Assembly (NCBI GenBank): GCA_938075415.1
Contig: CALJHC010000001.1
Location: forward strand, 186,001-250,000
Origin: an uncultured Rubripirellula sp.
GTDB lineage: Bacteria > Planctomycetota > Planctomycetia > Pirellulales > Pirellulaceae
Reading direction: 5' to 3'
DNA length: 64,000 nucleotides
Positions 1 through 64,000 of this stretch are shown in pieces. The translations under genes and the position numbers were made by a program. The notes below the pieces were generated by a model, which saw only the letters and a list, made by a program, of their open reading frames with translations, made no database searches and was not told the DNA's origin. Position 1 is the first letter of the stretch, and every line of letters begins with the position of its first letter.

Positions 1-1122
1 TCAACTGTCAATTCTGAACAGATCATGGTTGGCGGTGACCTTGAAGAACTCAAACAGACAATTCTATCTATTCAGGATAGGCCGACCGTTATTCTTGCCA
101 GTGGCGATCCGCTGTTCTACGGAATCACCAGATACCTCACTGAATCATTGGGGAAAGAACGATTTGAAGTTGTGCCTAATGTCAGTAGCATGCAACTCGC
201 ATTTGCAAGAGTGAAAGAAAGCTGGGACGACGCGTACCTAACCAATCTTGGTACGCAGTCATTGGATCGGGTTGTTGATAATATTCGCACAGCCGAACGC
301 GTGGGTCTGTTCACCACTGAAGAGATCTCACCGACGGTTGTCGCTGAGGCGTTGCTTGATCGTCGAATCGATTATTTCACTGCCTACGTCTGCGAAAATC
401 TTGGGACACCCGATGAAGTCGTAACTCAGGGTGACTTACAGGCGATGCGAGAGCAGAGTTTTGGCACGATGAACGTGATGGTTCTTGTGCGTCGATCGGG
501 CGCTGCGGATCGCCCAAGTGGTAGTCGCCAACGTCGACTCTTTGGAAACCCCGACGATTTATTTCTGCAATCACGACCCAAGCGAGGTCTAATTACGCCG
601 TCGGAAGTCCGCTGCATTGCACTTGCCGAGATGGATTTAACGCCAACGAGTACCGTCTGGGATGTTGGTGCCGGCAGCGGATCACTCGCAATTGAAGCTG
701 CTTCGATCTCGTCCAAGGGTAAGGTCTATGCCATTGAAATGGACGCCGAAGACTTCGGGCTCATGATTGAAAACGCAAACTTGTTCGACGTCCCCTCTTT
801 AATACCAGTTCATGGCCAAGCGCCGGACGCGTGGAAAGATCTCACTGACCCAGACGCAATCTTTGTTGGCGGTAGTGGACGTATGGTTCCCGAGTTAGTG
901 GGCAAAGCAGTGGTTCGTCTGAAACCTCACGGGCGAATCGTCGTCAATGTCTCAAGCCCCGACAATCTGGTAGCCGTGCAAACAGCTCTCGAAGAGGCAG
1001 GATATCAACCAGATGTGCGGATGATCAACATTGCGCGGGGCCAGTACCAACTTGACCGAGTTCGCTTTGATGCATTGAATCCGACTTTTTTAGTGCTTGG
1101 ACATCAATCCAAAAATCCCTAA
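1..1122 (+). CDS. cobL: Precorrin-6Y C5,15-methyltransferase (decarboxylating), CobL/CbiET-type, 5' end cut by window
   Basis: Bifunctional cobalamin-biosynthesis enzyme: SAM-dependent methylation at C5 and C15 of precorrin-6B with decarboxylation, in the cytoplasm. The frame is open from base 1, and the residues before the first ATG at 25 (EQIMVGGD) resemble the 'vliGg' strand near the CbiE N-terminus, so the true start lies left of the window. The N-terminal part is CbiE-like (tetrapyrrole methylase; ILASGDPLFYG, then VVPNVSSMQLAFAR). A linker follows (RRLFGNPDDLF), then a CbiT domain with the SAM-binding glycine motif VWDVGAGSGSLAIEAA at about 655-700. The stop is TAA at 1120-1122. The next gene starts more than 80 bp downstream on the same strand and is unrelated by function. 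Another corrinoid/siroheme gene (CbiX type) lies at 41.9 kb. Family assignment is confident; only the N-terminus is missing. Confidence 0.92.
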   Translation, partial: STVNSEQIMVGGDLEELKQTILSIQDRPTVILASGDPLFYGITRYLTESLGKERFEVVPNVSSMQLAFARVKESWDDAYLTNLGTQSLDRVVDNIRTAERVGLFTTEEISPTVVAEALLDRRIDYFTAYVCENLGTPDEVVTQGDLQAMREQSFGTMNVMVLVRRSGAADRPSGSRQRRLFGNPDDLFLQSRPKRGLITPSEVRCIALAEMDLTPTSTVWDVGAGSGSLAIEAASISSKGKVYAIEMDAEDFGLMIENANLFDVPSLIPVHGQAPDAWKDLTDPDAIFVGGSGRMVPELVGKAVVRLKPHGRIVVNVSSPDNLVAVQTALEEAGYQPDVRMINIARGQYQLDRVRFDALNPTFLVLGHQSKNP

Positions 1123-1295
1123 AGTTTGAGACTGAAACATCACACCCTGAAAATGATCTTCATTGATGACGGTCGGCCAAATAGCATATTTGACCTGATT
1201 CACGGCTGATGTATCGAACCTCACGGAACCGTTTTTTCCGTTTGACGACTTACCTCAGCCAACGATTCCTCCTCCTTAATCGAGCGAATACATCG

Positions 1296-2149
1296 ATGCA
1301 AATTCGCAATGCAGTGATCACGGCTGCAGCGCCCGGCCAGAATCGCCTTCCGTTGCAGCAATTAGTGGATCGCAATGGTGAAGAGAAAACCGCGTTGCAA
1401 CTAATTCTTGAACAATGCTGGTCATCAGGGATTGAGGACGTCTGCGTAGTCATTTCACCCGGTGACGAAGGTGCCTTCCGATCCGCCAGCGGGCAACACG
1501 ATGGGCAGGTTTCCTTTATCACGCAACAAGCGCCGCGTGGTTATGCTGACGCGCTGCTATTGACCCGGCCTTTCACCAAAGAAGCGCCGTTCTTACATCT
1601 TGTCGGGGATCATCTTTATCTGAGCGAGAGCGACCTAACCTGTGCAGCACAACTCTTGGCGATTGCCAGTGACGCAGAATGCGCCGTTTCCGCAGTGCAA
1701 TCAACGAGGGAGAATAATTTGCCCTACTTTGGCATTGCGAGCGGTCGACCTGTTCCTAACACAAAAGGACTTTACGAGGTCGAGCGAGTCAGCGAAAAAC
1801 CAACCCCAACTTACGCCGAGCAGGCCTTAGTCACGCCTGGGTTACGATCCGGCCACTACCTAGGTTTCTTTGGAATGCATGTCCTGACGCCGCAGGTCAT
1901 GCAACTTCTCGAAGAAGCTGCCAAGCCATCTCAGACTCACTCTCGCACGCTTTCCGATGCTTTAAATCTGCTTCCTTCTCGCGAGCGCTATCTCGCTTAC
2001 CAACTTGAGGGACATCGATGTAATCTTGGTGTTAAATACGGATTACTCAAGGCGCAACTTGCGATTGGACTCTCCGGAAGAGATCGAGAAGTCATCCTGT
2101 CAGAACTGGTTGAATTACTTTCACAACACGTGCAAAAGACGCCAGTCTC

Positions 2150-2153
<4 letters not shown>
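1296..2153 (+). CDS. GalU-like sugar-phosphate nucleotidyltransferase, atypical nucleotide loop
   Basis: Probable NTP:sugar-1-phosphate nucleotidyltransferase of the GalU/RfbA fold, 285 residues from the ATG at 1296. The frame runs back to 1209, but the fold begins at MQIRNAVITAAAPG, so the later ATG is preferred. Visible family features are the N-terminal strand and loop, EKTALQLILEQC, a GYADALLLTRPF segment (compare GLGHAVL in GalU), FLHLVGDHLYL as the metal/NTP strand, and a YEVERVSEKPTP segment before a glycine-rich sugar-binding part. The usual GxGTR signature is replaced by AAPGQNRLP, so the substrate may differ or activity may be weak. Its stop overlaps the next start (ATGA at 2150-2153), which implies translational coupling to the kinase/pyrophosphorylase fusion. 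Exact substrate is unknown. Confidence 0.75.
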
Positions 2154-5461
<3,308 letters not shown>

Positions 5462-5512
5462 CCGCAACGATTCTTGACTTGATTCAATTGTTATCGCTCA
5501 ATCAAAGCGAAG

Positions 5513-6223
5513 CTACTCTTCCAGTTCTGCCAAACGCTTTTCCAACGCGTCAATTCGTTCGGTTACCGCTTCCAATCGAGAAAGAAGCTTATCGACTGCA
5601 TTCAAATTTTCCGAGGAAGAGAATTCTCCGCGGCTCGATTCACTCTCTGCGTTGGCGTGTGGCAAATCTTTCACTTCAGTAGCCGCTCGCTTTTCCAGCT
5701 TGGCCTGCAAGTATTGCTGCTCCTGAGGTGGATAGAGGGTGTGCGCGAGCAATTGCCCTCTTCCCGCTGGTGTTAATTCCTTCACGAGTCCTTTTCCACG
5801 CAACTGCTTGATTTCATTTTGGACCGCACTCAGGTCGACAAATGCGTGCATTCGGGAAGCTCTTGTTCTTAACTCGCCAAGAGTCTGTGGCCCTCGCAGC
5901 AGAAGCTCTGTCATGATCGCTGATCCTGGTCCATCCACGTCAAGCCATTGGTACGCGGCGTGACGATATTTAATGACCCTGCCGCTACCCTGGACCTCGG
6001 TCACTGCCCCCTTCTGACGCAGCTCATCCAAGGCGGTCAACACTTGATCGTCATCAAGCTCCATCTTCGGATCTCGATTCGACTTCTGGTTACTTGCCGT
6101 CACAATTGAGTTCAAGGTGAGTGGGTAATTATCAGGTGTCGTCTTGGCTTTCTCTACCAAGACCCCCAGCACACGCCGGGCCGCCGATGTTAACGGAACA
6201 GGACGAATTGGTTCATCGTTCAT
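5513..6223 (-). CDS. yceH: YceH / DUF480 (UPF0502) family protein
   Basis: 236 residues from the ATG at 6223 (MNDEPIRPVPL). A longer in-frame start at 6256 adds a hydrophobic stretch (MILLFLLWLAL) that is not part of the family and probably is not translated. DUF480 shows in LTSAARRVLGVLVEKAKTTP, YPLTLNSIVTASNQKSNRDP and the paired winged-helix repeats (QVLTALDELRQKGAV; LLRGPQTLGELRTRASRM). A coiled-coil tail (residues about 205-236, LSRLEAVTERIDALEKR) closes the protein. The molecular function of YceH is not established; the fold suggests a transcription or DNA-associated role. It is convergent with the kinase/pyrophosphorylase gene, with 51 bp between the stops. Confidence 0.9.
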   Translation of the reverse strand: MNDEPIRPVPLTSAARRVLGVLVEKAKTTPDNYPLTLNSIVTASNQKSNRDPKMELDDDQVLTALDELRQKGAVTEVQGSGRVIKYRHAAYQWLDVDGPGSAIMTELLLRGPQTLGELRTRASRMHAFVDLSAVQNEIKQLRGKGLVKELTPAGRGQLLAHTLYPPQEQQYLQAKLEKRAATEVKDLPHANAESESSRGEFSSSENLNAVDKLLSRLEAVTERIDALEKRLAELEE

Positions 6224-6407
6224 TAATGCAAGCCATAAAAGAAAAAGTAAAATCAAACTGCTAGCGAGCAGAATGCAACCAGATCAGATAATATTGTGGT
6301 GGATACGAGAGTACTCAGAAGCAAGAACCTCTGGGGCCAGCATCATCTCGTTTACGTACAGTTGATGCAACAAGCTGTGGCGTCAATCGGCTGACCTAAG
6401 ACATCCA

Positions 6408-8204
6408 TTGCAATCGATCCACCTTGATATTAACACGACATTAAAAAACCTTTCTATGCAGATCCCATCCAGTCAACTGGCTCGAAGACACCACATGCAC
6501 CAGAATCATCACGCGAAAATCAACAATCAGAACCATCGGGCAGTGACTCGCTCCAAAAAGGTTGAAGGATCAGCAACACACTACTTTATTGGGCTGATTC
6601 TTTTGCTTGGTTCGATTGCCGAACCGCAAATCGTTCAGGCCGAGCGTCCACACATCGTCATGGCTTTTGCGGATGACTGGGGTAAGTACGCAAGCATTTA
6701 TGCAAAACTTGAACCCGGCAGTATCAACGAACATTTAAGTACGCCTAATTTCGACCAAGTTGCGACACAAGGGACCCTTTTTACGAATGCCTTCGTTAGT
6801 GCGCCCTCCTGCACTCCTTGCCGAAGCTCTTTGTTGTCAGGTCAACATTTCTGGCGATGTGAACGGGGAGCAATCTTACAGGGAGCCGTATGGGATGGGT
6901 CCATCAAATCGTATCCCCTCGAGCTGGAAAAAACTGGCTATCGTCTTGGGCATACCTACAAAGTCTGGAGCCCAGGAACCCCAGCAGATGCACCCCACGG
7001 TGGTTCAGCTAGAAAGTTTCAGAAGCATGGCTCAAAATTCAATGGCTTTTCCCAATATGCAATGAAACAACAGGACCACGAGAAAGCAAAGGCCGAGTTA
7101 CTGAACGAGGTGAGACAAAATGTCCGCTCTTTCCTTGATGCCGATCAAGATGGAAACCTCGATGGTGATCAGCCAGTTTGTTATTGGCTTGGACCGACCA
7201 ATACACATCGGAAATGGATAGCGGGAAGTGGAAAGACACTTTGGGGTATCAATCCTGATTCTCTCGAAGGAAAGCTACCGCCCTACCTGCCAGACGTTCA
7301 TACCGTGCGTGAAGATTTTGCCGATTACCTCGGCGAAGTCATGGCTTTTGACGCTGGACTAGGTGTTTTGATCGACGAACTAAAACGAGTTGGTATTTAC
7401 GATAACACTTTACTAGTTGTCAGTGGCGATCATGGCATTCCAGGAATCAGTCGTGGTAAATGCAATCTCTACGACCTCGGCACGCAAGTGCCACTGGCCA
7501 TACGATGGCCCAAAGGAATTAATGGATCAGAACGAGTCATCGCTGACTTCGTCTCATTACCTGATCTTGCACCCACTTTCCTTGATGCTGCTGGTGTCGA
7601 ACGCCCTGAATCCATGACATCGAAATCACTCTTACCTCTGCTTGAACAATCGGGTTCGGGAATAATTGACCCGACACGTGACGCTGTATTCACAGGTCGC
7701 GAAAGGCACGTTGCTGCCGCAAGAACAAACTTCCTTCCGTATCCACAAAGAGCGATCCGTACAAAACAGCACCTGTACATTATTAATTTCGAATCTGCTC
7801 GCTGGCCCATGGGAACGGGACCAGGCTACGGCGTTGATGAAAATGCCATGCCTGATTACCAAAGCTTGAGAGAAAATACCTTCGCAGCTTTTGGTGATTT
7901 AGATGCCAGCCCAACCAAGGCATGGATCATTTCACACCGGCAGGAATCTCCCGAGTTCTTCGATTTTGCGGTTGGGCTGCGACCACACCTTGAACTCTAT
8001 AACATCCAAAAAGATCCGCATTGCATGACCAATCTGGCTAACCAACCCGGCAAAACTCAGCTACAAAAAGTTTTGCACGACAGACTCATTAGCGAGCTCA
8101 CCAAAACCGGTGACCCACGCCTAAAGCCCCCCGTTATTTTCGAGGCCTCCCCCTACACAGACGGATTTCAAAGAGGAAAAAGAAAACCACCTCAAAGAAA
8201 GTAA
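6408..8204 (+). CDS. Secreted sulfatase (formylglycine motif CTPCR)
   Basis: Type I sulfatase, 598 residues from the first ATG. The later ATGs at 6453 or 6495 are equally possible, because the hydrophobic export segment (HYFIGLILLLGSIA) starts only near residue 60. The mature part begins ERPHIVMAFADDWG, where the paired Asp are calcium ligands. Cys135 in C-T-P-C-R-S-S is the residue expected to become formylglycine. Further family signs are the lysine/histidine-rich middle, GDHGIPGISRGK and IRWPKG. An insert at about residues 240-250 reads DADQDGNLDGD, an EF-hand-like acidic loop. The protein presumably removes sulfate esters from polysaccharides outside the cytoplasm. It lies alone, followed by a 12-bp perfect palindrome at 8206-8217 (caacgcgcgttg). 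Substrate cannot be assigned. Confidence 0.92.
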   Translation: MQSIHLDINTTLKNLSMQIPSSQLARRHHMHQNHHAKINNQNHRAVTRSKKVEGSATHYFIGLILLLGSIAEPQIVQAERPHIVMAFADDWGKYASIYAKLEPGSINEHLSTPNFDQVATQGTLFTNAFVSAPSCTPCRSSLLSGQHFWRCERGAILQGAVWDGSIKSYPLELEKTGYRLGHTYKVWSPGTPADAPHGGSARKFQKHGSKFNGFSQYAMKQQDHEKAKAELLNEVRQNVRSFLDADQDGNLDGDQPVCYWLGPTNTHRKWIAGSGKTLWGINPDSLEGKLPPYLPDVHTVREDFADYLGEVMAFDAGLGVLIDELKRVGIYDNTLLVVSGDHGIPGISRGKCNLYDLGTQVPLAIRWPKGINGSERVIADFVSLPDLAPTFLDAAGVERPESMTSKSLLPLLEQSGSGIIDPTRDAVFTGRERHVAAARTNFLPYPQRAIRTKQHLYIINFESARWPMGTGPGYGVDENAMPDYQSLRENTFAAFGDLDASPTKAWIISHRQESPEFFDFAVGLRPHLELYNIQKDPHCMTNLANQPGKTQLQKVLHDRLISELTKTGDPRLKPPVIFEASPYTDGFQRGKRKPPQRK

Positions 8205-8643
8205 ACAACGCGCGTTGCGCCACCAACTCGACTCAGATGATGTTTGCGTGAAGAGGTCATGATGGAAAACCTTCCATTCTCAAGCTGCGCGACATGAAGC
8301 CCTTGCAATTCCGTTTGATCACAAACTCGTTTCTCATTTGCGCCCTGCAAAAGTCGCGTAATTGATCAATATCTGTTTGCGAAACATGAGCTGACGCCAA
8401 CACCTGCTGGAATCAACGCATCTTGAATTGATGGGCCTGACTGATGCGAATTTCATATTCTCGAAAATCGAGCGACAGGAGATGCGTTGCAATGACATTT
8501 TCGACTCGGAAGTGATCAAGGCGAAGCACAAACGACGTATCGCTTGCTGCAGTTAAGTCGAAAACCAGTAAGCCAGATTGGATGCAATCGATCGTTGAGA
8601 GAGAGAACTTAGTGATAATCACTGCTCAAACGGCGTCATTGAT
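8205..8643. other. Intergenic stretch, no supported gene
   Basis: About 440 bp between the sulfatase and the convergent dciA. It holds the 12-bp palindrome caacgcgcgttg at 8206-8217 just after the stop. It also has two overlapping minus-strand open frames of about 65-70 codons, without family resemblance or a ribosome site. I see no terminator with a T-tract. Confidence 0.5.
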
Positions 8644-9000
8644 CTAGTTGGCTTGAATTCGAAAACGTAGTTCTTTGACTTTGCTATCAGGGAATTTTTG
8701 TTGAATCACATCGAGAATCTCTCGCTTCCTAAAATTCAATTCCTGTAGCATCACGGAATCCGAGACATAGATGTGCAACTTGCCAGATTTCAAATTACCG
8801 ATTTGGAAACTATCTTTCAAATTCTTTCCCAATAATTCGGAAACCACGGACGCCATCGCTTCATTAGCGGAAACCTGAGCATATCCACGACGAGCAAGTA
8901 ACTGATTAACCCATGAACTGATTGGCCTCACACCTGCTCGCTCGTCAGATTTACCGAGCGGCGTCTTTCCGCTCGCTCTTGTCGTTTTTCGCTTTGCCAA
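8644..9000 (-). CDS. dciA: DciA / DUF721 family replicative helicase loader
   Basis: 118 residues, starting with TTG at 9000 (GAGAG about 10 nt upstream). The C-terminal 80 residues match the DUF721 pattern: ISSWVNQLLARRGYAQ, then a strand/helix unit LKSGKLHIYVSDSVMLQEL and the closing IQQKFPDSKVKELRFRI. DciA is the ancestral loader or operator of DnaB helicase in bacteria that lack DnaC or DnaI. The N-terminus is short and basic (MAKRKTTRASGKTP), as in many DciA proteins. It stands alone between the sulfatase and a probable pseudogene. The family call is good; the function is inferred from family knowledge. Confidence 0.85.
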   Translation of the reverse strand: MAKRKTTRASGKTPLGKSDERAGVRPISSWVNQLLARRGYAQVSANEAMASVVSELLGKNLKDSFQIGNLKSGKLHIYVSDSVMLQELNFRKREILDVIQQKFPDSKVKELRFRIQAN

Positions 9001-9174
9001 AGTCGTTTTTCTCTCAGAAAAGTACTTCTACGTAGGCCTGGAGTTTACCTCCACCTTGGCAGAAACCACAGTCCATTCAAACCTTCTGATAGCAATGCTT
9101 GTGGATTCGGAACCATTTCTATTGTTGGTCAGACCCAAATACAGTTTGGGGAACACAATCCTAACAAGCACTAA

Positions 9175-9566
9175 TCATCTCATATGCTCGTTTGCGAAAA
9201 CAACTACGAATCCCACTTCGAGCGGGCTGATCTCCCAAAGTGGTCAGTTCAAATTGGCACGGAAGGCACAAGACGGTTATTTCGCACTGCCAACACCGCA
9301 AGCCCAGGAAGGGAAAAAACTAGCATCTCGACGTTTCATTTCCCCGCTTTTGGAATGATAGTTCTATCCGTTGCGAGATGCAGAAAGCCAATCTGCCACA
9401 CTGGGCGAATATCCACCGAGCATTGATGGAGATGGACTGGGAAACCATCTTGTCGAGATGGAATCAAAAGCAAATAACCATGAAGCACCCTCTGTCAGGT
9501 TCAAATACGTCAACATGGTTCTGGCTTTTTAAAATGGCCGGTTTAGCTACACACAACCGAAATTAG
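9175..9566 (+). pseudogene. Probable decayed secreted DUF1080-like gene
   Basis: No single frame spans this 0.4-kb stretch, but consecutive pieces in different frames read like one protein. Frame 1 (from 9175) gives FERADLPKWSVQIGT, the typical opening of laminin-G/DUF1080-like planctomycete proteins, and later STFHFPAFGMIVLSVA. Frame 3 then gives MDWETIL, frame 2 VEMESK, and frame 3 QITMKHPLSGSN, together resembling the 'DWHTLLVEi.g.qITah' strand pair. At least three frame changes would be needed and no start or ribosome site is preserved. This is inference from pattern only; the region could simply be noncoding. The remaining 9001-9174 shows nothing. Confidence 0.35.
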
Positions 9567-9583
9567 AAGTTGGAGCCAGAGGT

Positions 9584-10006
9584 TTACTCTGCCTCGCGAT
9601 CAATCGTGTGCCTCCGAAAACAGGCTAATGTTTTCGGACTGACGTGATGCTCAATTCCTTCGGCGTCAATCGCTGCTGTTTGCTGATCGATCCCAAGTGT
9701 CAATAAAAACTGATAGACAATCTCGTGGCGTTCTCCGCAACGCTTGGCGAGCCGACTTCCCTTCTGGGTTAGGTTGATCGGCTGATAAGGCTCTGTCGCA
9801 AGCAACCCCTCTTTTTCCAATCTGGCAACCGTCCGATTCGCCGTAACATGACTAACTCCGAAGTAGCTTGCCAAATCAACCAATCGGCAAGTCGCTTTTT
9901 CGGAGATAATCTCGGCAACAGCCTCCACATAATCCTCCGCAATCTCGGTGGAATGATCGCTACGAGTCCTCCTGTGTGGCAGAGACTGCCGGGCATGGTC
10001 AGACAC
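9584..10006 (-). CDS. mntR: Manganese-dependent repressor MntR (DtxR family)
   Basis: 140 residues: N-terminal winged helix (CRLVDLASYFGVSHVTANRTVARLEKEGLL) and C-terminal dimerisation domain. All six Mn ligands known from Bacillus subtilis MntR (D8, E11, H77, E99, E102, H103) are present here as D25, E28, H94, E116, E119 and H120, a constant offset of 17, which argues strongly for a true Mn/Fe-sensing MntR. There is no SH3-like third domain, as in MntR and unlike DtxR/IdeR. It is transcribed away from mntABCD, 157 bp apart; two palindromes in that gap are the likely operators. It should repress uptake when Mn(II) is sufficient. Confidence 0.95.
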   Translation of the reverse strand: MSDHARQSLPHRRTRSDHSTEIAEDYVEAVAEIISEKATCRLVDLASYFGVSHVTANRTVARLEKEGLLATEPYQPINLTQKGSRLAKRCGERHEIVYQFLLTLGIDQQTAAIDAEGIEHHVSPKTLACFRRHTIDREAE

Positions 10007-10073
10007 AACACTCCTCTTTAGCAGGATTGAAGGAATTCTTTTCTTTCCGCAAACAAAGCATCATTGACGAAAG

Positions 10074-10089
10074 TGTAGCTGAGACTACA
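10074..10089. promoter_or_regulatory. Upstream, weaker MntR operator candidate
   Basis: Inverted repeat tgtag-N6-ctaca. The left half extends to TGTAGC, as in the stronger palindrome to the right, but the right half has ACTACA instead of GCTACA. Its centre lies 33 bp, about three helical turns, from the centre of the second palindrome, so two repressor dimers could sit on the same face. It lies nearer mntR and could mediate autoregulation. Confidence 0.5.
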
Positions 10090-10103
10090 ATCGCAGCAAG
10101 TCC

Positions 10104-10125
10104 TTTTGTAGCTCGTGCTACAAAA
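10104..10125. promoter_or_regulatory. MntR operator candidate (perfect 9+4+9 palindrome)
   Basis: Perfect inverted repeat ttttgtagc-tcgt-gctacaaaa between mntR and mntA. The core TAGC-N4-GCTA and the 22-bp size are the same as in the known Escherichia coli MntR box (core ATAGC-N4-GCTAT). It abuts a perfect TATAAT at 10126, so a bound repressor would cover the -35/-10 spacer of the mntA promoter. Confidence 0.8.
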
Positions 10126-10131
10126 TATAAT
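10126..10131 (+). promoter_or_regulatory. Likely -10 box of the mntABCD promoter
   Basis: A perfect TATAAT lies 32 bp before the mntA start codon, directly after the operator palindrome. No good -35 is visible at 17 bp (the bases there are cttttg), so the promoter may be weak without further elements. The overlap with the palindrome fits Mn-dependent repression. Confidence 0.6.
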
Positions 10132-10163
10132 AAAGTCTCTTTTTTGTCAGGAACTATCCGCAC

Positions 10164-11177
10164 GTGATGTCATCGCCAAGACCGCACACGATCATGAGGC
10201 GTTGTATTGTTGCGGGATGCTGCTTGTGGCTGATTGGTTGTTCAGTGAAGCCTCAGAACAATGAGCCTCCTCCAGAGAACGGGCCTGAATCCGAGGACTC
10301 ACTGGAGATCCTTGCCACCGTTGGAATGGTTGCTGACCTGGTTCGCCTAGTTGGGGCGGAACATGTGGAAGTCACGCAACTTATGGGATCGGGCGTTGAT
10401 CCTCATCTCTACAAGGCCAACCGGGACGATATCCAATTTGTTTTAGAGAGTGATGCGGTGTTTTACTCCGGCCATCACCTCGAAGGAAAAATGACCGACA
10501 CATTGGAAAAACTCTCAAAGCAAAAACCGGTGATTGCGGTTGGAGAAGAAATCAATCAAGACGATTTAGTTCAATCTTCAGAATCGCAGATTCAGGTCGA
10601 TCCACACCTGTGGATGAATATTTCGATTTGGTCTCAGGGTCTCGAAGTCGTCGCTAACGCTCTTTCTTCACTGGATCCAAAACATGCGGATACCTATACG
10701 GAGAACGCAAAGAACGCACTGTCACAATTTCGGGATTTGCATCAATACGGTATTGAAGTAATCGGCAGCATTCCTGAGGAAAAACGGGTTCTAATTACCT
10801 CTCATGATGCATTTCAGTATTTCGGTGATGCTTATGAGATCGAAGTGCTTGGGGTCCAGGGAATCTCGACCGAGTCCGAAGCAGGGCTTCAACGCATCAA
10901 TGCAATTGTGGATTTGATCACTGACCGAAAGATCAGCGCGATTTTTATTGAAAGTAGTGTCCCTCGGAAAAATGTTGATTCATTAATTGAAGGTGCAAGG
11001 GCACGAGGCCATGAGGTAATTATTGGCGGTGAATTATTATCCGATGCAATGGGCAGCGAGGGTAGTTATGAAGGCAGTTATCTCGGCATGATGGATCACA
11101 ACCTGACCCGTGTTGCTCAAGCTTTGGGTGGAGAGGCACCCGATTCTGGATTCCAAAGAAAACTAAAGACTGACTGA
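10164..11177 (+). CDS. mntA: Manganese/zinc ABC transporter substrate-binding lipoprotein
   Basis: Cluster A-I (TroA/PsaA/ZnuA-like) metal-binding lipoprotein, 337 residues from GTG 10164; ATG 10167 or 10194 are alternatives. The lipobox LIGC puts the lipidated Cys at 26. Candidate metal ligands line up with the family: H81 (VDPHLYK), H148 (VDPHLWMN), H214 (TSHDAFQYF) and D294 (LLSDAMG). There is no long His-rich loop of the ZnuA kind, and the neighbour MntR points to Mn(II). It captures metal outside the inner membrane and delivers it to the two permeases. It is the first gene of a four-gene operon ordered as in the Bacillus mntABCD operon, so those symbols are used by analogy. Confidence 0.9.
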   Translation: MMSSPRPHTIMRRCIVAGCCLWLIGCSVKPQNNEPPPENGPESEDSLEILATVGMVADLVRLVGAEHVEVTQLMGSGVDPHLYKANRDDIQFVLESDAVFYSGHHLEGKMTDTLEKLSKQKPVIAVGEEINQDDLVQSSESQIQVDPHLWMNISIWSQGLEVVANALSSLDPKHADTYTENAKNALSQFRDLHQYGIEVIGSIPEEKRVLITSHDAFQYFGDAYEIEVLGVQGISTESEAGLQRINAIVDLITDRKISAIFIESSVPRKNVDSLIEGARARGHEVIIGGELLSDAMGSEGSYEGSYLGMMDHNLTRVAQALGGEAPDSGFQRKLKTD

Positions 11178-11193
11178 TCCGAAGCACCCAAGT

Positions 11194-12021
11194 GTGAACC
11201 GACCTTCATGGCACCCATCAATGTTCAGTTCGAGTGATAAACAACAAGACGACTCAGATTCAGCGCCACTGTTGGTTGAAGACCTAACAGTGGCCTACCA
11301 TCGCAAACCGGTACTCTGGGATGTTGAATTCCAAATTCCCAAAGGGTCACTTGTCGGTATTGTGGGGCCCAACGGCGCTGGCAAGAGCACGTTACTCAAA
11401 GCAATCATGGGTCTCGTTCCTATCGCTACCGGATCGATCAAGGTTTTCAATACGCCGTATCGGAAAGCTCGAGCCAAGGTAGGATATGTCCCACAAAAAG
11501 AAAGTGTTGACTGGGATTTTCCTGTGACGGCGCTCGATGTTGTCATGATGGGCCTCTACAAACAAATTGGCTGGTGTTTACCAGCAAGACGACACCATCG
11601 GACACAGGCATTGCGCGCGATGGAGCAAGTGGGGATTGCGGATTTAGCTCATCGACAAATTAGCCAACTCTCCGGTGGGCAACAGCAACGAACTTTTCTC
11701 GCGCGCGCCTTGGTTCAGAATGCCGATTTGTACCTGATGGACGAGCCCTTCGCGGCAGTGGATGCATCAACCGAAAAAGCGATCGTGGAAATCTTAAGGG
11801 GTCTCAAAAAAGAGGGAAAAACGGCGATTGTGATTCATCATGATCTGCAAACAGTCAACTCTTACTTTGACCACGTCATTCTTCTGAATATGAGGGTGGT
11901 AGCCGACGGCCCCGTTGAGGAGGTTTTCAATCAAGAAAATCTTAACAAAACCTATGGCGGTCGCCTAACATTACTCGAAGAGGTTTCCGAAGCAATGCGG
12001 CGTCGGGAGCGGTCATTATGA
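11194..12021 (+). CDS. mntB: Manganese ABC transporter ATPase
   Basis: 275 residues from GTG 11194 (16 bp after mntA); an ATG at 11221 is an alternative that drops nine residues. The ABC ATPase is complete: Walker A GPNGAGKST, Q-loop PQKESVDWDFPVT (typical of Mn/Zn importers), signature LSGGQQQR, Walker B LYLMDEPF, and switch His in IVIHHDL. It powers metal import at the cytoplasmic face together with the MntC and MntD permeases. Its stop overlaps the start of mntC (ATGA at 12018-12021), implying coupled translation. Confidence 0.93.
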   Translation: MNRPSWHPSMFSSSDKQQDDSDSAPLLVEDLTVAYHRKPVLWDVEFQIPKGSLVGIVGPNGAGKSTLLKAIMGLVPIATGSIKVFNTPYRKARAKVGYVPQKESVDWDFPVTALDVVMMGLYKQIGWCLPARRHHRTQALRAMEQVGIADLAHRQISQLSGGQQQRTFLARALVQNADLYLMDEPFAAVDASTEKAIVEILRGLKKEGKTAIVIHHDLQTVNSYFDHVILLNMRVVADGPVEEVFNQENLNKTYGGRLTLLEEVSEAMRRRERSL

Positions 12022-13526
12022 GTGCGACCCCGGCGGAATGTGCACCGTCGCTTGAAAGTCAATCATTCGCGTTTGAATCGCTCGTTGCTGTCTCCGAGCA
12101 GACAACAAATGTATGGAGTCAATTACAACGCTTGCTGTTCTTGCAGGACTACAACACTCGAGTTGTTCTATTCGGTGCAGCAATGCTGGGAGGGGCTGCT
12201 GGTGTTGTGGGTGTTTTTACCCTGTTACGCAAGCGCGCCTTGATGGGGGATGCGATAAGTCATGCCACACTGCCTGGAATTACCATTAGTTTTCTCGCGG
12301 CAAGCATTTGGGGATTTGATGAAAAATCCTTACCCCTATTGTTAGTCGGCGCCACGGTAACCGGTCTACTGGGCGTTTCGACCATTCTGCTGCTTCGGGG
12401 TCTCACCAAACTGAAAGAAGACACGTCCCTGAGCATTGTGTTGAGTGTTTTTTTTGGTGCTGGTATCGCATTGCTGGGAATCATCCAGCAAATGCCCAAG
12501 GGACACGCCGCAGGTCTGGAATCTTTCATTCTTGGAAAGACAGCATCGATGGTGGTTAGCGACGCTCAACTCATCGCCGCCGCCTCGATCACTTGCTTGG
12601 CAGGCTGTTCCTTACTGTTTAAAGAACTGAAATTACTCTGTTTTGACGAGAATTTTGCTGGATCCCGTGGTTACCCCATCGTAAAGCTGGACCTTATTTT
12701 GATGGCTTCGGTCGTCGTCATCTCGATCGTGGGTTTACAGGCAGTTGGTTTGATCATGGTGGTTGCGCTACTCGTGACACCAGCAGCATCATCGAGATTC
12801 TGGACCGATGACCTAACGAAGATGACGCTCATTTCCGCCGGGATCGGAATGTTCAGCGGCGTGATTGGAGCGGCGGTTAGCGCTCTCTACCCGAGACTTC
12901 CATCAGGAGCAATGATCGTTCTTTTTTGTGCGACTTGTTTCATGATCAGCATGACACTGGGCGTCAAACGCGGACTGTTAGTGCGTTCTCTTCGGCGCCT
13001 CAAGATCAATCGATCCATCGGGCGGCAACACTTCCTCCGAACCATGTATGAAGTGATGGAGCAAAAACAACAGCTTGGCCTCGAACAATCAATCACAATC
13101 AATGATCTCCTGCCGGCAAGAAGCTGGTCAAAAAACCGTCTGGCAACCATTGTTTCTCGGTCTGCCAGAGAAGAATGGATTACCCGCATCCATCAGGAAG
13201 TACGATTCACAAAAAAAGGGCGGTTTGAGGCTGAGCGGTTAACTCGAGAACACCGACTATGGGAACTCTTTCTGATTCACCACGCTGATATTGCACCAAC
13301 TCGCGTGGATCGTGAAGCCGATCACATTGAACATGTCTTGGAACCGGAAATCGTTGCCGAACTTGAGTTACTGCTGATTGAGGACCAACGAGAATTGCCG
13401 CAAAGCCCGCATGGTTTTGATCATTGGAAACAAACTGACGATTCAAAAAATGGGAACCAGAAACCAAATGGCAACCAGAAACCATCAGCGGAACCACCAG
13501 TCTCTCGCGCAAGAACGGGCAAGTGA
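12018..13526 (+). CDS. mntC: Manganese ABC permease with C-terminal DtxR/MntR-like domain
   Basis: 502 residues. Residues about 45-320 are an ABC-3 type permease with eight or nine hydrophobic segments and the family signature ALMGDAISHATLPGI. After the last helix comes a cytoplasmic region (about 335-455) that copies the MntR layout: a winged-helix-like part (SITINDLLPARSWSKNRLATIV, RFTKKGRFEAERL) and then HRLWELFL and EADHIEHVL. H412, D435, E438 and H439 align with MntR ligands H77, E99, E102 and H103. The last 40 residues are Asn/Gln/Lys-rich. The fusion suggests that the pore subunit senses cytoplasmic Mn(II) itself, perhaps for feedback gating; that is inference. It overlaps mntB and mntD by 4 bp each. 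Confidence 0.9.
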   Translation: MSATPAECAPSLESQSFAFESLVAVSEQTTNVWSQLQRLLFLQDYNTRVVLFGAAMLGGAAGVVGVFTLLRKRALMGDAISHATLPGITISFLAASIWGFDEKSLPLLLVGATVTGLLGVSTILLLRGLTKLKEDTSLSIVLSVFFGAGIALLGIIQQMPKGHAAGLESFILGKTASMVVSDAQLIAAASITCLAGCSLLFKELKLLCFDENFAGSRGYPIVKLDLILMASVVVISIVGLQAVGLIMVVALLVTPAASSRFWTDDLTKMTLISAGIGMFSGVIGAAVSALYPRLPSGAMIVLFCATCFMISMTLGVKRGLLVRSLRRLKINRSIGRQHFLRTMYEVMEQKQQLGLEQSITINDLLPARSWSKNRLATIVSRSAREEWITRIHQEVRFTKKGRFEAERLTREHRLWELFLIHHADIAPTRVDREADHIEHVLEPEIVAELELLLIEDQRELPQSPHGFDHWKQTDDSKNGNQKPNGNQKPSAEPPVSRARTGK

Positions 13527-14854
13527 TGACACTGGACTTAAACTGGAACTGGATGCTTGATGGGTGGATCACCGCAGTTGCAGTGGTATGCGCCATAGCG
13601 TGCGCGCTTCTCGGCAACTTTCTAGTGCTCAGGCGAATGAGCATGCTTGGGGATGCAATCACTCACGCGGTCCTACCAGGATTGGCGGTCGCTTTTTTGA
13701 TCAGCGACAGTCGAGCAAGCTTACCCATGTTCATCGGTGCGGCGATTGTTGGTGTTTTAACCGCTTTCTTTACCGAGTGGATTCGACGCGCGGGCAAGGT
13801 GGATGAGGGGGCCTCGATGGGCGTCGTCTTTACGACACTCTTCGCAATCGGTTTGGTCATGATTGTTCAAACAATTGATCAAGTGGACCTCGATGCCAAC
13901 TGTGTACTCTACGGCTCCATCGAACTCACTCCGCTCGACACCATCGATGTTGCTGGCTGGCAGATCCCACGGGCATTTTGCACACTTTTTCTGGTCATGT
14001 TAATCAATTTGACCTTTGTGATTGTCTTCTACAAAGAGCTGAAAGTCACCTCATTTGACCCCAGCCTCGCTGGTAGCATCGGCTTCTCACCGGCCATCAT
14101 TCATTACGCACTGATGGTGTTGGTAGCCATCACTGCAGTGGCAAGTTTTGAGAGTGTCGGTAGCGTCCTTGTGGTTGCAATGATGGTGGTGCCTGCAGCC
14201 ACGGCGTATCTGCTGACACATCGGCTTCACATCATGATCTGCTTCAGTATTCTTGCGGCAATCATATCGGCTGTCGCCGGCCACGTTAGCGCGATTGCAA
14301 TTCCAGCATCATTTGGATTCCGAAGTACCTCAACCGCTGGAATGATGGCTGTCATCTCAGGCTTACTCCTATTCTTGGCAGCCATGTTCGCCCCTCGTCA
14401 AGGAATCGCAGTCAAACTATGGAACCAGCTCGCTTTAAGCTGGCATATCCTTGGTGACGACATCGTCGCGTTGCTTTATCGAGTTGACGAAAAACAGGCA
14501 AATCAACGTACCGAGAAAGCATGGATTCGAGAGGTGTTACTTTGCAGTCCTCTTTCTTTCACTGTGGTGATGACTTGGCTCCGAATACGTGGTGAAATTG
14601 TCATTAAAACCAATGAACTTGTTCTCACTGATCAAGGACAACACAGGGCCCAGAATCTGGTTCGCTCACATCGACTATGGGAGCAGTATTTGCTTGATCA
14701 GGTTGGGATCGATCCGAGTCGCGTCCACCCACAAGCTGAGCAAATGGAGCACTACACGGACAAAAAAATGCGTCAACAACTCCATCAGGTCACTGAGAAG
14801 CCCTCGATCGATCCCCACGGCAGTCCAATTCCTGAAGAACGTTCAACGAAATAG
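13523..14854 (+). CDS. mntD: Second manganese ABC permease with C-terminal DtxR/MntR-like domain
   Basis: 443 residues, overlapping mntC by 4 bp. The ABC-3 permease part is at about residues 10-295 (signature MLGDAITHAVLPGLAVAF). It is followed by a winged-helix-like segment (REVLLCSPLSFTVVMTWL, LTDQGQHRAQNL) and the dimerisation-type motif. H383 (SHRLWEQYL), E406, E409 and H410 (EQMEH) match MntR H77, E99, E102 and H103 exactly in kind. It is a paralogue of mntC, probably forming a heterodimeric pore, so the fused domains could pair as DtxR-type domains do. It is the last gene of the operon; inverted repeats follow the stop. Confidence 0.9.
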   Translation: MMTLDLNWNWMLDGWITAVAVVCAIACALLGNFLVLRRMSMLGDAITHAVLPGLAVAFLISDSRASLPMFIGAAIVGVLTAFFTEWIRRAGKVDEGASMGVVFTTLFAIGLVMIVQTIDQVDLDANCVLYGSIELTPLDTIDVAGWQIPRAFCTLFLVMLINLTFVIVFYKELKVTSFDPSLAGSIGFSPAIIHYALMVLVAITAVASFESVGSVLVVAMMVVPAATAYLLTHRLHIMICFSILAAIISAVAGHVSAIAIPASFGFRSTSTAGMMAVISGLLLFLAAMFAPRQGIAVKLWNQLALSWHILGDDIVALLYRVDEKQANQRTEKAWIREVLLCSPLSFTVVMTWLRIRGEIVIKTNELVLTDQGQHRAQNLVRSHRLWEQYLLDQVGIDPSRVHPQAEQMEHYTDKKMRQQLHQVTEKPSIDPHGSPIPEERSTK

Positions 14855-14857
14855 TTG

Positions 14858-14888
14858 ACATGAAAAATAACCTCGAAAATTTTCATGT
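14858..14888 (+). terminator. Possible stem-loop after mntD
   Basis: 9-bp inverted repeat acatgaaaa / ttttcatgt with a 13-nt loop, beginning 3 bp after the mntD stop. No T-tract follows, so it is a weak terminator candidate or an RNA-end stabiliser. Two more imperfect repeats follow: tgaggaa/ttcctca at 14888-14917, and gagtgaatcaa/ttgattgactc with one mismatch at 14936-14969. Confidence 0.35.
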
Positions 14889-15130
14889 GAGGAAATATTC
14901 TTACCAGTGGTTCCTCATCTAACTTCACACAAACAGAGTGAATCAACCCCTGAACAGTTTGATTGACTCACATGAAACTGATGAATCCGTTTGTCCCGTT
15001 CCAACCTTCCGGTGATGGAAAACACCGACTTACCCAGTGGTCATTAAAAACTGCTAGGCTTTTTTGAAACCAACTATCTCGACACACGAACTATCGTTAA
15101 CTCTCGCTCACCAAGAGGGGTGTCCCGGCG

Positions 15131-16741
15131 ATGAAACAAGCAGAAAATTGCCCGCAGAGAACGGGTTTTGCAATTCTCATTCTGCTATCCCTTCTTCTCG
15201 AGTTGAGTATCTGCCGAGCAGATACACCAAGACCAAATATTCTTTTGATCATGGCTGATGACTTGGGTTATTCGGATCTTGGTTGCTATGGAGGGGAGAT
15301 CAAAACACCGAATCTGGATTCGCTTGCCGCAGGTGGGGTTCGCTTCACGCAGTTTTACAATACCGGTCGTTGCTGGCCCACGCGTGCCTCTCTTTTGACG
15401 GGATTTTACCCGCATGGCATTCGACGGGACAAAGTGCAAGGCATCGCCAGCGGTAACCGAGGCGTTCGGCCTTCGTGGGCGCCCGTCATTGCCAGTCGCC
15501 TCAAGGCGGGCGGCTATCGTAGTTACCACACCGGAAAATGGCACCTCGACAGCATGCCTATCGCATCAGGTTTTGATCGGTCTTATTACCTGAAAGATCA
15601 ACATCGTTTTTTTAGTCCAACGCTGCATTGGAAAAATGACATTCCGCTTCCGCCTATTCCCAAGGGATCTGATTACTATGCCACGGTTGCATTGGGTGAT
15701 CACGTGCTTGAGTGCATCGATGATCACGTAACAGCACACCGCGACCAACCTTTCTTCCACTACCTTGCTTTCACCGCGCCTCACTTCCCGCTGCACGCCC
15801 TACCAAAAGACATTGAGCGATACCGCGATCGTTACAACATCGGCTGGGATTTGGTTAGGCAAACGCGGTGGGAGAAAATCCAATCGCTCGGACTGGTGCA
15901 GGCAGATCTTTCAAAAGTCATGCCCACCGTTGGGCCACCCTATCACTTTCCAGATGCATTGAAACAACTGGGTAAAAACGAAATCAGTCGCCCACTCAAG
16001 TGGGATTCGCTGACAGATACGCAGCAGGATTTCCAGTCAAGCAAAATGCAAATCCACGCCGCCATGGTTGACTGCATGGATCAGCAGGTTGGTCGAATCA
16101 TTCACAAACTTCGTGACCAGCACTTGCTTGATAACACCGTGGTGTTCTTCCTCTCTGATAACGGAGCGAGTGCAGAAATCATGGTTCGAGGAGATGGCCA
16201 TGACGCTGCGGCAGAAAGGGGATCTGCAGATAGCCACCTATGCTTGGGTCCTGGATGGTCAACGACTGCCAACACACCATTTCGGTACCATAAAACCTGG
16301 ACACATGAAGGCGGCACCGCGACACCACTCATCGTGCATTGGACCAAGGGAATTGAAGCGGTCGGGGCCATTCGCCATCAAGTGGGACACGTCATTGACC
16401 TTTGGCCGACCATCGCTGAAATAACTGGCGTTGACTCAGTGAGCACGGCGTCGGCCTTATTTCCACGACCTGGTAGAAGCCTGATTCCATTCTTAGATTC
16501 CGATCAAACAGAGCCGAGAACCATTTGGTGGTCACACGAGGCAAATCGTGCGTTGCGTATCGGAAATTGGAAAATTGCCGCAGCAGGCAATGAAGGCAGT
16601 TGGGAACTATACGATTTATCGACCGATCGAACAGAAACAACTGACCTTGCAGCGCAACACCCGGAGAAGGTCGAGGAGATGTCGATCGTTTGGAAAACGA
16701 TCAACACACAACAATCAAACTGGGCTCTGCAACCCAACTAA
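15131..16741 (+). CDS. Secreted arylsulfatase (motif CWPTR)
   Basis: 536 residues with a signal peptide (ILILLSLLLELSICRA) and a mature start TPRPNILLIMADDLGYSDLGCYGG, where the Asp pair binds calcium. Cys81 of C-W-P-T-R-A-S-L-L-T-G is the predicted formylglycine. HTGKWHLD and VVFFLSDNGAS are further sulfatase blocks. Length and domain order are usual for arylsulfatase A-like planctomycete enzymes. The gene stands alone; the next genes are on the opposite strand. The enzyme would act in the periplasm or outside on sulfated glycans; the substrate is unknown. Confidence 0.93.
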   Translation: MKQAENCPQRTGFAILILLSLLLELSICRADTPRPNILLIMADDLGYSDLGCYGGEIKTPNLDSLAAGGVRFTQFYNTGRCWPTRASLLTGFYPHGIRRDKVQGIASGNRGVRPSWAPVIASRLKAGGYRSYHTGKWHLDSMPIASGFDRSYYLKDQHRFFSPTLHWKNDIPLPPIPKGSDYYATVALGDHVLECIDDHVTAHRDQPFFHYLAFTAPHFPLHALPKDIERYRDRYNIGWDLVRQTRWEKIQSLGLVQADLSKVMPTVGPPYHFPDALKQLGKNEISRPLKWDSLTDTQQDFQSSKMQIHAAMVDCMDQQVGRIIHKLRDQHLLDNTVVFFLSDNGASAEIMVRGDGHDAAAERGSADSHLCLGPGWSTTANTPFRYHKTWTHEGGTATPLIVHWTKGIEAVGAIRHQVGHVIDLWPTIAEITGVDSVSTASALFPRPGRSLIPFLDSDQTEPRTIWWSHEANRALRIGNWKIAAAGNEGSWELYDLSTDRTETTDLAAQHPEKVEEMSIVWKTINTQQSNWALQPN

Positions 16742-17043
16742 AAGTCGCCCGACGCGAAATTATTTCCCTGCGGGATCTTGAGACCAACAGCCAACGAACA
16801 ACCGAGGATCAAAGCTCTGGAATCATTGACAAATCGACGATTCAAAAACATCGCAATCCGCCAAAGAGATTGACATGCGATAAAAATTGGCCAGAGGTAT
16901 TCACAACACGTCACCCTCACGAATCAACTTCAAAAAAGGGAAGCGATCAATCAGGTGACGGCAATGCATGCTGACTAGCACTCGACCGACATGGCAGAAA
17001 CAAGCGATAGCTCAAGAATCTCAAAAGTTAACGCGACAGTCGA
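16742..17043. other. Intergenic stretch between convergent genes
   Basis: About 300 bp between the sulfatase and the convergent oxidoreductase gene. Short overlapping plus-strand frames exist but lack ribosome sites or family resemblance. I see no clear hairpin with a T-tract. Confidence 0.4.
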
Positions 17044-18357
17044 TCATACTTTTGGTTCCCATCCCGGTTCATACTCCTTGGTCCAGAATGATTCGGCAGC
17101 CTCATTATTCTTAATACGGCCATTGGAAGGATCCAGATCAAGCACGCTGTTGGTGCGATAGGCAATGTTACCAAGGTGGCACAGGAGGGTGCTTTGATGG
17201 GCAATTTCAATATCAGCGTTCGGTAGACGCCCCGTTCTCACAGCATCCAAAAAGTCGGCAAAGTGAGCTTTGTCGCCCGCATCCCCGGTTCCAGTGTCAA
17301 TCTCTTTGCCTTTCAGGTCGTAGACGGTATAGCCAGCTCCCCTGATGACGATGGATCCTTCGGTTCCATGAAAACTGATCCCAAAACCACTGTCATGTGG
17401 ACCAAGTGGGGACCAACTAAGACCTTCCCACGTAATCGTCTTCTGCTCAGGAAAATCCATTGTCACCATCATTGTGTCAGGGGTTTCCTGATCATCTTCA
17501 TGGCGATACTTACCACCGCCGGCAGTCACACGAGACGGGTAGGAGACCTGCAACCCCCAACGAGCCACATCGATGGCGTGAATACCATTGTTACCTAGCT
17601 CTCCATTGCCCCAATCCCAATGCCAATGCCAGTTGTAATGGACCACATTATCTTTGTACTCCCTGCGTGCTACTGGTCCCTGCCAAAGATCCCAGTCGAG
17701 CCACTCAGGTATTGAAGCGGTCTTCCCGAATCCAATTCCCGGACGTCGATTGTTGTACCAAGTTCGTGAATACAGTGTTTTGCCAATGACGCCAGAGTGA
17801 ACCTTCTCGATGGCCTCTTGAATTCCGGACCAAGAGCGGCGTTGAGTTCCCATCTGAACAATTCGTTGATGATGCCTTGCAGCGGCTACCGCCATCTCTC
17901 CCTCGGCGGGCGTGTGACTACAGGGTTTCTCCACATAAACATGCTTACCGGCGGCACACCCAAGAATGGCAGCCGGTGCGTGCCAATGATTTGGCGTTGC
18001 CACAACAAGTACATCGATTGCCTTGTCATCTAATATCCGCCTGAAATCGCCGACCACCTTTGGTGCGCGACCCTGCTTATCACTGACAAGCTGCCCGACC
18101 CGCAATGCAGCTCGAGAATCAACATCGCAGACAGCGCCAATCTCGGTGTTGGCAGCAGCCATCATCCCATTAGCGATCGCGGCCCCGCGTCCATTGACCC
18201 CCATAATCCCGAGAACCACTTTTTCACCGGGTGAATCTCCAACAGCAACCTCGTCTTGCGCGGTCAGTGAACTCTGAAATGCTGATCCAGCAGCAATCGC
18301 AGCGGCAACACCTGATTTTAAAAACAGTCGCCGATCTCGTTCAATATTTTGGTCCAT
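17044..18357 (-). CDS. Gfo/Idh/MocA-family oxidoreductase with Tat signal
   Basis: 437 residues from the ATG at 18357 (MDQNIERDRRLFLKSG), preceded by AGAGG. An in-frame ATG at 18387 adds ten residues. The N-terminus is a twin-arginine signal (RRLFLK then AAAIAAGSAF), so the protein is exported folded. The NAD(P)-binding Rossmann motif is GIMGVNGRGAAIANGM. VYVEKPCSH is the conserved EKP block, and NHWHWDWGNGELGNNGIHAIDVARWG is represented by its core GNNGIHAIDVARWG. Such exported oxidoreductases are abundant in planctomycetes and usually act on sugars or sugar-derived compounds. It lies directly downstream of a DUF6807 gene on the same strand and probably forms an operon with it. Confidence 0.9.
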   Translation of the reverse strand: MDQNIERDRRLFLKSGVAAAIAAGSAFQSSLTAQDEVAVGDSPGEKVVLGIMGVNGRGAAIANGMMAAANTEIGAVCDVDSRAALRVGQLVSDKQGRAPKVVGDFRRILDDKAIDVLVVATPNHWHAPAAILGCAAGKHVYVEKPCSHTPAEGEMAVAAARHHQRIVQMGTQRRSWSGIQEAIEKVHSGVIGKTLYSRTWYNNRRPGIGFGKTASIPEWLDWDLWQGPVARREYKDNVVHYNWHWHWDWGNGELGNNGIHAIDVARWGLQVSYPSRVTAGGGKYRHEDDQETPDTMMVTMDFPEQKTITWEGLSWSPLGPHDSGFGISFHGTEGSIVIRGAGYTVYDLKGKEIDTGTGDAGDKAHFADFLDAVRTGRLPNADIEIAHQSTLLCHLGNIAYRTNSVLDLDPSNGRIKNNEAAESFWTKEYEPGWEPKV

Positions 18358-18419
18358 CGCTTCGCCTCTTGAATCACTTGACTGCATAAATATAAATCGC
18401 TCTCTGTCTCAAGATTGTA

Positions 18420-19337
18420 TCAATCCACACGACGCACCGTTGCCTCATAATGAGGTCGAGGGTCATTCATAATCTCTAACGGCGCTCGCTGGGCAAACAT
18501 ATCTGCAATTGACTTGGCTCGTCGGTGATCGACCTTACCAGAGTGTGCATGCAGCAAATAGCGCCATGTCACTGGCACCTCCTGACGCAGCAGAACTGGC
18601 TTGTCACGACAAATCGAAGCCCCCATCCAGCCATCATCACGAACATGCCACTTGCTGGGGAACGTCGAGTTTGATGGATGATCGAAGTAGGTGATCCCTT
18701 CGATGCAATCGTCTTTAACTTCTCCACTGTAATCAACCCATTCCAACGGTTGACCAAATAAATCCTGTTCACCTTGCCTCCCGCTCGATCCAGTCAGAAC
18801 ACCGTTACCAAAAACAGCAGAGATTTTTTTGGCAACACGCACTGCTAACAAACCAAAATTAGTTACCCCCAATTCAAGTGACTCTGAAGTCGAACGCAAG
18901 GAGGTTTGTATTTCCAGAAAAATCTCGTCATTAGATGCTGGTGCAAGGGAAACAACCAGGTCTTGCAAAATGAGTGGCTGCGGATCATGACCGTCATACC
19001 AAGCCAATTCAACTGCCATTAAGGCTTCCTGATCTCCATCGATATAAGCATGCCACTTTCGCTGCTCTATTCTCGCTGTTGTCTGATCGGACCAAAAGTC
19101 AATTCCCAGCACGCGATGATGGGCGAACCAAACTGAACGATGATGATCATGGTTGGAAGCCCCCGGGTGCCCCATCCGAGTAAGCGGTAGTCCAGAGGGT
19201 CCGAGCAACGGATAAAAAAATGGGCGAGGCGCACTTTTGGATGCGTTCCATCGTAAACGCTCGACACCATCAACTGCGAAAGCAACCTCCCTATCGGGTA
19301 ATGGAACTATCTGGCAGCGAGGCTTTGACGAAAACAT
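18420..19337 (-). CDS. DUF6807 (PmoA-like) family protein
   Basis: 305 residues from the ATG at 19337 (MFSSKPRCQIV; AGGG about 9 nt upstream). A longer in-frame start at 19370 adds a short hydrophobic segment (MVIFISIGLVS) that might act as an export signal, so the start is uncertain. The family shows in PFFYPLLGPSGLPLTRMGHPGASNHDHH (His-rich block after PLTR), HRSVWFAHHRV and GITYFDHPSN. The 'methane oxygenase PmoA' name for this family is an annotation habit; no function is proven here. It is followed after about 60 bp by the Gfo/Idh/MocA gene on the same strand, a pairing that suggests carbohydrate metabolism. Confidence 0.8.
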   Translation of the reverse strand: MFSSKPRCQIVPLPDREVAFAVDGVERLRWNASKSAPRPFFYPLLGPSGLPLTRMGHPGASNHDHHRSVWFAHHRVLGIDFWSDQTTARIEQRKWHAYIDGDQEALMAVELAWYDGHDPQPLILQDLVVSLAPASNDEIFLEIQTSLRSTSESLELGVTNFGLLAVRVAKKISAVFGNGVLTGSSGRQGEQDLFGQPLEWVDYSGEVKDDCIEGITYFDHPSNSTFPSKWHVRDDGWMGASICRDKPVLLRQEVPVTWRYLLHAHSGKVDHRRAKSIADMFAQRAPLEIMNDPRPHYEATVRRVD

Positions 19338-19495
19338 TGAAACCAACCCTATTGATATGAAGATCACCAAGATTCAGCAAACAAGATAACCTAGATCCCT
19401 CAGGACTGCTTCTCATCTGCCACGATTGACCAAACGTGTCACTTCTCGTCAATAGCTTCTCAGCATCTTGAAAATAAACTCGAAAAGGCAGACCG

Positions 19496-19951
19496 ATGAC
19501 ACAATCACCGACATCCATTCGCAACATTGAGGACAAAGAGGCACCTAATTTCGTCAAGCAGGATCAGAAATTGCCCCGATTGCCTTCACCAGATCGGGAC
19601 CAACAGCAAGCAAATTATCGCCAAAAACCAGAGGAATCACGAAACTTACCCTTCGATAACGCTATCGCCACCAAGTGGTTAATTGAGGGCCCAAGTCTTC
19701 CCCAACCAAAGCACCAGGCAAAAGCCTCAGAGCGTCGTCGTTTTCTACAAATCGGCACAGGTCAATGGACTGCTTTGGAATACGCAACTCAGTTTCCCCG
19801 ACGGCAAACGGCGATTATTTACGCAAGAGAATTTGGCCTGCTCGCCGCAGCGATAGCGAGCGTGGTCGCTGTCTCAGTCAATCACGAACCCGTGAATTCA
19901 ATATCAACCCAAAGCAATCCGTCATTTTCACAACAAGCAAATTCGTCATGA
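19496..19951 (+). CDS. Small hypothetical protein with C-terminal hydrophobic segment
   Basis: 151 residues, starting at an ATG preceded by a weak GGCAG. The first two thirds are polar and rich in Gln, Pro and charged residues. A basic stretch (KASERRRFLQ) precedes one possible membrane helix near residues 112-130 (EFGLLAAAIASVVAVSV), followed by a Ser/Asn-rich tail. I do not recognise a family. It lies 68 bp before the TPR-redoxin gene on the same strand. It could be a tail-anchored protein or a chance open frame. Confidence 0.4.
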   Translation: MTQSPTSIRNIEDKEAPNFVKQDQKLPRLPSPDRDQQQANYRQKPEESRNLPFDNAIATKWLIEGPSLPQPKHQAKASERRRFLQIGTGQWTALEYATQFPRRQTAIIYAREFGLLAAAIASVVAVSVNHEPVNSISTQSNPSFSQQANSS

Positions 19952-20018
19952 CGCGGACAGATTGCTGAAATAGCACGTTTTTGAGTGACTTGAAGTGAAT
20001 CATGGGGAGCGATGATCA

Positions 20019-22460
20019 GTGGTGGCAGTTACAATTTTTCTTCCCACCCTCTTGCAACTGTTCTCCGCAACCAGACAAGCCATGCCCCGCTCAATGCTTT
20101 TAAGCAGTTTTGCTTTCCTTTTGCTCTCAGCCGTTTGCCATGGGAAGCCATCCGAGAATGCGACTGACACTGTCCCAACAGAGGAAGCTGCACCCCCCCA
20201 AGAATCAACAAATGATTCGATTTTGGCGGGCCACAGCTATCATGGCGAGGCTTTCAACGAAGGCCCACGACAAGCTGCCGTACTGATCCCCAATCTGGGA
20301 TCGATCAACTTCCCAACCTCCACCAAAGACCCAGAGGCACAAAAGTTTATTGAACAGGGTGTCATCCAACTGCATGGATTCTGGTATCTCGAAGCGGAGC
20401 GCTCATTCCGCCAAGCCTCAATGATCGACTCAGAGCTCGCAATCGCCTACTGGGGAATGGCCATGGCCAACCGGAATAACGCGAGTCGGGCAAGAGGATT
20501 TCTTGATGAAGCCCTCCAACGTAAAGATCAAGGTGCGGGCCAACGTGAAAAACTGTACATCGACGCACTCAACGAACTGATCCCTAAAGCAAGGAAGGAA
20601 GATCAGAAACAGGCAGAAGAATCTAAAGAGAATGAGAGGGAAGCAAAGAAACGACGAGCCGAGAAATACATCACGGCGATGGAGAAAGTGATTGATCAGT
20701 TTCCCGACGATATTGAGGCGAAGGCTTTCATTGTGGTGCAAATGTGGATGGCTAACGGCAGTGGCGTCAAAATCATCAGTCGTTATGCCGTGGACGCGTT
20801 ACTCAAGGAAATTTTTGCCGTTAATCCTGCGCACCCCGCACACCATTACCGAATTCACCTGTGGGATGGCAATCGTCCCGAAAACGCTTTGCCTGATGCC
20901 GCAAGTTGCGGTCCCGCGAGTCCGGGGATTGCCCACATGTGGCACATGCCCGGACACATCTATTCAAGACTCAAGCGATACAACGATGCGGCGTGGCAAC
21001 AGGAAGCATCAGCACGGGTTGATCACGCTCATATGATACGCACTCGCTTGATGCCGGATCAAATTCATAACTTCGCTCACAATAACGAATGGCTTGTTCG
21101 GAATCTTATCTTTGTAGGAAGAGTCAACGAAGCAATGACTCTTTCCAAGAATCTCATCTCCCTGCCGAAACACCCTCGCTATAACAGCCAGGCGAAAAAA
21201 GGTAGCCATATGTACGGAAGGCAACGGCTTCTTCAGGTCCTCACTGAATACGAACTATGGGAAGACTTACTCAAAGCAACCGACGGGCCGTATCTATCCA
21301 AAACGGACGATAAAAAACTAAATCATGAACGCTCCGCATGGATAGCCGTTGCTCAATACATGTTAGGGAACACCGATGCTGGCGATTCGATCCGAGACTC
21401 ATTTAAAGAGGAAATCAATGAGCTAGAGAAAAACATCGAACTGCTCGAACAAGAACAAAAACAAGACGAGCAATCCAAGGAAGAGTCAGAAACGGCAGAC
21501 ACAGAAGAGAAGCCAGCAAAAAAGAATGAAGCAAAAATCAAGGAACTTAATAAAGAGAAGCGAGAGATTGAACCGTTCCTGTCACTGATCAATTCTGCTT
21601 TATCAACCACGAAGCATGAACTTGAGGAATTGAAGAAATCAATTCATAAATTCCGATTGGAAAATGTCCTCAAAGCGCGTTGGCTTGCTGGTGCCGGCGA
21701 TATAGATGAAGCCATCAAGATGATGGAGAAACAAGTATCCAATGATGCTGCTCAGGTACGACCGTTGGCGACACTTGTCAAACTTCTTTGGGAGTCAGAT
21801 CAGAAAGAGAAAGCGGGCGAGAAATTTCAGCAGCTTCGAAAAATCGCCGGCCATGCGGATCTTGACACTCCCTTCCTAACACAACTAACACCGCTTGCTA
21901 AAACGGCGGGAATCACCGGGGACTGGCGGCAACCGTCGAAGCCAGCCCAAGATCTTGGACACAGGCCTGATTTAAATGAATTAGGACCATTTAGATGGGC
22001 CCCCTACGAAATGCCAAACTGGGAAGCCGTGGACGCAACTGGCCAAGTCTGGAACAGCAAAGAAAAAATCGACAAACCAACGGTCGTTATTTTCTATCTC
22101 GGTTTTGGTTGTCTTCATTGCGTGGAACAATTAGATACGTTCTCGCCCAAAATCCAGCAGTTTCAAGATGCAGGTATTGATGTCATCGCGGTCAGCACAG
22201 AATCGAGTACGGAACTTCAGCTTGGCATTAAGAATTTCGATGAACCGATTTCCATACCCCTATTATCAAGCGGCGATCAAGATGCATTCAAGAAGTTGCG
22301 ATGCTGGGATGATTTCGAGAATCAGCCGCTACACGGCACTTTTCTAATTGATTCAGACAGGCGGGTTCGCTGGCAGGACATCAGCTACGAACCTTTCAAT
22401 GAACCAGACTTCTTACTATCAGAAGCCAAACGCTTGTTGCTTCTGGAGCAACAACCTTAG
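20019..22460 (+). CDS. Secreted TPR-like protein with C-terminal redoxin (AhpC/TSA) domain
   Basis: 813 residues from GTG 20019, with GGGGAG about 9 nt upstream; an ATG at 20082 gives a cleaner signal peptide (LLSSFAFLLLSAVCHG). Residues about 95-650 are helical TPR-like: LEAERSFRQASMIDSELAIAYWG is visible, together with its HxxxxxW-rich middle (GHIYSRLKRYNDAAWQQEA). A highly charged Glu/Lys coiled coil lies at about 465-515. The last 130 residues are a thioredoxin-fold redoxin, with PTVVIFYLGFGCLHCVEQL carrying a C-x-x-C pair. The combination suggests an exported redox protein on a scaffold. The partner is unknown. Confidence 0.85.
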   Translation: MVAVTIFLPTLLQLFSATRQAMPRSMLLSSFAFLLLSAVCHGKPSENATDTVPTEEAAPPQESTNDSILAGHSYHGEAFNEGPRQAAVLIPNLGSINFPTSTKDPEAQKFIEQGVIQLHGFWYLEAERSFRQASMIDSELAIAYWGMAMANRNNASRARGFLDEALQRKDQGAGQREKLYIDALNELIPKARKEDQKQAEESKENEREAKKRRAEKYITAMEKVIDQFPDDIEAKAFIVVQMWMANGSGVKIISRYAVDALLKEIFAVNPAHPAHHYRIHLWDGNRPENALPDAASCGPASPGIAHMWHMPGHIYSRLKRYNDAAWQQEASARVDHAHMIRTRLMPDQIHNFAHNNEWLVRNLIFVGRVNEAMTLSKNLISLPKHPRYNSQAKKGSHMYGRQRLLQVLTEYELWEDLLKATDGPYLSKTDDKKLNHERSAWIAVAQYMLGNTDAGDSIRDSFKEEINELEKNIELLEQEQKQDEQSKEESETADTEEKPAKKNEAKIKELNKEKREIEPFLSLINSALSTTKHELEELKKSIHKFRLENVLKARWLAGAGDIDEAIKMMEKQVSNDAAQVRPLATLVKLLWESDQKEKAGEKFQQLRKIAGHADLDTPFLTQLTPLAKTAGITGDWRQPSKPAQDLGHRPDLNELGPFRWAPYEMPNWEAVDATGQVWNSKEKIDKPTVVIFYLGFGCLHCVEQLDTFSPKIQQFQDAGIDVIAVSTESSTELQLGIKNFDEPISIPLLSSGDQDAFKKLRCWDDFENQPLHGTFLIDSDRRVRWQDISYEPFNEPDFLLSEAKRLLLLEQQP

Positions 22461-22573
22461 GTAGAAATGACCGGCGGTGAGACACTCATTCTGATACCCA
22501 GGCTAAATCTGTCAAATGGCGACAACGCACTTGGCAGGTTTTCAGAACCCGTTAATTTTTAGATACAGAAAGA

Positions 22574-23857
22574 CTAGCTGCGATAACCAGATTCAACGAC
22601 TGCATTCTTGATGACGATCGATATTCCATCTCGAATCTGCACCGCTTCATCCTCTCCCTGATTTTGCACCGCATCACTGTTCGTAATCGCAACGTTCTCA
22701 CCGATTCGACAATTCTTATCCAGAATGGTGCCCCGAATCACTGTGCCACTACCGATTCCTAATGGAACTCGATCCGCATCATGCTGTCGATCTGTTTCGA
22801 TGTCATCGGCTCCCATGATAACGCTGTCCTTGATCGTCACGTTATCACCGATAACCGTTCGTAAACCAATGACACTATTCTCGATGGTGACATTGTTACC
22901 AATTCGACACCCGTCTGCGATCAAGCTGCTGGAAATCTTCGCATCACCCATGATAGTTGGCGGCAAAAATCGAGGCCGGCTAAAAATGGGAGCATCAGGA
23001 TTACGCAACTCGAATGGTGGCGATTTGCTCGCGAGAGACAGGTTCGCCTCGTAAAATGCTCGGATCGTACCAATGTCTTCCCAGTAACCGTCAAACAAGT
23101 GCACTTGGACCTTGTGTGATTGAATCGCTTCCGGAAATACCTCTTTGCCAAAATCCTCATGCGCAGAGGATCTCAGTAAGTCAACCATGACATCCTTGTT
23201 AAAAATATAAAGTCCCATGCTCGCGAGACAGTCACGACCTTGGCTGGGAATCCCGTGATCATCAATCCATTTCGGGTCCATTCTCACACTGGCTAGTTCT
23301 TTTTCGGTTTGTGGTTTCTCGACAAAACCACGAACTTGACCAGCATCATCCACCTGCATGATTCCCAAGGAACTAGCGTCCCCTCGAGTAACGGGAATGC
23401 CTGCTATGGTCGCATGCGCCCCAGATTCAATGTGGGTTCGCATCATCTCCCGAAAGTCCATCCGGTAGAGTTGGTCGCCGGAGAGGATCAGGACATGCTC
23501 GATCCAATCTTCTTCGAGATGAATTAGATTTTTTCTGACTGCATCCGCAGTTCCCTGATACCAGTCGGTACCAGCGTTAACCGTCTCCTGTGCAGCCAGG
23601 ACCTCAACGAACCCACCGCTAAAATGGTCAAACGAATAAGTTTGCCGCAGATGCCGATGGAGACTCTCGGACAAAAATTGCGTCAGAACATAAGCCCGAT
23701 TCAAACCGCTGTTGATGCAGTTACTAATTGGGATATCAATCAATCGGTACTTTGCCGCAAGCGGCACGGCTGGCTTTGCTCGAATCTTGGTCAGAGGAAA
23801 TAGGCGTGATCCGCGGCCACCACCGAGAATCAGAGCGATCGTTCTTGAAAGATCCAT
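22574..23857 (-). CDS. glgC: Glucose-1-phosphate adenylyltransferase
   Basis: 427 residues, full length for GlgC. N-terminal nucleotide loop [16 protein letters not shown], then [33 protein letters not shown] (metal/NTP Asp) and GFVEKPQ. The C-terminal part is a left-handed beta-helix of hexapeptide repeats ([24 protein letters not shown]). It makes ADP-glucose from ATP and glucose-1-phosphate for glycogen synthesis in the cytoplasm. Its stop faces the TPR-redoxin gene, and a ferredoxin-NADP reductase lies 89 bp upstream on the same strand; functional linkage is not evident. Confidence 0.96.
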
Positions 23858-23946
23858 GGATCAACCTGAGAGAAAACAGAAGGAACGGGAGGTTCCCTCT
23901 TTTTAACTTTGTATGACTGGATTCGATAGGTTGGTTAACGCAGTCT

Positions 23947-24915
23947 TTACCAGTACTTCTCAAAGCGTATCGATCCCGGCCCTTGCACCTCTGTATTGTC
24001 GCGATAACCAACGTCCCGCAAAATAGAAAGCATCCCCGGTGACGCAAGCGGTTGACCACCGGGAGGCACATAACCAATCATTGCAGGGTTACCGCACAAG
24101 AATACGTGGGTGTTGCTGGGAGAGAATTCAACCCCCGCAGCCTCGGCCAAATCGCCAGATTTGAATAAATCCTGGATGTATTGCTTGCCAACAAAGTCGG
24201 GACGAGATGAATCCAAATTTTGCGGGTCACGCGTGGTGTAGGGCAGATAGCGATACTGCGAATATCGCTCCATCAGAATTTCGTGCTCACGCGTGTAGGC
24301 AAGATCTGCACGGTGACGAACGCTGGTGACGTTCACAATTTGCCCCAGATGTCCTTGGGCAAGCAGCTTGGCAGCCATGGCATTATGAGGTGCCTCGCCC
24401 GTACCAGTTCCCAACATCAACACCGTGTCTCGTGGACCAAGGTCACTCAATGTGTACTGACCGGTGATTTTTTTCTGAACCTCAATGCGATCACCGGCTG
24501 CCAAGCAAAAAAGTCGAGGCGTCAATACTGGTGGCTTGTTCTCGGCAGAACTGGCTTGGCGGACCAGCGTGACGTAAAACTCGAGATAGTCCACTGAGTC
24601 AACCGTCGCAACCTGACCATCGGAGCCGAGCATCGGACAAGAGATGGAATAGGCGCGTCGCGAGAGTTTACGGATTCGTTTCTCTGGAACGACTTCGTTT
24701 TGGGTCCCATCAAGCCGAGGTTCCCAATTACCAAGTCCCAAAGCAACGTACTGACCTGGCTCAAAATCAGGAATTGGGTGATCGGGTTGTACTCGAAATC
24801 GGGCTAAATCAGGATTTTTATCGATCCGCTCGACAATGGTTGCGTTGTAAAACTTTTCCCGAAGACGGTCAGCCTCGTCAGAATCAATCGTTGTCGAATC
24901 AATCGTGTCACTCAA
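23947..24915 (-). CDS. fpr: Ferredoxin--NADP(+) reductase
   Basis: 322 residues. FAD-binding barrel with PGQYVALGLG and RAYSISCP (the R-x-Y-S flavin motif). The NADP-binding part has LGTGTGEAPHNAM and HVFLCGNPAMIG, and the C-terminus ends FEKYW with an aromatic residue typical of the Fpr-type bacterial enzymes. It transfers electrons between NADPH and ferredoxin or flavodoxin in the cytoplasm. The N-terminal extension of about 25 residues is acidic and of unknown role. It precedes glgC on the same strand. Confidence 0.93.
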   Translation of the reverse strand: MSDTIDSTTIDSDEADRLREKFYNATIVERIDKNPDLARFRVQPDHPIPDFEPGQYVALGLGNWEPRLDGTQNEVVPEKRIRKLSRRAYSISCPMLGSDGQVATVDSVDYLEFYVTLVRQASSAENKPPVLTPRLFCLAAGDRIEVQKKITGQYTLSDLGPRDTVLMLGTGTGEAPHNAMAAKLLAQGHLGQIVNVTSVRHRADLAYTREHEILMERYSQYRYLPYTTRDPQNLDSSRPDFVGKQYIQDLFKSGDLAEAAGVEFSPSNTHVFLCGNPAMIGYVPPGGQPLASPGMLSILRDVGYRDNTEVQGPGSIRFEKYW

Positions 24916-25297
24916 TGTAATCCTCGCTAGGAATGACTCTCGAAACCAACAATTTCAACCAGATCAGGGCCTCTAAACGATCATTTGGCCTTGATCGTCA
25001 CAAAAAACAGGTTTGTTTCTCGTTTTTTTCGGGGCCACAACAATGTCATTCGATCAATATAATACTCGAAGATGATTCAGAACGGTGCAGCGGCAGTTCA
25101 TTGAATTCGACGGTGACGGCTTGCAATGTCCCCAGAAGTGTCGGAAGCTCGATCTGATTCCACAGACAGGTTAAACTTCAGATCGTCAGAACGCTGCAAA
25201 GTTCTGTTCCCGAATGCTGCAATCCCCACAGGCCCTTGAGTGATCGGTTCTCTCTGGCCATCCAATGATTTTCTGATTCTCTCACCAGTTCAACGCC
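24916..25297. other. Divergent intergenic region
   Basis: About 380 bp between fpr (leftward) and the SHD1 gene (rightward), so it must hold both promoters. I see no strong -35/-10 pair, palindrome or conserved RNA element. Confidence 0.4.
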
Positions 25298-26611
25298 ATG
25301 ACGCACCGCTTTCCCACCCAACGAGCCCGAATCACAGGTTCCTTGTTCCTGATTTTTGGCCTCGGTTTCGGACTCTCGTCCCTCGCGTTGGGAGAAACTT
25401 GGACCAGCCTGCGTGGGAACTATGTGGTGGAAGCAGAAATGCTGGGACTTTGGGGAGAAGCAGTCATTCTGAAGATGGATGATGGACGTCGTGTCTCTGT
25501 CAACCTCTTGAATCTGCGTAGCGAGAGCCGTATTCAGGCACGCGAGATCGCGAAGAAGCTTGAGGAGCAGCGTGACGCTTTGATCACTGAGCTCAAAGGA
25601 CGAGCAACCGATGCGGCCGCACCAGCGCCCGATCCATTGCCTCAACCGCCAGCCGCCTCGGCATACGTTCCACCCCAACCCAATGCAAAAGCCGGTGATT
25701 TCCTTAATCAGGTGGAAAATGCTTTGGCATCCGGACACCTGCTTGGCCTCTACGATTCGCTACCACCGAGCTATCGAAAAGATATCGATGAACTTGTCAA
25801 GTTAACTGCGGCAAATACCAATTCAGCGGCATGGACAACCGTCATGGGAACCTTCCAGAAGTTCGGCGAGGTCTTGGTCACACGACAGCGTTGGTTCCTC
25901 TCTAGCCCTCGAATCCAAGCTTTAGGCCCGGCCGAACAGGATTTTATTTCCGGACCCGTGATCACATTAGCAGGTTTATTGCGCACTGGTCTCGATCCCG
26001 CTGCAATGCAACTTCAAACATTACAAACAGCGGACTTTAGGCAGTGGCTTGAACAACGCGACGAGGCAATCGCTCCCTATCTTTCTCTACTAATGCAGCA
26101 ACTTGGTTTGGATTCGTTACGTCAAATGAATGTTGAATCTGAGCAGGACGGTGTTGCGGTTGTCTCCGTTAGCGCCGGCGGCGAAAGCTTCCAAGATAAT
26201 TATGTTCAAGTCGAAGGCTATTGGGTTTCCAAATCCCTCGCTGATCAGTGGAGTGAGGAGGTCGAGACCTGGAAACAAACCGCTCAGACGCCTGATGCCA
26301 TGGACATGACCACCGCGTCTATCTTCCTCGGAACCCTACAACCCGTCTTGGGGCAGTTGGCAAACACGCAAGATGCGAGTGGGTTTCACGAACAGATGGA
26401 AGCTATCTTCTTACCCGCCGAATCCATGATGACCACACTCGCTGGGTCATTGGGAACCACCTTTGCTGGTAATAACGCAGGGCAAAGTGCCAATGGGCGA
26501 GGTGCCGGTGGCGGAGAGTTTGGTGATTACGGAGAGGGCATGGAGATGGACATGGAGATGGAGATGGAGATGGAAGAACGTGGCCCGGGAGGCTCTTCCG
26601 AGGATTTCTAA
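25298..26611 (+). CDS. Secreted SHD1-domain protein with Met-Glu repeat tail
   Basis: 437 residues with a signal-like segment (GSLFLIFGLGFGLSSLALG). Residues 33-85 form an SHD1 (SLA1 homology 1) domain: TWTSLRGNYVVEAEMLG, then VILKMDDGRRVSVNLLNL and a following SRIQAREIAKK. The middle is a mostly helical region after a Pro/Ala linker; I do not recognise it. The C-terminus is low-complexity: a Gly/Asn-rich run, then alternating Met and Glu/Asp encoded by about six copies of atggag at 26540-26576, then Gly/Ser-Glu. SHD1 proteins are common in planctomycetes and their function is unproven. The tail could bind a metal or a partner; that is speculation. Confidence 0.85.
   Translation: MTHRFPTQRARITGSLFLIFGLGFGLSSLALGETWTSLRGNYVVEAEMLGLWGEAVILKMDDGRRVSVNLLNLRSESRIQAREIAKKLEEQRDALITELKGRATDAAAPAPDPLPQPPAASAYVPPQPNAKAGDFLNQVENALASGHLLGLYDSLPPSYRKDIDELVKLTAANTNSAAWTTVMGTFQKFGEVLVTRQRWFLSSPRIQALGPAEQDFISGPVITLAGLLRTGLDPAAMQLQTLQTADFRQWLEQRDEAIAPYLSLLMQQLGLDSLRQMNVESEQDGVAVVSVSAGGESFQDNYVQVEGYWVSKSLADQWSEEVETWKQTAQTPDAMDMTTASIFLGTLQPVLGQLANTQDASGFHEQMEAIFLPAESMMTTLAGSLGTTFAGNNAGQSANGRGAGGGEFGDYGEGMEMDMEMEMEMEERGPGGSSEDF
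26540..26576 (+). repeat. Hexanucleotide repeat atggag inside the SHD1 gene
   Basis: About six tandem copies of atggag (one with c for g) encode the alternating Met-Glu/Met-Asp tail. Hexamer slippage would change tail length without shifting frame. Confidence 0.9.
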
Positions 26612-26757
26612 TCCACCACTTCACTTTCATCAGACTTTTGATCAGGCTCGAGTCATGATTCCAAGTGGTTACTCGCCATTATTTATCAGCAGCATTGATT
26701 GCTAGTTCTCCATCACTCGATCATCAAATTGCTGTTTAACCCAATCCGCACTCTGGC

Positions 26758-28275
26758 GTGCGGCAATTCGAGAAATCCAATGATCGAATCGATAAGTTCG
26801 ATCACGCCTATCAGGAATCATTTCGCTTGAGCGTTCCACTCAAACCCAAAATCACCATCATCGGCGGCGGGCTTTCGGGTCTCGCGACTGCGGTCAAGTT
26901 AAGACAATACTTACCGGATTCCGATATCACCATTTTTGAGCAATCCTCTCGATTTGGTGGAGTGATTCACTCCGAAAAAATTGGTTCCTACCTGGTTGAT
27001 CATGGTGCCGACATGTTTGCCACCAATCCTCCGGCGGCAATCGACTTGTGTGAGCAACTGGGTGTCCTCGACGATCTGATGGAACCACAAGTCATTGGTC
27101 GCGGCGCACGGATTGTGAAGGACTCGAAACTAATTCCCTTACCCGAGGGCTTTGTCCTGATGAGGGCCACGCAACTTTGGCCCATGCTGACGACACCACT
27201 TCTATCGATCTCAGGTAAGTTACGATTCCTTGCGGAACGCTGGATCTCACGACAATCAAACTCTGGTCAGCAATCTTCGGTGGATGAATCGGTCAGCGAT
27301 TTTGTAACAAGACGAATGGGAAAACAGATGTTGGATCGCATCGTTGCCCCACTAGCTGCTGGAATCTATACCGCCGATATCAGAAAACTCAGCATGCTCG
27401 CTACCATGGGACCCATTGCAAAAATGGAGCGAACTCATGGCTCATTGGCCAAAGCAACTGCTGCAAGACGCAAATCTGGTGAAGACTCGGTTGAACGCAG
27501 CAGCGCCGGTGCACGTTACAGTCAATTCCGAGCCTTTCGAGGGGGAATGGTTCAGCTGGTTGATGCTCTGGCAAAGCAATTGCCTGATGACTCACTCCAC
27601 ACCAACACCGAACTGAAGGAGTTCACAAGGATCACCAACGGATGGTCCCTAAAACTCAGTGACCGCACCGCTGAATGTAATGAGCTCGTCATTGCCACAC
27701 CGCCCCACGTCGCCTCACGCTTACTCGAATCACATGCGCCCGAGGCTGCGGATCAGCTCAGACAAATCGAAGCTTCCTCCGTCGCGATTGTAGTGATTGG
27801 TGTCCCTCGATCTCAAATCAGCAAACCAGTCGAAACCTTTGGCTTTGTCGTACCGTTGGCCGAAAATCGCAAAATCCTCGCCTGCAGCTTTGCCAGCGCT
27901 AAGTTTACCGGTCGGGCCGAAAAAGACCGAATACTTATGCGTGTTTTTGTGGGCGGAGCGATGCAGCCAGCACTGCTGGAAAAAAAGGACAATGAGCTAA
28001 TTCATATGGTCCAGAAGGAATTAGGTGACCTAATTGGATTAACGGGAAGCCCTGAAATCGCTCGCGTCATCCGCTGGAATAAAGCGATGCCTCAGTACCA
28101 CGTGGGCCACCTGAATCGTGTCGAGACGATTGACCGAGCGATGAATCAAATCGACGGTCTGTCACTCGTCTCCAACGCCCTTCATGGAGTTGGAATCTCG
28201 CCCCTCATCGCTGAAGCAGAAAAAACCGCAAGAAAAATTGCCGATCGGTACGCTTCAGGCAACACGTCTGGCTGA
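26758..28275 (+). CDS. hemG: Oxygen-dependent protoporphyrinogen oxidase
   Basis: Flavoprotein that oxidises protoporphyrinogen IX to protoporphyrin IX, the penultimate step of heme synthesis, at the membrane surface. It has 505 residues from GTG 26758; because the FAD-binding strand KITIIGGGLSGLATAVKL starts only near residue 31, a TTG at 26827 could be the true start. Further signs are EQSSRFGGVIHSEK, the gap-rich middle, VAPLAAGIYTADIRKLSM and the C-terminal LVSNALHGVGISPLIAEAE FAD motif. This is the HemY-type (PPOX) family, also called HemG by naming convention. It overlaps the convergent kinase gene by 21 bp. Confidence 0.92.
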   Translation: MRQFEKSNDRIDKFDHAYQESFRLSVPLKPKITIIGGGLSGLATAVKLRQYLPDSDITIFEQSSRFGGVIHSEKIGSYLVDHGADMFATNPPAAIDLCEQLGVLDDLMEPQVIGRGARIVKDSKLIPLPEGFVLMRATQLWPMLTTPLLSISGKLRFLAERWISRQSNSGQQSSVDESVSDFVTRRMGKQMLDRIVAPLAAGIYTADIRKLSMLATMGPIAKMERTHGSLAKATAARRKSGEDSVERSSAGARYSQFRAFRGGMVQLVDALAKQLPDDSLHTNTELKEFTRITNGWSLKLSDRTAECNELVIATPPHVASRLLESHAPEAADQLRQIEASSVAIVVIGVPRSQISKPVETFGFVVPLAENRKILACSFASAKFTGRAEKDRILMRVFVGGAMQPALLEKKDNELIHMVQKELGDLIGLTGSPEIARVIRWNKAMPQYHVGHLNRVETIDRAMNQIDGLSLVSNALHGVGISPLIAEAEKTARKIADRYASGNTSG

Positions 28276-29244
28276 AAGGGTCGCTGACTCGGTTGAACCG
28301 CGCAAAACAACCGAGCGATCGGTCAACGGAAAGCGAATTCGACTCAACGCATTTTCCATCGCAACTCCATCTCGAAAACGCTTTCGCGGAGATGGATCAA
28401 TTGATTTCCGGATCAAAGAAACCAGTTCTTGAGAAATTCCGCGACGAAGACGGTTAAATCCTGGAAAGCTATCAAAAGGATACTCGGGAACGTCTCCTGC
28501 AAGCATTCGATAAATCACCAGACCCAGTGAGAAAACGTCGCTACGGTAACTCGGTTTTCCCATCGCCTGCTCCGGAGCCATGTAGCCCAGAGTGCCACTG
28601 GCGGAAACCTCGTGCCCACCTTTCTCAATTCTGGCCAAACCAAAATCACTCAACTGGATCGTCTGGTCGGAAAAAAGGACAAAGTTTTCGGGCTTGATAT
28701 CTCGGTGCAGCACCGAATGCTGATGCGCATAGGAAAGGGCACTGACCATCTGAACCAAATACTGGATAGCCGTAGATCGTGACATACGGCGAGTCATGCG
28801 ATCTTCCAAAGTCTCTTGGCCCAGCGGGAACACCATTACAAAATGACCGTCAATAAAGCGAGCATCTTGCAGCGGCAGGATCCCCGGATGATCCAGTCGC
28901 GCCATGATTCGGACTTCCCGCTTCATATCCTCAAATGTGGCTGATTGAGAAACAAATTGCGAGGCGGGAATTTTCAGGGCTACCTTACGGTCAACAATCA
29001 TATCTCGAGCAGCAAAGACAGTCGCAAAACCGCCTTCGCCCATCCGTTTCATCAGTCGATACTTGTCCAAACGCGAACCAATTCGCAGGGTTCTGGGCTC
29101 ATCCGACTCGCCGCGTAAAATTTTCAGGGAGGCTACCACAGACTTCTCTTGAACGAAAAAATGATGGGACGAACCACTCGCTAAATCCCATCGGGAAGAC
29201 GTTTCGAACACTCGAAACCAAGTTCGCGACCACTCAAGACACAT
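28255..29244 (-). CDS. Hanks-type Ser/Thr protein kinase
   Basis: Cytoplasmic kinase, 329 residues from 29244. GTG 29139 (with GAGAAG just upstream) is an attractive alternative, because the first 35 residues do not look kinase-like. The kinase core starts LDKYRLMKRMGEGGFATVF, with VALKIP (Lys of the ATP site), HRDIKPENFVL (catalytic loop), DFGLARIEKGG and GYMAPEQAMG (activation segment). It ends just after the kinase domain, with no transmembrane or sensor region, unlike most planctomycete kinases. Its 3' end overlaps hemG by 21 bp on the opposite strand. Confidence 0.92.
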   Translation of the reverse strand: MCLEWSRTWFRVFETSSRWDLASGSSHHFFVQEKSVVASLKILRGESDEPRTLRIGSRLDKYRLMKRMGEGGFATVFAARDMIVDRKVALKIPASQFVSQSATFEDMKREVRIMARLDHPGILPLQDARFIDGHFVMVFPLGQETLEDRMTRRMSRSTAIQYLVQMVSALSYAHQHSVLHRDIKPENFVLFSDQTIQLSDFGLARIEKGGHEVSASGTLGYMAPEQAMGKPSYRSDVFSLGLVIYRMLAGDVPEYPFDSFPGFNRLRRGISQELVSLIRKSIDPSPRKRFRDGVAMENALSRIRFPLTDRSVVLRGSTESATLSARRVA

Positions 29245-29297
29245 TGTCTAGATCTGTAGATCGTCACAATTGGCAGATGACCTAAGTTTTTTCCGTC

Positions 29298-29447
29298 ATG
29301 CATGATGACGCAAAAGAACACCAATCCCCCCCTCAATCGGGTACGACTCAGATACCCGGCAACTCGACGAAAATGTTGGCGTTCGCAACCGTTCTAAGTG
29401 CGTTTTTGGCGGGTTTGATGGCTGACAACGCGGTTAGTAACGCTTGA
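29298..29447 (+). CDS. Possible 49-residue membrane peptide
   Basis: ATG at 29298 to TGA at 29445-29447. The first half is polar (MHDDAKEHQSPPQSG). The second half contains one hydrophobic segment (MLAFATVLSAFLAGLMA) and ends DNAVSNA. No Shine-Dalgarno is visible and there is no known family, so this may be chance. The rest of the 29245-29686 gap shows nothing else. Confidence 0.3.
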   Translation: MHDDAKEHQSPPQSGTTQIPGNSTKMLAFATVLSAFLAGLMADNAVSNA

Positions 29448-29686
29448 TAAAGGCCACAAATAAAATCGCTGCGGATGATACTGGACATCTCTGGGATCCT
29501 TTAACTGGCAAAAGAATCTAAATTGAGAATGGGAAAGTTTCTAATCAGGATTTTTTTTCGCGGTGGCAAGTGTCGGTGTTCAGGCCATCCCGCTCCGCTG
29601 TTGGCCTCTCTTTTCGGACGGAGAAAATTAACTGCAACCCCTTAGTTGGCAAGAACGCTGGCACTCTCCATTCCCGAATGAACCAC

Positions 29687-31489
29687 CTACCTCTGGCGAT
29701 TGACGCGTTTCAGCATCAACAACCTCATATCGGCGACATTCTTCGTTTCAACCCCATTAGCTCGCAACTCAAGCGTTCCCGGTCCTTTAGCCAATTCGAT
29801 GCTGCCCAATTGCATGGAAGCCCAGTGTTTTACATACCCCTCTTGTCTCAAAACACGATCTTCCTCAGCGCCAACGAGGGGAACATCATGGGGCATACCA
29901 ATCGTCGTGGTGATTTTCTTTTCACCAAAACTCAATTCCAATTCTGCTCCAACGCTTGATGCCTCGCAGGCGTAGTACATTTCAACTTCGAACTCACCAC
30001 CTTCAAGCACTTCGATTTCCCATGTAATCCGGTCTTCCTGATTACCCGACCAATGCGTCATGTACGTAGCATTGGGAAATCGATTGCTTCGTTGAACTTG
30101 ACCATGAGGCAAAGCATCACGAGCAGGCAATTGCGTTTGCCGCTCTTGTGGATGACCAACGGTGATCGGACGATTTTCAGGCTTGACTCCGTTCTCAGCC
30201 TTTGAATCTCGCAACCACTTCTGAAGCGCATCACTCAATCGCTTCGCGGTTCCAGGGTGCATTTCTGCAACGTCCACAGTTTCACCGGGGTCTGCTGAAA
30301 GATCGAACAGCAGGCCATTTGATTGATAACGAAACCGTTGGCTTCGAACGCTGGCCTTCTGCTTCCAAGCACTGAACAAAAGTCTTTCCGGCACGACTGC
30401 CCCATTACTCTCCAAAGCACCTGCCAAAGAAACCCCATCAAGGGGCTTCTTTGAATTATGCTTGATACCTGCAAAATCGGCCAATGTTGGCAACAAATCA
30501 ATCGCCCCGCCAACCTGCTTCAGAACGGAGCCAGCAGGTATTTTCTGAGGGTATCGAATGAAGAAAGGGACTCTCAATCCACCCTCGTGAGTGGATCCTT
30601 TTCTGCCACGCATTCCGCCGTTATATCGAGACCCGTTCGGACCATTGTCGGAGAAATAAATCACCACGGTATCACGTTCCAAATCAAGCTCGGACAAGCA
30701 ATCGAGAACACGCCCAACATTTTCGTCGATATTTTGACTCATCGCCAACGCGGCGCGAGTGTGATTCACTTTCTCTGAGCGTGCGTTAGCCGATGAGGGA
30801 TCAGGAACAATATCTTTATCTTTGAATCGATTCCAATTCGCATCAGGCACCTGCATCGGCGAATGTGGCGTATTGTAGGGCACGTAGACGAAAAAGGGTT
30901 TTTGTTGATGCTCTCGAATGAAGTCAATCGCGTGGTTGGTTAAGTCATCAATGATAAACCCTTCGCCCTGAACAAGCTGACCGTTGTGTTCAAGCATTGG
31001 TGAATAGTAATTCCCCCAATGACCACTGCAAAATCCGTAATACTCCGCAAAACCTCTCGCGTTTGGATGATAGGGATACTGCATCCCGCTGTGCCATTTC
31101 CCAAATGCCGCGGTCGCGTACCCGGCCATCTGAAAAACGTCAGCAATCGTCTCCTCATCCGAATTGAATCGCTCCCCGCCAGTCGATGTACTGTAAACAC
31201 CTGATCGAGTGTGATAACGCCCTGTCAGAAACTCAGCTCTTGTGGGTGAACAAACAGCGCAAACGTAAAAATGCTCAATCGTTGCACCGTCTCGGGCAAG
31301 TGAATCAATGGAGGGTGTATTGAGATTTGGATTTTGATTCGCACTCAGGTCGCCCCATCCTTGATCGTCCGCAAGGAAGATCACGACGTTGGGAGGTCGC
31401 TCACCGAATGCTGAAGCCGCCAATGCTTGACTCAACAAAACCACGGTAAAGCAAAGCAGCTTGCGAGTGTGTGGTAACGCAGAAATCAT
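29687..31489 (-). CDS. Secreted sulfatase (motif CSPTR) with C-terminal extension
   Basis: 600 residues, signal peptide LLCFTVVLLSQALAASAFG, mature start RPPNVVIFLADDQGWGDLS. Cys80 in C-S-P-T-R-A-E-F-L-T-G is the predicted formylglycine; KWHSGMQ and VIYFSDNGPNGS follow. After the sulfatase core, residues about 470-600 form an extra domain starting THWSGNQEDRITWEIEVLEG with beta-rich character, perhaps for carbohydrate or polymer binding. It stands alone, 99 bp from the giant membrane protein gene, both transcribed leftward. Confidence 0.92.
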   Translation of the reverse strand: MISALPHTRKLLCFTVVLLSQALAASAFGERPPNVVIFLADDQGWGDLSANQNPNLNTPSIDSLARDGATIEHFYVCAVCSPTRAEFLTGRYHTRSGVYSTSTGGERFNSDEETIADVFQMAGYATAAFGKWHSGMQYPYHPNARGFAEYYGFCSGHWGNYYSPMLEHNGQLVQGEGFIIDDLTNHAIDFIREHQQKPFFVYVPYNTPHSPMQVPDANWNRFKDKDIVPDPSSANARSEKVNHTRAALAMSQNIDENVGRVLDCLSELDLERDTVVIYFSDNGPNGSRYNGGMRGRKGSTHEGGLRVPFFIRYPQKIPAGSVLKQVGGAIDLLPTLADFAGIKHNSKKPLDGVSLAGALESNGAVVPERLLFSAWKQKASVRSQRFRYQSNGLLFDLSADPGETVDVAEMHPGTAKRLSDALQKWLRDSKAENGVKPENRPITVGHPQERQTQLPARDALPHGQVQRSNRFPNATYMTHWSGNQEDRITWEIEVLEGGEFEVEMYYACEASSVGAELELSFGEKKITTTIGMPHDVPLVGAEEDRVLRQEGYVKHWASMQLGSIELAKGPGTLELRANGVETKNVADMRLLMLKRVNRQR

Positions 31490-31588
31490 GAGAACCTACC
31501 TTGAGAGCCAGTCGGAATAGTGGGCACAGGTTAAAGCGTCAAACGTCGGGAATCAATAAGGTGGTGGACCAATCAAAAGTGTGTCTTG

Positions 31589-34500
31589 TCATTTGTCCCA
31601 CTTGGAAAGCTCAGCAGAGTAACGCTTTAGCTGCGGTTTGTATTTCTCTAGTGCCATCAAAGCTGCGAGTAGACAAATGCCAGTGGTAATCCCAAAAACC
31701 CACCACGGCCAAACGGATTCCATAAAACGGTTTGCGTGCCAGACCATGCTGGCTGTCCCAAGAAAAACAAACGCCGCCCCCAGAAACAAGAATGCACGAA
31801 CACGCAGGACAATCCCAGATAGCATTCCAAACAATGACAATAGAATCAGAATAATAGGACCCCAAATGTTGGTTCCGATTTGCTGAATCAGCATATCCGC
31901 CGTACTACTTAAGTAGATCGCCAACATGGCGCAATACCGAATTCCTGTACTCGTTTCCGCCTCCAGCTTGTCCCGGTAAAGACTCACCATGAATAACGCG
32001 CAGAACGCTGGTGGTATTAACCAGAGCTGCGGATGCTCGATAAAACTCCAGCCAGGGCTCTGCACTAGTAAAAACCACCACGCGGCGTTGCCTAGAAGAA
32101 TGGTAATGATTCGCGTCGCTGCCGTTTTCCAGAGATAGCTCACCATCGCGTAATAGATTGCACCAATCAACAACAGCACTTCGTAGCGGATACCGCTGCC
32201 CTCGATCGAAAAAAAGCTGGCATTTCCCCGCGAACTAATCCAAAAACCTAACAAGGGAATAAACGGCAGTAAGAATGCAGTTCGCTTGAAAACTTTCATC
32301 AACACGGTGTCATCGATTCGCCGCGCTAACTCGGTAACTCCAACACTGACGAACGCCAACAACATGACGAAGTAACACCATTTTTCTCGTAACTCAACGT
32401 AGACCCAGTCCGGCCGACAAAGATAAAAATGCAACCATGCCATCGCACCCAACGCTTGTGCTGAGTAGATCAACCACTCTCGATGCTGATCACTCAACGG
32501 AATCAATTGTCGAAGTGCATACCTTGGGCCAGTCAAGAACGAAATAATTGCGGCGAGAATCGCAAGAAGTCCCACAATAATTCCAACAGCGATCACCTGA
32601 ACCGTTGGAACGCCGGCGATGCCGTTTTCTGTTCGAAGCATGATCTCGGATACGAGCATGGACGCAAGAGCCACAAGGGAAACGCCACCCGTAATTTGCG
32701 AGCCTTGCCTCAAGGCCGGATTCCAACGCGAAGCCGCGCCTTTGGATAACAGCCACGGCGCGATGAATAGCAGGGTCAGCAGAAGGAGAAGTGAAACCAC
32801 AAGCCATCGCATTGATGCGATCAGAAAGGCATATTCTGGCGATCCAAGATTCACGCTCACCCAAGAACCAACGGCAACCAAGGCAGTCCGAACTGCGAAA
32901 TGCCTCAAGTTATCACGGTTAGACAAATCGCCCAGCTGTGCATAGGTCCAAGCCGAGACGGCAATGGTGGTGATCATTAGATGGATTTGTGGCACCGGTG
33001 TCCCCTTGATCATCATGGAAACAGCTATTGCAAAAGTACCGAAAGTTAGCCACTGCACGTTTAGCACGATGCTATCCACCAGCGTTCGCAAGCAGTCAGC
33101 TTGCGAACCCGTTCGCTTGCCCAAAAACACAGCCAAATGAAAACACAGGTAAGAACAGACAGCAAAGACGATCGAGACAGCAAGGGAAGCAATCACCATC
33201 CGTTGATCAACCGTTGGAGACCATCCGCTGGCAAACACATTGGCGATCAGCGCTGAAATCGCCGCAAGATTCAAAAAGGAAACACAGTAGTGCCACTTTT
33301 GAATCGAATGGATCAACAAACCATACGATGCGACCAGGTAACACAAAATCCTCAGGTAAAAAAACGGATCTCCTCGGTCACCTGCAAAACTACTTCCTTG
33401 ATCTTGGAGTAGGCCAGAGAAAAATTCACAGCATGAAACGATTGAAATGCTGAATGCGATTTCCAGCTCCGGCAATCGTCGCAGAAAGCCTTGTGTCTGC
33501 CGAGATAATTTGTCCGCAATTCGATTCCAAATCAGCAGCCAGACTGACCCCCAGACAACGTAGACCTTTACCCGTCCGATTAGATCCATTCTGGTCAAAT
33601 AAATATCGGAGATCACTAAGGTGCCGACTAACAACGTAAGCCACCCCAAAAATCGTCCGACAATTCCATACCGTTGGTCCACGGTACCTAAATTTAATAT
33701 TGGCGCCATGAAACCGCAGGTCACCACCGCCGTCATCGCTAGCCCTGTCAACAGAGGATCAACTCGTGACACCATCACAGCAATTCCGGACGTAATGACG
33801 GCCACACCGACAAGGTGGATGATGTCGTAGACACTTTGCTTTTGATAGAAAGTCCATAACGTTGCCAACGAAGTGATTACCCAGCATGCGCAGACAACTT
33901 TTATCGCCTGCAGTGCATCTAAATCCAACAGATAATCAAGACACCCTATCAGTTGCCCGGCAAGCAGCGAGACGCAAACGGGCCACGAACAGGATGACAA
34001 CACGTTCTGAGACGCTGACCCTAATAGCTTGATACACAGTTGATTTCGCGAAATTGCTAATGAGCTCAGTACTGAAAGAATATACCCCCCCGTCCATGCA
34101 CAAGTCTCGAACGACGGACTGTTAGCCACAACCATCCAAGTTGCGACAAGTGACGTTAGGACTCCACACACCGAAGCAATGGAGCAAGCCATTGCACGAA
34201 TCAATTTCAATCGCTGCCTTTCCTGCGCGGAAAAGAGCAGAAAAGCCATCGCGTTCCACATAAAGATGGAAACACATCCAACTTGAACTAATTGAAACGG
34301 CGATGCCGTCATCGCCAGCGGCAAAGCAATCACCCCGGCACTGACAAACAGAATGCAGGATAGCGTTAACCCGATGAAACGAAACTTGGATGCACTGGAA
34401 CTAAGTAGAAACGCCGATCCGATTATCAGCCACACCACCACTGCGATGCATGTCAATCTGAGTGGCGCATCACCATTCAAATAGGGTTGTAACCAGTCAG

Positions 34501-37500
34501 TCGCAAGGAAACGCAAAGAAAATAGAATGATCAACGTACCGAACAACAAACCGGCACTTTGATCGTAGGTAGCTCGCCAAATACTCAACGCGCCTCGGAA
34601 CAGCCCAATTCGAAACAATGCTGCAACAACCACCGAGGTGGAAATCGCCAAAACCAAATCCTCTCTCACACCTTCAATACCAAAGATAACGCTGGGGACC
34701 GAAAATCCAAACCAAAGGCTGGCAAGAACTATCGTTGCCAAGAAGTAGTCTCTCGCACCAGTTGACAGATTCGCCCAATTGATGATCAATCCATTTAAGG
34801 AAATCATGCCTGCTATTGCGATTGCAGGAATAAAGAACGGCAACCTTGCCCCGGGATCGACGATTTCATCGAGGTGAAGCAAATTGTTACTAATGCTGAT
34901 CAATAGCGAAGCAAAACACCAAATCGGAATACTCAACGTCACCCAAGAATCGGGCAGCTTTCCCCAACTGGCATCTTCCTGGATCCATAAACGCCATCGA
35001 CTTGGCGATAGATTGGGTGAGGTGTCGCCTTCTGAATCCTCATGCTTCAACCTCTTCTGGGAATGGGCAAACGCCAGAGCGGCCACAATCCGAAGTGAAA
35101 GCCAGATGGCAGCGAACAAGATCGATGCGATTGCAATCAACCAAAAAGATTGTCCGCTGACCAAGAACTCATTGCTCCACCATTCAGCGGGAATCAAGTC
35201 TTCGGAAATCAGGTACCTGAGACTGCAAACTGTAAAGACGACCGATAGGATCTGCGAAAATGCAAGCCGCAAAAGGGAACTTGATTGCATCGCTGACCAC
35301 AACATGAGAATCGTGACCGCCAGCAATGAGCCGACTACCTTGAGCAAAGAAAGGTGGTCCAGGCTTAGAAAAATCGACGATGCCGCCACGAAACAGACCG
35401 AAAAATCAGTTGCCTGGACCAGAATCCTCTGCAGCATCCCGGGCTGAAACTCCCGGGCGCCTTGGCGGTTGCGACAAAGAGTCGGCAGGAACTCAGAAAT
35501 CGTTAACAACGACACACCACTTAGCAATACCGACCAGGTCAAAGGCTCAATTGCTGTTTCCGCAAACCAGTTGCTCGGCTTCCAAATGGAAAGCCAAAAC
35601 AGAAAGACCGAAACGACCGATGCCAAACTTCCCTTGGGAATCGTGACACCTCCGTAAACGCTTACCAAAGTCACCACGAAGATCAGTGCTGACAAGAGCC
35701 ATTGAGGAAAATCGCCAAGCCTTGAAACTGGAAGAAACACTAAGGTGGTGGCAACACACATTGTGTAAACACCCCAACCTATGAGTGAAAACTTCAACCA
35801 GGTTCCTCGCTTGCTTTGACGATCCAGCAACAGCCAAACTGCCACTGCACCACAAACAAGGAACGAAGAAAAGAACGCTTCACCATTGATCACTCGAAGC
35901 CAGAGCGACGCCTCCACAGTCTCCGCTAAACCCATCCATACCTTTGAGTTCATCACCACGGAAATCCCAATCGGCACGCTTGCCAAAGCACACCATTGGG
36001 GCTGCCGAAGTCGATAGCTAATGAGAATTGCCGATCCGCTGAATAACGCTCCCCAAGACCAAATCCAACCAACCGAAACTCCGCAAGGGATCAAGACAAC
36101 GAAGCTAATTCCCAACAACACAGCGGCAGCATTCATGCCAAACAACGATTTGGTCGCTTGAAGGGCGCGATGGCGGATCTCCCAAGCAACCGCGCATAAA
36201 CTCAACATCCCAGGCATCGCAGCCAATGTCATCGGTAAATATGCCGAAGCGTTTTCGCCACGAACACTCAATGCAAAATAACCCAGAGCAATGCTGAACG
36301 AATAAAATCCAAATCCCAGCAGGTAAAGATAGATTCGAGTTACCACCTGACCGATTTTTTCCCGCTTCCTCCCGGAGCGGATCAACAGTTCGGTTGCGGT
36401 ATAAAGTGACAAGGACCCAAGCAGCATGAACCACCCAGCGTTGCTGTCATACTTTGCAATCAATATCCGAATGAATGGCAGCAACATCACAGGACCTGCT
36501 ACCGCGATAACCAGAGGTAGTGCATAAAGACGATGGGCCAGTGCCTTTGAACCTCGATACGTGAACCAACCATAAACGGAGGTTGCCACAGCAATGGCAA
36601 TCATCGTGATGGGTTCACTGAGCAGTACACCTGATGGGTGTTTGGTCGCCGCGGCAATTCCAGCCAAGACACTTAACGGGACCAGCAAGGTTGCGATAAC
36701 CAGAATAGCGCGACTTGTGTGTCGTAAACGCCAACGGCTCAGGGTGTAGAGCCCCGCAGAATAAATCGCAGCATTGGCAGCCAAAAAAATCAGCGAAGGT
36801 AAAACGCGATGTGTGGCGATCAGGGGGCTCCACAGTGTTCGAACGAGCCCGATTGAACAAACTACGATCAAGATCCCAGCAACTAACTCGCCCCACCGGA
36901 TATTATGGGCGGATAAGAATGATTGAATAATCTCACTACGAGAGAGTGGCGATGGCCCCTCATCGACGGAAGCTGAATGACTCAATGCTGGTGACAGCGT
37001 CTTTTGGCTGTCACGTTCTTTTGACACGTTGTCAAGAACCGGCGCTGATCGCGCCGAATCCATCTCCTCTAATCTTGCTGGAGCAGCGTCTGGCTTTAAT
37101 CTGCCAGAAGACTTATCAACATGAGTGATCAATGAAGCATCAATAATTCCCGAGTCATCTGAGGTTGCGATCCCGGTCTCTTCAGCCTCTTTTGACGTAG
37201 CATCCTTCACCAATTGGTCTTCACCAGAGACTGGCTCCCCTTGAAGTAATGCATTGGGTTGATCAATGCCTGCTGTGGATTGCTGTCTTTCTGAGACTGG
37301 GTGAGTCGACACGTCAGTTTGCCGAGCGGCAACTGGAGCTGCTGAATCCTTCTTTGTTTCATCAGATAACTTTCTCAATGCTCGAAAAACAATGGCAGCG
37401 GCATCCTCTCGCAGCCGTTTCTCATTAACCAATCGCCGCAGCATCCGGCGCGTTATCTCAAAATTATCCCCACTCGGTAATTTTGGTTCATCAGGTTTCG

Positions 37501-37612
37501 TGGGCGAGAAAAGCAGACCCAATAGAGCACTGAGAATCATCCAAGAGAGGTGACCCAGCACAGTGATGATGAGCCAGAAAAACAGCAGCAACATGATCAC
37601 TTGTAGCATCAA
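31589..37612 (-). CDS. Giant polytopic membrane protein of unknown function
   Basis: 2007 residues in one uninterrupted frame. Residues 1-35 hold a hydrophobic anchor; about 45-85 are a charged helical part (RRMLRRLVNEKRLREDAAAI). Residues about 90-235 form a soluble, Ser/Ala/Asp-rich linker. From about residue 240 (HNIRWGELVAGILIVVCSIGLV) almost to the end, the sequence alternates hydrophobic stretches and short loops, which reads as several dozen transmembrane helices. There is no ATPase, transporter signature or catalytic motif that I recognise. The very end is basic (KYKPQLKRYSAELSKWDK). The resemblance to large DUF2339-like membrane proteins is only in overall style. It is divergent from the kinase at 37958. 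Confidence 0.85.
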   Translation of the reverse strand: MMLQVIMLLLFFWLIITVLGHLSWMILSALLGLLFSPTKPDEPKLPSGDNFEITRRMLRRLVNEKRLREDAAAIVFRALRKLSDETKKDSAAPVAARQTDVSTHPVSERQQSTAGIDQPNALLQGEPVSGEDQLVKDATSKEAEETGIATSDDSGIIDASLITHVDKSSGRLKPDAAPARLEEMDSARSAPVLDNVSKERDSQKTLSPALSHSASVDEGPSPLSRSEIIQSFLSAHNIRWGELVAGILIVVCSIGLVRTLWSPLIATHRVLPSLIFLAANAAIYSAGLYTLSRWRLRHTSRAILVIATLLVPLSVLAGIAAATKHPSGVLLSEPITMIAIAVATSVYGWFTYRGSKALAHRLYALPLVIAVAGPVMLLPFIRILIAKYDSNAGWFMLLGSLSLYTATELLIRSGRKREKIGQVVTRIYLYLLGFGFYSFSIALGYFALSVRGENASAYLPMTLAAMPGMLSLCAVAWEIRHRALQATKSLFGMNAAAVLLGISFVVLIPCGVSVGWIWSWGALFSGSAILISYRLRQPQWCALASVPIGISVVMNSKVWMGLAETVEASLWLRVINGEAFFSSFLVCGAVAVWLLLDRQSKRGTWLKFSLIGWGVYTMCVATTLVFLPVSRLGDFPQWLLSALIFVVTLVSVYGGVTIPKGSLASVVSVFLFWLSIWKPSNWFAETAIEPLTWSVLLSGVSLLTISEFLPTLCRNRQGAREFQPGMLQRILVQATDFSVCFVAASSIFLSLDHLSLLKVVGSLLAVTILMLWSAMQSSSLLRLAFSQILSVVFTVCSLRYLISEDLIPAEWWSNEFLVSGQSFWLIAIASILFAAIWLSLRIVAALAFAHSQKRLKHEDSEGDTSPNLSPSRWRLWIQEDASWGKLPDSWVTLSIPIWCFASLLISISNNLLHLDEIVDPGARLPFFIPAIAIAGMISLNGLIINWANLSTGARDYFLATIVLASLWFGFSVPSVIFGIEGVREDLVLAISTSVVVAALFRIGLFRGALSIWRATYDQSAGLLFGTLIILFSLRFLATDWLQPYLNGDAPLRLTCIAVVVWLIIGSAFLLSSSASKFRFIGLTLSCILFVSAGVIALPLAMTASPFQLVQVGCVSIFMWNAMAFLLFSAQERQRLKLIRAMACSIASVCGVLTSLVATWMVVANSPSFETCAWTGGYILSVLSSLAISRNQLCIKLLGSASQNVLSSCSWPVCVSLLAGQLIGCLDYLLDLDALQAIKVVCACWVITSLATLWTFYQKQSVYDIIHLVGVAVITSGIAVMVSRVDPLLTGLAMTAVVTCGFMAPILNLGTVDQRYGIVGRFLGWLTLLVGTLVISDIYLTRMDLIGRVKVYVVWGSVWLLIWNRIADKLSRQTQGFLRRLPELEIAFSISIVSCCEFFSGLLQDQGSSFAGDRGDPFFYLRILCYLVASYGLLIHSIQKWHYCVSFLNLAAISALIANVFASGWSPTVDQRMVIASLAVSIVFAVCSYLCFHLAVFLGKRTGSQADCLRTLVDSIVLNVQWLTFGTFAIAVSMMIKGTPVPQIHLMITTIAVSAWTYAQLGDLSNRDNLRHFAVRTALVAVGSWVSVNLGSPEYAFLIASMRWLVVSLLLLLTLLFIAPWLLSKGAASRWNPALRQGSQITGGVSLVALASMLVSEIMLRTENGIAGVPTVQVIAVGIIVGLLAILAAIISFLTGPRYALRQLIPLSDQHREWLIYSAQALGAMAWLHFYLCRPDWVYVELREKWCYFVMLLAFVSVGVTELARRIDDTVLMKVFKRTAFLLPFIPLLGFWISSRGNASFFSIEGSGIRYEVLLLIGAIYYAMVSYLWKTAATRIITILLGNAAWWFLLVQSPGWSFIEHPQLWLIPPAFCALFMVSLYRDKLEAETSTGIRYCAMLAIYLSSTADMLIQQIGTNIWGPIILILLSLFGMLSGIVLRVRAFLFLGAAFVFLGTASMVWHANRFMESVWPWWVFGITTGICLLAALMALEKYKPQLKRYSAELSKWDK

Positions 37613-37957
37613 ATTATCTCCGCCTATCTGGCTCTGGCTTCTAAAACAACGACGTCATCGTTTGCCGATTCCATAAGTCTGGCTCTGAAATTGCCACCGC
37701 ATAAAATAAAGTTTTTTGCAGTGTCTTCGTTTCTTTCCACAACACCTTGAGAAAAAAACTCCCACTTTGGGTAGATGCAGGGCGTCCGAAATCATAGAGC
37801 CTATAAAATAATTTTGATTACGGCTGATTTTCTAAATCCATTGGCAAAACAGGTCAATCTTGGGAATTCACGTTGTTTATACTAGGGTTCGCGGAGCCTT
37901 ATCTTCGCAGACTCAACAGCACAAAACCATCAAAACCCATCACCCGGTCCTCATTCA
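37613..37957. other. Divergent intergenic region
   Basis: 345 bp between the giant membrane protein (leftward) and the kinase (rightward); it must carry both promoters. A TATACT at 37878-37883 could be a -10 for the kinase but lacks a convincing -35. No palindrome or RNA element is evident. Confidence 0.4.
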
Positions 37958-39589
37958 GTGGATGAAATTGATTCAAAGATCGACAACTCTCTTGAATCAG
38001 TCATGGCGGAATACATCGAGCGGATCGAACAAGGTGAATCGGCTGACCCCGCTGATTACCTCCATCGCTACCCTCAGCACGCTGCGGAGTTGACAACATT
38101 TTTCAAGAATCATCATTGGCTTGATGACACCGAGCCGGAAACCTCAACGCTTGTGGGGCAAACCATTGGCCCATTCATGATTGAGGCGGAACTGGCTCGC
38201 GGCGGAATGGGAGTGGTCTACAAAGCGAAACAGACCAGTCTTGAACGAATCGTTGCTCTCAAACTAATCAGCAGTGGCCTGCTCGCCGGGGAAGAAGAAA
38301 AGCAGCGATTTCGCATCGAGGCTGAGGCCGCGGCAGGACTCCAACATCCATGCATTATTCCAATCCATGAGATTGGTAGTTGGCAAGGTTATGAATTCTT
38401 TTCGATGCCTCTGATTGAAGGCAAAACGCTTCAGCAGTATGTCAATCAGAATATTCTTCCCGAACGCCGAGTAGCCGAGATCATTCTGCAAATTGCTGAA
38501 GCCGTCACCTATGCACACGCAGCTGGAATCATTCACCGAGATCTCAAGCCCGATAACATTCTGATGAATCTCGACGGACACCCCTTACTAACTGATTTCG
38601 GACTCGCCAAATGGCATCGCGAGGGTGCAACACTCACGCGCACCGGTCAGGTGTTGGGGACACCACATTACATGAGTCCCGAACAGGCGAGCGGCAAAGG
38701 CGGAGAAGACACGAGTACCGACATCTACTCGTTAGGAGCTATCTTGTACGCGATGCTAACGGGCATTCCACCGCATCCTGGTGATAACATGGCCGAGGTG
38801 CTTCGAAGTGTCTTGCAAGACGAGCCCAAGAGCCCCCGGTCTATTCGCCGAGAGATTTCCGTTGAGATCGAACAAATTTGCCTGAAGGCAATTCAGTATG
38901 AACCCTCGGAACGTTATCCAACTGCCAAGATACTCGCCGATGACATTCGTCGTTTTCTTGCTGGCGAAACAACCATGGCATCCAGTGGGGGACTGCTTGA
39001 TCGTGTAGCAAGAGAAATCCGACGCGATCAGCATCAAAATCATTTTGAACATTGGGGTCGTGCTCTGTTCGTGATTGGCCTGATCGTCTTCACCAGTCAT
39101 CTCGCCATGTTCTTTCTAACTACTTGGGATAATCCCAGCTGGGTATCGTTTTGGATTCCAAGAGCAGTCATGCTAAGTATGATTGCCGCAGTGATCGCCT
39201 ATGCTCGAGGCGGAAATTTATTACCCCGAAGTGTTGCTGATCGCCCGGTCTATTCCATTTGGGTTGCCTACTTACTAACGCTCGCGACACTCAACATCCT
39301 GACGGAAATCAGCGAACAACCTTCTGATATGTTTACGATCGCCTCCGCGTTAAGCGGATTTGGATTCCTTGCCATGTCAGGTCATATCTGGGGCGGTGCG
39401 TCCCTTTTCGGAGTGGGCTTCCTTTGTGTCGCCGCCATCTCACACATCCAACCGATACTTGGCCCCCTGCTTCTGGGAGGCATGTGGCTGCTCAGCTGTA
39501 CATCCCTGGCGATCCACTATGATCGTCGAGCTAAATCGTTGCCTTCCGGCTTCCTTGCCAATAACGAGTCTTCCACCGCAAAACGATAA
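37958..39589 (+). CDS. Membrane-anchored Ser/Thr protein kinase
   Basis: 543 residues from GTG 37958. The N-terminal 60 residues carry the planctomycete pre-kinase pattern ADYLHRYPQHAAELTTFF. The kinase domain (about 73-330) has ELARGGMGVVYKAK, VALKLISSG, HRDLKPDNILM, DFGLAKWHR and YMSPEQASG, so it looks active. After a short linker, four to six hydrophobic segments (about 365-520) span the membrane. They end in a short Lys/Ser-rich tail, so the kinase faces the cytoplasm and no sensor domain is evident outside. It is divergent from the giant membrane protein, with which it may share a promoter region. Confidence 0.93.
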   Translation: MDEIDSKIDNSLESVMAEYIERIEQGESADPADYLHRYPQHAAELTTFFKNHHWLDDTEPETSTLVGQTIGPFMIEAELARGGMGVVYKAKQTSLERIVALKLISSGLLAGEEEKQRFRIEAEAAAGLQHPCIIPIHEIGSWQGYEFFSMPLIEGKTLQQYVNQNILPERRVAEIILQIAEAVTYAHAAGIIHRDLKPDNILMNLDGHPLLTDFGLAKWHREGATLTRTGQVLGTPHYMSPEQASGKGGEDTSTDIYSLGAILYAMLTGIPPHPGDNMAEVLRSVLQDEPKSPRSIRREISVEIEQICLKAIQYEPSERYPTAKILADDIRRFLAGETTMASSGGLLDRVAREIRRDQHQNHFEHWGRALFVIGLIVFTSHLAMFFLTTWDNPSWVSFWIPRAVMLSMIAAVIAYARGGNLLPRSVADRPVYSIWVAYLLTLATLNILTEISEQPSDMFTIASALSGFGFLAMSGHIWGGASLFGVGFLCVAAISHIQPILGPLLLGGMWLLSCTSLAIHYDRRAKSLPSGFLANNESSTAKR

Positions 39590-39766
39590 ATAAAACCGGC
39601 TCAAACACGATTTTTTTGGTCGAAATCCTCCTATATTATTGACCGAATCACGGTTCGTTGCGTATTCGCTGGTAACGCCGGATGAAACAAACGCTGTCGC
39701 TGTCTACAATGTTCGCTGAAGCGCATCACATCAGTTTTTCCCTGGACTATTAGGGTACTTGCGTCC

Positions 39767-40756
39767 ATGAATCAATCAAAACCATTCAATCGCCGACGTT
39801 TTCTGGAATCAACCGCGGTCGCAGCGGCCGCAGCATCAACTGTTTCTGCGAACCCAATATCAAATTCGGCACCAGAGACTCTGGTGGGTGAACTTTACAA
39901 CAGCTTGAAAGCTGAGCAAAAAAAACAAATTTGCTTTGACTGGAATCATCAAGATCCAAAACGCGGATTGCTCCGTACCTTCGTTGCCAATAATTGGAAC
40001 ATCACCAAAGCGGAAATCAATTCCGATTTTTATTCGGATTCTCAACGGGCAATCGTTCAAAAAATCTTTGAGGGTATCATCAGCCCTGAATGGCACGAGC
40101 GATACTACCAACAACTGGAAGATGACGCGGGTGGGTTTGGAAATGAGCAGTCCGTCGCGATCTTCGGTCAACCAGGAGAGGGCAAATTTGAGCTTGTTCT
40201 AACCGGTCGTCACATGACACTACGCTGCGATGGAAACTCCGCCGAGCATGTCGCATTTGGCGGACCAATCTTCTACGGACACGCTCCGAGTTTTAACGAA
40301 GATCCAAAACATACCGATAATGTTTTTTGGAATCAGGCTGTTGAGGCCAACAAGCTTTATCAAATGCTCGATTCACAACAGCAGAAAGATTCACTAGTTG
40401 CTAAAACGCCGAGAGAGCAAGCGGTTAGCTTCAAAGGTTCCAAAGGTGGTCAATCCGGCTTGCCTGTTTCAGCCATGTCATCTGATCAGAAAGAGCATCT
40501 ACAGAAGGTGGTCGGCCTGTTGACTGAAATGTATCGCACCAGCGATCAGGAAGAGGCGATGCAATGCTTGAAGAAACAGGGAGGACTGGATCAATGCAAC
40601 CTATCCTTCTACCGTGATCAAGATCTCGGCAAGGATGGGGTCTGGGACAATTGGCGACTCGAAGGACCATCATTTGTCTGGCATTATCGTGGTGCCCCTC
40701 ACGTCCATGTTTGGGTCAATGTGGCCGATAACCCTAATGTCAAAACCAACGCTTAA
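39767..40756 (+). CDS. Tat-exported DUF3500-like protein
   Basis: 329 residues with a twin-arginine signal (NRRRFLESTAVAAAAAS). The mature part has FGQPGEGKFELVLTGRHMTLRCD and GGPIFYGHAP with HTDNVFWNQA, resembling DUF3500 proteins, where a His-containing 'GHHL' block precedes the fold. No enzymatic function is established for the family. A GC-rich stem-loop with seven T residues follows the stop by 63 bp. Confidence 0.75.
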   Translation: MNQSKPFNRRRFLESTAVAAAAASTVSANPISNSAPETLVGELYNSLKAEQKKQICFDWNHQDPKRGLLRTFVANNWNITKAEINSDFYSDSQRAIVQKIFEGIISPEWHERYYQQLEDDAGGFGNEQSVAIFGQPGEGKFELVLTGRHMTLRCDGNSAEHVAFGGPIFYGHAPSFNEDPKHTDNVFWNQAVEANKLYQMLDSQQQKDSLVAKTPREQAVSFKGSKGGQSGLPVSAMSSDQKEHLQKVVGLLTEMYRTSDQEEAMQCLKKQGGLDQCNLSFYRDQDLGKDGVWDNWRLEGPSFVWHYRGAPHVHVWVNVADNPNVKTNA

Positions 40757-40818
40757 CCGATGCTGAACAGCTGATTGGCTGCAATCAGCCCAGTAGAGGA
40801 AGCAAGATGAACCCAGAA

Positions 40819-40853
40819 ATCATGCTGCCCCATCCGGGTAGCATGATTTTTTT
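40819..40853 (+). terminator. Rho-independent terminator after the DUF3500 gene
   Basis: A 12-bp stem (atcatgctgccc / gggtagcatgat, one G-T pair) with a 5-nt loop is followed at once by seven T residues. This is the clearest intrinsic terminator in the window. Confidence 0.88.
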
Positions 40854-40981
40854 CTTCAAAAAATACATGGATCAATCAGAGCCACGGTGGGACACGAATT
40901 CGTCAGTTGCTGACTGTTAATCGCCCAAACAATCAAGTTTCAAGCGATTTCACTCCGATGCGGGACCTAGATTTTTCCTTG

Positions 40982-41046
40982 GAGGTTACTCGCACTCCCA
41001 ACCTCTTTCGCTTCCCGCCGGAATAACCTTCTGGTGGAAAGCGAAA
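40982..41046 (+). other. Two abutting stem-loops in the leader of the HMA-like gene
   Basis: Stem 1: gaggtt (40982-40987) with aacctc (41000-41005). Stem 2 begins on the next base: a 16-bp stem, 41006-41021 with 41031-41046, loop aataacctt, with one C-A mismatch and two G-T pairs. No T-tract follows on either strand, so it is not an intrinsic terminator. It ends 75 bp before the likely ATG at 41122. It may be a regulatory RNA leader or a protein-binding palindrome. Confidence 0.5.
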
Positions 41047-41121
41047 TCTGTCTTGAAAATTCAATCTAGTTCAAGCATTCTCATAAGAATCAATCCAAAC
41101 CCTTGCCCCGTGAGATTACCC

Positions 41122-41490
41122 ATGCGTGGAATAGCATACGTAGTAGCAGCAGTCGCCGCAGTTGGAATCATGTTAGTGATTGCAAAAGGTCCCTCGACAG
41201 AGCCAGTTGTCGATATCCCTACAACGACGGCATCTGCCGACGAATCAAATCTTGAAACACTAACGCTCAATGTCCCGGAAATGCATTGTGAGTTTGCATG
41301 CTTTCCCAAAGTGAAAGAGGCCTTGGAAAAGGCTGCTGCAGTGAATGAGGTCCAACTGGCCGAGCAAAAAGAAGAAGGCATTCTTGATAACAGGCAGGTA
41401 ATTGTTAAGTGCAATGCAGGCTTCGATATCGATGAAGCACTCGCCCTTCTGGCTGAAGCTGGATATGGCGAGACAGAACTCGTCCAGTAA
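41122..41490 (+). CDS. Membrane-anchored heavy-metal-associated (HMA)-like protein
   Basis: 122 residues from the ATG at 41122 (MRGIAYVVAAVAAVGIML, a membrane anchor). A TTG at 41053 in frame would put 23 odd residues before the anchor and is less likely. The C-terminal 70 residues have the ferredoxin-like beta-alpha-beta order of HMA domains: LNVPEMHCEFACFPKVKEAL, a middle with VQLAEQKEEGI, and VIVKCNAGFDIDEALALLAEAGY. The metal motif is altered: MHC-x-x-x-C (Cys56 and Cys60) instead of MxCxxC. It could bind copper or another soft metal outside the inner membrane. The leader holds two stem-loops. Confidence 0.75.
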   Translation: MRGIAYVVAAVAAVGIMLVIAKGPSTEPVVDIPTTTASADESNLETLTLNVPEMHCEFACFPKVKEALEKAAAVNEVQLAEQKEEGILDNRQVIVKCNAGFDIDEALALLAEAGYGETELVQ

Positions 41491-41951
41491 CGGCTCAAGT
41501 GCTGAAGACCAGCACTTGCCAAAGACCCCTATTTTTACGTTGACTTTGAATGCTGGATTCGACGTCAATGAGAGTTCTGGGGCAAAAAAACCCACTCCGG
41601 CTCAAGTGCGGAGTGGACCGGCAATCATCCGCCTTCCAGATGAAAACCCTCAAGACCGATTGCGTCGAACTAGCCTCGTCAGTCGCGGCTTCTTTATATC
41701 AGAGAACCGCAGTCTATCGAACTATCTGACGGCTAGCTCCATGGCCTGAAATATGGTGTGTCACCAACCATGTTCATGGGTTTCTTTTTGCTGAGGCCAA
41801 TCGGTCCGAAACAGGAACTCGCCGCCTCAGCCAAATGACGTTCTTCTTTGTCGCTTCAAAGTCAACGTACGCAAGGCAACGAGCATCGTGCTAGACCCCT
41901 TGCTAAGCTACTCAAAACCTCAGGTATTTCACGGCACGAGTCTTTACCGCA
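41491..41951. other. Intergenic stretch with short hairpin and repeat relic
   Basis: 460 bp before the CbiX gene. It contains an 8-bp stem caagtgct/agcacttg (41496-41518) after the HMA-like stop, without an immediate T-tract. It also contains a 23-bp segment (41549-41571) matching 18 of 23 bases of the end of the HMA-like gene (41413-41435). A 115-codon open frame over this stretch has no family resemblance. I see no cobalamin riboswitch. Confidence 0.4.
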
Positions 41952-42749
41952 ATGAGTACGGATTTGAATTCGGCAATCGATCATCCTCATGCCGGCATTC
42001 TCTTGATTGGTCACGGGACTCGTGACTCCAATGGAACGTCGCAATTCTTTCAATTAACCGATGTCTTAGCGAAACTACTTTCGCCGACACCCGTTCAAGC
42101 TGCGCTATTGGAATTTCAAGAACCGAATATTCACCAAGGTTGGAAACGACTAACAGAAAAAGGGGTGAAACATATTCATGCTGCACCCTTATTATTGTTT
42201 GCGGCAGGTCACGCCAAGCAGGACATCCCCAGTGAACTGATGGAATGCAAGCGTCTTGAACCTGGCATCACCTTTGATCAATGTAGGCCGATCTCGCGAC
42301 ACCCCGCTGTCTTAGAACTTGCCCAGAATCGACTCAACAGCACCCTAAGTCAAATCAATGCGGGTATGGACCGCACAGCGGTCGTGATGGTTGGTCGCGG
42401 CAGCTATGACCCTTGCGCCCAAACGGACATGCAAGTACTGACAGGTCTGATCAAGCACCGACTTCAAGTGAAACAAACGGTCACCGCCTTCTATGCCATG
42501 GCAAACCCTCGACTACCGGAAATGCTTCGTCAACTCGCCGAAGCCAAACAGTTTGATGCTATCGTCATTCAACCGCATTTACTTTTCGAAGGCCGACTCT
42601 ACCAAGCAATCTGTAAACAGGTAGCAACGGCAGCAAAAGAGCATCCGGGAATCCAATGGAAAGTTTCTGGCTACCTTGGCCCGGACACTCTCGTTGCTCA
42701 GGCAATCGCGGGACGAATCAGGCAAGCTTCCACCTTGAACAAGGAATGA
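41952..42749 (+). CDS. cbiX: Sirohydrochlorin chelatase (CbiX/SirB type)
   Basis: 265 residues with two related halves, as in long CbiX proteins. The first half has LLIGHGTRDSNGT with the metal-binding His and the HAAPLLLFAAGH block; the second half has VMVGRGSYDP and VIQPHLLFEGRLYQ. It inserts cobalt (or iron) into sirohydrochlorin in the cytoplasm, for cobalamin or siroheme. Metal choice cannot be read from the sequence. The CobL-type gene at the left edge uses the same pathway but is 41 kb away. The stop is 14 bp from the convergent 936-residue gene. Confidence 0.88.
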   Translation: MSTDLNSAIDHPHAGILLIGHGTRDSNGTSQFFQLTDVLAKLLSPTPVQAALLEFQEPNIHQGWKRLTEKGVKHIHAAPLLLFAAGHAKQDIPSELMECKRLEPGITFDQCRPISRHPAVLELAQNRLNSTLSQINAGMDRTAVVMVGRGSYDPCAQTDMQVLTGLIKHRLQVKQTVTAFYAMANPRLPEMLRQLAEAKQFDAIVIQPHLLFEGRLYQAICKQVATAAKEHPGIQWKVSGYLGPDTLVAQAIAGRIRQASTLNKE

Positions 42750-42763
42750 AATATCTACCAGTT

Positions 42764-45532
42764 TCAGTCGAGATCCAAGATAATATCGGCGATCAACCGA
42801 TCATCTAGTTGAGTTAGCCTTGCTTGGGCACCATGAAACCATCTTAAGATTGGCGTCTGATAATTCTCAGGAGCTTCTTCTGGTGGAGTTCGGTCATCCC
42901 ACGCTGTACTCGTCCAAACCTTTTCGGAATCAACAGTTAATTGATACTCGCCACCAAGGGTACATTGGATTTTTCCATCAAGAATTTCTTCTGCCACATA
43001 CAATGCGGATTCCGGCTTGATTGGCAATGATTGGGTCAAAAGATCGAGGTATCCTGCGCCAGCGGCGCTTGATTCGCTAGCGCGTTGATAAAGCTGCTGG
43101 TTGACCCAGTCCTTGAGTCGACTACCGCCAAGATCGCCAATCCTCAGCCTCAACTGAGCGGTGTGATTCGAATCAACGGCGGCGAGATGAGGCAAACTGG
43201 ACCGCAAGACGTTGGGCTGAAAAGAGATGACGCTAAACTGCCCATCGTTGTAACGGTACAACCCACCCACAATCCGAGTCATGCCCGGACCGACTGGCCG
43301 ACCTTTACCCAACCCCAGCGGCAGTCGATCGAGTGCCCCTGGCTTCGGCCAGGCACCTAAGTACCCTGGAATTTGCTTGAGCGAAAAGTATGTTTTCAGG
43401 GGACCCGCAAATTGCTTAGGGTCGGGGGGAACCGTATCTTTTATGGCCGCAAAGAGGTGGGTTGGTGGTCCCAACCATTCTGAAGCTACGTGCCCTTGAA
43501 TGCTGACAATATCATCTGGCGCGACTTGCATCTCGGTCCGTGTGGGAGGTCCAAGCTGTTCCGCTAATTCACCGTATTTGCCCGGGTCCCATGGAGCAAC
43601 TTCCGCGTGAATCACAACTTGCTGCGGACCCCCGCCATCACTGCTTCCACGTCTCTGAACACCCACCATCACAGGATCAAAGTTTGTGAATCTTGCGGAA
43701 TAGCTTGCAGCAATCTCGCGGTACCACTCGTACTCAGCCTCTGTGACCTGTTCGATTTGCACATCGCTAATTGGCAAGAACGTGCCACGAGATCCTCGTA
43801 AAGTGTCAACCACTCTTTCACCCACTTCAGAGACACCGCTACCATCAAAGCGCTCACCGATTCCGACGGGCAGCAGCTTTTGCTCAACTAATTGCTCGAT
43901 GCTCGAGGGTTGTCGGAAACCGCTCGACGGTGAAGCATCTTGCTTGGAATCGGCTAACAACCGAGCCAACTGAACCATAACAAGATCAGCCTTGGCATAG
44001 AGCCTTCGACGCAGCTCAATCATGTAGCGGGGGGAAACCAAACCCTGAAACATCTCCGGCGAAAAATAAGCAAACACCGTATCATCTCGCTCCAACGGCA
44101 TGTATCGCCTAGCTAATTGAAACGAAGGTGTCTCCGCTAGAGAGCGTCCTGTCTTTCCCACCTCAAAGAAACGTTGCAATATTTCACGACTGTTGGTCAC
44201 CAAAAGGTAATGGCCATCTATTCCAAGAAACGACCGAACACGGTTATCCGGTGTACTCAAGAAGGAAACCGTCTGGCCAGCAACTTCGATGTTTTGCAGC
44301 GTAGCATCTGGATTCTGAGCAAGTACCTGTCGACGTTCCACCTGCATGGAAGCCTGTAGCAAGAACTGACTGCTGGACTGAAACAGTACACCAACTGCAG
44401 CACCATCATTCAAGTAAAGATCCCGGCCAATTATCGCCTGATCCTCGACCAATGTTCCCCCGAGGATTCTGGAAAGCTTTGTCACTTTGAAAGCCAATTG
44501 CTTTTCCATACGATCAGCCGACGGTCGTTCGATACCTCGCAACGTCAACAGCTTTGATAGATCACCTCCGTTAGCCTCAGATAGATCCTTGAACCAAAGA
44601 TAGTTTTCGAAATTGCCGTAGCGAATATAAAAGCACTCAGGAGGAACTCGTTTCGCAATTGGCTCCATCGCATTCTGGCCTAAGGTTGCCTTCAAATCCA
44701 TTTCCTGCCATCTCGGGGGATCTGGCAGATCCCTGGTATTCACGCTGACCGATTCGCGAGCACCGGCAGCTGCCGAGCGAAAAACTGAATCACTAACCTC
44801 CTCAGCTCCACCAATCAATTTGAGCGTATTCAGCAATTGATCATCCCCCTGCGCGGTCTCATAAAACCAAGCAGGAAGCGGAAGCTGATTTTTCCGAGCT
44901 AGCATGGAAAGCAGGTAGATCTCCACCATGGTGGGATAATCCGCCCGATCAATTTGTGAACGCATCTTTTCGTTGAAGGCATCCCACCAAAGCGAAAATA
45001 ATTCGCTGCGTTCTGCAGCGTTTTGCGTTGGCTGCAGCTCAATCTTTCCATAACCCCGGGTCTCATCGCTGAGTTGAACCTGCAGGTTTTGATCACCCTG
45101 AAAAAGAAAAAATACGCGTCGAGAAACAGTTTGAAAATGAAGTGATTCGTCGCCGGACAACTCCTTCAAGAGCTCACCGACTCGCTCCAACAAACGACCT
45201 CCACCGGCGGGTGGTAGTTGACGCTCTGATGGAGGGCCAATCTCGATGATCAAGTCGTTCGAAACGGAGAACAAAGGCGAACCCGCACCGATTGCAGAAT
45301 CATCAACCGGTCGAACCGTTAGGGGCAGGGCGGGGCGACCAGCGACAGGAACCGATACCGGTATCTCAATCATGGCAATGCCATAGGGTTCACCCAAGCA
45401 GGCCTTTACCATGATGTCTTTTGCATCACAGTAGCTGCCCCAATTCCCGCAAATGATCGCTATCCAAACCCAGACGTTTGGGGAAGGACCTTGGCTCAAT
45501 CGCCTCAGAAAGGATTGAAAATTGGCTTTCAT
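42764..45532 (-). CDS. Large secreted protein of unknown function
   Basis: 922 residues from the ATG at 45532, chosen because GGAGAG lies 5 nt upstream; an in-frame ATG at 45574 adds 14. A hydrophobic segment near the start (VWVWIAIICGNWG) followed by a Cys-Asp region suggests export or anchoring. Recognisable sub-patterns are only compositional: beta-rich repeats, SRILGGTLVEDQAIIGRDLY, FLGIDGHYLLVTNSREILQRF (strand-rich, reminiscent of a substrate-binding or protease-inhibitor-like repeat) and a Gly-rich linker (RRGSSDGGGPQQVV). I recognise no family; it looks like a planctomycete-specific exported protein. It is convergent with cbiX. Confidence 0.8.
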   Translation of the reverse strand: MKANFQSFLRRLSQGPSPNVWVWIAIICGNWGSYCDAKDIMVKACLGEPYGIAMIEIPVSVPVAGRPALPLTVRPVDDSAIGAGSPLFSVSNDLIIEIGPPSERQLPPAGGGRLLERVGELLKELSGDESLHFQTVSRRVFFLFQGDQNLQVQLSDETRGYGKIELQPTQNAAERSELFSLWWDAFNEKMRSQIDRADYPTMVEIYLLSMLARKNQLPLPAWFYETAQGDDQLLNTLKLIGGAEEVSDSVFRSAAAGARESVSVNTRDLPDPPRWQEMDLKATLGQNAMEPIAKRVPPECFYIRYGNFENYLWFKDLSEANGGDLSKLLTLRGIERPSADRMEKQLAFKVTKLSRILGGTLVEDQAIIGRDLYLNDGAAVGVLFQSSSQFLLQASMQVERRQVLAQNPDATLQNIEVAGQTVSFLSTPDNRVRSFLGIDGHYLLVTNSREILQRFFEVGKTGRSLAETPSFQLARRYMPLERDDTVFAYFSPEMFQGLVSPRYMIELRRRLYAKADLVMVQLARLLADSKQDASPSSGFRQPSSIEQLVEQKLLPVGIGERFDGSGVSEVGERVVDTLRGSRGTFLPISDVQIEQVTEAEYEWYREIAASYSARFTNFDPVMVGVQRRGSSDGGGPQQVVIHAEVAPWDPGKYGELAEQLGPPTRTEMQVAPDDIVSIQGHVASEWLGPPTHLFAAIKDTVPPDPKQFAGPLKTYFSLKQIPGYLGAWPKPGALDRLPLGLGKGRPVGPGMTRIVGGLYRYNDGQFSVISFQPNVLRSSLPHLAAVDSNHTAQLRLRIGDLGGSRLKDWVNQQLYQRASESSAAGAGYLDLLTQSLPIKPESALYVAEEILDGKIQCTLGGEYQLTVDSEKVWTSTAWDDRTPPEEAPENYQTPILRWFHGAQARLTQLDDRLIADIILDLD

Positions 45533-45868
45533 TGTCTCTCCGTCGCCTCCGTCGGGTCTTCGAGCGCCCATCATTGCCTTAACTGATCAAGCAATACAGG
45601 GCAAAAAGTTCATTAACCTTTGATCTTTCATGACGGAAAACCTATTCGGGGGTCGTCAGGCCACCAACCCCGGTGATAATAGCGGCCCATTGATTAGGTC
45701 CAAGGGATCACCTGGATCCAGTTGCTTCAGAAATCGAAGCAATCTGGCTGATTCAACCCAACTTCCTATCAGGCAACTGCAAGAACAGTCCATAATACGG
45801 CCGTCTTCAACGCCATGATTCGCCTCGTGTACATTTTTTGATCTCACAGATTTGGGAAAGTAGTAGAA
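45533..45868. other. Divergent intergenic region before argH
   Basis: About 335 bp between the leftward secreted-protein gene and argH. I see no strong promoter pair, terminator or coding frame with support. Confidence 0.35.
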
Positions 45869-47248
45869 GTGAAAAGCCCGTCTCGCAGTGGCGTTTTCCA
45901 ATCCGGCGCCGACACTCGCATGGAAGCCTATGGTGAAAGTATCAGCTTTGACCGCAGGCTTTATCGACATGACATACGTGGCTCCATAGCGCACGCGGAA
46001 ATGCTGGCAACTGTCGGCCTCCTATCGACTGATGAATACAAGCTAATCCGAGATTCGCTCAAGGAGATCGAAGCCGAGCTCGATGCAGACGAGCTTCCGA
46101 TTCGTTTTGAATTAGAAGACATTCACATGCATATCGAACAAGCTCTTATCGATCGAATTGGCGACACGGGGAGAAAACTACACACCGCGCGCAGCCGCAA
46201 TGATCAAGTGAGCACCGACATTCGCATGTGGATTCGTGATGCGCTAGACGAAGTGGATCATGGACTCGAATTGCTTCAACGAGCTTTCTTGAATCGCTGT
46301 GAACAGGATTTCGAAGTGATCCTGCCGGCGTACACCCATTTACAACGCGCCCAACCGGTTCTTGCACCTCACTACTGGCTCGCCTACATCGAAAAGTTTT
46401 CCAGAGACCGCGAACGCGTCGCGGATTGTCGACGACGGGTTAATCGGTGCAGCCTCGGTGTCGCCGCTGTCGCCGGAACCACTTTACCAATCGATCGTGA
46501 TCAAACCGCACAAAGCCTCAACTTTGAATCGGTCACCGCCAACAGCTTGGATACCAGCTCGGATCGAGATTTCATGCTTGAAACAGCTTTTACCCTTTCA
46601 CTTGTTGCTTCGCACTTAAGTGGTTGGGCAGAAGAATGGATTCTATGGACAACCGTCGAGTTTAATTTCATCAAACTTCCAGAAGCATTTTGCACTGGCA
46701 GCAGCATCATGCCGCAAAAAGTCAATCCGGATGCCTTGGAACTGACTCGAGGAAAATCGGCTCGCGTCATGGGGAACCTGCAGACATTGATGCTGTTAGT
46801 CAAAAATCTTCCGATGGCCTACAACCGAGACCTCCAGGAAGATAAGCCACCACTCTTTGATTCCTTTGACACAATCCTCGCGATGCTTTCCATCGCGGAA
46901 CCGATTGTGGCAGGTAGCAAACTGCAACGAGAGCCAATCTCACGACGCCTCGAGGAAGGCTATCTGGATGCAACCACACTCATGGAATGGATGATGAAGA
47001 AAGGCATGCCTCAGCGACGCGCTCATCACTTGGTGGGCGCCATTGTGAGTGATGCAATGAGCCAAGGAGTTGCATTGAAAGATCTTCCGCTAGACGCTCT
47101 CCAATCACATGACCAAGAAATTGATGCGAGTGTCTACGATTGTCTGGGAACCGAAAACGCAGTGGCAGCTTTTGTTAGTTATGGATCAACCGCACCGGAT
47201 CAAGTTCGCCATCAAATTGAACACTGGCAAGAAAGACTAGGCACCTGA
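45869..47248 (+). CDS. argH: Argininosuccinate lyase
   Basis: 459 residues from GTG 45869; the N-terminus SRSGVFQSGADTRMEAYGESISFD matches the family beginning, represented here by SGVFQSGADTRMEAY. Key blocks are DIRGSIAHAEML, HTARSRNDQVSTDIRMW, TYTHLQRAQPV-like YTHLQRAQP and the signature GSSIMPQKVNPDALEL. It splits argininosuccinate into arginine and fumarate, the last step of arginine synthesis, in the cytoplasm. It is monocistronic here; no other arg gene is in the window. Confidence 0.96.
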   Translation: MKSPSRSGVFQSGADTRMEAYGESISFDRRLYRHDIRGSIAHAEMLATVGLLSTDEYKLIRDSLKEIEAELDADELPIRFELEDIHMHIEQALIDRIGDTGRKLHTARSRNDQVSTDIRMWIRDALDEVDHGLELLQRAFLNRCEQDFEVILPAYTHLQRAQPVLAPHYWLAYIEKFSRDRERVADCRRRVNRCSLGVAAVAGTTLPIDRDQTAQSLNFESVTANSLDTSSDRDFMLETAFTLSLVASHLSGWAEEWILWTTVEFNFIKLPEAFCTGSSIMPQKVNPDALELTRGKSARVMGNLQTLMLLVKNLPMAYNRDLQEDKPPLFDSFDTILAMLSIAEPIVAGSKLQREPISRRLEEGYLDATTLMEWMMKKGMPQRRAHHLVGAIVSDAMSQGVALKDLPLDALQSHDQEIDASVYDCLGTENAVAAFVSYGSTAPDQVRHQIEHWQERLGT

Positions 47249-47540
47249 TCGTATTTGGCGAAACACAACATTGATCAGGGACAATCACCCACACCGGGAC
47301 AATCGAGTGGCATTGTCATAACGGGTTCAACTCAATCTTGATCAGGGAATCTCCGCATCAAGTTATCTTCTCTTTCGGTAGCTTTTCGACAGCCTCATGG
47401 GTTGTAAGCAAAACCGCCACTCCCAAAACCTACCTCGATAACTTTTCAGAAACCGGCACCAAAAAGCAGTGGCCTACTCCCCGAACTGCGGTACCCGAAC
47501 TGCGGTACCCATTGGTGTAGTGGTTTCATCCGCAAAGAGC
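47249..47540. other. Intergenic stretch with a short tandem duplication
   Basis: About 290 bp between argH and the convergent membrane protein gene. It contains ccgaactgcggtac twice in tandem (47481-47508). The 11-mer ttgatcaggga occurs twice about 67 bp apart. No terminator with a T-tract is evident. Confidence 0.45.
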
Positions 47541-47870
47541 TTAAAGCGAGATAACCTGCTGGTAACTCCACCAACAAATCCAGACCACCAAGGCAATTAG
47601 TGCGAAAGTGTACAGAGTGACAACCGTCGCCCAAAAGATACGTTCTGTGTGACTAAATTTCTCATTCACCCAAAGAAGCGGTAACCCCAAGGCTCCGGTA
47701 ACACAAAACAACGTCGCCATCACAGCCAAGCGGCTTTGCATTGCTTTGGAAATCACACCTTTTTGCGGCGTTGTTCCATCAATTGGCTCAACAGAGAAAT
47801 CCTCCAAGCCTGGCTTGACTAGCTCCGCCTCAATGGGTGGATCCTCCGGATCATCAGATGTTTCGTACAT
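47541..47870 (-). CDS. Small two-helix membrane protein of unknown function
   Basis: 109 residues. An acidic, Pro-rich N-terminus (MYETSDDPEDPPIEAEL) and a linker precede two clear hydrophobic segments: near residues 47-68 (LAVMATLFCVTGALGLPLLWV) and 80-102 (WATVVTLYTFALIALVVWIC). It ends QQVISL. This layout is common among small planctomycete inner-membrane proteins; no function is known. Minus strand, convergent with argH. Confidence 0.72.
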   Translation of the reverse strand: MYETSDDPEDPPIEAELVKPGLEDFSVEPIDGTTPQKGVISKAMQSRLAVMATLFCVTGALGLPLLWVNEKFSHTERIFWATVVTLYTFALIALVVWICWWSYQQVISL

Positions 47871-48225
47871 TCACCATCAATTTTTCAACAAGATTTTAGT
47901 ACACAACTGACGGCCCGGATGCCAACGCCGCCAACACGACAGTCCCCGATATATGTTAGCACCTCTTGAACTTGATGATTGGAGGAAAATAAATCGCAGT
48001 CGTACGAATTAGCGTCCATTTTATTACCGGGTGCACTATCGATTGCAATCCAGAGAAAACCAGACCGCCTCAGCCATCGCTACGCATCCTTCAAAACCCC
48101 AACAATGCGAAAGCATTCAAGACTTATTTCTAAACGAAACCGCACCCGTGAGTTTGAAGCATCAATGAAACGAGTCGGGAAAAGGCTTTTTTTTGTTGAA
48201 AAACTGACTCGGACGGAATCCAAAC
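47871..48225. other. Intergenic stretch, no supported gene
   Basis: 355 bp between two leftward genes. A plus-strand frame of 151 codons begins here but runs into the antisense of the GrpB-family gene and has no family resemblance. I see nothing else. Confidence 0.4.
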
Positions 48226-48783
48226 CTAGTCCAGGGTTCTACCCGTGGCGGCATCGATCTGATCAAGAAGGTGCGTCAAAAATATCGCCTTGGCTGATTC
48301 GTATGCATCCACATCACCATCACTGCTGCGCCAATGCTTCATTTTGGCCTCTTCGTATTGAAGAGCAACTTCCGGAAATTGCCTCAGATGGTCCCTCAGT
48401 GCAATCATCTGTTCCCAAATCGGTGACCCAATTACCGTGAGGAAGATACGATGCGTTGGCTCCGCCTGCCCGGGCAACAAATGACGGGGCTTGGTGAGAA
48501 CACTTGATGGATTGGCCCACGGATACGGTCCACTTAGACGAAAATGAAGTCCTTCAATTCGTCTGCATGAATCGGTCAGCTCGTCAGATTTGGTCACACC
48601 AGCAAGTAAGTCGATCGTGGGCCGAGCGATCATACCGGGTATCGCAGTACTTCCAACATGCTCAACTTGAGCCAACCATCCCTCGCAGGCGTGCAACAAA
48701 CTGCTACGCGTCTGTGAAAACTCTTGTCTCCACCTCGCGTCATAATGCATCAGCCGAATGGGAAGGGGACGATTCTCTCTCAT
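48226..48783 (-). CDS. GrpB / UPF0157 family protein
   Basis: 185 residues from the ATG at 48783 (MRENRPLPIRLMHYD). The frame stays open for 97 codons upstream, but that part has no family match and is judged non-coding. The nucleotidyltransferase-fold signature is VEHVGSTAIPGMIARPTIDLLAGV (core EHVGSTAIPGM, then a PTIDLL metal strand). Further signs are RHLLPGQAEPTHRIFLTVIG and the closing helix YEEAKMKHW. UPF0157 proteins are related to the domain found fused to dephospho-CoA kinase; their reaction is not settled. It is alone in its neighbourhood. Confidence 0.88.
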   Translation of the reverse strand: MRENRPLPIRLMHYDARWRQEFSQTRSSLLHACEGWLAQVEHVGSTAIPGMIARPTIDLLAGVTKSDELTDSCRRIEGLHFRLSGPYPWANPSSVLTKPRHLLPGQAEPTHRIFLTVIGSPIWEQMIALRDHLRQFPEVALQYEEAKMKHWRSSDGDVDAYESAKAIFLTHLLDQIDAATGRTLD

Positions 48784-49592
48784 TGTGTTCTCATTTTTAA
48801 AACGGTCCCAAATCGAACAGACCGAGAAGTAATCAACTGAAACAACCACGTGAAATTCGATTCGCTGATTCGCTAAACGCATCTCATTCTCCCATCTGTC
48901 ACGAAACTCCCCGCCCCCTGAACATCCGAAGGTGATGTCGCGGTTGGGAGACACATTCACTAGCCCGTCGACTCTCACGATGTAAAGCGTGAGCAGTTCG
49001 GTTAATGATATTTTGAATCGTGTATCAACGCTGCAGGTGTTCCGATGCATTCCTGAAAATACATTCATTCTCAAGGAGCAAGGATAATCATCAGCTGCAA
49101 CCTCTCCTAAAGCAGATTATCGACAAGGCAACTTTTCCCCTCCAATACACGAAGTTACTCTTTTTTCACCGCATCATTTGGAATCACAGACCAGCCACCT
49201 AAGCTCGTCTGCAATTAAAAACACTGACATTTCCAATAAGAAAGTCGAGACAAAAACCTTCAACACGATTTGACAGGAACCAATCACCCTTATTTACCGA
49301 TTCACCGACGGCCTTAAAGATGCTGCGTACAATGGAAGAATCTTGATTAACTCGGGTGCCATGATTTTCAATGATTCGTCAAACTGGCGTGGCAAAACTC
49401 CTGACTGATCAAAAAGCAAATCAGAAAATTGGTATCGTGGACACAAAGCTTTACGAGATCAATCACGACCTGCGAAGCCCGAACTACCCGACCACAGCAA
49501 ATGGGCGTTCTCACTAATTTTTATTTCCTGCCTGTAAGAGGCAAATTTTAACTAGTCGCTACCACCTTTTGCCCAACAACGAATAACAACCA
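48784..49592. other. Long intergenic region upstream of the heme-motif kinase
   Basis: About 800 bp with no supported gene. The first 290 bp are the open upstream extension of the GrpB frame. A small stem (tgcct/aggca with a 5-nt loop, followed by aaatttt) lies just before the histidine kinase. No promoter could be assigned with confidence. Confidence 0.4.
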
Positions 49593-51413
49593 ATGCTGAG
49601 GTTTCTACCAGGACTATTCGCTTCCATGAGCCTTGAGCGGAAATGCCTGCTCTTTTTTGGCTCTGCGCTGATGGTCTTGATGTTTGGCGCATTCCTTGTT
49701 GTTGAAAAGCTTGGGCGAGAACTGGTGAAAAACACCACTCGAACACGAGCGAGAGACTTCAGCGCCGCGGAAGTTCTAAGGATTCACTCAGACGCAACTT
49801 GGTCGGCAGGGCAGGCGAACGCAGAGGCTGATTCCAAACGCGAAACGCTGTCTGCCTTACGCGAGGTTCTGCTTGATGACAATCTCGACATTGCAACTGA
49901 ATACGAGATCCTATCTCTCGAAGACGATCAAAGGTTCGAGCAGTTATCGCTCAACCCCGCAACTGAACGCGTGGAAATTGAATTACTGGAACAACTGGAA
50001 CAAGATTACCGCTCTCGACTCGCAGCAAGAATTGAAGTCGATCGCCCAGACGTCACGCAACCATTGGACCTTGCTGAAAATGAACCAATGAGCCAAATCG
50101 GCCCAAGCCTGGCCTCTCCGCTGTACTCCGAAGAAGGACCGATTAACGGACGCTACATCTATTACACACCCATTTTTTTTACCCTTGAATGCATGGCGTG
50201 CCACAATTCATCAAGCGCTTTAAGCATCGATCCAAATGAGGACCCTTACCAATTAGCATCTCAATTTCCGTTTCGTGTTTTTAAAGTCACGATGCCCTAC
50301 AAGCAAACGCATGACCAGACCACAGCGATTCGGGCCATCGTGGTCGCGTTAGGAATGCTGATCGTTGCCGTCACCCTATTCGTTCTGCACGCAATTGTTC
50401 GCTATTTGGTTCTTTATCCGATGTATCACCTCAGGGATGTCAGTGATGCGATTACACACGGCAACACCAATCTGAGAGCAGCGATTGAGACGGAGGACGA
50501 ATTTCGTGAACTTGCCGATGCGTTCAATCGAATGCTGCGTCACCTGACTGAAACCCAAACGCAAATTGAACACGTCAATCAAGAGCTTGATGGCCGCGTC
50601 GATCAACTGGCACAACTGAACCTTCAACTGTACGAGGCAAACCGCTTAAAAAGTGATTTCTTGGCTAACATGAGCCATGAACTTCGGACACCACTCAACA
50701 GCATTATCGGGTTCTCCGAAGTCCTGCAGGGCATTGAATCGCTCAATGGCAAACAACGCCGTTACGCATCAAATATTCAAAAGAGCGGCAAACTGCTTTT
50801 GGAAATGATCAACGATATTCTTGACCTTGCAAAAGTGGAGGCCGGAAAGATGGAGATAAAATGCACCGAATTTCAACTTCAACGACTGGTTTCCGCGCAG
50901 TGCGACATGATTCAATCGCTGTCCGAGGATAAGAACATCTCTCTCTCGCTGAATTTGCCAGATAACCTGCCGACTGCAAGTCAGGATCCAAATAAACTTG
51001 GGCAGATACTCAACAACCTCTTGAGTAATGCCATCAAGTTTACTCCAGAGGGAGGAATGATCACCGTCGAAGTTGCCGATCTTCAAGACGGACATTTCCA
51101 ACTGTGGGTTAGAGACACTGGAGTGGGAATTGCTGAAGAAGACCAATCCATCATCTTTCAAAAATTTCGGCAAAGTAGAAAAGTCCTCGATGGAGAAGGC
51201 CTCACACGTGAATTCGCCGGCACAGGCCTCGGATTATCGATTGTCAAAGAGATCGCGATCCTGCTCGGGGGATCTGTCGACTTTGAGAGTGAATTGGGTC
51301 GGGGAAGTTCTTTCTGGGTAACTCTGCCATGGCGATACTCCCAACACTCCAAGCCCGAGATAAGCGTCATCTCAGAGCCAGGCGAAGACACACCCGCTGT
51401 CAGCGAGAACTGA
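49593..51413 (+). CDS. Sensor histidine kinase with periplasmic c-type heme motif
   Basis: 606 residues. First membrane helix at about 17-37 (CLLFFGSALMVLMFGAFLVV), sensor region about 40-245, second helix about 250-275, a HAMP-like domain, a coiled coil (TQTQIEHVNQELDGRVDQ), then the kinase. The sensor holds C-M-A-C-H (Cys200, Cys203, His204), the c-type heme attachment motif, and sits in a DUF3365-like context (GRYIYYTPIFFTLECMACH). The kinase has the phospho-acceptor His362 (SHELRTPLNSIIGF), an N-box (LNNLLSNAIKFTPEGG), DTGVGI and GTGLGLSIV. It should sense redox state or a gas ligand outside and signal to an unknown partner: no response regulator is adjacent. Confidence 0.93.
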   Translation: MLRFLPGLFASMSLERKCLLFFGSALMVLMFGAFLVVEKLGRELVKNTTRTRARDFSAAEVLRIHSDATWSAGQANAEADSKRETLSALREVLLDDNLDIATEYEILSLEDDQRFEQLSLNPATERVEIELLEQLEQDYRSRLAARIEVDRPDVTQPLDLAENEPMSQIGPSLASPLYSEEGPINGRYIYYTPIFFTLECMACHNSSSALSIDPNEDPYQLASQFPFRVFKVTMPYKQTHDQTTAIRAIVVALGMLIVAVTLFVLHAIVRYLVLYPMYHLRDVSDAITHGNTNLRAAIETEDEFRELADAFNRMLRHLTETQTQIEHVNQELDGRVDQLAQLNLQLYEANRLKSDFLANMSHELRTPLNSIIGFSEVLQGIESLNGKQRRYASNIQKSGKLLLEMINDILDLAKVEAGKMEIKCTEFQLQRLVSAQCDMIQSLSEDKNISLSLNLPDNLPTASQDPNKLGQILNNLLSNAIKFTPEGGMITVEVADLQDGHFQLWVRDTGVGIAEEDQSIIFQKFRQSRKVLDGEGLTREFAGTGLGLSIVKEIAILLGGSVDFESELGRGSSFWVTLPWRYSQHSKPEISVISEPGEDTPAVSEN

Positions 51414-51829
51414 TTCAAGGTCCGAAAGTTCAGTTAGATTCTTAGTTAAACTGCCTCGAGAATCTCTTAAAGTGATCTCTCATGGTGCAACTTTTCGGTG
51501 ATTTTTCGGTGACCCCAAATCATGGATCCTCCATGTAGCCGAATTATTGAGCATTAGGTTCGTCCCATTTCCTCATTCTCCTGAGGGCATTCCAATTGAA
51601 AATACCGGATGCCGATTTCACCCATAAATCATCAACAATCACTCTCAACGCATTTGAATTGACGAATCACAGAAGACCAAAGACAATGCAAGGCTTGTTG
51701 GGTGGTATCTGCCCTTCCACCATGCAGTTTTGCATCAACCAGCAAAGTCGCGCAGAATCGCGCAGAATCGTGCAGAATCGTGCATGCCTCTCCTTACTCA
51801 TTACTTCTTGACCACAGTACTGCCTGATC
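51414..51829. other. Intergenic region with short tandem repeat
   Basis: 416 bp between the kinase and a sulfatase. The main feature is the 10-bp tandem repeat listed separately. No T-tract terminator or supported small gene is evident; the 71-codon frame at 51596 has no family match. Confidence 0.45.
51748..51784 (+). repeat. 10-bp tandem repeat upstream of a sulfatase
   Basis: About 3.7 copies of tcgcgcagaa (later copies tcgtgcagaa), 46 bp before the sulfatase start at 51830. It is visible directly in the sequence; a role in expression is possible but unproven. Confidence 0.85.
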
Positions 51830-53389
51830 ATGATATTTCGTTCGCTTATTTATTTTCCCTCAGCGATGACCGTTCTCGCTCTGTTGATTAACTCATTCGC
51901 AAACGCGGATTCACGGCCACCCAATATTGTGGTGATCATGGCCGACGACCTTGGCTATGGAGATATCTCCAGCTACGGAGCTGATTCCATCCAGACTCCA
52001 CATATCGATAAGCTTGCTTCCGAAGGTCATCGTTTCACAAGCGGTTACTGCAGCGCGTCAACCTGCACACCGACCCGTTATTCTTTTCTGACTGGCACTT
52101 ATGCCTTCCGCAAGAAAGGTACGGGCATTGCACCACCCAACAGCCCCGCATTGATTAAAGCAGGTACGCCCACCATCGCTTCGATTCTTAAGCAATCCGG
52201 ATATCGAACCGCTGTGATTGGGAAATGGCACTTGGGACTCGGTGAGGGAAAACCGGAATGGAACGGAGCATTGAAACCGGGGCCGTTGGAAATTGGCTTT
52301 GATCATTGCTTTCTACTTCCCACCACGAATGATCGCGTCCCGCAAGTCTATGTTCAGGACCATCATGTCTTAAACCTTGATCCAAAAGATCCATTGTGGG
52401 TCGGGAAACAAAAGCCGAGCGACGATCATCCGACCGGAATGACACACCGAAGTACACTGAAGATGGATTGGTCTCACGGCCACAACTCAACAATTCACAA
52501 TGGCATCAGTCGTATTGGTTTCTACACCGGCGGACACACTGCAAGATTTCGTGATGAAGATCTTTCCGATAAATGGGTTGAACAATCAATCAAGTGGATC
52601 GAATCCAACCAAAATAACCCGTTCTTTCTTTTCTTCTCGTCGCATGACCTGCACGTACCACGTGTGGTCCATGAACGCTTCCAAGGAATCACCCAACTGG
52701 GACCCAGAGGAGATGCGATTGCCGAACTCGATTGGTGTGTGGGTCAACTGACAGAAACACTAGATCGTCTCAAATTGTCAGAGAACACACTTGTCGTCTT
52801 TTGCAGTGACAACGGACCAGTGATGGATGACGGCTACGTAGATGATGCCATTGAGAAGCAAGGAAATCACCGCCCAGCCGGACCCTACCGGGGTGGAAAA
52901 TACAATGTTTATGAAGGTGGAACCCGAACCCCTTTCATAACGAGATGGCCTGGGACCATTCCTTCGGGTGAATCCGACGCAATGGTCTGCACGATTGATT
53001 TAGCGGCAAGTTGTGCGGCACTAGCTAACGCCAAGATGCCTGAGGAAGCCTGCCTTGATAGCTTCGATGTTCTCGACGCACTTCTCGGCAAGAAAAATGC
53101 GCAAGGACGCGACCACCTTGTACAACAAGACAACGGCACAGGTGGCAATTATGGACTTCGCGTCGGCAACTGGAAACTGCTTCGGCATGACTCAAAACGA
53201 ACTAAGAATACAGAACTTAGACTCAAGCCTCGCCAAGTTGCACCTTACACGCTGTATGATCTCAGTAATGACCCCGGTGAACGCACGAATGTGATCAAAG
53301 ATCACGCTGACGTAGCAGAGAAGATGAAGCAACAGCTTGCCAACATCATTGCTGCCGGGAGAACTCGCCAAATCGCTCCCAACAAGTAA
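51830..53389 (+). CDS. Secreted sulfatase (motif CTPTR)
   Basis: 519 residues, signal peptide SAMTVLALLINSFANA, mature start SRPPNIVVIMADDLGYGDISSYG. Cys79 in C-T-P-T-R-Y-S-F-L-T-G is the predicted formylglycine. GKWHLGLG and VVFCSDNGPV are further active-site blocks, and the C-terminal part has the usual YDLSNDPGE ending. It is an exported aryl- or glycan sulfatase of the abundant S1 family. It is followed by a 10-bp perfect hairpin and a convergent DUF1080 gene, which may serve the same polysaccharide use. Confidence 0.93.
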   Translation: MIFRSLIYFPSAMTVLALLINSFANADSRPPNIVVIMADDLGYGDISSYGADSIQTPHIDKLASEGHRFTSGYCSASTCTPTRYSFLTGTYAFRKKGTGIAPPNSPALIKAGTPTIASILKQSGYRTAVIGKWHLGLGEGKPEWNGALKPGPLEIGFDHCFLLPTTNDRVPQVYVQDHHVLNLDPKDPLWVGKQKPSDDHPTGMTHRSTLKMDWSHGHNSTIHNGISRIGFYTGGHTARFRDEDLSDKWVEQSIKWIESNQNNPFFLFFSSHDLHVPRVVHERFQGITQLGPRGDAIAELDWCVGQLTETLDRLKLSENTLVVFCSDNGPVMDDGYVDDAIEKQGNHRPAGPYRGGKYNVYEGGTRTPFITRWPGTIPSGESDAMVCTIDLAASCAALANAKMPEEACLDSFDVLDALLGKKNAQGRDHLVQQDNGTGGNYGLRVGNWKLLRHDSKRTKNTELRLKPRQVAPYTLYDLSNDPGERTNVIKDHADVAEKMKQQLANIIAAGRTRQIAPNK

Positions 53390-53422
53390 TCAGAACTCGC
53401 TGGGAGGGGGGTCGTTCTTTTT

Positions 53423-53447
53423 GGTTCTTCACAGCAAGTGAAGAACC
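53423..53447. terminator. Hairpin between convergent sulfatase and DUF1080 genes
   Basis: Perfect 10-bp stem ggttcttcac / gtgaagaacc with a 5-nt loop, placed between two convergent stops. The T-run lies before the hairpin on the plus strand and none follows on either strand, so it is not canonical. It could still mark both transcript ends. Confidence 0.5.
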
Positions 53448-53459
53448 GTATGGAGAAGA

Positions 53460-54203
53460 TTACTTCAAGGATCGAAAACGGACATCCTTGAATTCCGTCC
53501 ACATTGGCTTGCCAGCATGTAACTGAACAGCAAGTATCCCCTTGGTGAATGCCTTTTCTGGATGATTATCGATGAAATCCAAGACCAAGCGGCCATTGAG
53601 ATAGTGTTGAATATGCTTGCCCTTGGCAATGATGACCACATCGTTCCAGTCATCCACTTTCATCAACTCCTTGAATGCCGCGGCATCGATCAAATCGTTG
53701 CGTAAAACCTTTTTCCCATCTTTATTCCACACTGCTTGCTCACCAACCAGACAGATGCGTCCGCGTGATCCTTTTTCATCGTAGATGAACGACGGTACAT
53801 TGGGAAAATCTTCTTCGTTCCGGATCTCATGCTGATAGCCGCCAACAACCCAAGCATTTGAGGCACGTTTGCCCTCGGTAATCCGCTTGGATCGGTATTG
53901 AATACCTGAGTTGTTCGTGGCGCTACATTGAAATGAAAGCCGCAGTTCAAAGTCGGTCAGCAATCCATCTTTCCAGATCAAAAAGGTATTTCCCTTTGCC
54001 GGATTATCGGGTGTGGTCTCCCCATGAATGACTCCATCACGAACCGACCACATGCTTGGATCTCCATCCCAGCCGGTAAGATCCTTTCCATTAAAGATGG
54101 CCTTCAGTTCAGGTGACTCCGGGGGTGCTTTCATTGATAGTTCTTCGGCAACCGTCATGCTGGCAAGTAGAGCCAATGAAGCCATCGTCAATGTTCGAAG
54201 CAT
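53460..54203 (-). CDS. Secreted DUF1080 (3-keto-disaccharide hydrolase family) protein
   Basis: 247 residues from the ATG at 54203, supported by AGGAG 8 nt upstream; earlier in-frame ATGs at 54230 and 54281 lack this. Signal peptide LRTLTMASLALLASMTVA. The DUF1080 fold is plain: LKAIFNGKDLTGWDGDPSMW, WSVRDGVIHGET, FELRLSFQCSATNNSGIQYRS (core FELRLSF and NSGIQYR) and the closing WTEFKDVRFR. This concanavalin-like family is now linked to hydrolysis of 3-keto glycosides; activity of this copy is not shown. It is convergent with a sulfatase. Confidence 0.92.
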   Translation of the reverse strand: MLRTLTMASLALLASMTVAEELSMKAPPESPELKAIFNGKDLTGWDGDPSMWSVRDGVIHGETTPDNPAKGNTFLIWKDGLLTDFELRLSFQCSATNNSGIQYRSKRITEGKRASNAWVVGGYQHEIRNEEDFPNVPSFIYDEKGSRGRICLVGEQAVWNKDGKKVLRNDLIDAAAFKELMKVDDWNDVVIIAKGKHIQHYLNGRLVLDFIDNHPEKAFTKGILAVQLHAGKPMWTEFKDVRFRSLK

Positions 54204-54409
54204 GTAGCAAACTCCTGTTTGAGTGTTCATGGTATAGAAATCCCTCTCGGGAAAAGGATTATGATCGATCGCAACCCTCAACTCAAATCCCTATGTCAAC
54301 GAAGGGTCAAGTTGAGACAAAGATTGAAGCAAAGTCGTGTCACAGGAAGCGAGTCGCTTCCCGAGGCATCTCCACCAAGACTTTGCGTTCCGCACAAAAT
54401 ATTACTGAT

Positions 54410-56038
54410 TTAATTAACTCCGAGGACATCGAGCCCCTGTCGAAACACGACATCCACTGGAATTCCACGCTTCTCCAGCAGCTGCAACTCGCGTGACAAC
54501 TGCGGCCCAATCACTCCCTTTTCCCGCACCAAACTGGCCGCACCTTCGTAGTCACCGTCTCCCTGCAGTTTCAGCAATCGTGATGAAAGCAACTCTGCCG
54601 CCTTGCCAAATTTATCAATATTCACGCGATACTTACCATTGGATTGTCGCTCAAAAGCGCCTTGTTGCTGAAAGAAATTAAAACGGATCATGTTGGCTTT
54701 TCCGTGAGCACTCGAGGCACCAAAACGAACACTCCGAAAAATTCCGGCCATGAAGGTGACGTAAAAATCTTCCAACGGTGCGGCGATCTCTCCACGTTCA
54801 TGCAATTGCTGAATCATAAACAAGCCAAGAATATCCGCTTTGCCTTCTTCAATCGCGCCGGAATGTTCCTTCAGCGCCTTGCGCACGCTTCCACGTCCAT
54901 TGATGGTGTTCTTGATACCCAACCCGTGCGCGACTTCGTGAAACATCGTGTTGCTAAAAAAGGCATCAAAGGTAATGTGCTTGCGTTGATCCTGCACAAT
55001 TAACTCGTCAGCGATTGGCAACAGGATTTTATCAAACTTGGCCTTCATGGCGTTCTTCAATTGCAAACGACGCGTTCCTTTCTGCAACTGGACCTCTTCA
55101 TCATTGGGCAGATTAATGGCGATTGTCTTTGAACCAGAGTTACAGTCACCCGCATAGTAAATAACGTCGTAGGCATTTAACTCGGTATCGGCTCCGGGTT
55201 TCTCAGATCGATACTTCTCCGGAACAGGTAAGGAAGCTTGTAGCGTGGGCAGGAACTGTGAGTAGCGAGCAAGCCGATCACTCCAGGCTTTGTCTTTGAT
55301 AAGGATATAACAGGTGTGTGCTGCCTTATATCCAAACAACTTATCTTCGTAGGTCTCAATGGGTCCAATGACCACATCAATGAGATTGTTTTTCATGTCA
55401 AGCCAAGCGAAGTCACTCGGCTGATAATCGTCAGTAAGCAGCGAATCGGCCCTCAGATTAAGGTATCGCTTTAAGCCTACATCCTCCGCTAGCAGTGCGG
55501 CCTGACTTAGCAACTTTGAGGCTTCTTCCATCTCTGACTTGAAAACAACTCGATAAGGCAACACCTCTAAATCACCCTGCTTGTCACGTCTCAGGAACGT
55601 GTAAAGATCGGCTTTTCCTGTCAGCGACGCTGCTTCAAATTCCTCACGACTCATATCAGCGGGATAAAAGTTTGCTCCGAGTGGTTTCTCACCGACGCCT
55701 GACATGAAGGGGCGATTGCCATCAAGTCGATCCCACGGTCCATAGTTGATCTGCGCAAATCGCCTTGTATCTGTATTCGTGATTTGATCTAAAAATGGTT
55801 TTGGCTTGCCGTAGGCTTCGTACCAGAAACACGCTTCCATGATTTCAGCTGCCCGCACCAGTAGCGGTAGCATCTCTCGCTGCTTAGCTGATAATTTGGA
55901 CAAATCCGCTGTCAGCTCTACGGGTACATATTGCTGCAGTTTCTTCGAAACCTGACCGTCGCTCTGAGCGAGCAACGCGTTAACAAGAACACAAGAGAAA
56001 ACCAAAAAGGTCGACATTAATTTGATGGTCTGATTCAT
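54410..56038 (-). CDS. M49-like (dipeptidyl-peptidase III family) zinc peptidase
   Basis: 542 residues, signal peptide TFLVFSCVLVNALLA, start supported by AGAAGG 5 nt upstream. The zinc motif is a pentapeptide HEVAH (about 367-371) followed by GLG, with EEGKAD at about 397-402 giving the third ligand. Classical eukaryotic DPP III has HExxxH, but some bacterial members have HExxH. Other family blocks are FYPADMSREEF and GPIETYEDKLFGYKAAH (core IETYEDKLFGYKA). It presumably removes dipeptides or cleaves peptides outside the cytoplasm. It is separated from neighbouring genes by more than 200 bp on each side. Confidence 0.85.
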   Translation of the reverse strand: MNQTIKLMSTFLVFSCVLVNALLAQSDGQVSKKLQQYVPVELTADLSKLSAKQREMLPLLVRAAEIMEACFWYEAYGKPKPFLDQITNTDTRRFAQINYGPWDRLDGNRPFMSGVGEKPLGANFYPADMSREEFEAASLTGKADLYTFLRRDKQGDLEVLPYRVVFKSEMEEASKLLSQAALLAEDVGLKRYLNLRADSLLTDDYQPSDFAWLDMKNNLIDVVIGPIETYEDKLFGYKAAHTCYILIKDKAWSDRLARYSQFLPTLQASLPVPEKYRSEKPGADTELNAYDVIYYAGDCNSGSKTIAINLPNDEEVQLQKGTRRLQLKNAMKAKFDKILLPIADELIVQDQRKHITFDAFFSNTMFHEVAHGLGIKNTINGRGSVRKALKEHSGAIEEGKADILGLFMIQQLHERGEIAAPLEDFYVTFMAGIFRSVRFGASSAHGKANMIRFNFFQQQGAFERQSNGKYRVNIDKFGKAAELLSSRLLKLQGDGDYEGAASLVREKGVIGPQLSRELQLLEKRGIPVDVVFRQGLDVLGVN

Positions 56039-56484
56039 TACCTTCTATCCCAAACAAAAGAGCGGTGTCCCAATTTAAAAACGACACTCCACGAAAATCT
56101 TCAGCTATCTCAACCTTCAAAAGTTTCAAAGAGAACTTACCGGCGTTGTAACGAGCTTGAACATTCTGCCGATTGAATCTCGGTCCAGCAGCTTCAGGCT
56201 TTACCGTTGAAGACTCTGCAGCTTTAGATTGACGCCGTTACCAGATGAGATAATTGATCTGGTTTAAACCGTTTCTGATTGCCAAAGCTCGCAGATTATA
56301 GCAAGCACAGAAGATCCCACAGAGCGTAGCGATCAAAACGACGGGAAAAATTGCTGACCGATTCTGAGATTCATTCCAAGGTCCAGACGCGAGCAACACG
56401 GCAAACACTGAACTCGGTTTGAAGCCACAAACCGCTCAATCAAAGAGCGGGTGGCTTGTGATAGCCCAAAAACCAAAACGGTAT
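56039..56484. other. Intergenic stretch, no supported gene
   Basis: About 445 bp between the M49-like gene and the TolC-family gene, both leftward. It must hold the peptidase promoter. I see no palindrome, repeat or small coding frame worth listing. Confidence 0.4.
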
Positions 56485-57891
56485 TCATTCAAAAATAGAT
56501 AACTCACTCAGACTGTCTGCGAGTAACAAACCATCAATTTCGATCTCCGCCAAACGCAGAGACTCCAAGGACTCCAAGTACGCCAATTGATTGTTGGCAT
56601 AGGTTCTCTGGATGGTCAGAAGATTAATGAACCCAATCTCACCAAGCTCATACGATTGACGCGTCAACTCCAACGTCTGTTGCGTCTTGGGTAAGATCGT
56701 ATTTCTAAATCTGATGACTTGCTCGGCCGAATTACTGTATCGCTCAAAGACGTTGGCTAATCGTCTTGCTATCGACTGCTCGACCCGATCAAGCTCCCGT
56801 TTCGCTGCGACTAATTGTGATCGGGCCGCTCCAATCGCACCTTGATTTTTATTCCATAGGGGTATCGGCACGCTAACCACAAGACCACCATTGGGATCAC
56901 CTCCGGTACCGTTGTCGCGCCAGTTGAACAATCCACCGATGGTGATGTTGGGTTTTGATTCGATCGCCTGTCGTCGAACGTTGACCCTCTCGCGATCGAT
57001 GCGAGCTATCGCCGAAGTAACTTCTGGGCTCTGTGTTCGTATGCGATCGAGGCAATCTTCAAAAACAAGCGGGTTCGGTAGAACTTCTATCTTTCCTTCT
57101 AAGCCAGAGTTTGCTGGGCGACTCCATCCCGTTAATGTTTCGATCTGACGCCAAACCGCTGATTCTGCATGCGTGGCATTTTGATTGAGAATGATTGCCG
57201 ATTCAACTTCCAGTTCAGCCTGCAATAAATCGGCACGACCAACCTCCCTCGCTTGAAGCAACTCGTTGGATAGCTCGACGCCCCTCTTGCCCATCTCAAC
57301 CAAATCAGCAGTGATCTGGACCTGTCGCGCGGCACGAAGGCCTCGTACGTGGAGAACGTGCACATCCGTCAAGACACGTCGACGAGCGATTTCTAATTCT
57401 TGGCCAAGTTGCTTGGCCTCATGCTGAGCAAGTGTTCGATCAAGCCTGAGCTTTTCGGGAGAGATGATCTCTTGAGAAAGGGACAGGCCGTATTGCTCTG
57501 CAAGTCCATCACTACCCAACTGCTGAAAGTCAATTCCCGCCTCCGGGTTAGCTGGTAATCCCGCTTGAACCGCCCGCCATCGTGCCGTTTGAACCTCGGC
57601 TAAAACTTGCCGGATCACCGGACTGTGGGCTAAGGCCTTCATCTCCAACAATTGCAGCTTAATTTCGGTGAACTGGATCGGCTCACTTTTCTTCAGTGAG
57701 CTTGAATCCTTGGTCTCAAGATGGATTTCAGAAACGACTCCTAATTGCAATTCCGAATGCGAAGACACCGGCAAAGCTTTGACTACCTGAGCGTGAACGT
57801 AATCACCCCAGACGAGAACGACCCCGATGGCAATGATTAAAACGAGCGGACTCGCTGTTTTTTGGGCAGCGCAAGCGAGGACGTTCATCAA
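56485..57891 (-). CDS. TolC-family outer membrane efflux protein (CzcC-like)
   Basis: 468 residues, signal-like N-terminus (LVLIIAIGVVLVWGDYVHA). The body is the usual long-helix repeat of outer membrane efflux channels: GLPANPEAGIDFQQLG, LSLSQEII, GGLVVSVPIPLWNKNQGAIG, the second coiled half (ELTRQSYELGEIGFINLL) and the QRTYANNQLAYLE closing helix. It would form the outer-membrane tunnel of a heavy-metal (CzcC-like) or drug efflux pump. No RND pump or membrane-fusion gene is adjacent, which is unusual; an MMPL-type RND protein begins at 62.3 kb on the other strand. Confidence 0.9.
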   Translation of the reverse strand: MMNVLACAAQKTASPLVLIIAIGVVLVWGDYVHAQVVKALPVSSHSELQLGVVSEIHLETKDSSSLKKSEPIQFTEIKLQLLEMKALAHSPVIRQVLAEVQTARWRAVQAGLPANPEAGIDFQQLGSDGLAEQYGLSLSQEIISPEKLRLDRTLAQHEAKQLGQELEIARRRVLTDVHVLHVRGLRAARQVQITADLVEMGKRGVELSNELLQAREVGRADLLQAELEVESAIILNQNATHAESAVWRQIETLTGWSRPANSGLEGKIEVLPNPLVFEDCLDRIRTQSPEVTSAIARIDRERVNVRRQAIESKPNITIGGLFNWRDNGTGGDPNGGLVVSVPIPLWNKNQGAIGAARSQLVAAKRELDRVEQSIARRLANVFERYSNSAEQVIRFRNTILPKTQQTLELTRQSYELGEIGFINLLTIQRTYANNQLAYLESLESLRLAEIEIDGLLLADSLSELSIFE

Positions 57892-58369
57892 TCAACCCGT
57901 TTTTTCGTGGGGAATCGTCCGAGACATGCCAGAGAGAACCGATGCAGACGCAGATGGTTGCATCGGCGTTTGAAGAAGACCGGCTTGAGTGACCGTTGCA
58001 ATTAAAAGATGTGGAGTATTTGGACGTACCCGCATAATCGATACATTTTACCCGCCCCCCCAACGAGTGCGGGCAACCCAGTGACACCCAACACCTTGGG
58101 ATTCGCCCGTTTCGCTAGTGTCTTGAATCCTGCTTTAGCGTTCCCAACACGCATCCTTTTCCTCAGGAGGACGTACAGGTTTCCAATCGAACAACAGCGA
58201 GAGGTTGAGAGATCACGTTTTGTGCAAACAAGGATCGAATGTCCAAAAACAGCAACCCCAACAAGTAGCACGTGAATTCGTGGTTGTCTGTTAAAATCAA
58301 GATCTGAGCCGAAGTCGAGTTTGGCTAACTGTAAAAATTGAATGCCAGTTTCTCAAAATCAATCATCAC
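57892..58369. other. Divergent intergenic region
   Basis: 478 bp between the TolC-family gene (leftward) and a sulfatase (rightward). Short overlapping frames on both strands have no family resemblance. A Pro-coding C-run (cccgccccccc) near 58050 is notable but is not part of a supported gene. Promoters for both sides must lie here. Confidence 0.4.
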
Positions 58370-60310
58370 ATGATAAGTCGTCAATTGAAGAACCTTTCCA
58401 GCGGTCCCATTCTCGCGAGCCATTCACATTTGGCTTGTGCGCTCTTGCTAACACTTCTCGGAATTAGCTTTAGCAATCCAAAAACGTTGGCAGCAAAACA
58501 GCCCAATATCCTCTGGATCTTCGCTGAAGATACCTCGCCCTGGATGGGCTGCTATGGAGACGAGGTTAATCGCGGCCAAACTCCAAACATTGACTCCCTT
58601 GCAAATCAAGGTATTCGTTTTTCACAAGCGTTTGTGCCAGCGCCGGTTTGCTCGGCCTGCCGATCAGCGTTGATGGCCGGTCAAAGCCAAATTCGCTTTA
58701 ACGCACATGAACATCGCTCTTCACGCGGACCAGTGACCATTGAGCTTCCTGCTGACCTAAAACTGCTTCCACAACTAATGATGGAATCGGGGTACTTCAC
58801 ATTCAACATGGGCAAGACAGATTACAACTTTGCGTGGGATCAAGAACGCGTTTATTCGTTACTTCAAAACACTCGGCAGAATATTCCGTGGCGCGAAATT
58901 AAAAAACAACAACCTTTCTTTGGGCAGGTACAAACTGCTGGCGGGAAGAATAACACGAAGCAGTTCCCGGCAGCCAGAAAGACAAACCCAAGTAACGTTG
59001 TGGTGCCACCTGATTATCCGCAGAACGATCTCTATCACGAAGTCGTGGCCGAGCATTACGATTCAATACGTAAAGACGATGATTTCATTGGTCAGATTCT
59101 CAAGCAGCTCGACGAAAACGGTTTACGTGAAAATACCATCATCGTCTATTTCTCGGATCACGGTGCAAATCATTTAGTTCGGCACAAGCAAATGCCAACC
59201 GAGGGAGGATTGCATGTGCCCTTCATTATCGCTGGCCCAGACCCCTACGTGCCGGCCACATCTGTGCGTGATGACCTTGTTAACATGCTGGATTTGACCG
59301 CCACAACGCTGGCTTGGGCAGGCATTGAACGACCTTCTTGGTACGAGGGACAAAATCTGTTTGCTGAAAAACTTATCCCACGAAGCGCCGTGTTTTCGGC
59401 AAAAGATCGACTCGACCACACAATTGATCGTGTGCGTAGTGTTCGAAGCGATCGCTTCCGATACACTCGAAATTACAAAACGGATCGCATCTTTTTACAG
59501 CCGCAATACCGAGATAAACAAGATTACGTCATCAACCTTCGAGATCTGTATTCATCCGGAAAACTCTCTGACAAACTGAAAGAAATTTACTTTGGCGAGC
59601 GACCAAATGAAGAGCTGTATGACATCAAATCAGATCCCTCTCAATTATTCAATCTCGCCAAAGAACCGACTTACGCAAAAGAGGTACAACTGCATCGCGC
59701 ACTCTTGGATACTTGGTTAGATAAAGGAGATACCGGTGCAACCGAGGAACCCTCCGAGGAATTGGCGTATCAGGCGAGCGGACAAAAATGGGGTGAGGGT
59801 GTAAACCCTGAATATGAATCCGTTCGAGCAGACCGAGATGGCGATGGACTATCTGACGAATGGGAAAGAATTAATGGACGATCACCAAGTGACGGCAGAA
59901 TACTGTTCACGTTTGATTGTGGTGGTTGGCAAACGGAAGGTTGGACAGGTGACGAAGAACTTGAAAACTTGGCTGGATTCTTAGGTTACCTTGAATTTCA
60001 GCTGCCTGATGGAAATGGCAATATCAGACGCGATGGTTTGAGTATCATTCCAAGCCAACACCCAAAATCATGGATGATCCGTGCCAAGGCAACTTCGGAT
60101 ACACGAGTAAAACTCTTCGCTTCTTTCAGTAAACAGGACAAGCGAACGCTCATCGCGGACCTAATGCTTCCGGGGAATCAGACCAGACAAAACATTCCGA
60201 TATCCAACACGATCAAGACACAGTCTTGGGGGAATCTTGTTGCATTAGAAATCCAATTCGATTCCAAGCCACAAACCCGAATCGAATTGGATTCCATCTC
60301 TGCGAGGTGA
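58370..60310 (+). CDS. Secreted sulfatase with variant CSACR motif and calcium-binding-like C-terminal extension
   Basis: 646 residues, signal peptide LACALLLTLLGISFSNPKTLA, mature start KQPNILWIFAEDTSPWMGCYG. The active-site motif is C94-S-A-C-R-S-A-L-M-A-G. The usual Pro of CxPxR is Ala, a form that anaerobic-type maturases (anSME) accept; activity is therefore still plausible. After the core, about residues 484-500 read DRDGDGLSDEWE (thrombospondin type-3-like, calcium-binding), followed by a beta-rich 130-residue domain. It is exported and may act on a sulfated glycan. A 14-bp tandem repeat lies just after the stop. Confidence 0.9.
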   Translation: MISRQLKNLSSGPILASHSHLACALLLTLLGISFSNPKTLAAKQPNILWIFAEDTSPWMGCYGDEVNRGQTPNIDSLANQGIRFSQAFVPAPVCSACRSALMAGQSQIRFNAHEHRSSRGPVTIELPADLKLLPQLMMESGYFTFNMGKTDYNFAWDQERVYSLLQNTRQNIPWREIKKQQPFFGQVQTAGGKNNTKQFPAARKTNPSNVVVPPDYPQNDLYHEVVAEHYDSIRKDDDFIGQILKQLDENGLRENTIIVYFSDHGANHLVRHKQMPTEGGLHVPFIIAGPDPYVPATSVRDDLVNMLDLTATTLAWAGIERPSWYEGQNLFAEKLIPRSAVFSAKDRLDHTIDRVRSVRSDRFRYTRNYKTDRIFLQPQYRDKQDYVINLRDLYSSGKLSDKLKEIYFGERPNEELYDIKSDPSQLFNLAKEPTYAKEVQLHRALLDTWLDKGDTGATEEPSEELAYQASGQKWGEGVNPEYESVRADRDGDGLSDEWERINGRSPSDGRILFTFDCGGWQTEGWTGDEELENLAGFLGYLEFQLPDGNGNIRRDGLSIIPSQHPKSWMIRAKATSDTRVKLFASFSKQDKRTLIADLMLPGNQTRQNIPISNTIKTQSWGNLVALEIQFDSKPQTRIELDSISAR

Positions 60311-60863
60311 GATGAAGTAGGAGAATAAAAATTGCGTGACCAAGGATGCCTGACCAATGATGCGTAACCAAGGATGCGTGACCAATGATGCCTGACCAAT
60401 AAAATTCGCTACAACATCCAAGCAAATGGAGGAAAGCGATCGACAGTTCATCGGCTGCGATGTGAACTGCAGTCCCTATCAGCGGGTGGAACCTCTCGCT
60501 TCCCCCACCCATGCAGACCATGTGTCAATTATCCATCAGGGGTAAGACGCTGCGGGATGTTGCCACAAAATGGGGATTAGGGCACCTGTTGCCCCCCAAC
60601 GGCTTGAGTCATTGCACTCCTTGGAGGAAAACCCATAATGATCGTCCCTGATTGGGGAGTCACGTGAAACGAGTCACTTGAGTTGAGCAGTTAGCGTTTA
60701 ACTGAGTTGATGTGGAGACACACTGGTTGCCCGATTCCACTTAGCAACGGCAGACAAGGAAGTCATAGGTAGTTTTGGCGGGTGACTCACCCTGATTGAT
60801 TCTGACTTCTGAATGATTTCCTTCTTATCTATCTGCAACAGCATTCCTTCTGCCCTATCAACG
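60311..60863. other. Intergenic region between sulfatase and thioredoxin-like gene
   Basis: About 550 bp. Apart from the 14-bp repeat array there is no supported gene. Minus-strand frames that read through the array are artefacts of the repeat. A region with ctccttggagg (60617-60627, palindromic-like) is too short to call. Confidence 0.45.
60333..60400 (+). repeat. 14-bp tandem repeat after a sulfatase
   Basis: About 4.9 copies. The units are ccaaggatgcctga, ccaatgatgcgtaa, ccaaggatgcgtga and ccaatgatgcctga, with a partial copy on each side. 'aagg' and 'aatg' alternate, giving a 28-bp higher-order unit, so the array probably grew by 28-bp duplication. 14 is not a multiple of 3, so it does not encode a peptide repeat. 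Confidence 0.9.
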
Positions 60864-61433
60864 ATGTTCCCTTCCCGAAACAAAATTATCACCCTCTGCA
60901 TCTGCTGTGTTGCATTGAGCATTTTGCCCGCGACCAGCTTTGGAATGAAAATTTTGAAGAAGGGTGATACCGTTGGCATCTTCTATGTCACCAAAATCGC
61001 AGGGGCTGAAGCTGATGGAGTCGAACCTGGGCAACGCCTTTGTTACCGATGCCGATATGGTTCACGACCCATTGTGATGATATTTGCTCGCAAGACTGGA
61101 CGTCGACTTACCGATTTAGTCCAGTACCTTGATCAAGCAATCGCCGTGAACCCCAACGCGCGGTTGAAGGGATTGGTAACACTATTGGGCAAGGACCAAC
61201 GAGTCTTAAAGGAGGCTGCTCAAGAAGTTGCAGATACCGCATTGGTCAAGGAAATACCCGTCGCAATCGCTACCGAACAAGGCATCCGCTCCAATCAGTA
61301 CCAACTACCCGAGGATGCAGAAGTCACCATAGTCGTTGCCAAAGATAGCCGAGTTGTTCATACACTCGTTTTCGATGTAAACGAAATTGATCTGGCGACC
61401 ATCGAAGGTGAAGTCTCTCAACTTATCCGCTGA
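60864..61433 (+). CDS. Secreted thioredoxin-like protein with CYRC motif
   Basis: 189 residues from the ATG at 60864; an in-frame ATG at 60813 adds 17 residues. Signal peptide KIITLCICCVALSILPATSFG. The mature part begins with a strand/helix pattern GDTVGIFYVTKIAG, then GQRLCYRCRYGSRPIVMIFAR: a Cys-Tyr-Arg-Cys pair at the position of a thioredoxin active site, followed by a thioredoxin-like second half (PVAIATEQGIRSNQYQLPEDAEVTI). It could be an exported redox or metal-linked protein; the family is planctomycete-typical, without a proven role. Confidence 0.75.
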   Translation: MFPSRNKIITLCICCVALSILPATSFGMKILKKGDTVGIFYVTKIAGAEADGVEPGQRLCYRCRYGSRPIVMIFARKTGRRLTDLVQYLDQAIAVNPNARLKGLVTLLGKDQRVLKEAAQEVADTALVKEIPVAIATEQGIRSNQYQLPEDAEVTIVVAKDSRVVHTLVFDVNEIDLATIEGEVSQLIR

Positions 61434-62258
61434 GGCATCGATCGCGATTTGATCACACATCCTGGTGCATGCCTCGCCCAGACGCGCATTGATTCCCAGC
61501 TGATCCATCTCTCGAGGTCTGGTTTTGCTGCAACGTCATCACCATTGCGAAGTCCTCCCTCGACGAAACTAGCGTTCTCAAAATGCTAGTCTTGTTAGTT
61601 GATTTCCAACGTTAAAAACTCTCAATCTAGGGCAAACCGGATGGAAGCACCTTGTTTCCGTTGCGGAGGGCAGACCGTGCTTGCCAACTTGCGAACCGGC
61701 CCGTCGTCAACGCCTACCGACCGCGAGAGTCCAAGGTCATTCGCTGATCCGGAAATCTATCGGTTGAGAGATCCAGTGATTTCAAAACAGATAAAATCTG
61801 ACCGCCCTTAGTACTCTCAACCAATGAGGCTAAAAAATGCAATAATTGGCTGATTTCCCGATAAATCAAAGGGTTCCTCACCAATCCATTGCCAAAAGGC
61901 AGAGGACAGGGGATCACACCCTTGAATGCGCAGCGTCATTCCATATCGCTCTACATTTGCATGACGGAGACTTGCCGGAGGCGTGTTAGCAAGCGGGTCC
62001 TTCGCGGGACTTAGCAAATTGTTACATTAATGGCTTCGTCCGATCCGTCGAACTATTTAAACGGTTGAGAATCCGAGCGCGGTGAATAATCTAGAGCCAG
62101 CCTCTTTCTTGAGATGTTGGCGAAATCCTGGAATCAAACTTGCTACCGAGTGATTCTTGATTCATCCAGAGCAAGTTCGGGATGGCAATATGAACAAGAC
62201 CCTCAGAAACGATCAGTCAAGCTTCGAACTCCAACGCCCGCGTTGCTAACTCGCCAAC
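61434..62258. other. Long intergenic region, possible interspersed element
   Basis: 825 bp without a supported gene. A minus-strand frame at 61817-62017 (VERYGMTLRIQGCDPLSSAF) and the neighbouring segment 61960-62030 (gtgttagcaagcgggtcctt and on) look like a planctomycete repeat, but this cannot be tested from one copy. No hairpin with a T-tract is evident. Confidence 0.35.
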
Positions 62259-64000
62259 ATGTCGAAATCGCTATCTGATCGTTGGGCGAATGGCGTTTTA
62301 GCAAAACGTTGGTGGTTACTGATTGGTTGGTTGCTAGTTGCTGTCAGTATTCGCCTGATCGCACCCTCATGGGACGATGTGGCATTCGATGGTGACTTTG
62401 ACTACTTACCCGCAGAAATGAGTAGTGTTGCTGGTGGGCGGTTGCTTGATCAGGCATTTCCAGAAACCCGAAGTCGAAGTCAGATTGTCCTCGTTTTGGG
62501 TCGGGATGAGGACAAACTGCAAAAAAATGATGAGATCGTCTCCTTCGATTTATTGCGGCGACTGCATCACCGCTTCGGCGAACTCTGCTGGAAGCGAGCA
62601 CTCAGCCTTGGTTATCAGGGTGGACCTCCAAGCGATACGGCGTCAGGCAGATGGATCCAACTCGCAAAGGAATCATTTGACCGAGCAATTGATGCTGATG
62701 TCAATTTCTATGAACGGGTAGCAGACCAACTACCTGAGGATGCGGCGAGTCCACGGGAACCAAGACTGGCGATTGCTTTTTACGATCGCGGCAACCTATT
62801 GGAACTGATGGGCGCCGAGGATGATGCGGTAGGAAGTGATTTTGAGTCGGCGCTGGTGTTGCTACCCGAGCTACCCAAACTGGTTCCGAGAATCGAAGAC
62901 CGAGACCTGACGGTATGGGATCCACTTCTCGATTTAGTCTCCTACGATGACTCCTTAATCGGGGTGAGCCTCACACATCCCAATGCAAACCTCTTGGTCA
63001 TGCAGCTCTCCAGCGAGCTTGCTGCAACCAGCAACATCGCCATGGTGGAAGCCGTTGAGAAGATGCTCAACGACATTCGGTCCTACAGCATGCGTTACAC
63101 GACGCCGGGCTTAAAACTTAAAATGACAGGTTCCGCCGCGGTCGGTGGGGAGACATTACTGGCTTCTCGTGATGCAATTCGCTACACCGAGTGGATCACG
63201 GTTGCGATGATCTTGGTCATCCTCTCAGCAGTCTATCGCGCGCCACTTCTCGTCGTGATCCCCATGATCTCCATTGCGTTCGCGGTCGTCGTTTCGACGT
63301 CCTTGGTATCACTGCTAACCCATTGGTCAGTCACGGGTATTATTCCAGGTTTAGACCTTCGTATTTTTACGACCAGCCGCATTTTTGTCGTCGTCATCTT
63401 ATTCGGGGCCGGAACGGATTACTGTTTATTTCTGATCGCGAGACTACGGGAAGAAGCACTGCGTCTTCCCTGGGATCAAGCTTGCCACACTGCGTTAAAG
63501 GGTGTTTTGGGTGCGTTGCTCGGCAGTGCATTAACCACCGTAGTTGGGTTGGGAATGTTGTGGATTGCCAGCTACGGAAAGTTTCATTACACCGGTCCAA
63601 TCATTGCGATTTGCCTACTTGTCGGATTGATGATCTGCACAAGCCTCACTCCCGCGCTGATTTACGCCATCGGTCCGAAAGTATTTTGGCCGGCAAAAGT
63701 ATCACCGGAGCAGATGAAGCCTCGAATAGGATTCTTTCAATCCTCCTCCGGTTCGGTATCACCAGCGAATGGCTTCTGGAGCTGGATCGCACTGACCCTT
63801 ACCCGGCATCCATTGACCACCCTATTGATTGGACTGGGCCTGCTGGTGCTGCCGGGTTGGTATGGTTTGAAAAACGAGCAGCAGGTCACCTACGACCTCA
63901 GCAGTCAACTAAATCGTTCTTCTGAAAGCAGGCAAGGCCTGCGATTACTGGCCAAGCATTTTGACGTTGGGAAAATTAATCCGGTCACACTTTTAATCGT
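62259..64000 (+). CDS. MMPL/RND-family membrane transporter, 3' end cut by window
   Basis: 580 codons visible from the ATG at 62259; the frame is open to the right edge with no stop, so the gene continues. First helix about residues 18-34 (WWLLIGWLLVAVSIRLI), a large soluble domain (about 45-300) including SFDLLRRLHHRFGEL and GVSLTHPNANLLVMQLSSE. Then come several helices (ITVAMILVILSAVYRAPLLVV; the MMPL block LFGAGTDYCLFLIARLREE with GTDY near 386) and TTVVGLGMLWIA. MMPL proteins export lipids, hydrophobic compounds or metals using the proton gradient. The start has no clear Shine-Dalgarno. This is half of a usual RND/MMPL length, so a second half is expected to the right. Confidence 0.88.
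   Translation, partial: MSKSLSDRWANGVLAKRWWLLIGWLLVAVSIRLIAPSWDDVAFDGDFDYLPAEMSSVAGGRLLDQAFPETRSRSQIVLVLGRDEDKLQKNDEIVSFDLLRRLHHRFGELCWKRALSLGYQGGPPSDTASGRWIQLAKESFDRAIDADVNFYERVADQLPEDAASPREPRLAIAFYDRGNLLELMGAEDDAVGSDFESALVLLPELPKLVPRIEDRDLTVWDPLLDLVSYDDSLIGVSLTHPNANLLVMQLSSELAATSNIAMVEAVEKMLNDIRSYSMRYTTPGLKLKMTGSAAVGGETLLASRDAIRYTEWITVAMILVILSAVYRAPLLVVIPMISIAFAVVVSTSLVSLLTHWSVTGIIPGLDLRIFTTSRIFVVVILFGAGTDYCLFLIARLREEALRLPWDQACHTALKGVLGALLGSALTTVVGLGMLWIASYGKFHYTGPIIAICLLVGLMICTSLTPALIYAIGPKVFWPAKVSPEQMKPRIGFFQSSSGSVSPANGFWSWIALTLTRHPLTTLLIGLGLLVLPGWYGLKNEQQVTYDLSSQLNRSSESRQGLRLLAKHFDVGKINPVTLLI

Follow-up and report, generated by a model that had tools for sequence, protein, structure and literature searches.

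Why should a manganese-type importer with a metal regulator encoded beside it carry the fold of such a regulator on both of its own permeases? The question is raised by the mnt locus of the window, by which we mean the whole stretch of 64,000 nucleotides analyzed here (Table 1), where MntC and MntD are each encoded by one uninterrupted open frame that holds permease and sensor together. The ABC-3 match of MntC reaches E 7e-54 (Pfam), and PF00950 exceeds its cut-off in MntC and MntD, the only two such proteins in an assembly of 87% completeness. Both by fold and by sequence, the transmembrane parts are best matched by PsaBC, whose solved permease chains of 258-290 residues are nevertheless too short for a C-terminal sensor; SitC/SitD and TroC/TroD we take to be further ABC-3 manganese permeases of the same type. 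The start of MntD, taken here as GTG 13523, might instead be ATG 13526, in which case its residue numbers drop by one.

Table 1. Features of the mnt locus (positions are those of the window) and candidate metal ligands of the fused domains
Feature	Position	Strand	Description
free MntR	9584..10006	-	short E. coli-type regulator; NCBIfam PRK11050.1, 163.3 bits vs cut-off 153
possible second, imperfect operator copy	10073..10090	.	2 mismatches, 33 bp upstream of first
proposed MntR operator	10104..10125	.	perfect 9-4-9 inverted repeat between mntR and mntA
mntA-like substrate-binding lipoprotein	10164..11177	+	PF01297
mntB-like ABC ATPase	11194..12021	+	
mntC-like gene	12018..13526	+	502 aa; ABC-3 permease 46-313, putative DtxR-fold domain about 333-453, 49-residue tail
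MntC membrane-exit helix and sensor domain	12972..13376	+	residues 319-453
mntD-like gene	13523..14854	+	443 aa; ABC-3 permease 11-289, predicted DtxR-fold domain about 305-438
MntD membrane-exit helix and sensor domain	14402..14836	+	residues 294-438
proposed MntC ligands	H338, H412, E416, D431, D435, E438, H439		alignment
proposed MntD ligands	D313, H383, E387, H402, E406, E409, H410		alignment

The preliminary description had assigned a DtxR-type region to the C-terminus of both permeases, and the Pfam search bears this out: against a cut-off of 27 bits, PF02742 matches MntC at residues 398-453 with 50.3 bits (E 2e-13) and MntD at residues 369-438 with 77.6 bits (E 8e-22). The assembly holds a single further match, likewise above cut-off, in the free MntR, and as all three sit in the mnt locus, the sensing fold is correctly said to occur there three times. 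The label "MntR-like" holds for the DtxR family but not for the closest kin: in phmmer searches of the PDB, MntD 313-439 aligns with ScaR 6-131 (E 4e-10), winged helix included, and MntC 336-453 with SloR (E 3e-6), while among solved structures the closest in sequence are ScaR, DtxR and IdeR, with a weaker match to Bacillus subtilis MntR (E 2.9e-4). Structure prediction (pLDDT 91 for MntD) gives the MntD sensor a confident DtxR fold, with 41 of the 42 DtxR-family chains among the matches listed lying within an rmsd of 1.6-2.4 Å of the model and one at 3.4 Å. The MntC model matches that fold weakly, with low pLDDT in the ligand region 421-440 (68 and 59 in its two ten-residue blocks) and a poor fit to DtxR structures (E 0.03 or worse, rmsd 4.9-13.6 Å, mostly 5-6 Å). 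No third domain of the SH3/FeoA type was found in either protein by Pfam. In common with DtxR, IdeR, ScaR, SloR and DR2539, the window's domains combine a winged helix with a metal-binding dimerization domain and equal ligand positions, and in MntD a matching fold; they differ in being fused to permeases and in their relaxed recognition helix. Chance or artefact as the source of the fusion was ruled out, given that the scores lie far above the cut-offs and that numerous other genomes, some of them assembled as a single contig, show the arrangement as well.

The metal-binding half of the domains is well preserved. Alignment confirms the residue numbers given previously for the ligands: MntC H412, D435, E438 and H439 and MntD H383, E406, E409 and H410 fall on DtxR H79, C102, E105 and H106, and a second DtxR-type group (DtxR H79/E83/H98) has its counterparts in MntC H412/E416/D431 and MntD H383/E387/H402. 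The helix-1 ligands had been called not obvious, which is right for MntR E11, whose place is taken by A316 in MntD and R341 in MntC (DtxR itself has R13 there), and wrong for MntR D8, aligned with D313 in MntD, H338 in MntC and M10 in DtxR. With M, D, N, H or Q allowed at position 10 and C, D, E, H or M at position 102, the ligand set is complete in 148 of the 155 fused domains, versus 33 of 35 free long DtxRs, and from Planctomycetota to Bacteroidota the ligands of the fused domains are invariant or nearly so. Such sequences suggest that the fused sensors bind metal. That they should instead be the non-functional relic of an old fusion is scarcely credible in the face of this constancy, although the ligand set is incomplete in 7 of the 155 domains and the metal region of MntC is modeled with low confidence.

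The DNA-reading half, on the other hand, has drifted. Serine or threonine at position 40 together with serine, threonine or asparagine at position 42 is found in 5 of 155 fused versus 50 of 55 free domains; like the ligand counts, these figures omit, besides the rows left out of the domain tree described below, three fragments (L037_R, L144_R and L117_R), ATPase fusions and the single-permease domains of Saprospiraceae/Bacteroidia (L145, L146 and L148). In matched genomes (sets of 10, 11 and 10 loci which, like the grouping of rows, were our own choice), the recognition helix is relaxed in the fused copies only, its identity relative to that of PF02742 being 0.81-1.06 in free and 0.33-0.49 in fused domains, with bootstrap ranges that do not overlap. 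Relative to the rest of the winged helix, the corresponding ratios are 0.97, 0.84 and 0.70 for MntC, 0.56 and 0.65 for MntD and 1.12-1.18 for free domains; in MntC the entire winged helix is relaxed, beyond the recognition helix. The MntC winged helix retains a lineage-specific RSWS motif. The fused domains do not have the conserved DNA recognition helix of DtxR-family repressors and, on these features, look unfit for DNA binding. It is correspondingly very improbable that they work as membrane-tethered transcription factors, binding DNA while attached to the permease, even if the winged helix is still there, the four groups of fused domains have a median net charge of +2 to +3 over DtxR-equivalent residues 27-52, compared with +1 in both free groups, and the gap between mntR and mntA also holds an imperfect palindrome at 10030-10041.

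Transcriptional control would presumably fall to the free MntR, acting at the perfect repeat upstream of mntA, the one place in the assembly where TTGTAGCN4GCTACAA occurs exactly. The imperfect second copy may be due to chance, because matches this poor are found at eight other-than-exact places in the assembly; the pattern with two mismatches yields 9 places and its reversed control 39, which makes this copy weak evidence. A short-frame, that is free, PF02742 protein co-occurs with the fusion in all 12 of the fusion genomes examined, which we chose from 80 surveyed loci. As for the cargo, manganese is most likely, because the free regulator is an MntR equivalog, an oxygen ligand replaces DtxR Cys102, and MntA carries what we take, on reading known motifs by eye, to be a His-His-Glu-Asp ligand set. 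All NCBIfam substrate-binding models scored below their cut-offs on MntA, the best being the zinc model AztC (169.8 vs 350).

How membrane and sensor are joined is uniform. In both models a continuous predicted helix (MntD 295-324, MntC 320-349) links the two, and the distance from a membrane-exit glycine to the helix-1 ligand is 19 residues in 74 of 74 MntC-type and 41 of 41 MntD-type proteins, a count that covers every fused permease found in the 80 surveyed loci together with those of the window. The glycine is present in all 115 and the ligand is D, H or N in 114; the spacing recurs in 54 of 54 proteins of a further planctomycete set, which includes the window's two and overlaps the first in the window and two genomes (L038/L090 and L041/L133). 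The interval from the helix-1 ligand to the next one varies, at 62-82 residues (n = 38) and 67-103 residues (n = 54), in rows of our choosing from loci that bear the respective fused subunit (37 of 40 and 53 of 73).

This fixed register also bears on a precedent for such a fusion, YtgCR of Chlamydia (CT069/CTL0325), a permease-DtxR repressor fusion within the ytgABCD operon. In published reports, the YtgR repressor is described as cleaved from YtgCR and DNA-binding, the functional fragment used being the C-terminal 139 residues, and YtgR is the only iron-dependent regulator identified in Chlamydia (PMC5599777, PMC6504234, PMC7755916). As reported, YtgCR resembles the window's proteins in having an ABC metal permease followed in one frame by a DtxR-like domain with conserved metal ligands, and differs in that the fusion is described for YtgC alone, whereas here MntD is fused as well; compared with that description, the window moreover has a free MntR and altered DNA-reading features. 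The identical domain order and a fragment length near that of the window domains would speak for an analogous release here, with the C-terminal domains cut off the permeases to act as soluble metal-dependent repressors. We nonetheless regard this as unlikely, since the recognition helix of the fused copies is relaxed and positions 40 and 42 are changed, a free MntR and an operator-like repeat before mntA are present, and the spacing between membrane and sensor never varies.

Preservation of the ligands alongside drift of the DNA-reading part suggests instead that the sensor probably throttles the importer directly. We consider it probable, from sequence features, that in MntBCD both pore subunits bear DtxR-derived sensors which have given up DNA reading and would impose metal feedback on the importer, in addition to control by MntR. 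The preliminary description had proposed direct Mn(II) feedback on the pore, and conservation favors that proposal, which we infer to be the best-supported one from the fixed 19-residue register, the kept ligands, the relaxed recognition helix and the free regulator alongside. In such a mechanism, the exit helix of the last transmembrane segment would run unbroken into sensor helix 1, bearing the ligand D313 or H338, with the remaining ligands seated in the dimerization half of the sensor; metal binding would clamp the membrane-anchored helix onto the dimerization domain, and beneath the pore the sensor of MntC would probably pair with that of MntD. Both this pairing and the direction of the metal effect are presumed: high cytosolic metal would lock the transporter as a fast feedback, or transinhibition, with repression of the mnt operon by the free MntR as a slower layer. 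Transinhibition is described for MetNI and ModABC, where a substrate-binding C-terminal cytoplasmic domain halts the importer (PMC10710835). The likeness lies in the proposed logic alone, a C-terminal cytoplasmic substrate sensor on an importer, which for MntBCD would be an analogy; the regulatory domains of MetNI and ModABC are borne by the ATPase and have other folds, whereas those of the window sit on the permeases and are DtxR-like, so that the locus does not fall into the ATPase-borne type.

Among the 80 loci surveyed, those with a fused C subunit belong to Planctomycetota, Verrucomicrobiota, Bacteroidota and further groups, and the double fusion is found mainly in Planctomycetota, with mostly MntC alone fused elsewhere. 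Tallies of fused genomes use open-frame length as a proxy and leave out the long frames G059, G392 and G397, G293 and G344, and G163, G168 and G190. In a quick domain tree, reduced from 229 to 219 rows by dropping five MntD rows without PF02742, the repeats L090 and L133 and sequences below 110 aa, 101 of 216 inner branches are open, and the fewest label changes are 8 for MntC-type and 7 for MntD-type domains. Recent capture of the neighboring mntR was ruled out, with 54 free regulators, the window's MntR among them, grouping in this tree (SH-aLRT 99) apart from the fused domains. A plasmid search matched 1269 records, no single place covering over 80% of the query, and among the 30 matches listed there was no fused relative, coverage reaching at most 69% and ending by residue 333.

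This distribution weighs on a further alternative, in which the domains serve without feedback as a chaperone-like metal landing or exit site or as a module for pairing the subunits during assembly. Retained ligands and altered DNA-reading features would suit it, as would five MntD relatives that keep the winged helix but not the metal domain (Pfam was run on two of the five). In these five the helix-1 ligand is replaced by L or I, which counts for direct feedback. We still judge it improbable, as an assembly role alone needs no nearly invariant metal site and the domain is borne by one subunit only in many lineages. The single fusions also limit the model of direct feedback: outside Planctomycetota MntC is mostly fused alone, so that pairing between MntC and MntD sensors cannot hold throughout. 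Tentatively, we envisage a class of importers spread over several phyla, with DtxR sensors dead to DNA and rigidly geared to the last membrane helix by a fixed 19-residue helix, in which the planctomycete MntC-MntD pair would shut the pore once cytosolic manganese suffices, and the YtgR repressor activity would be a derived or additional use of a domain that first served to control the transporter.

From Chlamydia, a permease-DtxR fusion described for one subunit is already known, and fusion on both permeases is a variant of it. The arrangement had been put forward as under-described, which does not apply to the fusion as such; the double fusion, its distribution outside Chlamydiota and the drift of the DNA-reading part were not found in the open-access literature searched. 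If the proposed feedback is true, the fold of a transcription factor would serve, across at least three phyla, as a metal brake built into an importer, and the brake would sit on the permease instead of the ATPase. The question of what the Chlamydia YtgR domain does while it is part of the permease would then have a testable answer, and the retention of extra sensor copies in the transporter, alongside a free MntR or DtxR, would be explained.

The window's mnt locus, in a draft assembly of 5.96 Mb (52 contigs, 87% complete), runs from mntR on the minus strand through mntA, mntB, mntC and mntD, with overlaps of a few bases between the consecutive genes mntB, mntC and mntD. As the preliminary description proposed, both permeases carry an MntR/DtxR-like C-terminal region: MntC, and likewise MntD, combines an ABC-3 permease with PF02742, the metal-binding and dimerization domain of the DtxR family, which scores well above the Pfam cut-off in each, while Pfam detected no third (FeoA) domain in either. 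The DPHGSPIP segment is retained in MntD. No further ABC-3 permeases and no PF02742 domains beyond the mnt locus were found in the 87%-complete assembly, and two strong Nramp matches elsewhere in it make these proteins other possible routes for divalent metal. The locus is adjoined by the replication-related DciA (PF05258, 58.6 bits; window 8647-9000, minus strand), and, in a by-eye reading of translations, sulfatase-like proteins flank the operon on both sides (6408-8204 and 15131-16741).

Alignment with DtxR and B. subtilis MntR predicts a DtxR-type ligand set in both fused domains. The four ligands first named in each protein fall on DtxR positions 79, 102, 105 and 106; of the helix-1 ligands described as not obvious, D8 of MntR does have aligned counterparts, whereas the E11 equivalent is indeed missing from both domains, as from DtxR. 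Permitted residues occupy all seven ligand positions in 148/155 fused domains and 33/35 free long DtxRs; free short MntRs keep the five core positions in 17/20 and all seven in 0/20, because E83 and H98 are absent. The ligand positions are equally conserved in fused groups (entropy 0.19-0.48 bits) and free long DtxRs (0.50 bits).

Genes of the fused permeases and predicted metal ligands (DtxR numbering)
Feature	MntD	MntC	Basis
Gene, window coordinates	13523..14854 (+)	12018..13526 (+)	
Position 10 (MntR D8)	D313	H338	alignment
Positions H79/E83/H98	H383/E387/H402	H412/E416/D431	alignment
Position 102	E406	D435	alignment
Position E105	E409	E438	alignment
Position H106	H410	H439	alignment

AlphaFold models MntD (38 aligned sequences) with a mean pLDDT of 91.4; its helix 295-324 continues from where the last membrane helix ends into sensor helix 1 and is followed by two helices, a two-strand wing and three helices. 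Foldseek places this sensor on DR2539, IdeR and DtxR with target TM of 0.80-0.85 for two-domain chains, and with rmsd of 1.6-2.4 Å in 41/42 DtxR-family chains among the matches listed. The MntC model (54 sequences, pLDDT 86.9) has a similar continuous helix, 320-349; its ligand region 421-440 is uncertain (pLDDT 68, 59), and its matches to DtxR-family structures have E of 0.03 or worse and rmsd mostly of 5-6 Å.

The distance from a membrane-exit glycine (G294 in MntD, G319 in MntC), invariant in 115/115 fused proteins, to the helix-1 ligand is 19 residues in all 74 MntC-type and all 41 MntD-type proteins, counted over every fused permease in the loci from the MntC-domain contig scan plus the window, from Planctomycetota to Bacteroidota. 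At the helix-1 ligand position, 114 of the 115 have D, H or N (the MntC of locus L140 has K), and the interval from there to the next ligand varies widely (62-82 and 67-103 residues). A further, separately aligned planctomycete set keeps the spacing in 54/54, with the helix-1 ligand lost in six, namely five MntD without PF02742 and the degenerate MntC of L067. Variable lengths would be expected of a flexible tether or of a linker for cleavage, so the constant spacing suggests lever-like coupling, although folding constraints alone could also preserve it. MntD relatives in L050 (2244-3359), L055 (3127-4233), L047, L053 and L054 keep the winged helix and the 19-residue spacing without metal domain or helix-1 ligand.

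The DNA-reading features are altered in the fused domains. Mean entropy over DtxR positions 36-50 is 1.62 bits in free DtxR and 1.68 in free MntR, as against 2.72 in PVC MntC, 2.18 in Bacteroidota MntC and 3.03 in MntD; the single-permease fused type, with six rows only, gives 1.82. Because sampling breadth could produce this contrast, we repeated the comparison on loci holding both kinds, where recognition-helix identity, taken as a ratio to that of PF02742, comes to 1.06, 0.82 and 0.81 for free regulators (three sets) versus 0.49/0.42 and 0.44/0.44 (MntC/MntD) and 0.33 (MntC) for fused domains, with non-overlapping bootstrap ranges. With the remaining winged helix as reference, the MntC contrast is smaller (0.97, 0.84 and 0.70 versus 1.18, 1.18 and 1.12 in free regulators), which indicates that the entire MntC winged helix has drifted. 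Ser/Thr at position 40 with Ser/Thr/Asn at 42, presumably DNA contacts in DtxR, occurs in 50/55 free versus 5/155 fused domains.

Between mntR and mntA lies a perfect 9-4-9 repeat, TTTTGTAGC TCGT GCTACAAAA, which we take to resemble the E. coli MntR box; its 14-base core has a single exact occurrence in the assembly, with a two-mismatch copy 33 bp from the repeat. Two-mismatch matches show no genome-wide enrichment (9 places versus 39 for the reversed control). Of 92 other loci, 7 have an exact TGTAGCN4GCTACA ahead of their substrate-binding gene and 16 have one when a single mismatch is allowed, whereas 100 permuted half-sites gave means of 0 and 0.06 loci (maximum 3), none as high as observed. 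These counts argue that the element is real, yet present in a minority of loci; the remainder may have long DtxRs with other sites. A short-frame regulator accompanies the fused domains in 12/12 genomes with a genome-wide PF02742 count. The same gap holds an imperfect palindrome (window 10030-10041) unlike the proposed MntR repeat.

When genome contigs were scanned with the MntC domain, the best 80 of 482 relatives (two of which, L150 and L153, are free regulators) placed such fusions in several phyla: Planctomycetota, Verrucomicrobiota, Bacteroidota (Chryseobacterium, Algoriphagus, Ekhidna, Pontibacter and others), Omnitrophota, Latescibacterota, Sumerlaeota and one Spirochaetaceae MAG, although the taxon labels of MAGs may be unreliable (Hyphomicrobiaceae in one case). 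The closest MntC domain outside the window in this set belongs to a Rubripirellula MAG (59%). Where these loci include a complete second permease, it is fused in 29/30 from Planctomycetota (in the exception, L091, it lacks the fusion and is broken into two frames), 2/16 from Verrucomicrobiota and 0/14 from Bacteroidota/Balneolia, and also in Omnitrophota L113, both Latescibacterota loci and the Spirochaetaceae locus. The five planctomycete loci named above have an MntD with winged helix only, and three Bacteroidota loci (L145, L146, L148) have a single fused permease. By open-frame length, a fused permease is present in 34/118 Planctomycetota genomes (two in 22, or 23 if one truncated at a contig end is included), 14/115 Verrucomicrobiota (6 double) and 11/118 Bacteroidota. 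A shared operon is not obligatory for the pair: genomes G022, G081 and G097 (L051, L052, L069, L071, L072) encode fused MntC and fused MntD at distant sites or on separate contigs.

We propose that, in line with the metal-dependent repositioning of helix 1 in DtxR, a metal-closed clamp would form between the helix-1 ligand, on the helix anchored in the membrane, and those of the dimerization half, its simplest role being a brake on the transporter; inhibition rather than activation, suggested by analogy, is the least certain step. The transinhibited importers MetNI and ModABC are described as following such logic with other domains, on the ATPase (PMC10710835). In Chlamydia trachomatis, the permease YtgC is fused to the DtxR-like YtgR, for which proteolytic release and repression of the ytg operon have been reported; the two initial studies differ over the metal that activates it (PMC5599777, PMC6504234, PMC7755916). 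By its published description this protein shares the layout of the window's MntC, whereas the window adds a second fusion, MntD, a free MntR and changed DNA-reading features. In literature searches confined to an open-access library, none of the listed titles or abstracts describes the double fusion.

Related architectures occur in other loci. Single-permease operons (L056 3092-4606, L049 3002-4540, also L057, L058, L060 and L061) encode one ABC-3 permease bearing PF02742 and an additional C-terminal stretch, which in L056 resembles FeoA weakly (score below cut-off), so that this type appears to carry nearly the whole three-domain DtxR. Planctomycetota also have an ABC ATPase fused to a DtxR domain (L064 2983-4068, L059 2059-4623, L066 3735-4838; Pfam on L064 and L059). 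Proteins of ~345 aa in L062 (2744-3775) and L063 (4768-5805) combine PF02742 with two FeoA stretches and may regulate FeoB; frames of similar length often adjoin a free DtxR in Bacteroidota. The occurrence of the PF02742 module on single permeases with a weak FeoA match, on ABC ATPases and alongside two FeoA domains suggests repeated recruitment of DtxR parts into proteins linked to transport.
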